A DNA stretch of 50,609 nt. Source: Clostridia bacterium (lineage in GTDB: Bacteria > Bacillota > Clostridia > Christensenellales > Borkfalkiaceae). The stretch spans positions 1-50,609 of the forward strand of contig JAGAIW010000063.1 in the NCBI GenBank assembly GCA_017626305.1, written 5' to 3'. The notes below the pieces were generated by a model. The model searched no databases. It saw only the letters and a list, made by a program, of their open reading frames with translations, and was not told the DNA's origin. Below are positions 1 to 50,609 of this stretch, piece by piece; within the stretch, counting starts at the first letter, position 1, and every line of letters starts with the position of its first letter. The position numbers and the translations under genes were made by a program.

Positions 1-2912
1 CATATTGTAGTAATCGTCCACAGCGTAATACTGCACCGTATACTTACCCTTTTCGTTGAAGGTATACTTATTGTCCTTCGCCGCGCGACGGAAACTATCG
101 GGCGCAATAACGATTACGTGATATGCACAATTGAGCGTCGCGTTATCGAAAACGTTTGCCGTAGGGAATTGCAACGTCGTGCCCAGCTTTAAGGTCTTGG
201 GTAAGTTCCCGTTGACGTAAATTTTCGGCGCATCCGTATCTTCAATATCGATATCGTAGCGCAGCTCGCTCTTAAAGACGCGGTGACCGTCGCTTGCGGT
301 ATAGATTACCGTCCATACGCCCAAAGTATCCGCCGCAAAGGACAACGCTTTTTCCGTAGACGCGTTTTCGTATACGTATTCACCGTCGGGCTTGGTCACG
401 CTAACGGAAATACTCGTATTCGCGCTGAGCACGTCGTACGCCTTCGCTGCGGGAATGGTAATGATTTGCCCAAGCAATAAGCCCTTGCTTACAAAATCGT
501 ATTCCGTTTGGATAACGGGCGCGTAAATATCCACGAGCTTTTGTCTGCTTTCGCCCGTTCCTATGGTGAAGAAGGATTGATTATTCACGCTCTTAATCGC
601 TAGCGCGCTTTCCGCTTTTACGCCGCTAAGCTCGAATTTCAAAACGCAAAGTCCGTCTGCAAAACCCGTAAAGGCGTTACCGTCTGCCCACAACGAAATT
701 CTCTTAGTCATATTGTTGCCAAGTGAATCGACAAGGCAAGCATTCTTCGCGTCGTACGTCCAGTTGAAAAAGCTCTGATCGTTGAGCATAGAGCCCGTAA
801 CGGTTGCTTCGTATACGCCGTTGACGTACAACAGCGACGTTGCCGTATCTGCTTTTTCTAAGCCGAATACCACTTGTTTATTCGGGTCGGCATAGTCTTG
901 CAAAATAACGTTCAAGCGCGCAAGGTTGGACGTTTCCTTTACGTCGAATACCATCTTCAAGCCGTCCGCATATAACTTTTGCGGCAACATAAACCCAAAG
1001 TCCTTTTCTACCTTAAAAATAACTTCTTCGGTGGAGTCCTGCGTAGTAAAGCCTTCGCGCGTATATACGCCGTCCATATCGTAAGCCACGATATAATCTT
1101 CCGCGTAGCCTGCGGTAATAACGGGCACGACGTACGTCTTTTCATAAACAAGCTCTTCCTTGCTAAACCCTGCTTTATAGGTAAGATTCGCGCTTGTACC
1201 TTCTAACGTTTGATTAAAGGACAGCTTACCCGATACGACGGTATCCCCTTGCGCAAGATAAATTTGCTCGCCGTTGATATATACGGCGCGGAAGAGTTCG
1301 CTTTCCGCCTTATCGTTCACGTAATTTTCCAGCGTTACGTCGGCAACGTAATTTTCTTTCGCGCTCGTAAAGCTGACGGGCACGAACGCAGGCGTAAAAC
1401 CGACGCTTTCTTCTACCGTGAAGAAATACGTAACGCTATCCACTATGCCGTAAGCGTTTTGCACGAGATAAGCCAGCACGTAGTCCCCCGCTTGCGTCAA
1501 GGTAGCGTACTGCTTAGAATTGCCTTCAAACGTTTGCACCGTGTTGCCGTTGCATTGTAAATACGCCGTTACGTCCACCGCGTTTCCAAAACGGGGGCTA
1601 AGCGCGCTTTTCGCCGTAGCCGCGGGAACTGCGATTTTATCGCCCGTTTTATACGTACCGTTCAGCTCTGCGTCCACCGTAAACTCGGTTTTCGGCATAG
1701 TTTCATAGCAAATAACGGCGTTTTCCGTCTTAAACGTTTTTCCGTCTTTCAGCGTTACCGAACAAACCATTTTATACGTGCCTGCCTCGGGAAAGGTAAT
1801 CTTATTCCCTTCGTAGGGTACTTGGTTTCCAAGCTTGTCGGTAAAGGTGTACACGGCTTTTTGGGAAATATCCCCTTCGCGCATATCGAGAATCGTCGTC
1901 TTAGGCATAGCAAAGCCGTAGCCTTCCACCGCGTACGTGTCCATATCCACCGCAAACGCAGGCGAGCCGTTGACAAGCTTATGTTCTTCCGCGTAGTACG
2001 CGTTTTGATCGCCGATACTGCGGACGTTGCAGGTGATATTTTCGCTATTACAACCAAGGTAGGTCATTTTCAAGCTGCAATATCCCGAAGTGAACAGGTT
2101 TTTCGCGCGATCTGCGGTATACATACCTTCGTAATCCGTACCCACCAAGTTTTGGTTGGACTTGGTCATATATTCTTCGTTCGTCAAATCGGCAATCGTG
2201 TTTTTGTTGATGGTTGCCGCCGTACCCGACAGGGCGAAGGTGAGCGTGTTCAAACGCTTTCCTTCTTCTTCCGCCACGAAATGAGAAGTTTTTCTGCCAA
2301 GGTTAAAGCCCACTTCCATGTACTTACCCGTATAATTAGGATTACCCGGCGTAAGGAAGGAGTTGTTCTGCCCCATAATCAGTTGTTCCGTACCCGTAAC
2401 CTGCAACATGGAGTTGAATTGATATTTTACGCTGGAAACGGGCGTTAAGTTATCCGTGTACGCAACCCAAGCCGCCGTCCAAACGTACCACCAGCCTGCG
2501 GAGTCGGGTTGCGGAGCAACCGCCCACGTCAAGCTCTGCTCTTCGTTAAAGGCGTCCGTCAAGGTGACCAACACGTAATCGAAATCCATGTGATTGAGAG
2601 TATCGGGATTAAACCCAACTTCTAAAAATCCGCTGGATAACGTAGAAGTAGGTATATAGTTTTTGTAATCAATCGTAACGCGGTCTTTATCCATAACGTT
2701 TTTCACCGTTACGCGCGCGCTTTCCATGCCGTACGTGTCGATTGCGCCGTATTCAATCTCCAAATCTTCGTTGGAAGTGAACATAGCGGTATTCACAGGC
2801 GTAGGATTCGGTGCGCCGTCCTGCGCGAACGCCTGCATAGCCGCGCCGCTCACAAAAGCTCCCCGCATACCGTAGATAAGATACCGACGAGTAATTTTTT
2901 CTTATTTTTCAT
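1..2912 (-). CDS. large secreted Ig-like surface protein, C-terminus outside window, frameshift in signal peptide
   Basis: The reading frame is open from the window edge to about 2868 (over 950 codons) and continues beyond the window. The mature part starts QDGAPNPTPVN and ends in Ig-like strands (DTDAPKIYVNG, GKYTVQYYAVDD), so it is probably an exported surface protein. The start with a good ribosome site is the ATG at 2912 (AAGGAG lying inside the end of the upstream gene), which reads MKNKKKLLVGILSTVCG and then hits TGA. The main frame is offset by one base. One extra base in the G run at 2861-2864 would restore a normal signal peptide (VCGGAFVSGAAMQAFA, cleavage before QDG). It resembles the two next proteins (NEEYMTKSNQNL block). 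Either a sequencing/assembly indel or a real phase change; the in-frame ATG at 2868 lacks a clear ribosome site. Confidence 0.8.
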
Positions 2913-5223
2913 CTCTTTTTCTCCTTAATAACCAAGCCGCGCCAAGCATTACGCACAAGCCACCCAAAACGATACCCGTCGTGTCGGCAGTAGACGAACA
3001 GCCGTTGCAGCCTGCAACCGTCGTTTCGTTTACCGTAAAGGTAAATTGCGTTTGCGTTTCGTTGCCTGCATTGTCGGTTGCCGTATACGTAACCGTGTAC
3101 GTACCTGCTTTATCTAAAACGAATTCGTCTTCTACCGTCAACGCGTTGCCGTTCAAGGCTACCGTTACCGTATACGTAAGCTCTTCGCCCGAATTATCCA
3201 CCACGGACGCGTCCAAAAGCGTCAAGGTAAAGCCTTTTTGATACGTAGTATCGTATTCGCCGTTGACGATAATTTGCGGCTTTTCTTCATCTTCAAGAAC
3301 GCTAACGGGAATAACCGTTTGCACACTTTGCGTGCCGTTATAGGTGCAAACGTATACCACTTCGTATTCGCCTGCTTCCGCAAACTTGAACGCGCCGTCC
3401 GTAAGCGTTTGCTTTACGCCGTCAAGATATACGCCGCCGTCTACGGGATAATCCGTCTTGCCGTCCGTCGCCGTTGCCGAAAGCAACGTAATCGTATTGC
3501 CTACGTAATAGCTTTCTGCATATTCGCCGTCTACCGTGATTTGCGGCTCGGCAAAACGTAAGCTCAGCGTATACGCACATTCCGCCTTTACGCTGTCTTT
3601 CATACCGAACGCAGAGAAGGTATAAACCAGCTTGTATTCCCCTGCCGTTTCAAACACGTACGCCACGTTGTTTGTCAAAAGCGTTTCGCCCTTGTAAACT
3701 TCTACGGTGTAGCCCGTGCCTTGCGGCAGCTGCGGTACGGGTAATACGACGGGCATACCGACGATACCTTCCGCCGTGACTTCCGTGGGAATACTGTAAT
3801 TTTTGGCTTTTACTTCATACGAATAGGTAGCGGTATTGCCGTATTCGTCCGTCACCGTCAAGCCGATAACGTGCGTATCCTTGGTAGGAATAAATTCCGC
3901 GGAGCTTTCCTGTCCGTCTACCGTGTACGCATAGGTGGGCGTTTCGCCGATTTGCCAAACGTTAAAATACTGTGCAAAATCGTGCTTTTGCCCGATAAGA
4001 TAAGACGCGTTTTCCACCGCCGAAATCTTGGGCGTACCCAGCGCAATTTTAAACGTAAAAATTTGATAGCAGGGCGTATATATGCCGTTGGAATACGTTT
4101 GCGTAATGACTTTGTATTCCTTACCAGCGTCTTCGCCCGTAAACGTAATCGTACGGTTTACGTGCTCTACGCTAGTGTCAAACCACGTACCGCCGTTATT
4201 CCATTCCGTTGTGTCAAGGAAACCCGCTACGTACGGCACGACGCCGTCCGTTACGTTCATGGCTCTCGGAACGAACAAATCGCTGGTTTTATACGGCTTG
4301 TTTACGTACAGCGTATCCGTCGTTACCGTAGCGTACGGCTTGGCGTTGTTAAACGTTTTATCGCCGTTATCCCCTATCCATTGTCCGTTGAGCCCACGCA
4401 CGTTTACCGCCACCGTGGGCACTTGTATATCCACCCATTCTACCGTGAGAATGGACTCCGTTTTCAATTTGTTGATGGTTTCCGTAACGTACTCCGTCGT
4501 ATATCTTTGCTTATACGGCGAGTCTTGGGGTAAATTTTCCGATGCCGCCGTTAAATATTCTTCGGAAAGAATATTTGCGATACTCGTCGAAGGGTTTAAT
4601 TTCATATCCCCCGTTTCCGTTACGCATAATTGCCAAGCGGAATTATAGCAAAAACCGAATTTTTGACTGAAATTAGAAATCGCTGCGTCCCAAGTATTAA
4701 AGCCACGCGTATCGTATTTTCCGCTAAGGAGCGATACCGTTGCCTGTTGACTGTCCCCAACGTAAACGTAACCGTCGTTAAAGGTCAAATCGTCCGTCAA
4801 AGAAACGGTAATCCAACATTCCTTCCCACGCATGGTAGCAACGAAGGACAACTGTTTCGTGGGGTCGGACGCCGCCGTATACGTCACGATAACGCCCGTT
4901 GCCGCGCTGACTGCGCTTGCATTTGTGTCGAATACGGGAATAAATTCTTGCGTAGCGTTCACGAGTCCTTTATAGGCGATCGTCACGTTTTCTTCGCCAA
5001 AATGCGGCGTTACTTCCGTACGTACCCCTACGTAGCCTGCGTAGTGGGAAGTCGGTTTGTTTTGGTAGCTGACCAAATCCGCTTGTTCGCTGTAAAAGTA
5101 GCGGTCGCCAAACGAAATATATTCGTCCGCAGAAGTCTTTGCAAAGCCGATTCCTGCGCCTACGGTTGCCACGCACGCAATTGCCGCTGCCGCGCAGCCA
5201 AGGCGTAATTGTTTTGCTTTCAT
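2902..5223 (-). CDS. secreted Ig-like surface protein with C-terminal Cys-containing anchor
   Basis: 773 aa. Starts at ATG 5223 behind AGGAG. An N-terminal signal peptide (LGCAAAAIACVATVGAGIGFA) is followed by an N-terminal region shared with the next protein upstream (YVGVRTE, GDMKLNPST, NILSEEYL). Then come several Ig-like modules; the last two are tandem repeats of a VxGEY..YxxG..TLL..A pattern at about residues 555-735. The C-terminus has a GCNGCSSTADT segment, a hydrophobic helix and RRKRDEK, the layout of a sorting or anchoring signal but without LPXTG. It overlaps the next gene by 11 bases, so the two are translationally linked. Probably a cell-wall or membrane-anchored glycan-binding protein; the ligand is unknown. 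Confidence 0.85.
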   Translation of the reverse strand: MKAKQLRLGCAAAAIACVATVGAGIGFAKTSADEYISFGDRYFYSEQADLVSYQNKPTSHYAGYVGVRTEVTPHFGEENVTIAYKGLVNATQEFIPVFDTNASAVSAATGVIVTYTAASDPTKQLSFVATMRGKECWITVSLTDDLTFNDGYVYVGDSQQATVSLLSGKYDTRGFNTWDAAISNFSQKFGFCYNSAWQLCVTETGDMKLNPSTSIANILSEEYLTAASENLPQDSPYKQRYTTEYVTETINKLKTESILTVEWVDIQVPTVAVNVRGLNGQWIGDNGDKTFNNAKPYATVTTDTLYVNKPYKTSDLFVPRAMNVTDGVVPYVAGFLDTTEWNNGGTWFDTSVEHVNRTITFTGEDAGKEYKVITQTYSNGIYTPCYQIFTFKIALGTPKISAVENASYLIGQKHDFAQYFNVWQIGETPTYAYTVDGQESSAEFIPTKDTHVIGLTVTDEYGNTATYSYEVKAKNYSIPTEVTAEGIVGMPVVLPVPQLPQGTGYTVEVYKGETLLTNNVAYVFETAGEYKLVYTFSAFGMKDSVKAECAYTLSLRFAEPQITVDGEYAESYYVGNTITLLSATATDGKTDYPVDGGVYLDGVKQTLTDGAFKFAEAGEYEVVYVCTYNGTQSVQTVIPVSVLEDEEKPQIIVNGEYDTTYQKGFTLTLLDASVVDNSGEELTYTVTVALNGNALTVEDEFVLDKAGTYTVTYTATDNAGNETQTQFTFTVNETTVAGCNGCSSTADTTGIVLGGLCVMLGAAWLLRRKRDEK

Positions 5224-5330
5224 CTTTTTTTCTCCTAAATATAGTTGTTAAGCCCAAACGGGCGTGCTTTTTTTGTTTCCTTATTCGTTATTTTTTACTA
5301 CACCGCCACGTGGACGGGTTTCTCGCCAAA

Positions 5331-5358
5331 CGTCATACTCAGCGTAGTGAAGTATCCC
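5331..5358 (+). repeat. dispersed hairpin repeat, ACGTAGT type
   Basis: CGTC, outer stem ATACT/AGTAT, then ATCCC. The left internal dinucleotide is CA instead of the usual GA. It is followed by a tail GATACGTAAGTCCGTTTGT that recurs next to other copies. Confidence 0.8.
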
Positions 5359-5386
5359 TTGATACGTAAGTCCGTTTGTTATCCAT

Positions 5387-5417
5387 GGGATTCTTCCGCT
5401 TACGCGTCAGAATGACG
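5387..5417 (-). repeat. dispersed hairpin repeat, GTAA-loop type
   Basis: Read on the minus strand: outer stem ATTCT/AGAAT, GA on both sides, inner stem CGC/GCG, loop GTAA (a GNRA tetraloop as RNA). Confidence 0.85.
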
Positions 5418-5431
5418 GGTGAGATGGGTGC

Positions 5432-5462
5432 GGGATTCTTCCGCTTACGCGTCAGAATGACG
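5432..5462 (-). repeat. dispersed hairpin repeat, GTAA-loop type
   Basis: Identical in core to the copy at 5387-5417 and 45 bp from it in the same orientation. Confidence 0.85.
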
Positions 5463-5505
5463 GGTGAGAGAGAATGACCGTTTTATCCATGGCTTATCCT
5501 TTATT

Positions 5506-5571
5506 TATAAAGATACGCTCCACGTAAAAGTCGTGCATTTTCAATGGGAGCAAGTGGAGCGTACTCTTTAT
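5506..5571. repeat. long inverted repeat (candidate RNA hairpin)
   Basis: Arms ATAAAGATACGCTCCAC and its near-complement at 5554-5571 pair over about 16 bp with one bulge. The 30-base loop contains a smaller hairpin (CATT/AATG). No clean U-tract on either side, so it is not a classic terminator. Confidence 0.55.
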
Positions 5572-5584
5572 GAAAGGGAAACCC

Positions 5585-5611
5585 GCTGCCGCCTATTTTA
5601 CAGGCGGCAGC
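5585..5611 (-). terminator. GC-rich hairpin after small peptide gene
   Basis: A perfect 9-bp stem GCTGCCGCC/GGCGGCAGC lies 15 bases past the stop of the 44-aa peptide gene. The T-tract on the minus strand is weak (interrupted T triplets), so termination may be partial. Confidence 0.5.
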
Positions 5612-5625
5612 CCCTGTTTCTTAGC

Positions 5626-5760
5626 TTATTGCCAAATTTCGCCCCAAAGGATATCTTGCGTTAAGGTATCGTTTTTCGCTAATTCGTCCGTCGACGCGGT
5701 AACCACGTCTTCGTTTTCCATTACCAACACTTTCCATTCAAGTTCTACGTATTTTTTCAT
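5626..5760 (-). CDS. 44-aa small conserved peptide, DVVTAS family
   Basis: ATG at 5760 sits behind a perfect GGAGG (GGAGGAAACGAAA-ATG), 18 bases after the stop of the secreted protein upstream. It begins MKKYVELEWKVLVMENED, continues VVTAS and ends LWGEIWQ. A second small gene at 44052 has the same plan (MKKNY..IE......QDVITAS), and it too directly follows a large secreted protein. No signal peptide or membrane segment. Function unknown; the shared start and the acidic-DV(V/I)TAS centre suggest a real family, perhaps a peptide precursor or a partner of the exported protein. It is too short for ordinary gene calling. Confidence 0.75.
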   Translation of the reverse strand: MKKYVELEWKVLVMENEDVVTASTDELAKNDTLTQDILWGEIWQ

Positions 5761-5778
5761 TTTCGTTTCCTCCTTGTC

Positions 5779-7917
5779 TTATGCAGCGGTGGTAAGGGCG
5801 ATAGTGATATTCAAGCCCCTTTCCGTCATAACGCCCGTAAGCGTTCCGCCTACCGTGTAGCCTGCAAACGTGATATCCGAAAGGTCAACCGTATCACCGA
5901 TTTTCCAAGTCTTGTTTGCGAAGTATGCATTCAGCTCGGTTGCAAACGTCATTTCGTCAACGTCCGCGCCGTCTACCGTAATGGTAATGGAAGGAACTAA
6001 CGTCTTGGACGCGAATACTCTTTCGTATTCCGCCGCTACGGCCGCCTTCAAAAGTCCGCCGATCGTTTCGTCTGCCTTCGCCGCAGCCAAGATTTGCGCG
6101 TACGAACGCCCTTCGTTTCCTTCTTGAATGGCTTCGATAGTTGCCGTTGCGCCGTCGCTGTACGTTACCGTCATGTACGCCTTCGCATGGTAAACTCTCG
6201 TAAGGTTGATATCCTTAACGTTTACGATAGCCGCATTAAAGCAGTAGTTATCGCCGTTTTCATAAATCAAATCCTTATTCCCTTCAACGTCTAAGCTTTG
6301 CGTGGAATTGTTGGAAGTAATCTTCGTGCCAAAGCTGTACGCAAAATTGTCCATTGCCAAGAATTCTTGCGCCTGCACCTTGTTGAACTTAGAAGTAAAT
6401 CTTACGCCGTTACCGTTTTCCGCAATACGAAGGCTTGCCTTGTCTTCGGTAGTGAACGCCAAATATTTCGCAGTATACGTAGCGTCGCCGTCAACGGTGA
6501 TTTGCGTACCAGCCTTATACAATTTCGTACCGTTTGCCCAACCTACGAATACTTCCGTAGCGGTGTTTTCTGCCGTAGGCATGGTTACCTTATCGCCGTT
6601 CATAGCGCTAACGGGATAACCGCTAAGCGAATTTTCGCCAACCTTGAAATCAATTTGCGGTTTTGCAATTACGTTAAATTCAAGTAATTGACTTTTACCG
6701 TAAATATTCCAAGGTTTTGCAGTAACGTCATTCTGCGCTGCACCGTAAATATAATACTTACCTAACGTGCTTACATTGACTGTCAAATTTTGACTAGTCG
6801 AAGGACGCCATCTAAACCAAGTACCGCCCGTACCCGTGGAATCGGTATTGTAATACCCGTCAAAGTTTTGGTCTGTCGAGCTAGAAACGTGCCAAAAATC
6901 CACCAAATCCCCGACAAAACGATACGATTCGCCTACGTATATATCTTTTACTTTTTGTTCTACGTAAGCTCTTTCACCGCGGTAAGAATGTACATATTGT
7001 CCATTTGCGTCTGCCTTTAACCACAGCCCTTGGATTTGACGGAACAAGAAGGCAACCTTGGTCGTTTTCAAACCGTAATAGCTAATACTCCAAATCGCTT
7101 TGCTATCAAACGTGGAATCCGAAGAGTTAGAGTCCATTAACGCGCTGAGTACCGATTGCGCGTATTCTTCCGTATAACGGGACGCTAATTCGTGATTTCC
7201 CAAGGACGCTGCGCTTGCGCTTAAAAATTCGGGGTCAAGAATATTCCCTACAATCGTGCTGTCATTCAACTTCATATTACCGCTTGCGTCAAGATACATT
7301 TGCGTATCGCCTTGGCTAAGTAACCTTGAAGTCGAAGGAAAGCCAAATCCGAAATATTTCTTCGGTTGAGTCGTCCCATTGTAATTCGGGTTCAACCCCA
7401 TAACCGCCGATTGCATATTCGTGCCTGCGTAATATGCAAAATAGTCGTCGCTATCATAGTTAAATTCAAATTCGTCCGAAAAAGCGAGAGTATAACGTCC
7501 ATAATTGCCGTCGTCCGTACAAATCAAGGAAACCATTTTGGTGGGGTCTTGGACAGACTTGTACGTTACAACGATTGCCTTTGCTTCCTGCACGTTCTTA
7601 GTCGCGTTATCAAATGCAACAATTTGTTTCATGGCAGGGTCAATCGTCCCGTTATAAGAAACCTTCGCTTCCGTAGTGCCTTCGGGAACGGTAAGCTCCG
7701 TTCTAACGCCTATATAACCCGTCCCCCAGTTGGTAGAAGGCTTATCCGTGAAACTTTCTACCGTACCGTCGTAGGTATGGAAATACTTCGTACCAACGCT
7801 GGTATACGTCGTTTCCGCAGCCGCCGTTGCAGGCGTAAGAGCGAGTGCGCCCGCAGCTACGCAAAGGCCGCAAAGCGCGGACAATGCTACTTTTGTGATG
7901 CCTAATTTTTTGCTCAT
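5779..7917 (-). CDS. secreted protein with InlB-type repeat
   Basis: About 712 aa from ATG 7917, chosen for AAGGAG seven bases upstream; an upstream in-frame start at 7965 has no such site. A clear signal peptide (VALSALCGLCVAAGALALTPATAAAE) precedes a region homologous to the neighbouring surface protein (GYIGVRTEL, GNMKLNDSTIVGNILDPEFL). Mid-protein, FVGWANGTKLYKAG...YTAKY is a Listeria-Bacteroides (InlB B) repeat. The C-terminal part (ENGNGVRFTSKF, VYHAKAYMTVTYSDG) looks like a separate beta domain. There is no C-terminal anchor, so it may be released or wall-associated. It follows the ABC permease genes on the same strand, which suggests glycan capture, but that is inference. Confidence 0.85.
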   Translation of the reverse strand: MSKKLGITKVALSALCGLCVAAGALALTPATAAAETTYTSVGTKYFHTYDGTVESFTDKPSTNWGTGYIGVRTELTVPEGTTEAKVSYNGTIDPAMKQIVAFDNATKNVQEAKAIVVTYKSVQDPTKMVSLICTDDGNYGRYTLAFSDEFEFNYDSDDYFAYYAGTNMQSAVMGLNPNYNGTTQPKKYFGFGFPSTSRLLSQGDTQMYLDASGNMKLNDSTIVGNILDPEFLSASAASLGNHELASRYTEEYAQSVLSALMDSNSSDSTFDSKAIWSISYYGLKTTKVAFLFRQIQGLWLKADANGQYVHSYRGERAYVEQKVKDIYVGESYRFVGDLVDFWHVSSSTDQNFDGYYNTDSTGTGGTWFRWRPSTSQNLTVNVSTLGKYYIYGAAQNDVTAKPWNIYGKSQLLEFNVIAKPQIDFKVGENSLSGYPVSAMNGDKVTMPTAENTATEVFVGWANGTKLYKAGTQITVDGDATYTAKYLAFTTEDKASLRIAENGNGVRFTSKFNKVQAQEFLAMDNFAYSFGTKITSNNSTQSLDVEGNKDLIYENGDNYCFNAAIVNVKDINLTRVYHAKAYMTVTYSDGATATIEAIQEGNEGRSYAQILAAAKADETIGGLLKAAVAAEYERVFASKTLVPSITITVDGADVDEMTFATELNAYFANKTWKIGDTVDLSDITFAGYTVGGTLTGVMTERGLNITIALTTAA

Positions 7918-7943
7918 TTTTTTACTCCTTATTTTTTTATTTT

Positions 7944-7978
7944 TACCGCGGAAAGGTTGCTCCACCCTTTTTGCGGTA
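7944..7978. other. intergenic hairpin between permease and secreted-protein genes
   Basis: TACCGC/GCGGTA arms enclose further complementary segments. There is no U-tract; it could be a processing or stabilising hairpin that separates permease from surface-protein mRNA. Confidence 0.35.
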
Positions 7979-8005
7979 TAAAAGCCATACTGTTATACTA
8001 GTGTA

Positions 8006-8890
8006 TTATTCCTTCAAGCCGCCGATTGCCAAGGATTTTGTGATAATCTTTTGGAAACCGCAGTACAACGCCACGGAAGGAATCGAACAAATGGTAAACC
8101 CTGCCAACACTTCGGGCAGGCTTGCGCCGTATTTTGCCGAGTCGTACTGGAATATGTACAAACCGTACGCAAGCGTAGGTACGCTAGGCAAGTAAATCAG
8201 CGACGAGCTGTAATCGTTCCACGCGCCGATAAAGGACAAAACGTAGAGCGCGGACAGCGTAGGCAGCATCATGGGCAGAATAATGCGTAAAAATACCGTC
8301 AAATGTCCGCCGCCGTCGATAAAGATTGCCTCCGAGTAGGTATTCGGGATTGCCTTAAACGCCCCGTACAGCAACAGGAAGTTAAACCCAAACGGTCCAC
8401 CGGGGAAAATGATATACGGCCAAAGGTTGTTATAAATCCCCAAGTTTTTATATACCGTCAGCGTCGTGGACAAGCTACCCACGATAGGAATAACCATAAC
8501 GAAGATATTGATATTAAACAGCAGTTTACGAATCGCAAAATCGTATTTTGCCACGACGTACGAGCAGAGCACGACGCTAAGCAAGCCGAAGAACGGACGG
8601 GTAAGCGCCATCGTTAAGCTGTTTGCCATCATATCGAATACGTTATAGGTATAAAACGAACCGTTTTTGATAACTTCAATACGAAGAAGGGAGAAAATCT
8701 GCGTGTAGTTTTCCCATTTCCATACCGACGGTAAGCCTAAAAAGCTGTCTTGGAAGTCTAATCGGCTCTTAAAGGAAGTGAGTATCATCCACACGAACGG
8801 CAATATCAAGGAAAGCCCGTGAATTAGGAAGATAAGACCGATAATAATGAAAATGGTCTGCGCTTGTTTTACTTTTCCACTTTTTCTCAT
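8006..8890 (-). CDS. carbohydrate ABC transporter permease (MalG/YurM type)
   Basis: 294 aa with six predicted membrane helices. The EAA loop that contacts the ATPase is visible as EAIFIDGGGHLTVFLRIILP near residues 188-207. This family pairs with a MalF-type permease, here the gene ending 16 bases upstream, and a lipoprotein that binds the sugar. No ATPase gene is in the window, so a shared MsmK-type ATPase elsewhere is likely, as is common in Firmicutes. The substrate cannot be read from the sequence; the divergent beta-mannosidase suggests a manno-oligosaccharide. Confidence 0.9.
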   Translation of the reverse strand: MRKSGKVKQAQTIFIIIGLIFLIHGLSLILPFVWMILTSFKSRLDFQDSFLGLPSVWKWENYTQIFSLLRIEVIKNGSFYTYNVFDMMANSLTMALTRPFFGLLSVVLCSYVVAKYDFAIRKLLFNINIFVMVIPIVGSLSTTLTVYKNLGIYNNLWPYIIFPGGPFGFNFLLLYGAFKAIPNTYSEAIFIDGGGHLTVFLRIILPMMLPTLSALYVLSFIGAWNDYSSSLIYLPSVPTLAYGLYIFQYDSAKYGASLPEVLAGFTICSIPSVALYCGFQKIITKSLAIGGLKE

Positions 8891-8905
8891 AATCGTTTAC
8901 CCCCT

Positions 8906-9844
8906 TTAAGAAATATCCGCATGCGTATCGCGCATGGGGTCGATACGGTTCAAGCCCCAACGGGTAAACAGCGTAATGGGTACGGTAACCAACGTGATGA
9001 TAATGGACATTGCCGAGCCCTGCGGGTACGCCGTCAAATCCCCTACCATGGCGATTCGGAACAAATAGAACCCGAGCATATACGTGCTGTGCGGTACGTC
9101 GTTTAACCCGTAGAATAAGAACAAACTACCCGAAAGAGTGAATATCGACGATACGCCCGTTACCATATACGTGGTCAACGTAGGGAATATCAGCGGCACG
9201 ACGATAAAGATAAGCTCGGTCAAGTTGTTCGTTCCGTCTATTTTGCCCGCTTCGATAATTCCTTCGTCAATGGCGAACATGGCGTTGGAATAGATAATCA
9301 GCGAAGAGCTGAACCCCAGCCACAGCGTATAGAATACCTGTACGCCAAACGCCGTATCGTTGTTTCTAATCAAGTTGGGCAGCTGTACGCCAAAATACTG
9401 CTTGAACATGGTCGGCAAACCCAGCTCGACAAACTTCATAAACAACAGGTTCATAACCACGCCCGAAACCATGGACGGTAACATGTACACGATACGGATT
9501 GCAGTTGAACCGAACTTCTTTTTGAACAGGTAATACCCAAACAAAATGTTCAGCGGCATACCGACAATCGTCGTTAAGAAGAACATCCAAAGGTTGTTTG
9601 CAAACGCGATACGGATAAGCTCCGAATCTACGCCCGTAAGTACGATTTTGAAGTTCTCTAAACCGTTCCAGTACGTAGAGCCGTCGGGCATCATGCCCTT
9701 GAACGCCATCATGATATTTTCAAAGTTCATGTACACGTAGAACACGAGAAACTGCGCCAACGGGTACAAGAGCATACAGTACACGAAAATATTTTTGAAG
9801 ACGTTCTTTCTATTAAATTTTTTCTTCCAGTTAATTTTCTCCAT
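8906..9844 (-). CDS. carbohydrate ABC transporter permease (MalF/UgpA type)
   Basis: 312 aa, six predicted membrane helices, with the EAA loop as EAGKIDGTNNLTELIFIVVP. Its start overlaps the end of the binding-protein gene by 14 bases, which points to translational coupling. It forms the channel together with the next permease. Confidence 0.9.
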   Translation of the reverse strand: MEKINWKKKFNRKNVFKNIFVYCMLLYPLAQFLVFYVYMNFENIMMAFKGMMPDGSTYWNGLENFKIVLTGVDSELIRIAFANNLWMFFLTTIVGMPLNILFGYYLFKKKFGSTAIRIVYMLPSMVSGVVMNLLFMKFVELGLPTMFKQYFGVQLPNLIRNNDTAFGVQVFYTLWLGFSSSLIIYSNAMFAIDEGIIEAGKIDGTNNLTELIFIVVPLIFPTLTTYMVTGVSSIFTLSGSLFLFYGLNDVPHSTYMLGFYLFRIAMVGDLTAYPQGSAMSIIITLVTVPITLFTRWGLNRIDPMRDTHADIS

Positions 9845-11489
9845 GCGTTAAGCCCTTCTTGCTAAGATAATCGAGATACGCCGCTTTATTCGTGTTCCAG
9901 TTCTTATAGTCGTCCTTCGCGTAATAATTCGTCCACTTGGAAAGGTAATCCGCCGCGCTGTAATAGTACAAGCCGTTGATAACGATATAGTGTTCGCCGT
10001 TGGACGTGCTGACAGCTAAGCCGCCGCGTTGGGTCATAGAACGGTTTTGCAACTGTTGAATATTGATAAACTTATTGTTTTCTCTATCGCGATACAATTC
10101 CAAGAAGTTTTTGGTGAACGGGGAAAGCTTAGCCTTTTGCTCCGTCGTCAATTCCACGTCGTAGGGCATAACGCCGCCTGCTTCTACCGTGAAGTTTTGC
10201 ACGTACTTGGGTTGCAAAGCGTACGTCATGAAGTCCTTACAAATATCTCTCTTGGTGGCGTTCGTTTGCTTTTTCAGTACCAAATAGCTGTTGTCGGGTA
10301 CGACGTATACGTTCCCTTCTTCCTTTTGGTTATTAAAGCGGGGCAGGGTCATAAAGCGATAGTCGTGCTTTCTGAAATCGTAGTCGGTATAGCCGATTTC
10401 CGCCAAATCCTTAAAGACCATTTTCGATTCGTTTTCCCACCAGTCGCCTTCGACGAGCATACCGATTTTTTCCGTTTTGTTTCTCGCCGTGAATACGATA
10501 AAGTCGCTTTGCGCGTCGGTGTGCGAATAGCTGAGCGTAGACGCGTTGGGATAGGTGTACTTATTCGTAATACCCAACGTGGTGTCCTTGCACGCAAGGT
10601 ATTTATCCATAAATTCAAGGGCAACCTTCTTCCCCTTCATTTCCGTAACGCGGTAGCCGTTTTCCAGCGTAATCTCCGTTTCGCCGTTGCCGTCGCCAAA
10701 ATCGTACGTGCCGTCGAAGGTGTAATTGAGCATGAATTTATCGACGCTGTCGTACTGCGCGTGAATCATTAAGAAAATTTCGTTGAGATAGCCCGAGAAT
10801 TTACCCGAATAGTTAAACGCATACCCAAGCATATTCGTCGCCATGGTGCTCATCAGCTCCCATTGCGCTTCCGTTTCGGGGTGACCGTCGTCGTACGTAC
10901 CCGCAACGCCGTCTTTCCCTACGGATAAGGGTTGCGCGGGGTCGGTAATCAAATTGCCGTCCTGTCCAAAGAGCAAGCCGTATTGTAAAAACAATTCGTG
11001 GTCGTATACGAAACTACGCACCGATTCGTACCAAGGAAGAGCATACAAACCGCCGTTATCCCCTTTGTACGCTTCGGCGTAATTTTCCGAATCGATCATC
11101 ATTTGACGTATGGTCTTATCGCTGCCTTCGGGTTTGGAATCCCAAACGGACGAGATATCTTCCAAAAGGTTAGCGTCAATCATTTTATACGCGTAGGCGT
11201 TGGTAAACGCCATATCGTATACCGCCGTACCTGCCGTCAGCTGATTGTAGATGGTGTTAAATTCGTCCTTACTTGCGCGGACGGTGATTTTATATTCATT
11301 TTCAGGGTGCGCCGCATTATAATCGTTGACGATTTGGTCAAGCCATACTCTCCCGTACCCGCCGTTGAACAGCGAAAGATAAATGGACGGACGTTTATCT
11401 TCCGTTTGATTTTCTTGCCCGCAAGCCGCCATACTTCCTACGGAAAGCGTTGCTAAAAGCAGGGCGATAAGTCTTTTCGATTGTTTCAT
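9831..11489 (-). CDS. extracellular solute-binding lipoprotein of sugar ABC transporter
   Basis: 552 aa. The lipoprotein signal ends in the lipobox SMAAC (Cys about residue 23), so the protein is held on the outer face of the membrane. Family 1 extracellular binding-protein features are present (ITVRASKDEFNTIYNQLTAG, MTLPRFNNQKEEGN). At 552 aa it is longer than typical family members of 400-450, as in binding proteins for larger oligosaccharides. First gene of the transporter unit: AGGAGG ribosome site and its own promoter at 11521-11549. The divergent araC-type gene is its probable regulator. Confidence 0.9.
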   Translation of the reverse strand: MKQSKRLIALLLATLSVGSMAACGQENQTEDKRPSIYLSLFNGGYGRVWLDQIVNDYNAAHPENEYKITVRASKDEFNTIYNQLTAGTAVYDMAFTNAYAYKMIDANLLEDISSVWDSKPEGSDKTIRQMMIDSENYAEAYKGDNGGLYALPWYESVRSFVYDHELFLQYGLLFGQDGNLITDPAQPLSVGKDGVAGTYDDGHPETEAQWELMSTMATNMLGYAFNYSGKFSGYLNEIFLMIHAQYDSVDKFMLNYTFDGTYDFGDGNGETEITLENGYRVTEMKGKKVALEFMDKYLACKDTTLGITNKYTYPNASTLSYSHTDAQSDFIVFTARNKTEKIGMLVEGDWWENESKMVFKDLAEIGYTDYDFRKHDYRFMTLPRFNNQKEEGNVYVVPDNSYLVLKKQTNATKRDICKDFMTYALQPKYVQNFTVEAGGVMPYDVELTTEQKAKLSPFTKNFLELYRDRENNKFINIQQLQNRSMTQRGGLAVSTSNGEHYIVINGLYYYSAADYLSKWTNYYAKDDYKNWNTNKAAYLDYLSKKGLTHGEN

Positions 11490-11520
11490 ACAATCTTCCT
11501 CCTATTTTAATCTTTTCATA

Positions 11521-11549
11521 ATCATATCACAGTTCATTTCCCATTTCAA
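11521..11549 (-). promoter_or_regulatory. promoter of ABC transporter operon
   Basis: TTGAAA-N17-TATGAT on the minus strand. It overlaps an imperfect inverted repeat (TTCCCATTT ... AAAATGGAA, 11536-11572) that could bind the divergent AraC protein. Confidence 0.7.
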
Positions 11550-11676
11550 GAGATATTTTTTTCATAAAATGGAAGATTTTTGAACTTATTTATAAAAAAG
11601 GCTACCCACCCCACTATATATAAAGGATTTCGGCGGTTTTGCCCTATTTTTTCTAAAAAAAACTGCTTTTATTTGC

Positions 11677-11704
11677 TTGACTTTTACAAAAAAACACCTA
11701 TAAT
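11677..11704 (+). promoter_or_regulatory. promoter of araC-mannosidase operon
   Basis: TTGACT-N16-TATAAT. The predicted transcript start is only about 13 bases before the ATG, so the leader is very short but keeps the AGGAG site at 11712-11716. Confidence 0.75.
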
Positions 11705-11723
11705 TACAATTAGGAGACAAGTG

Positions 11724-12644
11724 ATGAAGAAAAAAACACCACAGCTGTATCAGCGTATTGCCGACATTTTCAAAACGGACGACGAGTTTGTACAATTCCA
11801 CAATCCAAGCCTGCTCGAACTCGGTTCTAACGAGTGCGGTATGCACGATTTTGCCTTGCGCGTTGCGCACGGCAAGCGTTCGCAACAGCATTACACCTTT
11901 CACTTCGTTTTGCGCGGCAAAGGCGAGCTTATGCTTGCGGGAAAAACCTTCCCCGTCAAGGAAAACGATTTTTTCGTCGTTCCGCCCAGCGTGATTATGA
12001 ATACGACGCCCGATAAGGACGATCCTTGGAAATATTTTTGGATAGGATTTAACGGAAAGGGCGCGGAAACGCTTATTTCTTCCGCGCAATTTTCCATAGA
12101 AAACCCTGTCTACTCCTGTCAGGAATGTACCGAAGAAATCCGCGAAACGTTGGAAAAATTCAACAAATTTATCCCTGCCACCAGCGAAGCTATGCGTATG
12201 CGCGCGCTTGGCGTACTTTTGGATTTATTTGGATTGATTACGGAAGAACGCTGCAAATATATGAAGGAAAAGCCCTTACCGTATTCTAAGGAATATTACC
12301 GACGCCGTACGTTAGAGATTATCGACGAAAATTATGCCGATAGCGATTTTAAGGTGGATACCCTTTGTGAAATGCTGTCTATCAGCCATTCCTATTTATG
12401 CCGTATTTTTAGAGAAAGCGCAACAATGACCATCAATCAGTATTTGATACAAATCCGTATGCGCAACGCGCAAATTTTACTCGATAAAAACGAAGATCAC
12501 ATTAAAAACGTCGCCGCAAAAGTGGGCTATAACGACTACTCCTATTTTTCCAAGGAATTCAAAAAGCAATTCGGCTTGACGCCCGGACAATACCGTTCTT
12601 ATAAACAAAAACTTAAAAAAGCCGAAACGGAGTCTTCCCCATGA
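11724..12644 (+). CDS. AraC-family transcriptional regulator
   Basis: 306 aa from ATG 11724 (AGGAG eight bases upstream). An upstream in-frame start at 11580 lies before the promoter and is rejected. The N-terminal half is a cupin-like sugar-sensing domain (HYTFHFVLRGKGELMLAGK, NDFFVVPPSV). The C-terminal half carries two helix-turn-helix motifs of the AraC type (DTLCEMLSISHSYLCRIFRE and IKNVAAKVGYNDYSYFSKEF..GLTPGQYR). The stop overlaps the mannosidase ATG by four bases (ATGA). It probably activates the coupled mannosidase gene and the divergent transporter operon in response to a sugar; that target set is inference. Confidence 0.9.
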   Translation: MKKKTPQLYQRIADIFKTDDEFVQFHNPSLLELGSNECGMHDFALRVAHGKRSQQHYTFHFVLRGKGELMLAGKTFPVKENDFFVVPPSVIMNTTPDKDDPWKYFWIGFNGKGAETLISSAQFSIENPVYSCQECTEEIRETLEKFNKFIPATSEAMRMRALGVLLDLFGLITEERCKYMKEKPLPYSKEYYRRRTLEIIDENYADSDFKVDTLCEMLSISHSYLCRIFRESATMTINQYLIQIRMRNAQILLDKNEDHIKNVAAKVGYNDYSYFSKEFKKQFGLTPGQYRSYKQKLKKAETESSP

Positions 12645-15085
12645 AAAAAGTAATTTTAGACAAAAACTGGCAGCTTTCTCATGCGCGCTACGGCGTTTTT
12701 CCCGCAACCGTTCCCGGTTGCGTACATACCGATTTACAAAAAAACGGCGTTATCTCCGATTGCTTTTGGCGGGATAATAACGAAAAATATCAATGGATAG
12801 AAAACGAAGACTGGACGTATTCTTGTCGTTTCGATTGCGAACATTTCAACCAAACGGCTACGCTCACCTTTGAAGGCTTGGACACCTACGCCACGGTTGC
12901 GCTGAACGGAGAAGTTTTAGGCGAAACGCATAATATGTTTATCCCCCATTCCTTTGACGTTAGCGGCAAGTTAAAGCAAAAGGATAACCGCTTAGAAGTG
13001 TTTTTTCGCTCTCCCGTTAAGGAAGTAGAAGGTCTGCCCAAACTCGAAGCCGCGTTTACGTGCGAACGGTTACACTCTCGCCGTATGCAATGCACTTATT
13101 ACTGGGACTGGGTAGACCGTTTCGTTACCTGCGGTATCTTTTTACCCGTCTATTTGGAGCTTGGCGAAGATTTTTGCGTGGATAATACGTATATTTACAC
13201 GGAAACCGTCGACGATTTCGCCGCGTCTATCCGTATCCTTACCGAATTTAAAAACTATCAAAAAACGGGCGTCGTCACCTTTGAAATCGTTGCCCCCAAC
13301 GGCAAGGTCGTCCGCAGTCAAACGCAATACGTAGCCGAACCGCAAACGGATCTCCGTATGCATATCGAACACCCTGCGCTTTGGTGGCCTAGCGGCTACG
13401 GCGAGCAGCCTTTATATACCCTGCGCATTATGATCAACGGCGAAGAATACCGCCAAAGCTTTGGTATCCGTACGTTACGGATTGTCGAAATTCCCGATTG
13501 TAAAGACAGCAAAAACGCCCTGCTTGCCAAAGCGTACAAGGCGTTACAAAGAGAAGTTGTCGACAAGGAAACTTGGGATTACACCGAAGAAAGCGCAGGC
13601 TTTATGGTAATCGTCAACGGCGTGCGTATTTATTGCCGCGGCGCAAACTGGGTGCCCTGTTCCCCCTTCCCCAGCGAAGAAAGCGAAGAAAAAATCAAGG
13701 AAATTCTTGCCCTTGCCAAAGAAGGGAATATGAATATGATTCGCGTTTGGGGCGGCGGATTATTTGAAAAGGACGTCTTTTACGACGAGTGTGACCGTTT
13801 GGGCTTGCTTGTCACGCAAGATTTTTTAATGGCGTGCGGCGCGTATCCTGAAAAGGAAGAATGGTTTTTAAACGAGCTGAAAAAGGAATCGGCTTTCGCC
13901 GCCAAAAAGCTACGCAATCACCCCTGTCTTGCTTGGTGGGTGGGCGATAACGAAAACGCGACGTTTGGAACGGATTTACAGCAAACGTACAGGGGCAGGA
14001 CGGCGGCGCTCGTTGGATTAGAACCCCAGCTGCGTGCTTTTGACCCTGCAAGAGCGTTTTTGCGTTCTTCCCCCTACGGCGGAACGCCGTACATGTCGAT
14101 TACGCGCGGTACGACGCATACCACCAACTTTTTCGGGGATATGTTCAAGGCGTTCTTGGACACCGATTGCCAAAATTATAAAGAGCATTTCGAGCATTTT
14201 ATGGGACGTTTTATTACCGAAGAACCCGTTTACGGAAACCCCCAACGCTCTACCCTGCTCCGCTTTATGACAGAAGACGACCTTTACGACGAAAGGGAAA
14301 ACATTTTGCGTGTTCACAGCAAAACGAATCCCTGCGTTACGCCTACGCTGTACGATTACGGAAAGGCGTTCGCGCAAAAGGCGTTTGGGGGATTTGCCGA
14401 CGCAGACGATAGACTTTTTAAATACGAGTATATGCAGTTTGAGTGGATTCGCGTCGTGTTCGAGCATTGTCGCAGGCGTATCGGGTATAACGACGGCTTG
14501 CTGTTTTGGATGCTCAACGATTGCTGGCCTGCCAGCATGAGCTGGTCTATTATCGACTTTTACAACCTACCCAAAGCGGCTTGGTACGCCTTCAAGCGCT
14601 GCGCAAAATCCGTCGTTGGCTCTTTGAAAAAGGAAAAGGGTAAATACGTTTTACATCTTTCTTCGGACGGCGAAACGGGGAAAGCGAAAATCGTTTGCCA
14701 TACGGATATGCAAACGGCGTTTTTTGAAACGGAAATCGAGTTAAAGCCCTACGACGTGGTTACCGTCGATTTACCCTATCCCAGTCATGCGGCAATCGCT
14801 CTTTGCGATATCACCGTAAACGGACGAAAAGACCGTTGTTTCTACAAAGACGGCGCGTTGCCCTTAGCAAAAACGGAAACAATCCGCGTACTTGCGCAAA
14901 CGGAAAACACGGTAACGATACAGGCGACAGCGTATTTGCACGCCGTACGATTAGAAGGCGAGTACGTATTTTCAGATAACTATTTTTCTATGTTAAACGG
15001 CGAAGAACTTACGCTTACCTATCGACCGATCGCAAGCGAAAAACAACCAAAACCGTTTACCGTAACGGCGTTTACTCTGCAATAA
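12641..15085 (+). CDS. beta-mannosidase, glycoside hydrolase family 2
   Basis: 814 aa, typical for bacterial GH2 mannosidases. The N-terminal sugar-binding jelly roll (GLDTYATVALNGEVLGETHNMF) is followed by the Ig-like domain and a TIM barrel. Around residue 430, LAWWVGDNENATFG contains the conserved N-E pair whose Glu is the acid/base. FITEEPVYGNP near residue 520 is in the place of the nucleophile motif. RGANWVPCSPFP and RVWGGGLFE are family signatures. No signal peptide, so it acts in the cytoplasm on imported oligosaccharides, releasing mannose from beta-linked mannosides. Coupled to the AraC gene. Confidence 0.92.
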   Translation: MKKVILDKNWQLSHARYGVFPATVPGCVHTDLQKNGVISDCFWRDNNEKYQWIENEDWTYSCRFDCEHFNQTATLTFEGLDTYATVALNGEVLGETHNMFIPHSFDVSGKLKQKDNRLEVFFRSPVKEVEGLPKLEAAFTCERLHSRRMQCTYYWDWVDRFVTCGIFLPVYLELGEDFCVDNTYIYTETVDDFAASIRILTEFKNYQKTGVVTFEIVAPNGKVVRSQTQYVAEPQTDLRMHIEHPALWWPSGYGEQPLYTLRIMINGEEYRQSFGIRTLRIVEIPDCKDSKNALLAKAYKALQREVVDKETWDYTEESAGFMVIVNGVRIYCRGANWVPCSPFPSEESEEKIKEILALAKEGNMNMIRVWGGGLFEKDVFYDECDRLGLLVTQDFLMACGAYPEKEEWFLNELKKESAFAAKKLRNHPCLAWWVGDNENATFGTDLQQTYRGRTAALVGLEPQLRAFDPARAFLRSSPYGGTPYMSITRGTTHTTNFFGDMFKAFLDTDCQNYKEHFEHFMGRFITEEPVYGNPQRSTLLRFMTEDDLYDERENILRVHSKTNPCVTPTLYDYGKAFAQKAFGGFADADDRLFKYEYMQFEWIRVVFEHCRRRIGYNDGLLFWMLNDCWPASMSWSIIDFYNLPKAAWYAFKRCAKSVVGSLKKEKGKYVLHLSSDGETGKAKIVCHTDMQTAFFETEIELKPYDVVTVDLPYPSHAAIALCDITVNGRKDRCFYKDGALPLAKTETIRVLAQTENTVTIQATAYLHAVRLEGEYVFSDNYFSMLNGEELTLTYRPIASEKQPKPFTVTAFTLQ

Positions 15086-15090
15086 AAAAA

Positions 15091-15120
15091 CAACCCGTCA
15101 CGTTATCGCGTGACGGGTTG
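15091..15120. terminator. bidirectional terminator
   Basis: A perfect 12-bp stem CAACCCGTCACG/CGTGACGGGTTG flanked by A-tract and T-tract sits between the convergent mannosidase and SIS isomerase genes. Confidence 0.92.
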
Positions 15121-15135
15121 TTTTTAGTTTCGTCG

Positions 15136-15762
15136 TTAAAAAAATTCTTCTTCCAGCATAGCGCAAAGAGCGTGATATACGGGCAGGTGTAATTCCTGCA
15201 CCTTATACGTTTCCGTTTCGGGTACGGCTACCGTTACGGTGGCATATTCTTTCAATCTACCGCCGCCGTTACCCGTAAGCGCAATCGAAGATATTCCTTT
15301 TGCTTTCGCCGTCAAAACGGCGTATACGCAGTTCTTGGAATTGCCCGACGTGGAAAGCGTAATCAAACAATCTCCCTTTTTTCCAAGCCCGTACAGCTGT
15401 TGCGCAAATACCGCGTCCCAAGCCTTATCGTTGGCAAAAGCCGTCATAATGCCCGTTTGCGAATTGAGCGAAAGGGCAGGCAAAGCCCCTTCTAATTTTT
15501 CACGCAAATACGCGCCTCCTTCAAACGAGCCTAAATTCTCATAAACGTCGCTGTCTATCGGGCGACGTTTTTTAAAGCTTTTCAACAGCTCTCCAACGAT
15601 ATGCTCGCTATCCGAAGAGCTGCCCCCGTTGCCGCAAACGAACACCGTTCCGCCGTTTTGATAGCAGTTTTTCAACAACGTAAACGCGTTTTCGATATCC
15701 GCGCGACAATTTTCAAGCTTAGGATATTTTACAATCAATTCTTTTAAAATGTCATTATGCAT
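15136..15762 (-). CDS. SIS-domain sugar-phosphate isomerase, GmhA/DiaA-like
   Basis: 208 aa single SIS domain. GNGGSSSDSEHIVGEL is the GmhA-type phosphosugar site, and ITLSTSGNSKNCV is the second binding loop. The family includes sedoheptulose-7-phosphate isomerase and several uncharacterised sugar-phosphate isomerases or binding proteins. It follows a ROK kinase by 15 bases with a GGGAG ribosome site, so kinase and isomerase probably act in sequence on one sugar. Heptose biosynthesis is less likely in this genetic context. The exact substrate is not visible. Confidence 0.8.
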   Translation of the reverse strand: MHNDILKELIVKYPKLENCRADIENAFTLLKNCYQNGGTVFVCGNGGSSSDSEHIVGELLKSFKKRRPIDSDVYENLGSFEGGAYLREKLEGALPALSLNSQTGIMTAFANDKAWDAVFAQQLYGLGKKGDCLITLSTSGNSKNCVYAVLTAKAKGISSIALTGNGGGRLKEYATVTVAVPETETYKVQELHLPVYHALCAMLEEEFF

Positions 15763-15777
15763 ATAGATTACTCCCTT

Positions 15778-16719
15778 TTACTTTTCCAACACGGCAACCG
15801 CCACCGCTGCAATATCCCCTACGTTTTCACTCAATTTCGCAGGAACAATCTTACAGACGGCATTACTTTGTCCAAGCGTTTCACGCTGGATTACAGCGTT
15901 CATGGACGGCGTTAAAAGCTCCGCCGAACGCATAAACACACCGCCGAGCACAATCCTTTCGGGATTGAGCATATCAATCAACATACTTAAACCCTTTCCA
16001 AGCATTCTACCGCTTTTAGCGAAAATCTTTTTCGCAAACGGATCACCGTCAAAGGCAAACTTGGCAAGCGCTTTCGTGGTTACGTTTTCATATCCGCCCA
16101 TTTGCCGTATACACGTAGGCATTTGCTGCTGTTTTTTTGCTACTTGGGTAGCAAGCCGCGCAATACCGCCGCCACTACAAAAGCCTTCAAACGAACCAGC
16201 CTTACCAAAACCCACGGGGCCGCTGCTTGCCAAGCGAATATGTCCTACTTCCCCTGCGTTTCCGTTTGTACCGCTATACAGCTTACCGTCTAAAATCAAT
16301 CCCGCGCCAAGCCCCGTACCAAAGGTCAAAAACACCATGTTTTTACTGCCGATACCCGCGCCGAATTTCCACTCGGCAACCGCGCAAGCGTTTGCGTCGT
16401 TTTCTAACCGCGCCGATAACCCGTACGTGTTTTGCACGTATTCGACGACGGGGAAGTTTTCCCACCCCCGTAAGTTGGGCGGATTGATAATCACCCCCGT
16501 CGCGCTATCAAGCGGCCCACCACAGCTAATGCCTGCTTGCTTGATGGGATATTTACGTAAATATTCTCTTACGCTATGCTCCAACGCGCTCAACGTTTTC
16601 AGGGGGCTGCTACAAGTCGGTGTTTCCGCTCTTTCTATAATACGTATGCTATTTTTTTCGACCAAACCGACGCACACCGCGCACTTCGTCCCACCGATAT
16701 CTAAACCTAAATAATACAT
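15778..16719 (-). CDS. ROK-family sugar kinase
   Basis: 313 aa. The ATP-binding DIGGTKCAVCVG sits at the N-terminus, ENDANACAVAEW carries the catalytic Asp, and FGTGLGAGLILDG and GNAGEVGHIRL follow. The usual zinc motif CxCGxxGCxE is not present; the region reads FGKAGSFEGFCSGGG, so zinc binding may be lost. ROK kinases phosphorylate glucose, fructose, mannose, allose or N-acetylhexosamines; the substrate here is unknown. The long leader carries two promoters. Confidence 0.87.
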   Translation of the reverse strand: MYYLGLDIGGTKCAVCVGLVEKNSIRIIERAETPTCSSPLKTLSALEHSVREYLRKYPIKQAGISCGGPLDSATGVIINPPNLRGWENFPVVEYVQNTYGLSARLENDANACAVAEWKFGAGIGSKNMVFLTFGTGLGAGLILDGKLYSGTNGNAGEVGHIRLASSGPVGFGKAGSFEGFCSGGGIARLATQVAKKQQQMPTCIRQMGGYENVTTKALAKFAFDGDPFAKKIFAKSGRMLGKGLSMLIDMLNPERIVLGGVFMRSAELLTPSMNAVIQRETLGQSNAVCKIVPAKLSENVGDIAAVAVAVLEK

Positions 16720-16803
16720 ACTATCACTCCTAACTAAGTCACTCTTTCAAGCGCCGTTAACTAGCTCCAAAGCGGCGAAAAAACCGCTGATTACTCTACC
16801 GTT

Positions 16804-16832
16804 ATTATACAAGCAAAGCTCGCCGTTGTCGA
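16804..16832 (-). promoter_or_regulatory. proximal promoter candidate of ROK-SIS operon
   Basis: TCGACA-N17-TATAAT on the minus strand, about 85 bases before the ROK start. Confidence 0.55.
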
Positions 16833-16874
16833 AAAAAAGCCATAACTACACTCCCTATGCGTTTGCGTACTATC

Positions 16875-16903
16875 ATTATACACTATTTACTACGTTTTTT
16901 CAA
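16875..16903 (-). promoter_or_regulatory. distal promoter of ROK-SIS operon
   Basis: TTGAAA-N17-TATAAT on the minus strand. The transcript has about a 150-base leader. Between here and 17089 I see only this promoter, an inverted repeat and the SGNH terminator. Confidence 0.75.
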
Positions 16904-16964
16904 GTAGATTTTATATTTATTTGATTGTTTATTCGCCTTTCTTTTTAGCAAAACGCTAGCAAGC

Positions 16965-17000
16965 AAAAGAACCTAGATAATAATAAATCTAAGTTCTTTT
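16965..17000. terminator. bidirectional terminator after SGNH operon
   Basis: Stem AAAAGAAC-TAGAT / ATCTA-GTTCTTTT with one mismatch and an 8-base loop; A and T tracts work both ways. Confidence 0.75.
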
Positions 17001-17089
17001 TTGACTTTATTTCATTCGTTTTCTTGCATGGATATTCCCCTTTTGCCCCCGTGAGTAAATCACAGGCCTTGGGGAACATATATTTTAGT

Positions 17090-17425
17090 TCATTTTTTCG
17101 TTAAACAAACGAGCGTTTCATCCCCAAATTGACCAAATGGCGCATCACCGTGTCCGTAATCGTTCGTACCGCCGAATACACAAACCAAATCAGCTCTTTC
17201 ATCCATTTCATCGACTCTTTTAATAAAATCTCTATCGTGCTGTGGAATGGATGACGGAACTCTTTGCGGTGCGATTCTTGTACCGCCAAGTCCGTAATTG
17301 TTCACCACAGCATCGGGATGCGCGTTCGCAAATAACGCAACAAAGCATTTTTGATAACAACTTGCCCCCACGCTTTCCGTTATACTATCGCCTAAAAAAT
17401 TAAATACTTTTCCGTTAATTTTCAT
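17090..17425 (-). pseudogene. truncated SGNH/GDSL hydrolase, N-terminal half only
   Basis: 111 aa. Block I GDSITES (nucleophile Ser), block II GLGGTRI and block III FGGTNDYGHG of the SGNH fold are present. The frame then ends at GDETLVCLTKK, before the helix bundle and the C-terminal DxxH block that supplies the catalytic His. Full-length relatives are roughly twice this length. The ribosome site (AGGAG) and start are intact. The protein cannot have the full triad, so this is best read as a decayed gene at the operon end; a recent deletion is likely. Confidence 0.75.
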
Positions 17426-17441
17426 AAAGCACTCCTAAATT

Positions 17442-18416
17442 TTACGCTTTAATCTTATTCAAAACCCCTTGCGCGTAATAGGCAAAGCCGTCATCATTCG
17501 GGTGCAATCCATCGGAATAAAGGGAAACATCGTGTGGAATATCGTCAAACAAATCAATAATTTTTGCGTTATCGTATTGCTTTGCAACTTCCGTAATTTT
17601 CTCTTTTACTTCGTGGAACGTTCCCGTCGGTTTTTCGTCTTGACAATTTGCCCGCCAAATCGGTAAAATTACATAAATAGAAATATTTTTGAAGATTGAC
17701 GTAAGTTTCTTGAAGAATTCCTCACAGTATTTTACTAACAAACACATATTTTCTCTATGTGCCCAATCATTCGTACCGTAAGCAACAAAAACCGCATCTG
17801 CATTATAATCGCCAACTTCATCAATCATTTTAGGATCAAAAACCGCACCACCGATACCCAAATTGAAAATTTCCGCGTTCGTCGCGCGTGCTATTCGATT
17901 TACATACGAATTTGCCGCAGATCTCGCGTCGTATCCGTGGGTAATGGAATCCCCATAAAACACAAAACAATGTTTCGTTTCTGCTCTCTTAAAATAACAT
18001 CCGTCGGAGAGTTCGATACTTTGTATTCTTGCTCTAAAAAGATTCGGGAAAAACAAAGTTATACGTTTATTCCCTTCGGGTAAATTGATTTGATATTTAC
18101 CGCAACGTTCGGTTGGATTATCTTCACCAATTAAAGCGACTTCTTCTCCGTTTATCAATAAACTAAAATAATACCAATTACGCGAAGACGTTGTTTGTAC
18201 GTTATCGTATGCAAAAGCGAAAAAATCACTATCCGTTTCAAAGTCCAAACGAATACTCGCTTGCGCGTCTGCCCTTATTCCGTATTCGGGTTTATAGGAA
18301 ACAAGATGTTTTGAAAGATTGGCAGACATACGATAAAATTCCACACCATCTTGTTCAACGCTTGTTTCTACTATCCCAAACGCCAAAGATTTTATTTCTT
18401 CAAGAGTAAGCTTCAT
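17442..18416 (-). CDS. SGNH/GDSL carbohydrate esterase with N-terminal beta domain
   Basis: 324 aa, no signal peptide. About 150 residues of beta-sandwich (ARIQSIELSDGCYF) precede the hydrolase: YGDSITHGYDAR (Ser), LGIGGAVF (Gly), YGTNDW (Asn) and DGLHPNDDGF (Asp and His). All four SGNH blocks are present, so it should be active, probably removing acetyl or similar esters from sugars. It lies between a dehydrogenase and a truncated homologue in the RpiR-linked operon. Confidence 0.85.
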   Translation of the reverse strand: MKLTLEEIKSLAFGIVETSVEQDGVEFYRMSANLSKHLVSYKPEYGIRADAQASIRLDFETDSDFFAFAYDNVQTTSSRNWYYFSLLINGEEVALIGEDNPTERCGKYQINLPEGNKRITLFFPNLFRARIQSIELSDGCYFKRAETKHCFVFYGDSITHGYDARSAANSYVNRIARATNAEIFNLGIGGAVFDPKMIDEVGDYNADAVFVAYGTNDWAHRENMCLLVKYCEEFFKKLTSIFKNISIYVILPIWRANCQDEKPTGTFHEVKEKITEVAKQYDNAKIIDLFDDIPHDVSLYSDGLHPNDDGFAYYAQGVLNKIKA

Positions 18417-18431
18417 AATACACCTTGCTTA

Positions 18432-19349
18432 TCACTTAATTTTACAAATATTCGCACTCACTTCCGCAAACATTCTCAATCTCGATTGTACCGTTCCGCC
18501 TGCAATATGCGGAGTTATGATAATATTATCTTCTTCACCTTCAAAGAACGGATAAGTTTCTTCCGATTCTATATCCATACCAACCTTAAACTTAGGATTT
18601 GCTTTTGCTCGCATAATCGCCGCTTTCGTATCAACAATACCCGAATGGGATATGGAAATGAACGTAGCAGTATCCTTCATTAACGCAATCTTTTCTTCCG
18701 AAATAAGATTTTTAGTCGCAGGGAAATAAGGCAACGTTACCAAAACAATATCAGCGGTTTTTAATAATTCGTCCAATTCCACGAATTTTTCCCCGATCTC
18801 TTTTTTTCTTTCGTCGGAATCGTTGGAATAACAAATTAAATTAAGTCCGAATGCTTTTGCATAATTCATTGTCGTTAAACCGATACCGCCCGTACCGATA
18901 ACGCCCAACGTTTTCCCAAAAAGGTCGTGCGGTTTTGCCACCATAGCCGATTTTGCCTTTCCCGCCGACGCAAGATTGCGTGCGTTCACAAAATTCTTTT
19001 CAAGAGCAATAATCAAACCGAAAACGTGTTCCGCAACGGATAATCTGTTAGCAACGGGCGCATTTACAACCGTAATCAAATCTTTTTTATCGTTCGGAAC
19101 TTTAATATGGTCAACCCCGATAGATGCCGTTGCTATTACCTTTTTCGTTGTTACGTCCGCAAGCATATCTTCCGTAACTTTTTGCGCGGTACTAATAATT
19201 ACCCCATCGTATTCGTAGATAAGTTTTTTAAGTGCTTCACCGCTTGGACGAGCCTCGCCTTTGGGTAAAAGGTCAACTTGTACGCCGCCCTCCGATAAAA
19301 TCTTTATTGCTTCTTCCGAAAAATCGTCAAAAATAGAAAATACTTTCAT
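18432..19349 (-). CDS. D-isomer-specific 2-hydroxyacid dehydrogenase
   Basis: 305 aa. The catalytic domain and NAD domain have the family order: VVNAPVANRLSVAEHVFGLI before the NAD-binding GVIGTGGIGLTT, then ISISHSGIVD with the expected late block, and HIAGGT carrying the active His. Family members reduce 2-ketoacids or oxidise D-2-hydroxyacids such as 3-phosphoglycerate or glyoxylate. Next to a KDPG-type aldolase it may process a product of sugar-acid cleavage; that is inference. Confidence 0.87.
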   Translation of the reverse strand: MKVFSIFDDFSEEAIKILSEGGVQVDLLPKGEARPSGEALKKLIYEYDGVIISTAQKVTEDMLADVTTKKVIATASIGVDHIKVPNDKKDLITVVNAPVANRLSVAEHVFGLIIALEKNFVNARNLASAGKAKSAMVAKPHDLFGKTLGVIGTGGIGLTTMNYAKAFGLNLICYSNDSDERKKEIGEKFVELDELLKTADIVLVTLPYFPATKNLISEEKIALMKDTATFISISHSGIVDTKAAIMRAKANPKFKVGMDIESEETYPFFEGEEDNIIITPHIAGGTVQSRLRMFAEVSANICKIK

Positions 19350-19375
19350 AATTTTTTCCTTTTATCAATCCTTTA

Positions 19376-20026
19376 TCAACCGTTTATAATCGCCAAGTAT
19401 TCTTTCGCATTTTGCGTAATTTCTTCAAATTTACCGCTTTCTACGCTGCTTTTCGCTACGATACCCGTAGCAACGCCAACCGCCGTTGCACCATTTGCCA
19501 ACACCTGCGTAAGATTATGGGGATATACGCCACCAAAAGCAATAAACTTAATAAAAGGCAGAGGCACTTTTAACGTTTTGATATATGTATCTTTCATTTC
19601 TCCATTAGGGAATAATTTGACAAAATCCGCCCCCGTTCTATGTGCCAAAGTCGCTTCGCTCGGCGTTAATGCCCCCGGTATAGAAACAAGATTCAATTCC
19701 TTTGTCTTTTTGATAACTTCACAATTCACGTCAGGTGCTACAATAAACTTTGCCCCTGCTTTTGCAGCCAATTCAACTTGACTTTCCTTTAATACCGTAC
19801 CTGCGCCAATTGCCATATCAGGGAACTTTTTTACAAGTTTAGAAATATTGTCAGCAGTTTGTTCATCAGAAGTCTTTCCCATACTATCAAAAGGCACTTC
19901 GCAGCAACGGATACCTCCTTTATAAATAGCATCGGTAATATTTTCAAGAGTTTCATAATCTTTCCCTCGAATAATTACCATAATTTTGCCCTGTTCAATT
20001 GCTTCTACAACTTGTTTGCTGTCCAT
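19376..20026 (-). CDS. eda: KDPG/KHG-type 2-dehydro-3-deoxy aldolase
   Basis: 216 aa, usual length for Eda. GGIRCCEVPFDS has the catalytic Glu region, AIGAGTVLKESQ the phosphate end, and FVKLFPNGE the Schiff-base Lys. It splits 2-keto-3-deoxy-6-phospho-sugar acids to pyruvate and an aldehyde phosphate (or the non-phosphorylated galactonate series). There is no KDG kinase or dehydratase in the window, so the upstream steps are elsewhere. Confidence 0.88.
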   Translation of the reverse strand: MDSKQVVEAIEQGKIMVIIRGKDYETLENITDAIYKGGIRCCEVPFDSMGKTSDEQTADNISKLVKKFPDMAIGAGTVLKESQVELAAKAGAKFIVAPDVNCEVIKKTKELNLVSIPGALTPSEATLAHRTGADFVKLFPNGEMKDTYIKTLKVPLPFIKFIAFGGVYPHNLTQVLANGATAVGVATGIVAKSSVESGKFEEITQNAKEYLAIING

Positions 20027-20045
20027 AATTTTTTCTCCTATATAT

Positions 20046-20816
20046 TTATAAAATTTCTATTTTCTCTTTTTGCTTACTCAAAAATGTTCCCCAAGAATCA
20101 TAATCAATAAACGGATTATTATCTTCTCTTTTTTGTTCCATTTTCGCAAGATGATTATTATCCCGAACGTGATTGCCTAAATGTATATCGACTTTATGCG
20201 TTAGTAACTTATCTATACTCGCCTTATATTCATCTCTACACGAAAAAGACAAATTGTGCCGTTTGATATAATCTTCTTCCAACGTATTCAATCCTGCACC
20301 GCCAAACATACCCGCCCGATACGTTTTTCCTTTCCACGTCAAATTCATAAATAACGAAAGCGTACCTTTTGTATGTCCGGGCGTAGAAATAAACTCAATT
20401 TCTTTATCACCAAATTTCAGTTTATCTCCATCGCGGATAATCACGTCGGGGGTAAATGGTTCTTCCAATTCTCTATTAAAATCCACACAACAAGAAAGTT
20501 CATTCAATCCCATTACTGCATCTTCATCGCCTTCCCCTATATAGGTTTTTGCGCCACACATCTCTACAAGCGCACGCGTTCCTCCGAAATGGTCGATATG
20601 TCCGTGAGTGTGGATAATATGCTTTATATCGCGGTAATCAAACGACAATCTCCGTATATTTTCTAATAACATATACAAAGACTGAGGAAAACCCGTATCA
20701 ATCAACACCAAACCATCGTTCGTTTTTAATAAATGCGACGGGCCTTTTCTCGTTCCCACATAGAATAATTCGTCACTAATTTGAACAGGCTGTAAGTCCC
20801 ACTCCCAATAATTCAC
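20046..20816 (-). CDS. metallo-beta-lactamase-fold hydrolase
   Basis: 256 aa. The metal site HTHGHIDHFGG is complete, and STPGHTKGTLSLF and HLGNHV give the later His ligands. It starts at GTG 20816; GGGGG lies rather far upstream (about 17 bases), so initiation may be weak. First gene of the operon behind the promoter at 20857. It could be a lactonase or thioesterase feeding the sugar-acid pathway; the sequence does not decide. Confidence 0.82.
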   Translation of the reverse strand: MNYWEWDLQPVQISDELFYVGTRKGPSHLLKTNDGLVLIDTGFPQSLYMLLENIRRLSFDYRDIKHIIHTHGHIDHFGGTRALVEMCGAKTYIGEGDEDAVMGLNELSCCVDFNRELEEPFTPDVIIRDGDKLKFGDKEIEFISTPGHTKGTLSLFMNLTWKGKTYRAGMFGGAGLNTLEEDYIKRHNLSFSCRDEYKASIDKLLTHKVDIHLGNHVRDNNHLAKMEQKREDNNPFIDYDSWGTFLSKQKEKIEIL

Positions 20817-20856
20817 AAGAAAATCTTTCGCCCCCTTTATGCACTATTACAATTAT

Positions 20857-20885
20857 ATTATATCACTCGGTTATATATAAGTCAA
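20857..20885 (-). promoter_or_regulatory. promoter of MBL-aldolase operon
   Basis: TTGACT-N17-TATAAT on the minus strand, 40 bases before the GTG start. Confidence 0.8.
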
Positions 20886-20896
20886 TCATTTTTGGT

Positions 20897-20924
20897 ATTT
20901 TACTCATTTTTTTTTGAGTAAAAT
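20897..20924. promoter_or_regulatory. palindromic operator candidate
   Basis: Perfect arms ATTTTACTCA/TGAGTAAAAT around 8 T, just upstream of the operon -35 box. A likely site for the RpiR regulator encoded next door. The A/T loop and lack of U-tract argue against a terminator. Confidence 0.5.
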
Positions 20925-20937
20925 TTTTTATTTTTTG

Positions 20938-20974
20938 GAAAAAAAAAGAGAACTTCTATTTATAATAGAAGCTC
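20938..20974 (-). terminator. terminator of rpiR gene
   Basis: CTTCTATT/AATAGAAG stem with GAG/CTC below it, followed on the minus strand by nine T. It separates rpiR from the operon. Confidence 0.85.
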
Positions 20975-20997
20975 CCTTGCATTTTTTTATGAAATTT

Positions 20998-21774
20998 TTA
21001 CTTGTCTAATTGCTTCAAAGAAAATACTCTTGTGCAAATCGTATTACAAAGAGTTAATTGAACGCTCCGTGTAATAATAGGGAATCCACCCTCTTGGGCT
21101 TCAAACGCCACGCTTTCCAAACAATCTTCACACATTGTTGCAATTCTACTATGCGGAAACGACGTAATACATACGGTATATGCACCCTTTTGTTTAGCAG
21201 CTTTGACTGCTTCATATATTTCACTCGTTTCCCCCGAATACGTTATCACAATCATCATATCATTTTTATTTAATGATTTTGCAACGGCAAAATGATCGTC
21301 ATAAGAAAAAGCCGAAACGCCCATACGCATTAGATGTCCTGCTAAAATGTTTGCAATATGCCCCGAAGTGGAACGTCCGCACACATATACACGACCTTTT
21401 ATATTAGCAATCTTCTTGGATATTTTTTCAATCGTTTTCGTATTCAAAGCAAGCAACGTTTTATCCAACGATTCCTTCGTTGCATTTACAATTTGCGTAC
21501 ATAAATCTACGCCATCTTTCGCACCCGTAAATTTATTAGCGTAAAACCCTAACGATTGCGCTACCCCGACCTTAAATTCCGTATATCCATTATACCCTAA
21601 CGAATGTACGAAATTTACAATACTCCCTTCACTAACACCTGCTTGCTCGCTAAATTCTCTTAATGTTAACGATGTTATATTTTGGGGATCGGATAATACA
21701 AAATCCGCAATTTTTACCCACGTTTTTGCACTCTTGCTCCGTTTCAATTCAATCAACTGTAAAAGCGACGACAT
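20998..21774 (-). CDS. RpiR/MurR-family transcriptional regulator
   Basis: 258 aa. An N-terminal helix-turn-helix (LTLREFSEQAGVSEGSIVNFVHSLGYNGYTEF) precedes a C-terminal SIS sugar-phosphate-binding domain (VYVCGRSTSGHIANILAGHL, VITYSGETSEIYEAV). These regulators respond to phosphosugars or KDPG. It has its own promoter and terminator and lies directly upstream of the aldolase operon, its likely target. Confidence 0.9.
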   Translation of the reverse strand: MSSLLQLIELKRSKSAKTWVKIADFVLSDPQNITSLTLREFSEQAGVSEGSIVNFVHSLGYNGYTEFKVGVAQSLGFYANKFTGAKDGVDLCTQIVNATKESLDKTLLALNTKTIEKISKKIANIKGRVYVCGRSTSGHIANILAGHLMRMGVSAFSYDDHFAVAKSLNKNDMMIVITYSGETSEIYEAVKAAKQKGAYTVCITSFPHSRIATMCEDCLESVAFEAQEGGFPIITRSVQLTLCNTICTRVFSLKQLDK

Positions 21775-21800
21775 ATTAACTCCAATTTTCTTATGATTAT

Positions 21801-21829
21801 ATTATACTCATTTCTTGAAATAAAGTCAA
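21801..21829 (-). promoter_or_regulatory. promoter of rpiR gene
   Basis: TTGACT-N17-TATAAT. The spacer contains ATTTC-N2-GAAAT, a small palindrome that could allow autoregulation. Confidence 0.75.
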
Positions 21830-21851
21830 TGCTTTTCAAAGCCCTTACAAG

Positions 21852-21879
21852 AAAAAGCGGCTTGCTTTTGCAAACCGCT
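21852..21879 (-). terminator. terminator of RNA methyltransferase gene
   Basis: 10-bp stem AGCGGTTTGC/GCAAGCCGCT with AAAA loop and T-rich tail on the minus strand, six bases after the stop. Confidence 0.85.
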
Positions 21880-21884
21880 ATCAA

Positions 21885-23627
21885 TCATATAATTTCAAAG
21901 TGTTTTAATGTTTCCTTAATCGCCTTTACCATTTTCTCCGACGGGTGTTGTCGGGGCTTTTTTAATTCTTCAACGGCATTTGGGGCATCATACATAGGCA
22001 AACCTAAATCACGTTTTACTTCCGCAATATAAGCCGTGTGAACTTTGAACCCATAAGTTTCTTCAATATAATCTTGTATCATCTTATAGGTCGCTTTTTC
22101 TTTGGGTTTATTTGCCTCTATGCGCTGAGCAATCTTCTTTAATGAAAGTTCGCCTTCACCCTCGCCAAACTCTATTTTTACGTTGATTGTACTATCGGGC
22201 TTTTTTTGGGAAAGTTGAACGAGAGTTTCGACGTGTTTGGTTTGGGGGAACATGTCAAACGGCTGAATACGCGAAATTTCGTAAAAACCTTGCAACGTAT
22301 CGCTATTTTCCATACCGTCGTAGGCAGGATTTTTCACAAGCTCGCCGTTTTCGTTTTCAATCAATCTCCCCGTCAATATTCCCAAATCCCTTGCAAGCGT
22401 AGCGGGATTACAGGATATGAGCGTCAAACGCGGAATACCGCTTGCAAGCAACGCCTTCACGACGCTACGCGCAATCCCTGCGCGGGGCGGGTCTAAAATC
22501 AAGCGAACCTGTTCCCCTTTTTCCTTTTCCAAAACGCCTTGCAGTTTATCTTCCACCGCACCGCAAATATTCGTCATATTCGTCAAGCCGTTTTTCTTTT
22601 TCAAGGCGTCCGCGCACGCCGACGCTTCTTTCTCCAACTCGATTCCGTACACCCGTTTTGCCTTTTTGGCTAGCATAGCGGTGAGCAAACCGCCGCCCGA
22701 GTACGCGTCCACGACCACTTCGTCGCCCGTTTCAATCACCGTTTTTAACGCTTCTTTATACAGCTTATTACGCACGTTTTCATTCACCTGCAAGAAGGTA
22801 ACGGGACCTGCTTCGTAGCAAATCCCCTGTTCTTCCGCTTCAAAAACGCCCGTGCCGTAAAGCAGCGAAAATTCTTCGCCGAAAATGACGTTGGTATCCT
22901 TATCGTTAATATTTAAATACAGCGTAAACAAAGCAAATTCCTGCGATAACAGCTCGATAAGATACTTCGTATTCGGCAATTCCCGTTTTGCGCTAACCAA
23001 CGTAAAGATAAACTTTCCGCCGATTTCACGCGCGACGATATGCCGAAGCGCGCCCGTCTTCGTTTCTTCGTCGTATCCTTTAACGGCACATTCGTCCACG
23101 TAGCGTTTGATAATCGCAATCAATTTTTCCGCCCAGTCAGGATGAATGACGCAGGCGTTAATCGGCACGATACGGTGTGAGCGTTCTGCGTAAAAACCGA
23201 TTACCGTATTGCCGTCCTTATCCACGCCGATAGGCATTTGCAATTTATTGCGATAGCCGTACGGGCGTTCGCTTTTAACCGCCACCGGAACGTCACATAC
23301 AATCCCCCCGATTTTACGCAAGCTTTCTTTGACCACCGCGCTTTTATGGATAAGCTGAACGGGATAATCAAGGTGTTGCAAGCTGCATCCCCCGCAACGC
23401 ATAAATACGGGGCATTTCGGGCGGACGCGTTCTTCGGCAGGGGTAAGCACTTCTTCCAACTTCCCGTAGCCGATATTTCCTTTGATTTTTAAAATCTTGA
23501 ACCGCACTTTTTCTTGCGGTAAGCAAGCAGGCACGAAAAAAGTAACCCCTTCGTGCCTGATAATGCCTTCTCCACCCGAGCCGATCGCTTCGGTAACGGC
23601 GATAATACTCTGATTTTTTTCCATCAT
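21885..23627 (-). CDS. RlmD/RumA-type 23S rRNA (uracil-5-)-methyltransferase
   Basis: 580 aa. An N-terminal TRAM domain is followed by the iron-sulfur cysteines CPVFMRCGGCSLQHL. The SAM-binding domain has VVDAYSGGGLLTAMLA, the DPPRAG motif and SCNPATLARD with the catalytic Cys, and ends PFDMFPQTKHVETLVQL. Typical members end there at about 450 aa; this one has an extra 110-residue C-terminal part with KKIAQRIEANKPKEKATYKM, seen in other Clostridia. It methylates U in 23S rRNA using SAM; the exact site is not decidable. Confidence 0.9.
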   Translation of the reverse strand: MMEKNQSIIAVTEAIGSGGEGIIRHEGVTFFVPACLPQEKVRFKILKIKGNIGYGKLEEVLTPAEERVRPKCPVFMRCGGCSLQHLDYPVQLIHKSAVVKESLRKIGGIVCDVPVAVKSERPYGYRNKLQMPIGVDKDGNTVIGFYAERSHRIVPINACVIHPDWAEKLIAIIKRYVDECAVKGYDEETKTGALRHIVAREIGGKFIFTLVSAKRELPNTKYLIELLSQEFALFTLYLNINDKDTNVIFGEEFSLLYGTGVFEAEEQGICYEAGPVTFLQVNENVRNKLYKEALKTVIETGDEVVVDAYSGGGLLTAMLAKKAKRVYGIELEKEASACADALKKKNGLTNMTNICGAVEDKLQGVLEKEKGEQVRLILDPPRAGIARSVVKALLASGIPRLTLISCNPATLARDLGILTGRLIENENGELVKNPAYDGMENSDTLQGFYEISRIQPFDMFPQTKHVETLVQLSQKKPDSTINVKIEFGEGEGELSLKKIAQRIEANKPKEKATYKMIQDYIEETYGFKVHTAYIAEVKRDLGLPMYDAPNAVEELKKPRQHPSEKMVKAIKETLKHFEII

Positions 23628-23686
23628 AATCCCTTGTCTCCTATAACGAACCCGTAGTCTGACCCTTATGCTAAAAAATCCCTTAT

Positions 23687-24220
23687 CTATTTTTTATGAC
23701 CGCCGACGCGGTATACCGTGGTGTTGACCACCGCGCGCGCTTGATAGGATATATAATCATAAAACACGAAAAACACCGAACCAAGCCCTAAAATAATCCA
23801 AAATACGTACTCATTCACCCATGCGATACTCGTCGTCATTTCAAAGACGAACGTCCACGTCAAATACATAGTGATATCAAACCAAAGCGCCTTTATCGCG
23901 CAAGCCAACCAACGGTTGATTTTTATTTTCAGCTGCAATTCGTTGACAAGCGGATGCAGTCCGAAAAACATCACGAAGGGCAAAACGTTCCAAAAACGGA
24001 AAGACGAAAACAGCACGGTTAAAACGGACGTTGCAATATACGCTAAAACGTATCCCCAGTAGCTCTGCTTGGCAAGCGGCATCATCAGGGCAATACTTGC
24101 CACCAAGTATCCCGTAAACAACAGGATATCCGAATAAATACCCACCGTCAAAAACAGCGTAGCTATTGCGCACGCAAGGGCGGATAGCGCAATTTGGTAA
24201 GACGTGATTTTCCGTTTCAT
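23687..24220 (-). CDS. small integral membrane protein, unknown
   Basis: 177 aa with five predicted membrane helices (ALACAIATLFLTVGIYSDILLF, GYLVASIALMMPL, FVMFFGLHPLVNEL, WTFVFEMTTSIAWV and the C-terminal helix). The layout resembles S components of ECF vitamin transporters or related membrane proteins, but no specific motif is visible. It precedes no recognisable partner. Confidence 0.7.
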   Translation of the reverse strand: MKRKITSYQIALSALACAIATLFLTVGIYSDILLFTGYLVASIALMMPLAKQSYWGYVLAYIATSVLTVLFSSFRFWNVLPFVMFFGLHPLVNELQLKIKINRWLACAIKALWFDITMYLTWTFVFEMTTSIAWVNEYVFWIILGLGSVFFVFYDYISYQARAVVNTTVYRVGGHKK

Positions 24221-24232
24221 CTCTCTACCGCC

Positions 24233-24853
24233 TTAACGGCAACCGCAACAAAGACTGAACAAACAATCTACGCAAAGATAGGTATAGCAGCAGGAAATAC
24301 AATCCGAACAAGCGTTACCGCCCATTTGCGGTTCTTCGTCCGCGGACATATCGGGACGACCCGCGTACGGGTTTTGCGTTTGCTGCGCCGATTGCTTTTG
24401 ATACTCGTTTTTCGCGTTCATTTTCCCGTAAGCGTTTCTATACTTGACGTTTTCGGGATCCATTTGCATGGCGATTTCTAATTGCTTTTTGCTATCGTTG
24501 GTCCAGTTCTTTTTATAGAACACGACCGCCTGCAAATAATGCCATTCCGCGCTACGTTCGTTGCAATCGTCCAAACGGTTTTGCGCTTCGCTCAGTTTAT
24601 CCGCCTTTAACAAAACAGCTATTTCTTCATAGACGTCAGCCCCGTCCGTATTACGGCTTTGTTCCTTTCTAGCCGCCGTTATTTCACGATAAGCCGTTTC
24701 CACTTTGGTCAGCATTTTCGCCGCTTCGTTGCCGGCTTCGCCGTCCTGCCATCTTTCTTCGGCGTACTTTTCACGAAGCTCGCTATAACGCGCCGCGATT
24801 TCTTCGTCCGTGGCGTTTTCGTCTACGCCGAGCAGTTGGTAATATTCGTTCAT
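24233..24853 (-). CDS. degenerate J-domain protein with Cys-rich C-terminus
   Basis: 206 aa. The N-terminus YYQLLGVDENATDEEIAARYSELREKY matches helices I-II of a DnaJ domain, but the HPD tripeptide needed to stimulate DnaK is replaced by EERWQDGE. A tetratricopeptide-like segment follows (AEWHYLQAVVFYKKN), and the end holds about ten Cys (CSDCISCCYTYLCVDCLF). Possibly a protein-binding or membrane-associated scaffold rather than an Hsp40. Ends 13 bases before the membrane-protein gene. Confidence 0.75.
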   Translation of the reverse strand: MNEYYQLLGVDENATDEEIAARYSELREKYAEERWQDGEAGNEAAKMLTKVETAYREITAARKEQSRNTDGADVYEEIAVLLKADKLSEAQNRLDDCNERSAEWHYLQAVVFYKKNWTNDSKKQLEIAMQMDPENVKYRNAYGKMNAKNEYQKQSAQQTQNPYAGRPDMSADEEPQMGGNACSDCISCCYTYLCVDCLFSLCCGCR

Positions 24854-24893
24854 AACTCTCTCCTATTGACTATCTTTTGCAAAATCCTTCTTT

Positions 24894-25763
24894 TTATTTC
24901 CGTTTGCGATTTTTTTCGCAAGCGCAGCCTTCCATAATCTTTTTCGTCGTCGTCGGTAAACCGCGTAACAATATATTATCGCACAAATCTCGATTAAAGA
25001 AAAATGTAATATTCGACATGTTTTCCCGAATATCGAAAAAGAGCGAATGGAAGATAAACCGCACTTCTTCCCCCGTCTTGCCCGAAAGCAGCTCCTGCTT
25101 GCTTTCCGCTTTGTATGCAAGCAAAAACGGATTGTACGCGCCTTTCTTTTTATCCTTATCGTAATCGTCCAACGCGTCGATTAGGTATATCCATTTCCCC
25201 AGCGCGTAGAACAAATTCCGCGTATACGGGGTAGCTTTTTCTTCCAAAGCGTAATCGGAAAATTCCGCAAGCATATTCGCCGTAGCGTCCGCCGCCCTGT
25301 CAATACTCTCCGTTTTTTGTTTTTCCGTTTCTTCTTGCGCGCGCATATTTTCCCGAACGATTTTTTCTATTTCGGGGTATGCCTTTTTGGCTCGCTTAAA
25401 GCCTTTTTTAAACCACAGCCGTTTTCCCCTGCCTTTATCGCCGTCGGCGATATCGTCGGTATATTTATAATACACGAGCATAGTATTCAGCGCGCCCAAA
25501 CGGCAAGTCAGCTCGTCCACTTCCGCCATTTGACGGGTGCGGATACAATGCGTTAAACAATGCTGTTTTTCTATCTTTACGTCCATACCCGAAAGATTAT
25601 GCAATAAAACGGATAAAAAGGTAACGTCATAGGAAAGCCCCATACGCGCGGAATGTCCGCACACCTTGGCTATCCCTTTACATACGCCGCAATACATAGC
25701 GCGGTAAAGTATGTCGTCTTTTATATATAAATACGGCGTATCCGCGCGAACGTATCCAAACAT
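24894..25763 (-). CDS. DUF5685 family protein
   Basis: 289 aa from ATG 25763, which has AAGGG before it; the longer in-frame start at 25811 lacks a ribosome site. MFGYVRADTPYLYIKDD, YRAMYCGVCKG and GLSYDVTFLSVLLHNL are the DUF5685 signature. Conserved Cys pairs (CGVC, CLTHC) and HD-rich helices suggest a metal-binding helical enzyme, perhaps isoprenoid-like; no function is known. Convergent context offers no help. Confidence 0.8.
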   Translation of the reverse strand: MFGYVRADTPYLYIKDDILYRAMYCGVCKGIAKVCGHSARMGLSYDVTFLSVLLHNLSGMDVKIEKQHCLTHCIRTRQMAEVDELTCRLGALNTMLVYYKYTDDIADGDKGRGKRLWFKKGFKRAKKAYPEIEKIVRENMRAQEETEKQKTESIDRAADATANMLAEFSDYALEEKATPYTRNLFYALGKWIYLIDALDDYDKDKKKGAYNPFLLAYKAESKQELLSGKTGEEVRFIFHSLFFDIRENMSNITFFFNRDLCDNILLRGLPTTTKKIMEGCACEKNRKRK

Positions 25764-25834
25764 ACGATTTCCCTTTTTCCTTTTGGACGGAATACGCCGC
25801 GGTTTGCCCACGGCGTATCTATAAGCTTGTCTAT

Positions 25835-25863
25835 ATTATACCACGGATATTGCAAAAAGGCAA
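25835..25863 (-). promoter_or_regulatory. promoter of DUF5685 gene
   Basis: TTGCCT-N17-TATAAT on the minus strand. The leader contains a hairpin ATACGCCG/CGGCGTAT. Confidence 0.7.
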
Positions 25864-25938
25864 CGGCAAAACGCGTATTTCACGCGAAAACACCCCAACT
25901 TTCACCTGTTTAACAAATTCCGCCTTATCCCTTACCGC

Positions 25939-27486
25939 TTATTTCTTCGCGTCGGGAACGGGGACGACGTAGCCGTCGGCAAATTTGAGAATTTCCGCTG
26001 CCATCATCTCTAAATTATTCTCCACGACCGTCTTAAAACGAATCGGACGATAGCGCAGGTCTAAAAGACACTTAGGCGGTTTCATTGCCGTGAGCAAATT
26101 CAAACGCTTTATACCTTTAAAGCTGTCCTTTACGTCGTTACCCGTCAAAGCGTACAAAACGTCTTGGGGGAATTTATACGGGTTTGCCGTGGCAAGCACT
26201 ACCGTATGCGTTTTATCCCAGTCTTTTTCGTCGTCCTTGCCTTTATTGAGAAGTTCTTGATACTGCATATACGCCGAAAGCGCAACGCCCGTGTGCGTAT
26301 CCATTGCATACCCGTATTCGTCGAAAATCTCGTACATGGCTTCAATGGTGTCGTCTTCGCTGGCAAACGCGCTGAAAAATTCTTCGTCTAAAATCTCTTT
26401 TTCCTTTTGCGTAATGGAATATTCTTTCTTTTCGGCAAGATTTTTCATACGCTCCGCCGTCAATTTGGCGTCGCGGCCGCTGATTTCAAAAAGCAGTCTT
26501 TCCAAGTTGGACGAAATGAGAATGTCCATAGACGGCGACATGGTACGGAAGAAGTTTCTCTTCACGTCGTATACCCCTTTTGCAAAGAAGTCGGCAAGCA
26601 CCTTGTTGCGGTTTGACGCGCAGATGAGCTTTCTTACGGGTAACCCCATTTGCTTGGCGTACCAACCCGCCAAAATATCCCCAAAGTTGCCCGTGGGTAC
26701 GACGAAATCGATTTTATCGCCCATTTCAATTTGACGGGAAGTAATCAAATCGATATACGCCGAGAAATAATAGGCGATTTGCGGCGCAAGTCTGCCGAAG
26801 TTAATGGAGTTCGCGCTCGAAAGACGCACGCCTTTTTTGGCAAGCTCCGCATTGAATTTTTCGGACGCGAACATGCGTTTTACCGCGCGTTGACAATCGT
26901 CAAAATTCCCTTTAACAGCCGCAACGAATACGTTGTTTCCGTCTTGAATACACATTTGCAACCGCTGCATTTTGGCTACCCCTTCGTCGGGATAGAATAC
27001 GGCGACTTTCGTACCTTCTACGTCGCGGAAACCTTCCAACGCCGCCTTACCCGTATCGCCGCTTGTAGCCGCTAAAATGAGCACTTCGTCCTTTACGCCC
27101 GTCACTTCCAAGCTCTTTTTCAAAAGATAGGGAAGAAGGGTAAGCGCCATATCCTTAAACGCACACGTAGGGCCGTGATACAATTCCAAAATGAAAAGCT
27201 TTCCGTCGATTTTCACAAGGGGAGCGGGGTCGCCGCCCGTAAACGTGGAATACGCCTTTTCGCAGCTTTCCTTTAAGTATTCTTCGCCAAGCTCTTCGCC
27301 AAGATATTTGCCCAAGACGAACGCCGCGCGTTCGGGATAGCTCATCTCCGCCATTTTTTCCAGTTCTTCTACGGAAATTTTCGGGAACGTTTCAGGAACG
27401 TACAATCCCCCGTCGCTAGCCAAGCCCTGCACGATTGCCTGTGCGCCCGTTACTTTTTCACCGCCTCTGGTGCTGATAAAATACAT
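25939..27486 (-). CDS. thrC: threonine synthase
   Basis: 515 aa, long-form ThrC. The start MYFISTRGGEK is typical. CAFKDMALTLLPYLLK carries the PLP-binding Lys at about residue 113; LAATSGDTGKAALEGF and VPTGNFGDILAGWYAKQMG are the phosphate and substrate loops. It converts O-phosphohomoserine to threonine and phosphate. The upstream 180 bases contain the terminator of the preceding gene; I found no clear T-box or leader peptide. Confidence 0.95.
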   Translation of the reverse strand: MYFISTRGGEKVTGAQAIVQGLASDGGLYVPETFPKISVEELEKMAEMSYPERAAFVLGKYLGEELGEEYLKESCEKAYSTFTGGDPAPLVKIDGKLFILELYHGPTCAFKDMALTLLPYLLKKSLEVTGVKDEVLILAATSGDTGKAALEGFRDVEGTKVAVFYPDEGVAKMQRLQMCIQDGNNVFVAAVKGNFDDCQRAVKRMFASEKFNAELAKKGVRLSSANSINFGRLAPQIAYYFSAYIDLITSRQIEMGDKIDFVVPTGNFGDILAGWYAKQMGLPVRKLICASNRNKVLADFFAKGVYDVKRNFFRTMSPSMDILISSNLERLLFEISGRDAKLTAERMKNLAEKKEYSITQKEKEILDEEFFSAFASEDDTIEAMYEIFDEYGYAMDTHTGVALSAYMQYQELLNKGKDDEKDWDKTHTVVLATANPYKFPQDVLYALTGNDVKDSFKGIKRLNLLTAMKPPKCLLDLRYRPIRFKTVVENNLEMMAAEILKFADGYVVPVPDAKK

Positions 27487-27576
27487 GATAATTACCTACC
27501 TTTTTTGGATTTGAACGCACGAAAACCGCAACCGCGCTACGGCTGCGTTTCGCGCACTATTCCCCCTGCTCTTCTA

Positions 27577-27612
27577 TTAAAAATAGCCGAACGGAAAACA
27601 CCGCCCGGCTAT
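27577..27612 (-). terminator. terminator between P-loop gene and thrC
   Basis: Stem ATAGCCGGGCGG/CCGTTCGGCTAT with a 6-base loop, then TTTTTAA on the minus strand. It could also attenuate read-through into thrC. Confidence 0.8.
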
Positions 27613-27664
27613 CCTTTCCTGTGTGTTGGTAAAGACGCCGCTGACGTATCGGGGCGGCTATCTC

Positions 27665-28072
27665 TTAAAGATACTTCGTAACGAAATCAGGCAATTCTTC
27701 TTTTGTAGCCGATACGGATACGGTAATCACCATATTGTTGTTCTTTGCCACCTTATCCAACATGTAGAAGAATGCCGCAAGCTCTTGCACGGGCTTGCCT
27801 GCGATACGGACGACGCCGTCAATGTATACGTATTCGTTGTCGTTGTTTCCAGCGATAACGCCTTTAATGAAACCGCAAAGCGCAGCTTCGCCTGCAATGT
27901 CGTATTCGCTTACGTCGATAAAGCGAACTTCTCTTTCTAAATCGTACATACCGCGCTTACTGTCGGTGATGAAAATCAAATGACCTTTCGCCGTTTCCAC
28001 AGCCGCGTTTGCCGCGTCGATCATCATTTTGGTTTTACCCGTACCTTTTGCGCCGTAAATTACTTTAATCAT
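27665..28072 (-). CDS. small P-loop ATP-binding protein
   Basis: 135 aa. VIYGAKGTGKTKMM at the N-terminus is a Walker A motif; NEYVYIDGVVRI is a possible Walker B. No further domain. Ribosome site GGGAGG. The role is unknown; it is only large enough for a minimal kinase or ATPase core. Confidence 0.75.
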   Translation of the reverse strand: MIKVIYGAKGTGKTKMMIDAANAAVETAKGHLIFITDSKRGMYDLEREVRFIDVSEYDIAGEAALCGFIKGVIAGNNDNEYVYIDGVVRIAGKPVQELAAFFYMLDKVAKNNNMVITVSVSATKEELPDFVTKYL

Positions 28073-28136
28073 AATAATCCTCCCAGATTTGTTGTCTTGC
28101 GCCCGAAGTCAAGAGAGTTTTCCTTCGGTTTATTAT

Positions 28137-28165
28137 AGTTTACCAAATTTTTCTCATAATTTCAA
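28137..28165 (-). promoter_or_regulatory. promoter of P-loop gene
   Basis: TTGAAA-N17-TAAACT on the minus strand, about 65 bases before the start. Confidence 0.65.
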
Positions 28166-28226
28166 GGGGTTTTTGAAAAAAAGTTAGCGAATTTGCAAAA
28201 AATTTTTGTATTTTTCTGTAAATCAA

Positions 28227-28250
28227 CAAAAAACAGGCATTTTCGCCCGT
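28227..28250 (-). terminator. terminator of aminotransferase gene
   Basis: ACGGGC/GCCTGT stem, loop GAAAAT, then T6 on the minus strand. Confidence 0.75.
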
Positions 28251-28282
28251 TTTTGTCTTATTTTTTAAGCCTATCTATGCCC

Positions 28283-29482
28283 TTAGCGCAAATTCTCCAC
28301 AAAGCGCTTGATGCGTGCAAGCCCCGTTTGAATATCTTCTTCGCTAAGCGAATAAGAAAGGCGCAAGCAATCGTCCGCGCCAAACGAAACGCCGGGGACG
28401 GTGGCTACCTTTTCCGCGTCCAAAAGCGCGTCGGCAAATTCCACCGAATTCGTCAGCGTTTTGCCGTTATAGCTCTTGCCGTACAAATCCCCTATCACCA
28501 GCATAACGTAAAATGCGCCGTCGGGTTCTACCGCCTGTACGCCGTCGATTTCGTCGACGAGCGCAAGCAGCTTTTCCCGTCTTTTATCAAACACTTCCAC
28601 CATGGCGTTAATCTCTTCTTCGGAAGAACGCAAGGCTGCGATCGTCGCGTATTGCGAAATGGAGCAAGCGTTGGACGTTGCGTGGCTTTGGAAGGAGTCT
28701 ATCGCCTTGGCGATATCCTTAGGCGCGGCAAGATAGCCCACGCGCCAGCCTGTCATGGCGTACGTTTTGGAAACGCCGTTGATGGTAATCGTCAAGTCCT
28801 TCATTTTTTCGCTGCAAGCTGCGATAGAGAAGGGCTTTACGCCGTTATAGCAAAGCTTTTCGTAAATTTCATCTGCGAGTACGAAAATTTCCGCGTCTTC
28901 GCAGACCTTGGCAATCGCACGCACTTCTTCTTCGTTATACACCGCGCCCGTAGGGTTTGACGGCGAATTAAAAATCAGCATTTTCGTCTTAGGCGTGATT
29001 GCCGCTTTCAACTCTTCGGCGGTGAATTTAAACTTATTTTCCTTTTTGCATTGTAAATACACGGGCGTTGCGCCGCAAACCTTCACCACTTCGGGATAGG
29101 TCAGCCAGTAAGGCGCGGGAATAATCACTTCGTCCCCTTCTTCCAAGGTAGCGAAACAAGCGTTATAAATAGAGTGCTTTGCACCGTTGGATACGATAAT
29201 TTGCGACGGCTCGTAATCAAGTCCGTTATCCTTTTGGAATTTTTCGCAAATCGCCTTGCGCAAGGGCAAAAGCCCCGACGAAGGCGTGTATTTGGTCTGC
29301 CCGTCGTCCAACGCCTTTTTCGCCGCCGCAATAATATTATCGGGCGTGTTAAAATCAGGTTCGCCTACGCCGAAGGATACGACGGGTTCTCCCGCCGCCT
29401 TCATAGCCTTGGCTTTTGCGGATATCGCAAGCGTCAAGGACGGGGAAAGGCTGGTCATTCTCGATGCAATTCTCTTTTTCAT
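28283..29482 (-). CDS. class I pyridoxal-phosphate aminotransferase (aspartate aminotransferase type)
   Basis: 399 aa. GVGEPDFNTPDNI, FNSPSNPTGAVY, ADEIYEKLCYNG and NGVSKTYAMTGWRVGY (PLP Lys) are the Ib aspartate aminotransferase signatures. It transfers amino groups between aspartate or aromatic amino acids and 2-oxoglutarate. Own promoter and terminator, single-gene unit. Confidence 0.92.
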   Translation of the reverse strand: MKKRIASRMTSLSPSLTLAISAKAKAMKAAGEPVVSFGVGEPDFNTPDNIIAAAKKALDDGQTKYTPSSGLLPLRKAICEKFQKDNGLDYEPSQIIVSNGAKHSIYNACFATLEEGDEVIIPAPYWLTYPEVVKVCGATPVYLQCKKENKFKFTAEELKAAITPKTKMLIFNSPSNPTGAVYNEEEVRAIAKVCEDAEIFVLADEIYEKLCYNGVKPFSIAACSEKMKDLTITINGVSKTYAMTGWRVGYLAAPKDIAKAIDSFQSHATSNACSISQYATIAALRSSEEEINAMVEVFDKRREKLLALVDEIDGVQAVEPDGAFYVMLVIGDLYGKSYNGKTLTNSVEFADALLDAEKVATVPGVSFGADDCLRLSYSLSEEDIQTGLARIKRFVENLR

Positions 29483-29520
29483 TCGTTCTATCTCCCAAGA
29501 GTGGTTTTTTATTCCCTATT

Positions 29521-29549
29521 ATTCTACATTGTTTTGAAAAATATTGCAA
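29521..29549 (-). promoter_or_regulatory. promoter of aminotransferase gene
   Basis: TTGCAA-N17-TAGAAT on the minus strand. Confidence 0.65.
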
Positions 29550-29653
29550 CCTATACGGCGCTGTTTTTTGAAAATTCTTTAAAAATAATCGAAATTTTTA
29601 ATATTTTTTGTACTTTAATTCGTTTTATAAATTAAATCAAACGATATTTTTAT

Positions 29654-29678
29654 CAAAAAAAGCCTGCAAACGCAGGCT
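29654..29678 (-). terminator. terminator of prfA operon
   Basis: AGCCTGC/GCAGGCT stem with GTTT loop and T7 on the minus strand, right after the prfA stop. Confidence 0.9.
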
Positions 29679-29682
29679 AATT

Positions 29683-30756
29683 TTATACGTTTTCTTGGGA
29701 AGAAAGCAGTGCTTCTCTATCGGCGATAGCAAGCGCTTCCACCATACTGTCGATATCCCCCGTCATAAAGGCGTCAAGATTATACTGACTAAGCCCGATA
29801 CGGTGGTCGGTCACACGACTTTGGGGAAAGTTATAGGTGCGGATACGCTCGCTCCTATCCCCCGTACCTACCATGCTGCGGCGGTTTTCTTCGCGTTCTT
29901 TGGCGTTTTGACCGTTATAAAAATCGTAGATACGAGAGCGCAACACCTTAAACGCGCGTTCTTTGTTTTTCAGCTGCGAGCGTTCGTCTTGGCAGGTGAC
30001 GACAATCCCCGTCGGGAAGTGCGTAATACGCACCGCGGACGCCACTTTATTGACGTTTTGTCCGCCTGCGCCGCCCGAATGGAAAATATCGATACGGATA
30101 TCCTTATCGTTGATTTCCACTTCCACTTCTTCCGCCTCGGGAAGAACGGCTACCGTTGCCGCGGAAGTATGGATACGCCCTTGCGTTTCCGTTGCGGGGA
30201 CGCGCTGTACGCGGTGTACGCCGCTTTCGTATTTTAAAAGCTTATACGCGCCCGCGCCCGTTACCGAATACACCGCTTCTTTTACGCCGCCAAGCTCGGT
30301 ATCCGCCACGTCAATTTCTTCTAAGCGCAATCTATGCGCCGCGCAATAGTTTTGGTACATTCGGCAAAGCTCGGCGGCAAACAGCGCCGCTTCTTCGCCG
30401 CCCGTGCCTGCACGGACTTCCAAAATACAACTTCTTTCGTCGTTTTTGTCCTTGGGCAAAAGCAGAATTTTCAGCTCGGTAACCATATCGGCAAGCTGCT
30501 GTTTGCAAGCGTACCCTTCGTCGGTGAGCAGTTTTTTCATTTCCCCGTCCGTTTCCAGCTCCGCCAAGTCGAACGCGTCTTGCATTTCCTTCTCTTTTGC
30601 CACGTACTCGCGGTACTTTTCCGCCGTTTCCCGAAGGTCGGCTTGCTCTTTGGAATACTTTTTCCAAACGCTCATATCCGCAATCACGTCGGGGTCAGCC
30701 AAAGCGTCCGACAAGAAGACGTAACGTTTTTCAATTTCGTCTAATTTATGAAACAT
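29683..30756 (-). CDS. prfA: peptide chain release factor 1
   Basis: 357 aa. The PAT stop-codon reading motif lies in VPATETQGRIHTSAATVAVL, and HSGGAGGQNVNKVASAVR holds the GGQ loop that triggers peptide release at UAA and UAG. Next to the gene for the methyltransferase that modifies this GGQ glutamine; same operon, 24-base gap. Confidence 0.97.
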   Translation of the reverse strand: MFHKLDEIEKRYVFLSDALADPDVIADMSVWKKYSKEQADLRETAEKYREYVAKEKEMQDAFDLAELETDGEMKKLLTDEGYACKQQLADMVTELKILLLPKDKNDERSCILEVRAGTGGEEAALFAAELCRMYQNYCAAHRLRLEEIDVADTELGGVKEAVYSVTGAGAYKLLKYESGVHRVQRVPATETQGRIHTSAATVAVLPEAEEVEVEINDKDIRIDIFHSGGAGGQNVNKVASAVRITHFPTGIVVTCQDERSQLKNKERAFKVLRSRIYDFYNGQNAKEREENRRSMVGTGDRSERIRTYNFPQSRVTDHRIGLSQYNLDAFMTGDIDSMVEALAIADREALLSSQENV

Positions 30757-30780
30757 ATAATCCCCTGTTTTTAGGTCGTG

Positions 30781-32613
30781 TTAAATCATAATTTTCACGA
30801 AACGGTCTATGCCGTTGAAGTCCTTGACAATCATAGCGCACGAACAATGCTTAAAGAGCTTAACGACGTCTTGCGCCTGTCCTGCGCCCACTTCCATAAT
30901 CAGCATACCGCCGCGTTTGAGATATTTGCCGATTTCCGCTGCAATTCTACGATAGATATCCAAGCCGTCCGCGCCGCCGTCCAAAGCCAAACGGGGTTCG
31001 TGGTCCTTGACTTCCCGTTGCAAAGTATCGATTTCCGCCGTCGGAATATACGGGGGGTTAGATACGATAATATCGTATCGTTCACGAAGACGCGTAAACA
31101 AATCCGAACAGACGAAACGGATATCCGCGCCGTTAATTTCGGCGTTTTCTTTGGCAAGCGCCAAAGCGTCTTCGCTGATATCCACCGCCGTCATTTCCAC
31201 CTTGCGGTTATTTTTTTCCAACTCTTTATATACGGCAATCGCAATCGCACCGCTACCCGTGCAAAGGTCTAAAACGCTTTGCCCCGTTTCCGCCGCCGAT
31301 ATGACGAGCGACGCAAGCTCTTCCGTTTCGGGACGGGGAATAAGCACCCGTTCGTCCACCTTTACGGTATAACCGTAAAAATCAGCGTCGCCGATAATAT
31401 ACCAAAGCGGTCTGCCCGATAAGCGTTCGTCCGCGATACGGATAATCTCTCTCGCCTGCGCTAATTTGAGTATTTTTTCTTCCTTGGCAACCGCGCTCTT
31501 GGGCATATTTAAGGTGAGCGCGAAAATCCATTCCGCTTCGTCTTCTTCGATACCGTTATCCGCGAAACGCTTTTTGGTATTTTTTAAAAGCTCGCTCATT
31601 TTACCCGCCGTTACGAATACCCGTTCGGGAATCGTCGGGTCGGCTTCCATTTGCATAACGGTGGTAAACGCCGTAATCGCACATTCTATCATACCGTCTT
31701 CGGGTTCACGCGTGGTCAAACGCTGCAATAAAAGCCCCGGCCATTTGAAAATATAGAAGAATTTATTTTTCGTCTTGGCAAGCAAACGGAGCACTTCAAA
31801 AGATACCCCCGCCACAACGGGCAATAACGCTACCTTGAAAACAAAGCGCGCTACGCCGTGCCAACGCTCGTCAATCACGTTATACAGCCAGTCGCCCACC
31901 AGCATATTCGCAAGCGAAAAGACCAAAATACTCACAATCATAACAAGGAATAAAAAGGTCGTACCGCATCTATCGTGCACACGCGAGCAACCGCGCACGT
32001 TTTCCACCGTGAGCTCTTTTCCGTTTTCATAGCAGGAAATGGTTTTGTGCTCCGCGCCGTGATACATAAATACGCGACGGAGCGACGGCATTAAGGAAAT
32101 GAGCAGGATATACAAAACGAATATCCCCAAACGAATACCCCCCTCGATTAAGTTAAACCAAAGCCCGTCCAAGCCCGTCGACGTTTTATCAAAGGGCAAA
32201 AAGCCCGTAATAAATTGCGGCAACGCGATAAAAATCCCCAACGCCAACAACACGCCGAGTACAATTGCCACCGTATCCACGATACCGCTTAAACTGATTT
32301 TATGTTTTTCTTCCAGCCACTTTTCCGCCTTGGATTGTTTTTCGTCTTCTTCCGTCATAGCAACATCCGCGCTCCGCATTAAAATGCGGTTGCCTTCCAC
32401 AAGCGAGCGCACGAAACTCACGACGCCGCGAATAAAGGGCAGGCGCGCGATTTTACTGCGTTTTTCGGGCGGCGTTAAGCGTTCCGATTCGATTTGAATG
32501 ACTCCGTCGGGGTCGCGAACGGCGGTTGCCATGGCGCGCGTTCCACGCATCATGACCCCTTCTAATACCGCTTGACCGCCGATTGTGGCGCACTTTTTCT
32601 GATTTTCTTTCAT
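30781..32613 (-). CDS. DUF1385 membrane protein fused to PrmC release-factor methyltransferase
   Basis: 610 aa. Residues 1 to about 320 are DUF1385/YqhQ: GGQAVLEGVMMRG, then HGAEHKTISCYENG and RCGTTFLFLVMI with several membrane helices. Residues from about 325 are PrmC/HemK: a helical N-terminal domain, then LIPRPETEEL, VLDLCTGSGAIAIAV and the catalytic NPPYIP. PrmC methylates the glutamine of the GGQ motif in RF1 and RF2. In many Clostridia these are two adjacent genes between rpmE and prfA; here they share one frame without a stop, tethering the methyltransferase to the membrane if not cleaved. Confidence 0.9.
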   Translation of the reverse strand: MKENQKKCATIGGQAVLEGVMMRGTRAMATAVRDPDGVIQIESERLTPPEKRSKIARLPFIRGVVSFVRSLVEGNRILMRSADVAMTEEDEKQSKAEKWLEEKHKISLSGIVDTVAIVLGVLLALGIFIALPQFITGFLPFDKTSTGLDGLWFNLIEGGIRLGIFVLYILLISLMPSLRRVFMYHGAEHKTISCYENGKELTVENVRGCSRVHDRCGTTFLFLVMIVSILVFSLANMLVGDWLYNVIDERWHGVARFVFKVALLPVVAGVSFEVLRLLAKTKNKFFYIFKWPGLLLQRLTTREPEDGMIECAITAFTTVMQMEADPTIPERVFVTAGKMSELLKNTKKRFADNGIEEDEAEWIFALTLNMPKSAVAKEEKILKLAQAREIIRIADERLSGRPLWYIIGDADFYGYTVKVDERVLIPRPETEELASLVISAAETGQSVLDLCTGSGAIAIAVYKELEKNNRKVEMTAVDISEDALALAKENAEINGADIRFVCSDLFTRLRERYDIIVSNPPYIPTAEIDTLQREVKDHEPRLALDGGADGLDIYRRIAAEIGKYLKRGGMLIMEVGAGQAQDVVKLFKHCSCAMIVKDFNGIDRFVKIMI

Positions 32614-32663
32614 ATCCTATACCCATACGCGAAAAGGGGTTTTATACACTCGCTTTTCGCAAA

Positions 32664-32707
32664 AATGAAAAATAAGGCTTTAAGACGAAAAGCGTCGTCT
32701 TAAAGCC
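32664..32707 (-). terminator. terminator of rpmE
   Basis: Perfect 13-bp stem GGCTTTAAGACGA/TCGTCTTAAAGCC followed by a T-rich run on the minus strand. No strong promoter is visible before the downstream fusion gene, so it may be read through partially. Confidence 0.88.
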
Positions 32708-32723
32708 CTGTCGGTTCTTCCGT

Positions 32724-32927
32724 TTACATACCGTATCTTTTCTTGAACTTATCGACACGTCCACCGGTATCAACCAACTTCTGCTTGCCCGTGAAGAAGG
32801 GGTGGCAGTTGCTGCAAATATCTACTTTCAATACTTCACAATCTTTGGTCGTGCCGGTCTTGAAGGTAGCACCGCAAGCGCAAGTTACCGTTACTTCGTG
32901 ATATTTGGGATGAATGTCCGCTTTCAT
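32724..32927 (-). CDS. rpmE: 50S ribosomal protein L31
   Basis: 67 aa from ATG 32927 (GAGGTG before it); the longer in-frame start is rejected. [19 protein letters not shown] and [12 protein letters not shown] show the Cys-containing zinc-binding form of L31. Component of the large subunit at the central protuberance. Confidence 0.96.
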
Positions 32928-32967
32928 TATGTTCACCTCGCTGTTCGTAATTTCTAATTGCTTATCA

Positions 32968-32996
32968 ATTATAACGCTTTTTTTATTCCCCGTCAA
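32968..32996 (-). promoter_or_regulatory. promoter of rpmE
   Basis: TTGACG-N17-TATAAT on the minus strand. Confidence 0.8.
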
Positions 32997-33025
32997 CTGT
33001 TTTTACTTGAATTTATAAAAAATAG

Positions 33026-33054
33026 TTGCAAATTTCATAAAAATGCGGTATACT
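33026..33054 (+). promoter_or_regulatory. promoter of MDR gene
   Basis: TTGCAA-N17-TATACT on the plus strand. Confidence 0.7.
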
Positions 33055-33123
33055 TATCTTATCCGCTATGCGGCGTTTGTTTTGCCCGCAAAATTATCCG
33101 CGGAGATAAGGAATACCTATCAT

Positions 33124-34122
33124 ATGAAAATTTGGCAGTTGGCTTATCCCCATAACTTACAGCACGTAAGCGCGGCGGATTTAAAACTTACCCCCGATAA
33201 AGTTAAGGTAAAAGTAACCAAGGCGCTGGTCACCGAATCGGACGTCGCCGTCTATTCGGGCGCAATTAAGGTAAAATCTCCTTTTATCCCCGGTAGATTT
33301 GCTATCGGTCAAGTCACCGAAGCCAACGAAGATTCCTTTATTCGTAAAGGCGAACGAGTGTATCTTGCCGGCGTTACCGAAGACGAGTGTTCCCCCACGG
33401 GCTTGAAGGTCGCAGGGGAAACGGCGGACGGGTTTTATAGAGATTTTGTCTTGGCTGGCGTGGACGACGTGTATCCCCTGCCTTCTTCCGTTTCCGACGA
33501 AGCGGCGTTTTTGATTGACGCTATCGCCTTAGCCGAACGCGTCGTGGACGAAATGCACGTTTCCGTAGGACAGCATATTTTGGTGCTTGGCGGCGGTTTA
33601 TACGCAAACGTGCTTTGCCAAATTCTTATCTATCACCGCGCCGTGCCCATTCTGGCGGACAACAACGCCGAACGGCTTGCTTTGGCAAAAAAGAGCGGTA
33701 TTTACTACACCTTCCCCAACGACGAAACGTTGAAAACGAATATCAATAACGTAACGGGCGGTAAATTTGCCGACGGTGCGGTGTACCTTGCGTACGCCAA
33801 CCATTGTGAACCGTCTATCGTTTTCCCGCTTGTCAAACGCGACGCATACGTGGCGTTTTGCGCCCCCACCTGCAAGAGCTTGCACGTCAATTTGGAATAC
33901 GCCTTGAAAAACAACGTAACGGTGAAAGGCATTACCGAAAGCCGTGAATTCGTTTCCACCGCCATTAACCTGCTTGCCAACAAAGCGGTCAATTTCTCCG
34001 CGTTCCCGTACGCAAGCTTTAAGGAAGAAGAACTGCCCCAGCTGTTGGAAAAATACGCAGCTTTGCTGGCAGGCGGTACGAATTTACCTGAAAAAATGGA
34101 TATCGTCAAATTTATCTTTTAA
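33124..34122 (+). CDS. zinc-independent MDR (alcohol dehydrogenase-like) protein
   Basis: 332 aa from ATG 33124, which has AAGGA upstream; the longer frame from 33043 starts before the transcript. A GroES-like N-terminal domain (SPFIPGRFAIGQVTE, GERVYLAGV) and a Rossmann domain (GQHILVLGGGLYANVLCQI) are present. The catalytic-zinc Cys and GHE of classical alcohol dehydrogenases are absent, so it is probably a reductase or a non-zinc dehydrogenase; substrate unknown. Confidence 0.8.
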   Translation: MKIWQLAYPHNLQHVSAADLKLTPDKVKVKVTKALVTESDVAVYSGAIKVKSPFIPGRFAIGQVTEANEDSFIRKGERVYLAGVTEDECSPTGLKVAGETADGFYRDFVLAGVDDVYPLPSSVSDEAAFLIDAIALAERVVDEMHVSVGQHILVLGGGLYANVLCQILIYHRAVPILADNNAERLALAKKSGIYYTFPNDETLKTNINNVTGGKFADGAVYLAYANHCEPSIVFPLVKRDAYVAFCAPTCKSLHVNLEYALKNNVTVKGITESREFVSTAINLLANKAVNFSAFPYASFKEEELPQLLEKYAALLAGGTNLPEKMDIVKFIF

Positions 34123-34125
34123 GCT

Positions 34126-34149
34126 AACCGCCGCTAAAAAAGCGGCGTT
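34126..34149 (+). terminator. weak terminator after MDR gene
   Basis: CGCCGC/GCGGCG stem around a 7-base A-rich loop, then TTTAT. Confidence 0.6.
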
Positions 34150-34181
34150 TATCATTAGGAGTATACAAACTTACGTAATTA

Positions 34182-34209
34182 GGGATGTTTCACTACGTTC
34201 AACATGACG
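34182..34209 (-). repeat. dispersed hairpin repeat, ACGTAGT type with compensated stem
   Basis: On the minus strand the outer stem is ATGTT/AACAT, both arms changed relative to ATACT/AGTAT elsewhere, with GA kept on both sides. The tail TACGTAAGTTTGT ends exactly at the direct duplication. Confidence 0.85.
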
Positions 34210-34221
34210 TTTGGGCAATCC

Positions 34222-34252
34222 CGTCATTCTGACGCGCAAGCGGAAGAGTCCC
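34222..34252 (+). repeat. dispersed hairpin repeat, GCAA-loop type
   Basis: Outer stem ATTCT/AGAGT (one G-T pair), GA on both sides, inner CGC/GCG, loop GCAA, another GNRA tetraloop. Confidence 0.85.
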
Positions 34253-34283
34253 ACGAACGTACGAAATCATTAGGAGTATTATT

Positions 34284-34832
34284 ATGAAATACGTCATTGC
34301 ATCAGACATACACGGTTCGGCATTTTGGTGTGAAAAGCTGCTTGCCGCCTTTGAAACAGAAAACGCGGATAAGCTGATTTTGCTTGGCGATTTGCTCTAT
34401 CACGGTCCGCGCAACGACTTCCCCGACGAATACGCCCCGAAAAAGGTATTCGCCATGCTCAACGCCGCTAAGGAAAAGCTGCTTTGCGTACGCGGAAACT
34501 GCGACAGCGAAGTTGACCAAATGGTGTTGGAATTCCCCATTATGGCAGATTACGCTCTGCTTGCCTACGACGGCGGCAAGCTGTTTGCCACGCACGGGCA
34601 TTTGTACAATACGGACATGCCGCCCCTTTTACAGACTGGGGATATTCTTTTGAACGGACATTTCCACACGCCCTGTCATCAAGCCCTGCAAAACGGCGCA
34701 ATTTACGCCAACTGCGGCAGCGTGGCTTTGCCCAAGGACGGCACGCCCCATTCTTATCTCGTGTTTGAAGACGGCAAGCTCACTTGGAAGGATTTAGCTA
34801 CGGGCAAAATTTTCGACGAATATAAAATATAA
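34284..34832 (+). CDS. YfcE-type metallophosphoesterase
   Basis: 182 aa. The metal-binding blocks are SDIHGS, LGDLLYHGPR, RGNCDSE and GHFHTP in the order of the YfcE/MJ0936 phosphodiesterase family, with an additional THGH pair. Members hydrolyse phosphodiesters in vitro; the physiological substrate is unknown. Ribosome site TAGGAGTAT comes from the duplicated motif described at 34151-34279. Followed after 10 bases by the next gene. Confidence 0.9.
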   Translation: MKYVIASDIHGSAFWCEKLLAAFETENADKLILLGDLLYHGPRNDFPDEYAPKKVFAMLNAAKEKLLCVRGNCDSEVDQMVLEFPIMADYALLAYDGGKLFATHGHLYNTDMPPLLQTGDILLNGHFHTPCHQALQNGAIYANCGSVALPKDGTPHSYLVFEDGKLTWKDLATGKIFDEYKI

Positions 34833-34842
34833 AGGAGTAACC

Positions 34843-35349
34843 ATGAAAAAAGCGCTTGTTATTATCGATATGCAAAACGATTTTATCGACGGTTCGCTTG
34901 CCAACCCCGACGCCAAAGCCGTTATCCCTGCTATCGTGCAACGGATACGAGAATTTGACGGAGCGGTTTTCGCTACGCGCGATACGCACGCGACGGATTA
35001 TTTACAATCCCCCGAGGGCAAACATTTGCCCGTAGAGCATTGTATCAAAGACACCGACGGTTGGCAAATTCAACGAGATATCCTTGCCGCTCTGCAACAA
35101 AAAAACGCGACGATTTTGGATAAACCCACCTTTGGGTATTTGGGCTGGGGCGTGTTGGCTTACGTGGACGAAGTAGAGCTCGTCGGTACTTGCACGGATA
35201 TTTGCGTGGTGAGCAACGCGCTTATTCTAAAAGCCATGTTCCCTGCGCTTACCGTCAAGGTAAACGCCGCCCTTTGCGCCGGTACGAGCAAGGCAAACCA
35301 CGACGCCGCCCTGCAAACCATGCGCATGTGTCAAGTAGAAGTGATATAA
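34843..35349 (+). CDS. isochorismatase-fold cysteine hydrolase, nicotinamidase-like
   Basis: 168 aa. The triad positions are visible: Asp9 in VIIDMQNDF, a Lys in ILDKPTFGY, and the nucleophile Cys in LVGTCTDICVVSNAL. DTH in TRDTHATDY is the expected metal-site region. This family includes nicotinamidases (PncA) and related amidohydrolases; the short length fits small bacterial members. Nicotinamide salvage is possible but not proven. Confidence 0.82.
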   Translation: MKKALVIIDMQNDFIDGSLANPDAKAVIPAIVQRIREFDGAVFATRDTHATDYLQSPEGKHLPVEHCIKDTDGWQIQRDILAALQQKNATILDKPTFGYLGWGVLAYVDEVELVGTCTDICVVSNALILKAMFPALTVKVNAALCAGTSKANHDAALQTMRMCQVEVI

Positions 35350-35373
35350 AAATAGATTTTTTCGTTTAAACGC

Positions 35374-35402
35374 TTGACTTCAATCGAAAAATATGATATA
35401 CT
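35374..35402 (+). promoter_or_regulatory. promoter of trpB2 leader
   Basis: TTGACT-N17-TATACT, about 110 bases before the coding start. Confidence 0.8.
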
Positions 35403-35488
35403 ACGGAAAAACGAAGGAAAGTACCCGTAGCGTGACGGTAGCAAATATCTTCCCAAGGAACGGGATACCCGTTCTTTGGGATTTTTAT
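35403..35488 (+). promoter_or_regulatory. attenuator-like leader of trpB2
   Basis: The leader has a first structured part: GAAG/CTTC closing a hairpin whose arms are TACCCGT/ACGGTA, with unpaired GAAAG and CAAATAT on the two sides. A strong terminator follows at 35452-35480 (13-bp stem CCCAAGGAACGGG/CCCGTTCTTTGGG) with T5-A-T6. The terminator's left arm begins two bases after the CTTC of the first structure, so they can compete. No leader peptide with Trp codons is visible and there is no T-box motif. It may be a riboswitch or protein-controlled attenuator; ligand unknown. Confidence 0.6.
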
Positions 35489-35510
35489 TTTTTCAAGAAG
35501 GAGAAGGACT

Positions 35511-36878
35511 ATGGCGAAAGAAATCCCCTATAAAATCTATTTAAGTGAAAACGAGCTCCCGAATCAATGGATGAATTTGCGCGCGTTTATGAAAAATAAG
35601 CCCGCGCCCCTGATCAATCCCCAAACGTTACAGCCCATGACGCAAGACGAGCTTTCGCAAATTTTCTGCGACGAGCTTGCCCGTCAAGAATTAGACGACA
35701 GCACGGAATATATCGATATTCCTAAGGAAGTGCGAGATTTTTATAAAATGTACCGTCCCGCGCCGCTTGTGCGCGCGTATTGCTTGGAAAAGACGCTGGG
35801 TACGCCTGCGCATATTTATTATAAGTTTGAAGGTAACAACACCAGCGGTAGTCACAAGCTCAATTCCGCCGTAGCGCAAGCGTATTACGCCAAACAACAG
35901 GGTTTAAAAGGCGTTACCACCGAAACGGGCGCAGGACAATGGGGCACGGCGCTGTCTATGGCAAGCGCGTATTTCGGCTTGGACTGCAAGGTGTTTATGG
36001 TAAAGTGCTCGTATGAGCAAAAGCCCTTTCGACGGGAAGTCATGCGCACGTACGGCGCGTCCGTAACCCCTTCCCCGTCCCTTACCACCGCCGTCGGTAG
36101 AAAGATACTTCAAGAGTTTCCAAACACCAGCGGTTCGCTGGGCTGCGCCATTTCCGAAGCGGTGGAAACGGCGGCAAGCTTAGACGGCTATCGCTACGCT
36201 TTGGGGAGCGTGCTCAATCAAGTACTGCTACATCAATCGATTATCGGTTTGGAAACGAAAACGGCGCTCGATCAATACGGCGTGAAGGTAGATATCGTTA
36301 TCGGGTGCGCAGGGGGCGGCTCGAATTTAGGCGGCTTGATTGCGCCATTCATGGCGGAAAAGCTGCAAGGGAAAGCGGATTATCGTATTATCGCGGTAGA
36401 GCCCGCGTCCTGTCCTACGCTAACGCGCGGAAAATACGCTTACGATTATTGCGATACGGGCAAGGTTTGCCCCTTATCGAAAATGTACACGCTGGGGTCG
36501 GGCTTTATTCCCGCGCCCACGCACGCAGGCGGCTTGCGCTATCACGGCATGACCAGCACCCTTTCGCAATTATACGACGACAAGCTTATGGAAGCGCGGA
36601 CGGTAAAGCAAACGGAAGTATTTGCCGCGGCGGAATATTTTGCCCGTATCGAAGGCATTTTGCCCGCTCCTGAAAGCGCGCACGCCATCAAAGCCGCGCT
36701 TGACGAAGCAGAGCTTTGCAAGCAAACGGGTGAAAAGAAAACGATTGTTTTCGGCTTGACGGGTACGGGATATTTCGACATGATGAGCTATGAAAAATTC
36801 CACGATAATAAAATGACCGATTACGAACCGTCCGAAGAAGAGCTTTCAAAAGGCTTTGCAGGGTTGCCCACTTTATAA
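35511..36878 (+). CDS. trpB2: TrpB2-type tryptophan synthase beta-like protein
   Basis: 455 aa, longer than classical TrpB (about 400), as in the TrpB2 group. PAPLVRAYCLEKTLG is followed by GNNTSGSHKLNSAVAQAYYA (PLP Lys in SHK), TETGAGQWGTALS and the PLP phosphate loop CAGGGSNLGGL. It makes tryptophan from indole and serine, or acts with other indole sources. There is no trpA next to it, typical for trpB2. Good AAGGAG site; expression probably set by the leader. Confidence 0.93.
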   Translation: MAKEIPYKIYLSENELPNQWMNLRAFMKNKPAPLINPQTLQPMTQDELSQIFCDELARQELDDSTEYIDIPKEVRDFYKMYRPAPLVRAYCLEKTLGTPAHIYYKFEGNNTSGSHKLNSAVAQAYYAKQQGLKGVTTETGAGQWGTALSMASAYFGLDCKVFMVKCSYEQKPFRREVMRTYGASVTPSPSLTTAVGRKILQEFPNTSGSLGCAISEAVETAASLDGYRYALGSVLNQVLLHQSIIGLETKTALDQYGVKVDIVIGCAGGGSNLGGLIAPFMAEKLQGKADYRIIAVEPASCPTLTRGKYAYDYCDTGKVCPLSKMYTLGSGFIPAPTHAGGLRYHGMTSTLSQLYDDKLMEARTVKQTEVFAAAEYFARIEGILPAPESAHAIKAALDEAELCKQTGEKKTIVFGLTGTGYFDMMSYEKFHDNKMTDYEPSEEELSKGFAGLPTL

Positions 36879-36890
36879 AAACGTATATGA

Positions 36891-36920
36891 AAAACGCTTG
36901 CGTATCGCCGCAAGCGTTTT
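36891..36920 (+). terminator. terminator of trpB2
   Basis: AAAACGCTTGCG/CGCAAGCGTTTT with 6-base loop and T-tract. A second small hairpin AACCGC/GCGGTT with T5 lies at 37005-37023. The remainder up to 37177 shows nothing recognisable. Confidence 0.9.
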
Positions 36921-37177
36921 TTTGTTTGCCTTCTGCCCGCAACTGCGGTTTACCGCATATATTTGGGGTGTAAACACACGCCAAACTCCCCTATCAAGCA
37001 GGAAACCGCTTGCGGCGGTTTTTGTCGTTTTGGGTCGATTTTCGTCGTTTGGCGTCGTGTGCGGTTCACCGCAAATGCCCGTTCCCCCATTCGGGGCGAA
37101 AAGACGGCGTTCGACAGTCGAATGGTGTCGTATGTAAAACGGGGCAAGTGAAAAAAAAGAAAGAAACGCAAAAAGCC

Positions 37178-37654
37178 TTACGGCTCGTTCCAAAGATTGA
37201 CGATTTGTTTATCCTTGCTCTTTTTTGCGTACTTATACGCCTTATACGCGCCGCTGTCCTTTCTCTCTTCCGCATAGAAAATCACGACGGCGCTATTATC
37301 AATCATGGCGCAGTTTCGATAATAAATCGCCTTATACCACCCCGTAAAAGACGGCGTAAGATAGATAACGTCTTCGTAGTCTTCGTTTTTAAAATAACGA
37401 TACTTCTTTCTTAGATAATATTCGCTCGTTACGCAAAATACCCGTTGCAATTCCCACGCGGGGTTCTCTTGTCGTAGCTTGGTGACAATTTGATAACAAA
37501 GCCTGTCAAACTCTCCAAACCCGCCAAAGAAAAAAACACGACAACCCTGCTTTATCGCGCGCATAATCGCGGCGGTGGTTGTCGCGTATAATTTTTCGGT
37601 AAGCTGTATTTCTCTATGCCCAAAACAAGAACAAATTTTTTTCGTATCTTCCAT
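37178..37654 (-). CDS. YpsA-like SLOG/DUF1273 family protein
   Basis: 158 aa from ATG 37654; the in-frame upstream start lies inside the structured leader. ICSCFGHREI at the N-terminus, FFFGGFGEFDRLCYQIVTKL, and IDNSAVVIFYAEERKDSGAYKAYKYAKK are the SLOG Rossmann-like nucleotide-binding signatures. SLOG proteins bind or cleave nucleotide-derived signals; YpsA is linked to cell-division control and stress. The only candidate ribosome site is the G-run in the leader hairpin, so translation is probably gated by that structure. Confidence 0.85.
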   Translation of the reverse strand: MEDTKKICSCFGHREIQLTEKLYATTTAAIMRAIKQGCRVFFFGGFGEFDRLCYQIVTKLRQENPAWELQRVFCVTSEYYLRKKYRYFKNEDYEDVIYLTPSFTGWYKAIYYRNCAMIDNSAVVIFYAEERKDSGAYKAYKYAKKSKDKQIVNLWNEP

Positions 37655-37661
37655 AAAAATA

Positions 37662-37846
37662 GTGCCACCCCTTGCGAGATGGCACGTAGAATACCTCTCG
37701 CGTAGTCGCCAAACTATTTCACACAATCCACTTTGCAGCCAAATTGTCGCGATACCGTATTTCTACCGAAATATAGTATGGCTACAAAAAGGGATACTAT
37801 CCCCTTTCGTGGATTGTTATTAAGTTTGTGAAATGTTTGGCAAGTA
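37662..37846 (-). ncRNA. structured leader RNA, copy 1 (candidate new family)
   Basis: The transcript begins just after a strong promoter and runs to the SLOG start. A long terminal stem pairs TTGCCAAAC-ATTTCACA with TGTGAAAT-A-GTTTGGCGA; further stems are CAATCCAC/GTGGATTG, TTTGTAGCCA/TGGCTGCAAA, GGGATA/TATCCC and ATTTC-GGTA-GAAAT. At the 3' end, GTGCCATCTC/GGGGTGGCAC closes a GCAA loop and is followed by U-rich sequence. GCGAGA upstream (37696-37701) can pair with TCTCGC inside that hairpin (37674-37679), giving a pseudoknot or antiterminator. A second copy with compensatory changes is at 50158-50320. Confidence 0.7.
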
Positions 37847-37847
37847 T

Positions 37848-37876
37848 ATTATAGCACTTATTTTTTATTTTTTCAA
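37848..37876 (-). promoter_or_regulatory. promoter of structured leader copy 1
   Basis: TTGAAA-N17-TATAAT on the minus strand; the transcript would start at the base of the long stem. Confidence 0.85.
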
Positions 37877-37950
37877 TAAAAAACGGAGAAATTCTAAAAA
37901 GTTTTTCTTGAAAAATAAATGTAAGCCTTTGTCTTAATCAAAACTTCTTA

Positions 37951-37975
37951 TATTACCAAGATTTTTGGTGATATA
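37951..37975. promoter_or_regulatory. operator palindrome O1
   Basis: TATTACCAA-N5-TTGGTGATA. Same motif as sites upstream of the XRE gene at 38643. Confidence 0.65.
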
Positions 37976-38035
37976 TACTGTGCGTTGTACATACACTTGT
38001 TGCTACCGCTTAACGTCTTCCATTTGCTCATTAAG

Positions 38036-38052
38036 CACCAAGATTTTGGTAC
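38036..38052. promoter_or_regulatory. operator palindrome O2, degenerate
   Basis: ACCAA-N4-TTGGT, one base shorter in the spacer; centre about 81 bp from O1 and 77 bp from O3. Confidence 0.5.
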
Positions 38053-38108
38053 TACGGTCAACTTTAAAATTACCGTCTTTATTCCATAGCTTTTGATATT
38101 ATAAACCG

Positions 38109-38132
38109 TATTACCAAGATTTTTGGTGATAT
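38109..38132. promoter_or_regulatory. operator palindrome O3
   Basis: TATTACCAA-N5-TTGGTGATA, identical core to O1. Confidence 0.65.
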
Positions 38133-38209
38133 TAAAAGTAATGCAACGTTACATAAACCCATCTATTTTTCCTGCATAATTTACTTGTAATCGTCCTATT
38201 TTCTTCCAT

Positions 38210-38485
38210 GGGATTCTTCGAGCGTTGCTCTCAGAATGACGGTTGGGACGAGCGTTGCAATTCTTCCGCTTACGCGTCAGAATGACGGTTGCCCCTAACG
38301 TCATACTGAACGTAGTGAAGTATCCCATAATACGTAGTCCGTACCGATTAAACGTCATGTTGAACGTAGTGAAGTATCCCAAATTACGCAAGTCCGTATT
38401 TTCTTCCATGGGATTCTTCGAGCGTTGCTCTCAGAATGACGGGTTGGAAAAAGTGTCAGAAATCTTCCCTACGGTCAAAGTGACG
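38210..38485. repeat. hairpin-repeat array upstream of XRE gene
   Basis: Six units: 38210-38241 (minus, inner GAGC/GCTC), 38258-38287 (minus, GTAA loop), 38299-38326 and 38353-38380 (plus, ACGTAGT type, 54-bp period), 38410-38441 (minus, GAGC/GCTC) and a divergent one at 38461-38485 (minus, inner CC-GTA-GG). The unit at 38353 has ATGTT opposite AGTAT, still pairable through two G-T pairs. Spacers such as ACGTAGTCCGTACCGATTAAA recur. No gene is encoded. Confidence 0.85.
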
Positions 38486-38582
38486 AGTAAACCAAAGCAG
38501 CAAAAAAACACTTCTTTTAGGAATTTGTCCACCTAAATCTAGTTATACGAATTTTGTCGTTTATTCATCTCCTTTTATTATC

Positions 38583-38605
38583 ATATACCAAATTTTTTGG
38601 TATAT
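38583..38605. promoter_or_regulatory. operator palindrome O4
   Basis: ATATACCAA-N5-TTGGTATAT, perfect symmetry, 38 bp before the XRE start. Confidence 0.75.
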
Positions 38606-38610
38606 CAAGT

Positions 38611-38635
38611 ATATTACCAATATTTTTGGTAATAT
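38611..38635. promoter_or_regulatory. operator palindrome O5
   Basis: ATATTACCAA-N5-TTGGTAATAT, perfect symmetry, ending seven bases before the XRE ATG. Occupancy would block initiation. Confidence 0.8.
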
Positions 38636-38642
38636 TTTTTAT

Positions 38643-38843
38643 ATGAAAGAGATTAGGTTTCCTGAAAATTTACGTAGCTTACGGAAAAGCGCGGATATGA
38701 CGCAACGGCATTTAGCTGCCGTTTTGGACGTCGACCAGCGCACGATAAGCGCATGGGAAAAAGGCGTTTGCGAACCGAGCTTTGCAATGCTTTCTAAGCT
38801 GTGCGAAATTTTTGGGGAAACGTTTGACGATATCCTTACTTAA
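38643..38843 (+). CDS. small XRE-family regulator
   Basis: 66 aa consisting of one helix-turn-helix domain: LRSLRKSADMTQRHLAAVLD, then VDQRTISAWEKGVCEPSF and LSKLCEIFGETFDDIL. There is no ribosome site before the ATG; O5 ends seven bases upstream, so the message may be leaderless. It is flanked on both sides by hairpin-repeat arrays. Probably an autorepressor using the ACCAA-N5-TTGGT sites; other targets would be the O1-O3 region. Confidence 0.88.
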   Translation: MKEIRFPENLRSLRKSADMTQRHLAAVLDVDQRTISAWEKGVCEPSFAMLSKLCEIFGETFDDILT

Positions 38844-39196
38844 CGTCATACAAAGCAGAACGAAGTGTAGTGAAGTATCCCATAATACGTAGTCCGTACC
38901 GATTAAACGTCATACTGAACGTAGTGAAGTATCCCATAATACGGAGTCCGTATTCTCTTCCATGGGATTCTTCGAGCGTTGCTCTCAGAATGACGTTTGC
39001 CCTAACGTCATACTGAACGTAGTGAAGTATCCCAAATTACGTAGTCCGCACCGATTAAACGTCATACTGAACGTAGTGAAGCATCCCATAATACGAAGTC
39101 CGCGTTCTCTTCCATGGGATTCTTCGAGCGTTGCTCTCAGAATGACGGTTGGGGGGACGAGCGTTGCGATTCTTCCGCTTACGCGTCAGAATGACG
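38844..39196. repeat. hairpin-repeat array downstream of XRE gene
   Basis: Seven units, beginning directly after the XRE stop: 38844-38881 (plus, expanded inner part), 38908-38935 (plus), 38964-38995 (minus, GAGC/GCTC), 39006-39033 and 39060-39087 (plus, 54-bp period), 39116-39147 (minus) and 39167-39196 (minus, GTAA loop). The order plus-plus-minus repeats, and the last two match the first two of the upstream array. I see nothing else between here and the terminator at 39243. Confidence 0.85.
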
Positions 39197-39242
39197 GAAA
39201 AACAGGGATTTTCGCCCTACGGACGGATTTTAAAAACGGCGC

Positions 39243-39272
39243 AAAAAAACACTCCCGCGGGAGTGTTTTTTT
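39243..39272. terminator. terminator of sipW operon
   Basis: CACTCCCGCGGGAGTG perfect palindrome with A7 and T7 on either side, bidirectional. Confidence 0.9.
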
Positions 39273-39283
39273 ATACTGTGTTG

Positions 39284-39748
39284 TTATACGTTGAGTGTAG
39301 CGTCAATACGCGTTTCTGACGCGCCGTAGCTGCCCCATTGAAAGTCAAATTGCATGACGACGTTTGCTACGCTTTCCACGGTAAAGGTATATTCTTCGTC
39401 GGGCGCAAGCTGTGGACTGTAATGCTTATTTTCGCCTACTGTGAACACGGCAAACCCCGTTTGCACCGTACCGCTTGCCTGTAAGGTAACGGCGTATTTT
39501 TCGCCTGCTGTCAAGACGTAGCTGCACGCGCCGCTCTCCTGCACCGAGCCGTCCACGGGAGTCACCGTTTCGTCACCAAGAGTAAGCTGTATTTGTATAG
39601 CGTAATTGCCGCTTGCCACTTGCGACGGTTTCCCGTCTACGCTCCCGTTAAACCATGCGTACGAACCAAGGCTTAACGTGCACGTACATAAAGCAATAAC
39701 GAGTATACCGTTGATAATGACTAATTTTATCGGATTATCACGTTTCAC
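39284..39748 (-). CDS. TasA/camelysin-like exported protein 2
   Basis: 154 aa from GTG 39748 (AAGGAG seven bases before). A single N-terminal membrane segment ends GSYAWFNGSVDG, the SipW-type cleavage region with the aromatic after the small residues. The remainder is beta-rich (YAIQIQLTLGDETVTP). Last gene of the sipW operon; likely a secreted fibre or matrix subunit. Confidence 0.78.
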   Translation of the reverse strand: MKRDNPIKLVIINGILVIALCTCTLSLGSYAWFNGSVDGKPSQVASGNYAIQIQLTLGDETVTPVDGSVQESGACSYVLTAGEKYAVTLQASGTVQTGFAVFTVGENKHYSPQLAPDEEYTFTVESVANVVMQFDFQWGSYGASETRIDATLNV

Positions 39749-39759
39749 TATTTACTCCT

Positions 39760-40356
39760 TTACGCCGCGTTGCCTTGCGTTGCGAATACGGTTACGTCAA
39801 TGACGCACTTCTTATTTTGGTAAACGTTACCCGATTCGGGCAACATACGTACCGCAATCGCATAATAATCCGTTTCTCCGACTTCCATCATAACGTAATC
39901 GTTCCCCGAAACGGTATTCCCGCCGTTTTCTAATAATACGGGAGCGGCTTTTTGCGAAATACTATCCCACGTTTCCGTACTCGTATCGTAATATTCGCTG
40001 TTAAATACGCTCACTTCCAAAGCGCCGACCAAATCTCCCACCAAAACGTTGAGTTGGAAAATATACCCGATACGGATATTACTGTTATTCTCAATTTTTA
40101 AGAATACCACGCGGGTTTGGTTGGGTTCCCACGGCTGATTGCCGAACACGTCGCCTTTTTCGTCCTTAATGCTAACGTATTCCCCGTTTTCGTTTGCTTG
40201 TAACAAATCCACGTCCATGCTACCTGCGTTTACACGCGCCACGATAGGACCTGTGGAATCGGTAAATAACGCCATCGTCGTCGTGGTTAATAACGAAAGA
40301 CATAAAAGAATGGTCATGAAAGCAAAGATTATGTTTAATTTTAACTTTGAAAACAC
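39760..40356 (-). CDS. TasA/camelysin-like exported protein 1
   Basis: 198 aa from GTG 40356. N-terminal segment IIFAFMTILLCLSLLTTTTMALFTDSTG is a SipW-type signal; VARVNAGSMDVDLLQ and IENNSNIRIGYIFQLNV match the TasA/CalY fold. TasA proteins assemble into amyloid-like biofilm fibres after SipW processing. The adjacent sipW gene supports this role. Confidence 0.85.
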   Translation of the reverse strand: MFSKLKLNIIFAFMTILLCLSLLTTTTMALFTDSTGPIVARVNAGSMDVDLLQANENGEYVSIKDEKGDVFGNQPWEPNQTRVVFLKIENNSNIRIGYIFQLNVLVGDLVGALEVSVFNSEYYDTSTETWDSISQKAAPVLLENGGNTVSGNDYVMMEVGETDYYAIAVRMLPESGNVYQNKKCVIDVTVFATQGNAA

Positions 40357-40402
40357 GTCTATACTCTCCTTTCCTTTATTCTTTCGCGTCTAGCCACCGC
40401 TT

Positions 40403-41185
40403 TTACTTCGTTACTTGCCCCGAGCCGTCTTCTGCGGTTTGTTCCGTTTCAGAGCCGTTTTGCTTTTGTTCGTCTAACGCTTTTTTCAAAGCGCGCATTT
40501 CTTCCAGCATGCGCTGTGTTTCTTCCCGTTCCTTTTCCAAGCGTTCCCGCTCGATACGGTACTCGTCCGTTTTTTCTCCGCGATAGGCTTTGAAATATTT
40601 CCAACAATTCACGCCTTGATAGGCAATCAGCGCGCCGAAAGGAAGTAGGATACAAACGATATACCCGGGCACGGTTTTTAGAAAACTGAACAGCCAACCA
40701 ACCCAAGGGATTCTACCGACGTACTGTCCTTTAATCCACTCGTAGGTAACCACCGCGTCGTCGTTTTCGCCCGTCGTCGTTCCGTAGGTGATAAACCCGG
40801 GCTCGCCGTCGTCCGTCGTCGTCTTTTCACGGATTTTATGCGTAATCGTTTCGCCAAGGCTCTTCGGGCTTTGTGAAACGAACGTGATAATATCCCCTTC
40901 TTTTAGCGTTTTCGGGTCAACTTTTTTGACAAAAATCAAATCCCCTGCGGCAAAATCCGTCTTTTGCATGGAATCGGAAAGCACGACGTACATTTTTACC
41001 CCGAACAGTTCCTTATCGTCTTTATTGAACATAATCGTGGAAAAGACGGTGAAGATAACGACGAGAACGGAAAGCACCAACAGCGCGCGGGACGCGATTA
41101 AGCCAACGATATTCCAAGCCGAACGCTTTTTCCCTTCGGTTTGAGAAGTATCCACACTTTCCACCGCAGGCGTTTGCTCTTCCAT
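40403..41185 (-). CDS. sipW: SipW-type signal peptidase I with coiled-coil tail
   Basis: 260 aa. After one membrane helix, VVLSDSMQKTDFAAGDLIFV contains the nucleophile Ser72; the general base is His116 in GETITHKIRE, not Lys, which marks the S26B (SipW/archaeal/ER) class. A second membrane helix near residues 180-200 precedes a charged coiled coil (YRIERERLEKEREETQRMLE). It should cleave the two TasA-like proteins encoded downstream. First gene of the operon; AGGAG site and strong promoter. Confidence 0.9.
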   Translation of the reverse strand: MEEQTPAVESVDTSQTEGKKRSAWNIVGLIASRALLVLSVLVVIFTVFSTIMFNKDDKELFGVKMYVVLSDSMQKTDFAAGDLIFVKKVDPKTLKEGDIITFVSQSPKSLGETITHKIREKTTTDDGEPGFITYGTTTGENDDAVVTYEWIKGQYVGRIPWVGWLFSFLKTVPGYIVCILLPFGALIAYQGVNCWKYFKAYRGEKTDEYRIERERLEKEREETQRMLEEMRALKKALDEQKQNGSETEQTAEDGSGQVTK

Positions 41186-41342
41186 GTATCGTTTTCTCCT
41201 TTTTCGTTTAAGGGGTTTTAGTAATCAAAGGACACAATCCCCACGTAATTGCGCCCTTTGGTAGTTTCTCCGTCAAAAACACCAACGGGGAATGATTGTT
41301 CGCTGCGTTTTGGGCAAAATACGCCCTTACCCTACAATAACA

Positions 41343-41391
41343 CAGTATAATATACTGAGTAAATTATATCACCCCAAACCCGCTTTGTCAA
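41343..41391 (-). promoter_or_regulatory. promoter and operator of sipW operon
   Basis: TTGACA-N17-TATAAT at 41363-41391 on the minus strand. The transcript start falls in CAGTAT-N3-ATACTG (41343-41357), a probable repressor site. The leader is about 170 bases and holds nothing else I recognise. Confidence 0.8.
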
Positions 41392-41455
41392 TATATTTAC
41401 CATAAAATAGGCAAAAAAAGATAAAAAATATTTTACCAAATCTTGTATATTATAT

Positions 41456-41484
41456 TTGACACGTACGCGCGTTTAAGGTATAAT
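41456..41484 (+). promoter_or_regulatory. promoter of secreted protein operon
   Basis: TTGACA-N17-TATAAT, divergent from the sipW promoter and 65 bp from it. The leader contains a TGTTTTTTG/CAAAAAACA hairpin near 41507-41538. Confidence 0.85.
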
Positions 41485-41580
41485 GATATCGTATATTATG
41501 GTGGCAGGTGTTTTTTGTTGCTCTTTTTCAAAAAACAAACCCCCTACTTTAATAAAAAATATTATTATAAGGAGTTTCAC

Positions 41581-44037
41581 ATGTTTAGAGCAACACAAAA
41601 GATCAAAACTTGGCTTTTTGCCTGTTTGATGGCTGTCGTTACCCCGTTGGTAGCGGTTTCTGCGTGCTTACTTCCGACAAGCACCGTCGCCAACGCAGCG
41701 GACGAAAGCGCAACGTGGACGCTGGTTACCGACGCAGGTACTCTTCTCGCTGGCGACGAAATCATTATCGCGGCAAAGGATTACAACTACGCGTTAAGCA
41801 CCACGCAAAACGGCAACAACCGCGGACAAGCCGAGATTACCAAATCGGATAATGCCGCTACGCTTACCGCCGAAGTACAACAGCTTACCTTAGAAGAAGG
41901 TACGAAAAGCGGTACGTTTGCCTTTAATACGGGTGACGGCTACCTGTTTGCGGCAAGTAGCAATTCTAACTATCTTAGAACGGAATCAACTCTTTCTGCA
42001 AACAGTTCTTGGACAATTTCCATTGCTACGGACGGCACGGCAACCGTTAAGGCACAGGGGACTAATACTAGAAACTGGATGCGATATAACAATTCCAGTA
42101 AAATCTTCGCCGCTTATGCTTCGGGACAAAAAGATATCGTTCTCTATAAATTGATTATAGAAAACACCGATTGCGACCACGCGAATACTGAACTAATAAA
42201 AAATAACGACGGCACACATAAAGTTGTTTGCGCAAACGAAACCTGTAAAAAAATCATCAATCCCGAAGAACAATGCGTATACAGCACTCTCGGTTCATGG
42301 GAAACGGTGGAAGGCGCTGGAAAACACGAAAGAACAAACACCTGTGCTTGTGGAAATACGAAAACCGAAACGGCAGAGTGTTCTCCCGAAGGAGAAGGCG
42401 TAGTAACTCCCCCTACCGCAACGGAACAAGGCTACACCACCTATGTTTGCAAAGATTGCGGCGGTAGTTACCAAGACGATTTCGTACCCGCTTTAAGCGC
42501 AACCAAATACACGGTTAGCTACGTTGTACCCACAGGCGTGAAGGCAATCGCGGCAGAAGAAGTAGCCGAAGGCTTTAACGTTACCCTTCCCGCAGCAGAT
42601 AATGCCGTAGGATATACCTTCGTTGGTTGGACGACGGAAGAAGTAGCGGAAACCAAAACTCTTTCCACCGACGTTTACACGGCGGAATATACCGTAACCG
42701 AAGATGTCACTTTCTACGCATTGTATTCGCAAACGATTGCAGGTGAAGAACGTTATGTTAAAGTTACGCAAGCTCCTGCCGACTGGTCAGGCACGTACCT
42801 TATTGTTTATGAAAACGGTAGCAATGCTTACGTATTCAAAAGTTCCGACACGGCGAGCAACTATCTTTCTACCACCATTACGAATGATACAATTGCTCCC
42901 GACGAAAATGTTGATGCTCTTGCCGTAACAATAGCCCCCATGGCTGGTGGATATTCCATTCTTACCCCCAACGGTTATATTTATGGTACAAGCGGTAGTA
43001 ACAAATTAAATTTCAACAAAACTTCCGCACAGGTAAACACGCTTGCATTTGAAGATGGTACTGTTAAAATCACCAGCAATACTTCTGTTCTTCGGTATAA
43101 CGCAACTAGCGGTCAAACGCGTTTCCGTTATTTCAAATCTGACACATATACAAGTCAAAAAGCTATTTGCCTTTACAAGCTTGCTCCCATGATGACTACC
43201 ACCTACCAAACGCTTAAAAAGGTTACGGCTATTGACAGCGCAACGCTTACCGTAAAGGACGATTTAACCGTAAACTACTACGTAAATCTTAACGATTGCT
43301 ACGTGGGCGCGCAAATGAAGTTCACTATGTTGGGCGAAGAAACGGTTGTAGACGGCGTTTTGCAGGCTGACGGCAGATATAAATATTCGTTTACGGATAT
43401 TGCTCCGCAATACATGGGCGAAAATATCAAAGCAGAGCTTGTCTTCAACGGCGAAGTGCTTACAACGGTGGAAAATTACAGCGTACAACAATACGTGAAA
43501 AACCAAATCAACAACGAAAATCAAACGTTGAAACGTTTGCTTTCCGACCTGCTCTACTACGGCGACGCGGCACAAAAATTCGTTGGATACAACGAAGAAA
43601 ACCTTGTTTCCGCTGGCGTAGACGGTTTGTTGGATAAAGCAACGGCGAACCCCACCACCGTGAAAGACTTGATTACCGAACCTGCGGACAGCTATCCTAT
43701 CTACTTCAAATCAGCTGGTATGTTGTTTGACAACGTCAACAAATTGTACGTAAGATTAGAAGGCGCTTTGGACGGCGCAACGCTTTCCGTTGCAAAGGAC
43801 GGCGTAAAGGTTGGCGATTACGCGCTTACTTCTAACGTATTCTATACGGACGGTATCGTAGCCACCGACTTCGACGCCGTATACACCTTCGAGCTTTACG
43901 TAAACAACACCAAATTGCAAACGTTGACGTACAGCGTTAATTCCTACGCATACGCTATGCAAGACGACGCGGAAATGGCAGAGCTTGCGGCGGCTTTGTA
44001 CAACTACGGCGCAGCTGCGGAAGCTTATAACGCATAA
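41581..44037 (+). CDS. large secreted modular protein with InlB-type repeat
   Basis: 818 aa from ATG 41581 (AAGGAG site); the upstream in-frame start lies before the transcript. A signal peptide (CLMAVVTPLVAVSACLLPTSTVANAA) is followed by two copies of a beta module (WTLVTDAGTLLAGDEIII... and YVKVTQAPADWSGTYLIV...), each ending in IVLYKL or ICLYKL. Between them lie Cys/His-containing repeats (CACGNTKTETAECS, GYTTYVCKDCGG) and one InlB B-type repeat (YTFVGWTTEEVAETK). The C-terminal domain ends MAELAAALYNYGAAAEAYNA. No anchor, so released or non-covalently bound. Its operon includes a small peptide and two lipoproteins. Confidence 0.88.
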   Translation: MFRATQKIKTWLFACLMAVVTPLVAVSACLLPTSTVANAADESATWTLVTDAGTLLAGDEIIIAAKDYNYALSTTQNGNNRGQAEITKSDNAATLTAEVQQLTLEEGTKSGTFAFNTGDGYLFAASSNSNYLRTESTLSANSSWTISIATDGTATVKAQGTNTRNWMRYNNSSKIFAAYASGQKDIVLYKLIIENTDCDHANTELIKNNDGTHKVVCANETCKKIINPEEQCVYSTLGSWETVEGAGKHERTNTCACGNTKTETAECSPEGEGVVTPPTATEQGYTTYVCKDCGGSYQDDFVPALSATKYTVSYVVPTGVKAIAAEEVAEGFNVTLPAADNAVGYTFVGWTTEEVAETKTLSTDVYTAEYTVTEDVTFYALYSQTIAGEERYVKVTQAPADWSGTYLIVYENGSNAYVFKSSDTASNYLSTTITNDTIAPDENVDALAVTIAPMAGGYSILTPNGYIYGTSGSNKLNFNKTSAQVNTLAFEDGTVKITSNTSVLRYNATSGQTRFRYFKSDTYTSQKAICLYKLAPMMTTTYQTLKKVTAIDSATLTVKDDLTVNYYVNLNDCYVGAQMKFTMLGEETVVDGVLQADGRYKYSFTDIAPQYMGENIKAELVFNGEVLTTVENYSVQQYVKNQINNENQTLKRLLSDLLYYGDAAQKFVGYNEENLVSAGVDGLLDKATANPTTVKDLITEPADSYPIYFKSAGMLFDNVNKLYVRLEGALDGATLSVAKDGVKVGDYALTSNVFYTDGIVATDFDAVYTFELYVNNTKLQTLTYSVNSYAYAMQDDAEMAELAAALYNYGAAAEAYNA

Positions 44038-44051
44038 AGGAGAAACTGATT

Positions 44052-44195
44052 ATGAAAAAGAATTATCAAGTAATTGAATGTACTATCGTTTCTTTTGGCA
44101 ATCAAGACGTGATCACGGCAAGCGGATTTTTAGGCAACGAAGATGAATTTGCCGCTCCTACTCCGCAAAACAGCAATACCTTTTCTCAGGGTTAA
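44052..44195 (+). CDS. 47-aa small conserved peptide, DVITAS family
   Basis: ATG at 44052 after AAAGGAG, 14 bases past the secreted-protein stop. Begins MKKNYQVIECTIVSFGNQD, continues VITAS, ends NSNTFSQG. Related to the peptide at 5626-5760 in start, length and the DV(V/I)TAS centre. No export signal. Function unknown. Confidence 0.78.
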   Translation: MKKNYQVIECTIVSFGNQDVITASGFLGNEDEFAAPTPQNSNTFSQG

Positions 44196-44201
44196 TCGGT
44201 C

Positions 44202-44726
44202 ATGAAACACAATAGAAAGAAGGGGCTCATACCCCTTCTTCTCATATTCTTTATCCTTTTGGGCGGCTGTCAAGCGCCAAGCGAGCAAAGCTCGTTCTCG
44301 TCTAGCTCGCAGGAAATTTCTTCCGTGGACGAAAGCAGCGATACGCAATCTTCTATGGCAGAAAGCAGTTTCGAGCAATCTTCGCCAGAAGATAGCTCGC
44401 CAGAAGATAGTTCCATAGAAGACAGCTCGCCAGAAGGCAGCAGCGACGAACAATCTTCCAGCCAAGCGCACGAACATTCTCCCCTGCCTGACGACGGGGA
44501 TTGCACGACGCCGATTGTTTGTTCTTGCGAACACGTTATGGTTGCCGGTGAGCAGGCGCATCGTTTTGACAATGCTTGCGACGCCACGTGCAACAATGAA
44601 AACTGCGCGCACGTACGCAAGGTTGACGGGCACAAGGACGCGAACGACGACGGCGAATGTGATTATTGCTCCACCGAAATGCCTAAGGACGGGAGTTTTG
44701 AATTGCCCGAAGATAAATTCCATTAA
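44202..44726 (+). CDS. Ser/Glu-rich lipoprotein with C-terminal FELPEDKF motif
   Basis: 174 aa. Lipobox LLGGC after a hydrophobic stretch predicts attachment to the outer membrane leaflet surface. Residues 27 to about 90 are a low-complexity linker of SSPED/SSIED units. A Cys/His-containing segment (CSCEHVMVAGEQAH, GHKDANDDGECDYCSTEMP) follows, and the end is GSFELPEDKFH. The ribosome site is weak (AGGG). Probably a cell-surface partner of the secreted protein. Confidence 0.82.
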   Translation: MKHNRKKGLIPLLLIFFILLGGCQAPSEQSSFSSSSQEISSVDESSDTQSSMAESSFEQSSPEDSSPEDSSIEDSSPEGSSDEQSSSQAHEHSPLPDDGDCTTPIVCSCEHVMVAGEQAHRFDNACDATCNNENCAHVRKVDGHKDANDDGECDYCSTEMPKDGSFELPEDKFH

Positions 44727-44741
44727 AGGAAGGATACCGTA

Positions 44742-44888
44742 ATGAAAAAGTTATACGTATTGTTGCTTGCTTTGTTTTGCGCGTTTGCCCTGTCGGGGTG
44801 TGGCGATACGCAAGAAAGCAGTATAAACGAACAAAATTCTTCTTCACAAGAAAGCGGGTTCGAGCTCCCCGAAGATAAATTCAACTAA
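44742..44888 (+). CDS. 48-aa lipoprotein with the same FELPEDKF C-terminus
   Basis: ATG at 44742 behind AAGGAAGG. Signal LYVLLLALFCAFALSGC gives a lipidated Cys, then a short Ser/Gln/Asn linker and GFELPEDKFN at the end. The mature part is only about 30 residues, almost nothing but linker plus the motif shared with the previous protein. That makes the motif the likely functional element. Confidence 0.82.
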   Translation: MKKLYVLLLALFCAFALSGCGDTQESSINEQNSSSQESGFELPEDKFN

Positions 44889-44892
44889 CGAA

Positions 44893-44918
44893 AAAAGACG
44901 GCGCGTGCGCCGTCTTTT
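44893..44918. terminator. bidirectional terminator
   Basis: AAAAGACGGCGC/GCGCCGTCTTTT with two-base loop, between convergent lipoprotein and DegV genes. Confidence 0.9.
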
Positions 44919-44933
44919 GTTTATCGTTTTTTA

Positions 44934-45797
44934 TTATTTTTCTTTCGCGTGGAAGATAATCCCTAGCGTACCAGGTCCACAATGCGCGCCGATAACAGGG
45001 CCGATGGGTTGCACGGTGATATCCAGTTCTCCAAAAGCCGCTTTTACGTTATTTACAAACGTATTCGCCTCGTCTTCGCAATCCGCGTGCAAAACGTACA
45101 GTTTGTATTTATCCAGTTCGATCCCCTTCTTTTTTAAGTAGTCGAGCAAGGTCGCCAAAGCTTTTCTAAAACCCTTGACTTTATTGACGTTGACAATTTT
45201 CCCGTCTTCGTTCACGTACAAAATGGGCTTAATTCCAAGCAAATTGCCCACCACCTTGGAGATACCCGAAACTCTGCCGCCGCGGTATAAATAAGTCAAA
45301 TCATTGACGGCAAAATACATTGTGGTGTGCGCAATCATGTCGTCTAAATAGGAGTCCAGCTCGTCCATGGTAGCCCCTTCTTTGTACTTTAACGCGCCGT
45401 AATAGGTAACCATACCGCTACCCATGCAAATGGACTTGCTATCCTTAAAACGAATTTCCCTTTCGGGGTATTTTTCTTTGAGCTGCGCAATCACGTTCTT
45501 CATGGCGTTGAACGTTCCGCTCATTTGATGCGAGAAGGTGATATAGTAAATATCTTCACCGCGCGCGAGAACGGGCTCGAAATATTCCGTATACGCGTAT
45601 TCGTTGAGTGCCGCCGTCTTAGGTACGCCGCCTGCGCGCATGTTGTCGAAAAACGCCTTGAAATCGGTGCTTTCGCCCATGTCGTACAAATACTCTTTAT
45701 CGTCTACGATATACGGCATACGAATCACGTTAAGTCCTAATTCTTTTACTGTCGTATGCCAAAGCTCACAGTTAGAATCGCAAAATAATTGATACAT
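44934..45797 (-). CDS. DegV-family fatty-acid-binding protein
   Basis: 287 aa from ATG 45797 (GGGGG before it). YQLFCDSNCEL, TAALNEYAYTEYF, YYITFSHQMSGTFNAM (ligand Ser), YLYRGGRVSG and IGPVIGAHCGPGTLGI are the DegV blocks. DegV/FakB-type proteins hold fatty acids for phosphorylation by FakA. Confidence 0.92.
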   Translation of the reverse strand: MYQLFCDSNCELWHTTVKELGLNVIRMPYIVDDKEYLYDMGESTDFKAFFDNMRAGGVPKTAALNEYAYTEYFEPVLARGEDIYYITFSHQMSGTFNAMKNVIAQLKEKYPEREIRFKDSKSICMGSGMVTYYGALKYKEGATMDELDSYLDDMIAHTTMYFAVNDLTYLYRGGRVSGISKVVGNLLGIKPILYVNEDGKIVNVNKVKGFRKALATLLDYLKKKGIELDKYKLYVLHADCEDEANTFVNNVKAAFGELDITVQPIGPVIGAHCGPGTLGIIFHAKEK

Positions 45798-45852
45798 ATT
45801 ATTTTCCCCCGTTTTATGCTTTAAAAAAGCGCGCGGTCCATCTTCTCTATTC

Positions 45853-45881
45853 ATTATACTCCATCTTTTGGATTTTGTCAA
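45853..45881 (-). promoter_or_regulatory. promoter of degV gene
   Basis: TTGACA-N17-TATAAT on the minus strand. Confidence 0.85.
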
Positions 45882-45923
45882 GCAATCGAACAATATTCTT
45901 GTCTTTCGACAAAAAAGAACCGT

Positions 45924-46001
45924 TCCACCTTCAAGTCCCCCTGTAAACGTTGTATCATACCAAAAAAAGAACGCCTGTTTGGCGTCCTTTTTTTTTGGTG
46001 G
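45924..46001 (-). repeat. 78-bp inverted duplication, left copy
   Basis: Near-identical, in inverse orientation, to 46466-46543. It includes TCCACC ends, the terminator GGACGCC/GGCGTTC and a T-arm-like TTCAAGTCCCCCTGT. On the minus strand it follows ACTCCACCA, which looks like the remnant 3' end of a lost tRNA gene. Confidence 0.8.
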
Positions 46002-46033
46002 AGTGAGTGCAGCATAATAATTATGATAAAAAA

Positions 46034-46059
46034 TCGCTTGCGTTGGAATAAGCAAGCGA
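46034..46059 (-). terminator. terminator of minus-strand tRNA unit
   Basis: TCGCTTGC/GCAAGCGA stem followed by T6 on the minus strand. Confidence 0.8.
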
Positions 46060-46085
46060 AGTATAAAAACACCTTACGGTGGTCT

Positions 46086-46157
46086 TTTCGTATGTGGGAA
46101 TCGAACCCACCTCAATCTCTTAGCAGGAGACCGCTCTATCCGATAAGCTAATACGCT
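46086..46157 (-). tRNA. tRNA-like gene, anticodon GCT, short variable arm, defective acceptor stem
   Basis: D arm (GCTT/GAGC, GG in the loop), anticodon arm (GTCTC-CTGCTAA-GAGAT) and T arm (GTGGG-TTCGATT-CCCAC) are all sound. Anticodon GCT reads serine AGC/AGT, yet the variable region is only four bases, while normal tRNA-Ser has a long arm. The acceptor pairs in only five of seven positions and no CCA is encoded. Probably a tRNA pseudogene or a tRNA with a non-standard role; it lies 25 bases after tRNA-Ala, with a weak hairpin in between. Confidence 0.55.
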
Positions 46158-46182
46158 AAAAAATAGTAACGGCAAAGCCGCT

Positions 46183-46258
46183 TGGTGGAGCTAAGGGGAG
46201 TCGAACCCCTGACCTTTTGAATGCCATTCAAACGCGCTACCAACTGCGCTATAACCCC
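46183..46258 (-). tRNA. tRNA-Ala(GGC)
   Basis: 76 nt with encoded CCA. Acceptor GGGGTTA/TAGCTCC contains the G3-U70 pair that defines alanine tRNA; anticodon loop ATGGCAT gives GGC. T arm AGGGG-TTCGACT-CCCCT. Confidence 0.93.
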
Positions 46259-46270
46259 GTTCACAATTTT

Positions 46271-46300
46271 ATTATACAAAAAATAGAGCGCACTCGTCAA
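46271..46300 (-). promoter_or_regulatory. promoter of tRNA-Ala unit
   Basis: TTGACG-N18-TATAAT on the minus strand. Confidence 0.75.
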
Positions 46301-46350
46301 CGATTTTTATACGCTTTTAGAAAAATTTTTTTTGCAAACGCGCAAACGGT

Positions 46351-46379
46351 TTGACTTTTCTTTGCTGCGGTGCTATAAT
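46351..46379 (+). promoter_or_regulatory. promoter of tRNA-Val
   Basis: TTGACT-N17-TATAAT on the plus strand. Confidence 0.85.
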
Positions 46380-46394
46380 ATTTTTATGAAATTT

Positions 46395-46472
46395 GGAAGC
46401 ATAGTCTCAGTTGGTTAGAGCGCTCGCTTCACATGCGAGAGGTCGGGGGTTCAAGTCCCTCTGTTTCCACCA
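46395..46472 (+). tRNA. tRNA-Val(CAC)
   Basis: 78 nt with encoded CCA. Acceptor GGAAGCA/TGTTTCC, anticodon loop TTCACAT gives CAC. The D arm reads GTCTC...GAGC and is one base longer than usual. Its 3' 21 bases recur at 46652-46672. Confidence 0.9.
46452..46472 (+). repeat. 21-bp direct repeat, first copy (tRNA-Val 3' end)
   Basis: Identical to 46652-46672, exactly 200 bp downstream, like attachment-site duplication at a tRNA 3' end. Confidence 0.85.
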
Positions 46473-46543
46473 AAAAAAGGACGCCAAACAGGCGTTCTTT
46501 TTTTTGGTATGATACAACGTTTACAGGGGGACTTGAATGTGGA
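46466..46543 (+). repeat. 78-bp inverted duplication, right copy
   Basis: Starts within the tRNA-Val acceptor, carries the terminator GGACGCC-AAAC-AGGCGTTC-T9, and ends with ACAGGGGGACTTGAA, an inverted copy of the tRNA T-arm 3' side (TTCAAGTCCCTCTG at 46450). So the unit has tRNA-derived inverted ends. Confidence 0.8.
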
Positions 46544-46651
46544 GCTGTTTTGTGGGAACAAAACACTTTGCCTTACGGACTTAGGTAAAACGTAGATGAA
46601 AGGTAAAGCCCGACGTTGATAACGTCGGGGCGGGGCGCGCCGCCAAAGGCG

Positions 46652-46672
46652 CAAGTCCCTCTGTTTCCACCA
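46652..46672 (+). repeat. 21-bp direct repeat, second copy
   Basis: Copy of the tRNA-Val 3' end with no tRNA body before it; preceded by hairpins CCCGACGTT/AACGTCGGG (46609-46629) and GGCGCGCCGCC/GGCGC. Followed by a new terminator. Confidence 0.85.
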
Positions 46673-46680
46673 ACAAAAAG

Positions 46681-46703
46681 AGACGGTTTTGCCGTCTTTT
46701 TTT
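46681..46703 (+). terminator. terminator after tRNA repeat
   Basis: GACGG/CCGTC stem and T7. Confidence 0.75.
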
Positions 46704-46710
46704 GTATATA

Positions 46711-46748
46711 GTAAAACAGGTGCGGTTTTTATAAACCACACCTGTTTT
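46711..46748 (-). terminator. terminator of SASA esterase gene
   Basis: AACAGGTG/CACCTGTT with GGTTT/AAACC above it and T4 on the minus strand; works both ways. Confidence 0.8.
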
Positions 46749-47846
46749 TTAATCACTTTCTTTTAGCATTACGCATTTTTCGTCTTCCAGCTGTGGCGAA
46801 ACGTGGTCAAGCAATATCTTCTTCATATTATTCACCGCCGCATTTGCAATCGTTTTAAAGCCCTTTTCGTTGATGTGGTGGTTTCCAAAGCCAAAATAAC
46901 TATCCCTACACTCTAAAAAAGGCGTCACGTCTTCTTCCCCATACCATTTAACCAAATCTTGATTTGGCATAGGCATATACGAGCAAACGCGCGTCAACAT
47001 ATACGCGTCGGCTGTTTCCGCGCAAAATTCTTCTTGCGCTTTCATGATTTGAACAATTCTATCGTCCCCCCAGTAGTCCACACGCATGCAGAAAAAATGC
47101 GTAAAGCCAAGCGTCTTTAACGTCTCCCATAACGTTTCCAAATAAAGTTTATACAACGCTTTGGGTCGCCAAGCGTCGCCTTCGCCTTGCAACCAGAAAA
47201 AACACTTCGTCTTTAAGCTTTCCCCGACAAACCGCGCCGCAGCGTCTTCAAAAAAATCCTTGACCTTTTGAGCAAAGTACTCCCCCGCGCCAGCTGCATT
47301 TTTACCGACTTCCTGTAAAGGCAAATTTTCCCCGCTCTTTTGATTATAGTCCTTGATTTTTTCATTTAACCGCGCTATCATTTCGCCGTTAAAATAATAA
47401 TTGATAGAAACTCCGCCCTTAGCAATATGCGCATAAGCGCAACGCCGATTCAGCCCTTCCCATTGCTGCGTCACGTACGGCGCTAACGTCGGCGCAGGCT
47501 GAAAGGTCGTTTCGCTAAAATGCGTACAGAGAAAAAACGTCTTTTCCTGCTCCGAGCGCAAACCGCTCATGGACGGACAAAAATAGGTATTTTCCGCGTA
47601 ATCGGTTAATACGCTTTTTCCGTCAAACGCCATTCCCTTAGCGTATGCCCTGTCCATATCCTTATACGAAAATTCCCCGCAGGGATAGGCGTTGTTTTTA
47701 AACGCCCCACTCTTTTGCCCTAATCTTTTGGGCTTATGTAAATATTCAAACGAACGAGCAAAAACAACTTGTTCACTAGGGGGATAAACGCACGCTCCCA
47801 TCATATTCGACTGTCCGCAAAACACGAATAACTCTCTTTCCTGCAT
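46749..47846 (-). CDS. SASA/DUF303-type carbohydrate esterase
   Basis: 365 aa from ATG 47846 (AAGGA nine bases upstream; an alternative TTG lies three codons earlier). ELFVFCGQSNMMG has the nucleophile Ser, and CFFWLQGEGDAW has the second conserved block of sialate O-acetylesterase-like proteins; GNHHINEKGF near the end supplies the His. No signal peptide, so cytoplasmic. Likely deacetylates imported acetylated sugars. Confidence 0.82.
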   Translation of the reverse strand: MQERELFVFCGQSNMMGACVYPPSEQVVFARSFEYLHKPKRLGQKSGAFKNNAYPCGEFSYKDMDRAYAKGMAFDGKSVLTDYAENTYFCPSMSGLRSEQEKTFFLCTHFSETTFQPAPTLAPYVTQQWEGLNRRCAYAHIAKGGVSINYYFNGEMIARLNEKIKDYNQKSGENLPLQEVGKNAAGAGEYFAQKVKDFFEDAAARFVGESLKTKCFFWLQGEGDAWRPKALYKLYLETLWETLKTLGFTHFFCMRVDYWGDDRIVQIMKAQEEFCAETADAYMLTRVCSYMPMPNQDLVKWYGEEDVTPFLECRDSYFGFGNHHINEKGFKTIANAAVNNMKKILLDHVSPQLEDEKCVMLKESD

Positions 47847-47960
47847 GATAATCAATCCTTTATGCTAAGCTTGCGTTTATTGTAACACTTTTTTTATCTG
47901 ATAGCAAGAAAAAACGCATTTATTTATAAAATAAAAAGCGGATATTTTTTTCTTTGCTTA

Positions 47961-47989
47961 TTGACAAATACTCAGCCCCGTGTTATAAT
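47961..47989 (+). promoter_or_regulatory. promoter of AttH/CrtC-like gene
   Basis: TTGACA-N17-TATAAT on the plus strand. Confidence 0.88.
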
Positions 47990-48021
47990 AGTCATATAAA
48001 AATATGACATGGGAGAAAATT

Positions 48022-49077
48022 ATGGTACGCATTAAAACCGCACAGGAAATGGGACTTAGCGAACACGTACAGCCGTTTGAAGACGGACTGCGCACAGGCC
48101 CGCAATCGGGTAACTACGAATGGTGGTATTTTGATTCCAAATACCCCGACGGGAGCAGTCTTGTTGTCATCTTTTTCAGCAAGCCCGTCACGTCTATGGC
48201 AAACAAATTTCAGCCGTACGTATCCTTTGATTTTCTTTCCCCCACACACGAGCATATCCACACCGAAATGCGCGCGGACGAATATTCCATGTCCAAAGAG
48301 CATTGCGACGTGCAAATCGGCGAGTCGTATATCAAGGGGGATTTAAAACATTACGATATCCATTTTAAAAACAATATCGTCGAAGCGCATATTACTTTGG
48401 ACGCGAGCGTGCCTTCGTGGCGGCCGTATTCAGGGCATTTGTATTTCAATGAAAAGGAGTACTTCGCTTGGCTGCCGTCCGTTCCCGAAGGGATTGTCAA
48501 AACAGAAATTAAAACGGCAAAGGAAAGCTTTACGCTTAGCGGTACGGGCTATCACGACCACAACTGGGGCAATAAGCTGATGATTTTCCTTATGAATGAC
48601 TGGTACTGGGGCAGAGCCAAAATCGGCGATTACGTAGTGGTATCTTCGTACATTTACGCCAACAAAAAATGTAAGCACGCTCCCACGCCCATATTCATGC
48701 TTGCTAAAAACGGCAAAATTATCGCGGACGACGCTTATCGCTGTTTGACCTATCGCGAAGAAAACCCCATTAAAGACCCGTACACCAAACGCTACGTTGC
48801 CAACACTTTGGTGTATGAATATCAAGACGAAACCAACGGCACACATTACCGCATTACCTATCATAAAGGTACGGAAGAAGTCGAACGCAAAATCATGCGC
48901 GAAATTATAAGCAAACCACTTGCCGTGGTTATGTATCTTTTGGGTTTTCGCGGCTCGTATCACCGCATGAGCGGTACGGCTTGCATAGAAAAGCTAGTAA
49001 ACGGCGAAGTCGTCGAAAAAGTAGAATCCCCTGCCATGTGGGAACAAATGTGTTTCGGCAAAGACAGAATTCAATAA
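48022..49077 (+). CDS. AttH/CrtC-like lipocalin-fold protein
   Basis: 351 aa from ATG 48022 (GGGAG before it). YEWWYFDSKYPDGSS and SGTGYHDHNWGNK are the paired signatures of the AttH/CrtC family (double lipocalin domain; carotenoid 1,2-hydratase relatives). In Firmicutes the function is unknown; no carotenoid genes are nearby. No signal peptide. Single-gene unit with its own promoter and terminator. Confidence 0.83.
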   Translation: MVRIKTAQEMGLSEHVQPFEDGLRTGPQSGNYEWWYFDSKYPDGSSLVVIFFSKPVTSMANKFQPYVSFDFLSPTHEHIHTEMRADEYSMSKEHCDVQIGESYIKGDLKHYDIHFKNNIVEAHITLDASVPSWRPYSGHLYFNEKEYFAWLPSVPEGIVKTEIKTAKESFTLSGTGYHDHNWGNKLMIFLMNDWYWGRAKIGDYVVVSSYIYANKKCKHAPTPIFMLAKNGKIIADDAYRCLTYREENPIKDPYTKRYVANTLVYEYQDETNGTHYRITYHKGTEEVERKIMREIISKPLAVVMYLLGFRGSYHRMSGTACIEKLVNGEVVEKVESPAMWEQMCFGKDRIQ

Positions 49078-49083
49078 TCAACA

Positions 49084-49111
49084 AACGGCTTGCCGAGCAG
49101 GGCAAGCCGTT
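49084..49111 (+). terminator. terminator, copy 1 of a repeated hairpin
   Basis: AACGGCTTGCC/GGCAAGCCGTT with loop GAGCAG. The same stem recurs at 49847 and 50403. Confidence 0.85.
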
Positions 49112-49141
49112 CGTTATATATGCAAAATCTTCTTAAAGGGA

Positions 49142-49348
49142 CTAATAGTCTACCCTGCCAAGCAAATAATCGACGGAAACGTCAAAAAATTCAGCTATTT
49201 TCACCAAGTTGGGGGCTGTGGGTTCACTTCTATCCGTTTCCCAGTAACAAACCACCGCATAGCTCACCTGCAACCCTTTTGCAAGAGCCGCTTGGCTTAG
49301 CCCCTTTTCTTTGCGTAATTCTTTTAAGCGTTCAGCAAATATCTTCAT
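49142..49348 (-). CDS. XRE-family regulator
   Basis: 68 aa from ATG 49348. MKIFAERLKELRKEKGLSQA, then ALAKGLQVSYAVVCYWETDRSEPT, then LVKIAEFFDVSVDYLLGR: a single Cro/CI helix-turn-helix domain. The -10 box TATAAT ends six bases before the ATG, so the message is leaderless. Divergent from a zinc-ribbon membrane protein with a shared operator region. Confidence 0.9.
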   Translation of the reverse strand: MKIFAERLKELRKEKGLSQAALAKGLQVSYAVVCYWETDRSEPTAPNLVKIAEFFDVSVDYLLGRVDY

Positions 49349-49354
49349 GCTTAT

Positions 49355-49412
49355 ATTATACTCAATAAATTTAGTAAAAATACTTGACACTCAATTTATT
49401 GAGTAGTATAAT
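49355..49412. promoter_or_regulatory. divergent promoters with two operator palindromes
   Basis: Plus: TTGACA (49384) -N17- TATAAT (49407); its spacer contains the perfect ACTCAAT-TT-ATTGAGT (49389-49404). Minus: -10 TATAAT at 49355-49360, overlapping the imperfect ACTCAAT-AA-ATTTAGT (49360-49375). The XRE protein probably represses both. Confidence 0.8.
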
Positions 49413-49433
49413 ATAATAAAAAAGGTTCGCGTT

Positions 49434-49838
49434 ATGATTTATTTTTATTATTTAATAGTATTATCCGTATTACCAACTCTATTCGCGGGTGCAACCGCGT
49501 CTTGGAAAGGTCATAACGTCGTCGGTTGGATTATAGCCGCCTTATTTTTAAGTTGGATTGCAGTAATTATTTTAGCCGTCTTACCAGCTGAATCGTCCCC
49601 ATATTATTCTTCTGAACCCTTTTATACGCAACAAAAAAGAGAAAATTCAAAAAATCGTTGTTCTAATTGCGGCGCGGAAGTAAAAAACGGTATATGCACG
49701 TTTTGTAAAAAAGGAAACACTTTAACTTTATCCCCCAAACCCAACCCGTCCGTTAAAAAAGTAACCCCTTTCCGTTGTAAAGAATGTGGCGAAACCATCA
49801 ACACAAGTATTTGTCCCTACTGTGGAACAAAATATTAA
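49434..49838 (+). CDS. membrane protein with two zinc ribbons
   Basis: 134 aa. Two N-terminal membrane helices, a Ser/Pro-rich linker, then zinc ribbons CSNCGAEVKNGICTFC and CKECGETINTSICPYC. Weak ribosome site (AAGG). Controlled by the divergent XRE gene; function unknown. Confidence 0.8.
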   Translation: MIYFYYLIVLSVLPTLFAGATASWKGHNVVGWIIAALFLSWIAVIILAVLPAESSPYYSSEPFYTQQKRENSKNRCSNCGAEVKNGICTFCKKGNTLTLSPKPNPSVKKVTPFRCKECGETINTSICPYCGTKY

Positions 49839-49846
49839 CAAAGATA

Positions 49847-49874
49847 AACGGCTTGCCAAACAGGGCAAGCCGTT
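49847..49874 (+). terminator. terminator, copy 2 of the repeated hairpin
   Basis: AACGGCTTGCC/GGCAAGCCGTT, loop AAACA plus G; T-rich tail. Flank ACAAAGATAA shared with copy 3. Confidence 0.85.
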
Positions 49875-49911
49875 TTCTATTAAAAAGAGCTATTGTGTGA
49901 GCCGTTTTACA

Positions 49912-50132
49912 TTATGCCGCACTAGAAGTTTGAAAAAAGTCTTTCAAACAAATATCCAGCACGGCAAATAACAAAAATCGTATGTAAACCCACGTTTTTA
50001 TATTTGCACGAAAGAATATTTTCCACCGTTTGCAAAGGAAGTTGCGTTTTTTTGTGCCAAATCTTCTTTCGTCATTTCTCTTTCTTGCATGAGTTCTTGG
50101 ATACGCGACGCGATACTTTGTTGTAATTTCAT
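49912..50132 (-). pseudogene. XRE-family regulator with two compensating frameshifts
   Basis: Begins at ATG 50132 behind a perfect AGGAGG: MKLQQSIASRIQELMQER, EMTKEDLAQK, then the frame breaks in a run of seven A (about 50058-50064). One base fewer restores TQLPLQTVENILSCKYKN, VGLHTIFVICRA. A second shift, one missing base, is needed to read LDICLKDFFQTSSAA and the stop at 49912. The restored protein would be about 73 aa, the normal size of this small XRE family. Indel errors or real decay. Lies behind structured leader copy 2. Confidence 0.75.
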
Positions 50133-50157
50133 ATAAACCTCCTAATAAAAAAAATAA

Positions 50158-50320
50158 GTGCCGCTCTTGCGAGACGGCACCGTAGGGCGCGCTTTCTCGC
50201 TAAGTCGCTAAACCATCTTACACATCATGCTTTTTGGGGCACATTGTAATGCGATATCGGCGCGTCTCTACCAAGTAGAAACCGCCCCAAAAAATTGATG
50301 TAGTTGATGATTTAGCGTAT
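50158..50320 (-). ncRNA. structured leader RNA, copy 2
   Basis: Terminal stem CGCTAAATCATC/GATGGTTTAGCG, then ACATCA/TGATGT, TTTTTGGGGC/GCCCCAAAAA and hairpin TCTAC-TTG-GTAGA. The motif TATCGC...ACAAT and the AACT after the first stem are shared with copy 1. The 3' hairpin GTGCCG-CTC/GAG-CGGCAC closes a GCAA loop and runs into T8, a proper terminator. AGCGAGA (50195-50200 region) can pair with TCTCGC inside it (50169-50174). The XRE pseudogene follows with its own ribosome site. Confidence 0.7.
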
Positions 50321-50322
50321 TT

Positions 50323-50351
50323 ATTGTAACAAATCTATTTTGATTTGTCAA
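50323..50351 (-). promoter_or_regulatory. promoter of structured leader copy 2
   Basis: TTGACA-N17-TACAAT on the minus strand; transcript starts at the long stem, as in copy 1. Confidence 0.85.
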
Positions 50352-50402
50352 GGTTTTTTGAAAACAATCTAAATAAAGCCGCCGCAATTTTCGACAAAGA
50401 TA

Positions 50403-50435
50403 AACGGCTTGCCGAGCAGGGCAAGCCGTTTTTTT
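50403..50435. terminator. terminator, copy 3 of the repeated hairpin
   Basis: AACGGCTTGCC/GGCAAGCCGTT, loop GAGCAG, T7 on the plus side. Confidence 0.85.
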
Positions 50436-50436
50436 G

Positions 50437-50517
50437 TTAGCCGTAATTATTTACGGGGATTTTTAATATTCGCTTGTGCGGTTGTAGTACCCGTAAGGGC
50501 GATAAATCCCTACTCAT
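50437..50517 (-). CDS. possible 26-aa peptide
   Basis: ATG 50517 after AGGAAG (spacing about 12), reads MSRDLSPLRVLQPHKRILKI and six more residues to TAA. Promoter upstream and terminator directly downstream make a complete small unit, but the peptide resembles nothing I know and the unit may be a small RNA instead. Confidence 0.3.
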   Translation of the reverse strand: MSRDLSPLRVLQPHKRILKIPVNNYG

Positions 50518-50540
50518 ATTTCAACCACTTCCTATTCATT

Positions 50541-50569
50541 ATTTTAGCATAATAATTCAATTATGTCAA
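50541..50569 (-). promoter_or_regulatory. promoter of small unit
   Basis: TTGACA-N17-TAAAAT on the minus strand. Confidence 0.7.
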
Positions 50570-50571
50570 AC

Positions 50572-50593
50572 AAAAAAATGGCTTTTCAGCCAT
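50572..50593 (-). terminator. terminator at window end
   Basis: ATGGCT/AGCCAT with GAAA loop and T7 on the minus strand; ends a gene beyond the window. Confidence 0.75.
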
Positions 50594-50609
50594 CTTTTCG
50601 CTTTCCTTA

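Follow-up and report, generated by a model that had tools for sequence, protein, structure and literature searches.

The window, a 50,609-nt contig of a Clostridia bacterium of the family Borkfalkiaceae, carries two copies of a structured RNA that is close to certainly a real RNA family outside the Rfam release searched. Comparative sequence analysis showed the family itself, the promoter and terminator at its ends, its predicted pairings and the mutual exclusion of some of these pairings. We think it likely that these RNAs form a new family of cis-acting transcription-attenuation leaders, an orphan riboswitch candidate that would switch by a relay of five strands. The family is new for the Rfam release searched and common in one group of Clostridia, and its putative switch mechanism can be read from covariation.

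Two leaders in the window and their relatives

A sequence-only reading of the window had described two leaders on the minus strand, each starting directly behind a strong promoter, and the sequence at both places agrees with that description. Both promoters are sigma-70-like, with 11 of 12 consensus matches each. The promoter of copy A (TTGAAA, 17 nt, TGCTATAAT (TATAAT)) is at 37848–37876 and its leader RNA at 37655–37843; the promoter of copy B (TTGACA, 17 nt, TACAAT) is at 50323–50351 and its leader RNA at 50151–50318. All parts of the two leaders, promoters included, are on the minus strand. The common plan is present in both: a terminal stem, AACT, an inner stem, a small hairpin, TATCGC, GCGAGA, a hairpin with a GCAA loop and a U-tract. 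The differences between the stems that had been quoted as paired in both copies are real in the sequence. In the predicted folds, the stem P1 of copy A is formed by 37827–37841 and 37708–37723, its inner stem by 37809–37816 and 37724–37731, and P1 of copy B by 50306–50317 and 50206–50217; P1 covaries in the family. A terminator pattern scan found 10 pairs in the terminator of copy A (37685–37662) and missed that of copy B, which is present with a bulge in the predicted fold.

Two parts of the earlier description had to be amended. Both copies exist, but the bacterium's own genome holds six; and the TATCGC motif is present, but it belongs to a putative switching strand that pairs with GCGAGA. 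The main element had been overlooked. It is a long-range helix between the 3′ side of the apical hairpin and the stretch preceding the terminator, with 14 predicted pairs in copy A and in copy B and a median of 18 over 112 copies.

The first search for relatives used a DNA pattern of the common 3′ end in 151 genomes of the bacterium's own taxonomic family. Five of the 17 places found are copies of the RNA, namely A and B and three that belong to genomes of other genera; two of the other twelve were read and are not this RNA, and the rest were judged to be chance from the matched letters. A small model of the 3′ end (R1) had matches in 47 of the 151 genomes at E ≤ 1. When 25 of the best R1 places were read, the whole RNA was found in nearly all of them, and one (L094, in genome G120) was without the 5′ half. 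A full-length model (R2) was built from 25 seed sequences of 15 genomes of the same taxonomic family; copies A and B, both among the seeds, match it with 88.5 and 95.8 bits, respectively. With R2, the RNA was found in 69 of the 151 genomes at E ≤ 0.1 and in 61 at E ≤ 1e-3. At E ≤ 0.1, 13 of the 18 genera of the taxonomic family were represented, with up to six copies per genome. Matches outside the seed had E-values down to 8.3e-17, where E-values of such home-made models are to be read as rough.

Beyond the taxonomic family, R2 matched 14 of 291 genomes of the class at E ≤ 0.1, with seven genomes outside the family at E ≤ 1e-3, and only the bacterium's own genome among 398 genomes of the phylum at E ≤ 0.01; both sets were drawn evenly, and the stricter filters used there lose weak matches. 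From the counts for family, class and phylum, we conclude that the RNA is concentrated in one group with few outliers. Outliers L100, L104, L106, L107 and L109 have 14–20 predicted pairs in the long helix, a helix that is absent from the model; outlier L108 has nine, and outlier L105 was mis-cut. A pattern for one subgroup matched 26 stretches of a named collection, all of them metagenome-assembled Clostridia or Clostridiales, and the source, where stated, was ruminant gut. One strict DNA pattern had 0 matches in viral contigs.

The analyses below use a set of 133 copies, which omits hits of E > 1e-3 as well as G119:C12 and leaves the cut G114:C35 unused, and an alignment of 112 copies, 25 of which are R2 seeds or overlap a seed. 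The counts include L094, despite its truncation, and L105, although the pairing scripts segmented it wrongly.

The RNA had been held to belong to no known class, and no Rfam family was matched by copy A, copy B or 40 further loci. At gathering thresholds, the whole window gave three tRNAs only and neither leader was matched. At E ≤ 10, copies A and B had 7 hits and 1 hit, respectively, to unrelated families with scores far below gathering, and no model of the T-box, 6S, c-di-GMP or other known riboswitch classes was hit by either copy. Of the further loci, 20 were searched at gathering thresholds and 20 at E ≤ 0.5. An HDV-like ribozyme, considered only from the crossing topology of P1 and the long-range helix, was rejected: the RNA starts at its promoter, without a leader to cleave. 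The RNA was not found described in a literature search whose reach excluded most subscription papers, preprints and supplements.

Covariation and mutually exclusive helices

Compensatory change in homologues had been named as the mark of a real structure, and it was found: 27 of the 28 modelled pairs changed on both sides among the 112 copies. In the alignment of these copies by R2, P1, the second stem, the apical hairpin P4 and the terminator were paired in 91.8% of cells. The covariation score, in an alignment that is fitted to the structure, was 0.483, compared with 0.200 in shuffles (0 of 500 reached it) and 0.07–0.09 when the pairing was slid. A MAFFT alignment of 25 sequences, made without structure, gave a result of the same sign: both sides varied at 21 of its 36 pairs, compared with 13.7 in shuffles, none of 500 of which reached 21. 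Paired cells in the MAFFT alignment amounted to 94.7% for P1, 90.0% for the GUAG/CUAC part of the long-range helix, 98.5% for the terminator and 92.0% for the four core pairs of the antiterminator. For P4 the value was only 77.1% and for the stem below P4 72.6%, which counts against the proposed relay. Strongly conserved unpaired positions were few, below what we would expect for a metabolite aptamer.

The predicted folds of both leaders were far better than those of dinucleotide shuffles (z of −8.4 for copy A and −5.6 for copy B; 0 of 200 shuffles as good for either copy). These values, the fixed orientation behind promoters, the covariation, which includes many G-U pairs, and the E-values of matches outside the seed all speak against chance or DNA-level inverted repeats without RNA function. 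The leaders and their flanks are AT-rich, as such repeats in AT-rich DNA would be; we give this explanation almost no credence, and the covariation already contradicts it.

Five strands would take part in the switch. Strand 1 is the 5′ side of P4, a hairpin that covaries in the family, and lies at 37768–37779 in copy A and, from the fold, at 50275–50283 in copy B. Strand 2 (X) is the loop of P4 and its 3′ side as far as UCGC. By pairing predictions, it lies at 37748–37767 in copy A, where it comprises the GGTAG loop, the 3′ side of P4 and TATCGC, and at 50251–50272 in copy B. Strand 3 (Y) follows P1 and consists of GCGAGA and a linker as far as CUAC (37686–37702 in copy A; 50182–50200 in copy B, by pairing predictions); its partner would be either strand 2 or strand 4. 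Strand 4 is the 5′ arm of the terminator with the start of the loop (37674–37685, GTGCCATCTCGC, in copy A; 50169–50180 in copy B). Strand 5 is the 3′ arm of the terminator, which runs into the U-tract (37655–37671 with the arm GGGGTGGCAC in copy A; 50147–50166, from the fold, in copy B). The pairing of strand 2 with strand 3 (the 2:3 helix, which is the long-range helix) was first seen by hand and was confirmed by scripts.

We compared the mean duplex energy of strands with their own partners to that with the strands of other copies (2000 permutations), and calculated z against shuffles; the copies are related, and the permutations retain this relatedness only in part. For every helix tested (2:3, 1:2, 3:4, P1 and terminator), 0 of 2000 permutations reached the own mean. 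Own and swapped energies were −18.5 and −12.4 kcal/mol for 2:3 (z < −2 in 105 of 111 copies), −10.1 and −5.7 kcal/mol for 1:2 (82 of 109), −11.8 and −7.2 kcal/mol for 3:4 (89 of 111), −14.1 and −6.8 kcal/mol for P1 (105 of 112) and −11.6 and −9.2 kcal/mol for the terminator (103 of 111). When the 2:3 helix was split, both parts were supported (GGURG part, −9.4 own and −5.9 swapped; UCGC part, −5.8 and −4.8). Helices 2:3 and 3:4 are absent from the search model, yet in the weaker-scoring half of the copies z was below −2 in 53 of 56 and 45 of 56, respectively. Nine control pairs of segments had differences between own and swapped of only −0.40 to +0.36. Two of the nine were still in the tail (12 and 86 of 2000 permutations), which indicates the size of the background. 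The largest control difference (12 of 2000) was that of the P1 5′ strand with the terminator 5′ arm, −5.16 own and −4.76 swapped, far below the predicted helices, and the P1 5′ strand was rejected as a general antiterminator.

Single copies were less clear-cut than the means. The own partner ranked within the top 5% of partners in 56 of 111 copies for 2:3, 55 of 109 for 1:2, 54 of 111 for 3:4, 83 of 112 for P1 and 47 of 111 for the terminator. That only about half of the copies beat 95% of foreign partners counts against the relay, as does strand 1, which fell short of z < −2 in 27 of 109 copies.

That GCGAGA competes with the terminator, part of the antiterminator or switch layout first proposed for this structured leader, agrees with the pairing predictions. 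In 107 of 112 copies, the second partner of strand 3 shares 3 nt or more with the 5′ arm of the terminator, and in 95 of 112 it extends into the 3′ arm. Helix 3:4 and the full terminator are therefore mutually exclusive. Together with the compensatory changes, this overlap supports a covarying leader of switch layout. In addition, the predictions of 2:3 and 3:4 for 110 of 112 copies have three or more paired bases of strand 3 in common (median 10). The base triples vary widely among copies, for example GCGA with UCGC and UCGC, UACGAUA with UAUCGUG and UAUCGUA, and AAGAUG with CGUCUU and CGUCUU. We regard the three-way covariation of strand 3, as it appears in these alignments, as the strongest sign of a switch.

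In the off state of the proposed relay, the long 2:3 helix would form, crossing P1 as a pseudoknot. Strand 4 would be free to pair with strand 5 in the terminator, and RNA polymerase would stop ahead of the gene. In the on state, the apical hairpin (1:2) would form and strand 3 would be released to pair with strand 4 as the antiterminator, so that the gene (SLOG for copy A) would be transcribed. The signal, whether a metabolite, a protein or another RNA, would presumably stabilise the apical hairpin and its conserved GGURG loop. We infer that both folds form in cells. The summed mean duplex energies, which exclude loop and pseudoknot terms, are −18.5 (2:3) and −17.5 (terminator) for off, compared with −10.1 (1:2) and −13.7 (3:4) for on; the values come from the comparison of own and swapped partners and from the analysis of the terminator overlap, which cut the segments by alignment columns in different ways, so that their energies differ. 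Because the sums favour 2:3 and the terminator, off would be the default and the signal would have to favour the apical hairpin. They favour off strongly, so that the on fold needs a stabiliser, a point that counts against the relay. No purine-rich stretch of copy A is closer to the ATG than AAGGGG, which is part of the loop and 3′ arm of the terminator, so that antitermination might also make it accessible to ribosomes.

Promoters, downstream genes and arrays

A −10 box was present within about 20 nt upstream of 117 of 132 copies, compared with 18% of random places; the box lies outside the model. In 87 of the 132 copies it ends exactly 4 nt before the start of the RNA model, and a −35-like box was also present in 97 copies.

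Using simple ORF rules, we found a protein gene on the same strand behind 99 of 129 copies, within 150 nt (300 nt for SLOG), and many of these genes start 10–40 nt past the terminator. Sorted by what lies downstream, the 133 copies comprise 31 with a SLOG ORF (same strand, start within 300 nt), 36 with a lipoprotein-like ORF, 11 with a signal- or membrane-like ORF, 21 with another same-strand ORF of at least 100 residues, 4 with a small ORF only, 14 with a longer opposite ORF, 12 with none and 4 with too little flank; the lipoprotein and membrane labels come from simple patterns, and every ORF was taken at its longest extent. Copies whose downstream gene is opposite (14), absent (12) or a small ORF only (4), 30 of 129 in all, lack a clear gene on the same strand and count against a purely cis-acting leader. 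An alternative count (longest ORF of at least 80 residues within 150 nt) gave 89 copies with a gene on the same strand, 18 with one on the opposite strand and 22 with none, of 129.

A SLOG gene had been reported behind copy A, and the association recurs in relatives, as the 31 of 133 copies show; in the flanks that were searched, 38 of the 133 copies have a SLOG ORF, which in 37 is downstream on the same strand. The SLOG-type ORF of copy A (37178–37654, minus strand) has its ATG right behind the U-tract. Its protein had no Pfam or NCBIfam hit at E ≤ 0.1, and no solved structure was matched by sequence. It seeded a profile that gathers YpsA-like ORFs of other loci, and two relatives in that profile, both behind the same RNA, have 34.7 and 28.6 bits for PF06908 (cut-off 27.7). 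In G252, a genome of another taxonomic family, the RNA is directly before a SLOG ORF that starts 4 nt after the RNA and is 62% identical to that of the window. This pair suggests that leader and gene can travel together. Ten downstream proteins were compared with Pfam. Above the cut-off were YpsA SLOG PF06908 (two proteins), BspA LRR (two), Big_2 with Listeria-Bacteroides repeats, TIR_2 and GmrSD_N; weak matches below the cut-off were Rho_N-like, UDG and recombinase zinc-ribbon.

The link to XRE genes, proposed from copy B, is less well founded. Behind copy B, AGGAGG and an ATG were read directly at 50118–50143 (minus strand). The ORF that begins there resembles an XRE protein in pieces, but its reading frame is broken downstream; a few other copies are near XRE-like genes. 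Three loci of the bacterium's genome or genus (L080, L081 and L097) have, between the RNA and SLOG, a gene on the other strand that looks XRE-like by eye. The ORF downstream of copy B (MKLQQSIASRIQELMQEREMTKEDLAQK...; 50000–50132, minus strand), also judged XRE-like by eye, loses its frame where seven A follow one another, and a continuation that resembles HTH is found in another frame, as in a pseudogene, slippage or an assembly error.

Some features of other loci were also recorded. The RNA of L136, L156 and L095 (1822–2003) precedes a small protein of one look, CK.Y....LR.YG...RGAP.KN, which in L136 has a weak Rho_N match below the cut-off. There are tRNA genes in the fetched flanks of L096, L079, L087, L086, L002, L091, L204 and L150. 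In the subgroup of L080, L081, L084, L088, L091 and L093, the body of the leader contains an AGGAG that is followed by no clear ORF.

Several loci contain arrays: four copies in L157, three each in L095, L195 and L201, and two in L084, where arrays other than L095 and L084 are known by spacing. In L095 and L084, every copy is flanked by a promoter and a terminator of its own, with no gene between copies; the stem sequences differ yet stay paired. Such gene-less array copies should make only short RNAs. A pure cis-acting leader does not explain the arrays and gene-less copies. They would be accounted for by a stand-alone family of small RNAs consisting of promoter, knotted body and terminator, with genes read from elsewhere or by chance read-through, and with the 2:3 helix and the 3′-end knot as parts of one stable fold instead of alternatives. 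Such RNAs would fit arrays of 2–4 neighbouring copies and an opposite gene or none at 26 of 129 copies. They would not fit the same-strand gene at 99 of 129 copies, 31 of these of one family (SLOG), or the partner of strand 3 within the terminator 5′ arm in 107 of 112 copies, and the two covarying partners of strand 3 would be needless for a single fold. We therefore consider this explanation quite unlikely.

Pairing between copies was also calculated. Strand 2 with strand 3 of another copy in the same genome had a mean of −13.8 kcal/mol, compared with −18.3 kcal/mol for the own pair and −12.2 kcal/mol between genomes. Of 226 within-genome cross pairs, 60 were stronger than the own pair or at most 2 kcal/mol weaker.

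Known attenuators and the signal

Like riboswitches that act by transcription attenuation, this RNA is a 5′ leader with a terminator before the gene and a mutually exclusive antiterminator, as found by comparative sequence analysis, and several copies per genome occur before different genes. It is unlike known riboswitches in having no Rfam class and few conserved unpaired bases, and in that its anti-antiterminator helix, 2:3, crosses P1. Attenuators of the trp type are a relay of 1:2, 2:3 and 3:4, in which each strand pairs with either neighbour. The chain of strands and the pairing with either neighbour are alike here, whereas the five strands and the pseudoknot across P1 are not; no conserved leader peptide was noticed when the copies were read by eye.

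A further likeness is to the rplJL leader of Bacillus subtilis (L10(L12)4 attenuation), for which PMC4538822 describes protein-driven anti-antiterminator, antiterminator and terminator structures. The same three structures are predicted here, and they are mutually exclusive at the level of sequence. A difference is that rplJL is under ribosomal-protein control and has ribosomal genes behind the leader; homology between the two was compared through Rfam. The RNA described here is present in up to six copies per genome (E ≤ 0.1), before SLOG, lipoprotein and other genes.

The downstream genes are diverse, and thus no ligand is clearly suggested; a nucleotide ligand, the idea of the sequence-only reading, is less well founded. 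That the RNA precedes SLOG, TIR and surface-lipoprotein genes suggests a regulon under one common signal. It is possible, if somewhat doubtful, that the attenuator is set with no small-molecule ligand, either by a regulatory protein (for example, SLOG or another product that autoregulates) or by the small RNA of an orphan copy, binding at the apical hairpin or at strand 2 or 3. This would be a sub-case, as to the signal, of the five-strand relay that we prefer. The weak conservation of unpaired bases is consistent with it, and the rplJL leader is a protein-driven precedent (PMC4538822). The diversity of the downstream genes means that simple SLOG autoregulation fits only part of the family. 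For an orphan RNA, the 60 of 226 cross pairs of near own strength or better are favourable, although cross pairing within a genome is on average far weaker than own pairing (−13.8 compared with −18.3 kcal/mol).

Genes of the surface-lipoprotein type can be regulated by c-di-GMP, and many targets of this RNA would be surface lipoproteins. Lipoprotein-like genes, by the pattern rule, are behind 36 of 133 copies, and two lipoprotein-like examples matched either BspA LRR or Big_2 together with Listeria-Bacteroides repeats, as a new kind of c-di-GMP (surface-lifestyle) riboswitch would lead one to expect. GGDEF was matched in only 3 of 20 RNA-bearing genomes (2 of 13 of good quality), whereas 8 of 14 control genomes were positive in the same search. 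There was no GGDEF match in the bacterium's own genome (95% complete) or in 17 of the 20 RNA-bearing genomes, which makes c-di-GMP unlikely as the ligand, and we consider such a riboswitch very improbable.

Returning to the five-strand relay, a broader reading is speculative and on the whole improbable. The RNA could be a nearly sequence-free switch module, kept mainly by covariation and reused up to six times per genome, whose shared signal would join SLOG, TIR, XRE and surface lipoprotein genes in one regulon, in mostly uncultured gut Clostridia. Gene-less array copies would then act in trans, by strand exchange, or as decoys.

Other features of the window were observed near the leaders. At 39284–41185 (minus strand), a likely signal peptidase (260 aa) adjoins two secreted-looking proteins, a set that we take to resemble the SipW/TasA type; a Pfam search with one of the three proteins gave no hit. 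Around the XRE genes and copy B (49075–50432), there are three alike terminator-like hairpins, AACGGCTTGCC..GGCAAGCCGTT, which are 39-nt repeats with 74–95% identity to the reference. Just upstream of copy A (38197–39154), there are four copies of a 52-nt repeat with CTCAGAATGACG, 90–96% alike to the reference, which are part of larger 133-nt repeats and look like a dispersed repeat.
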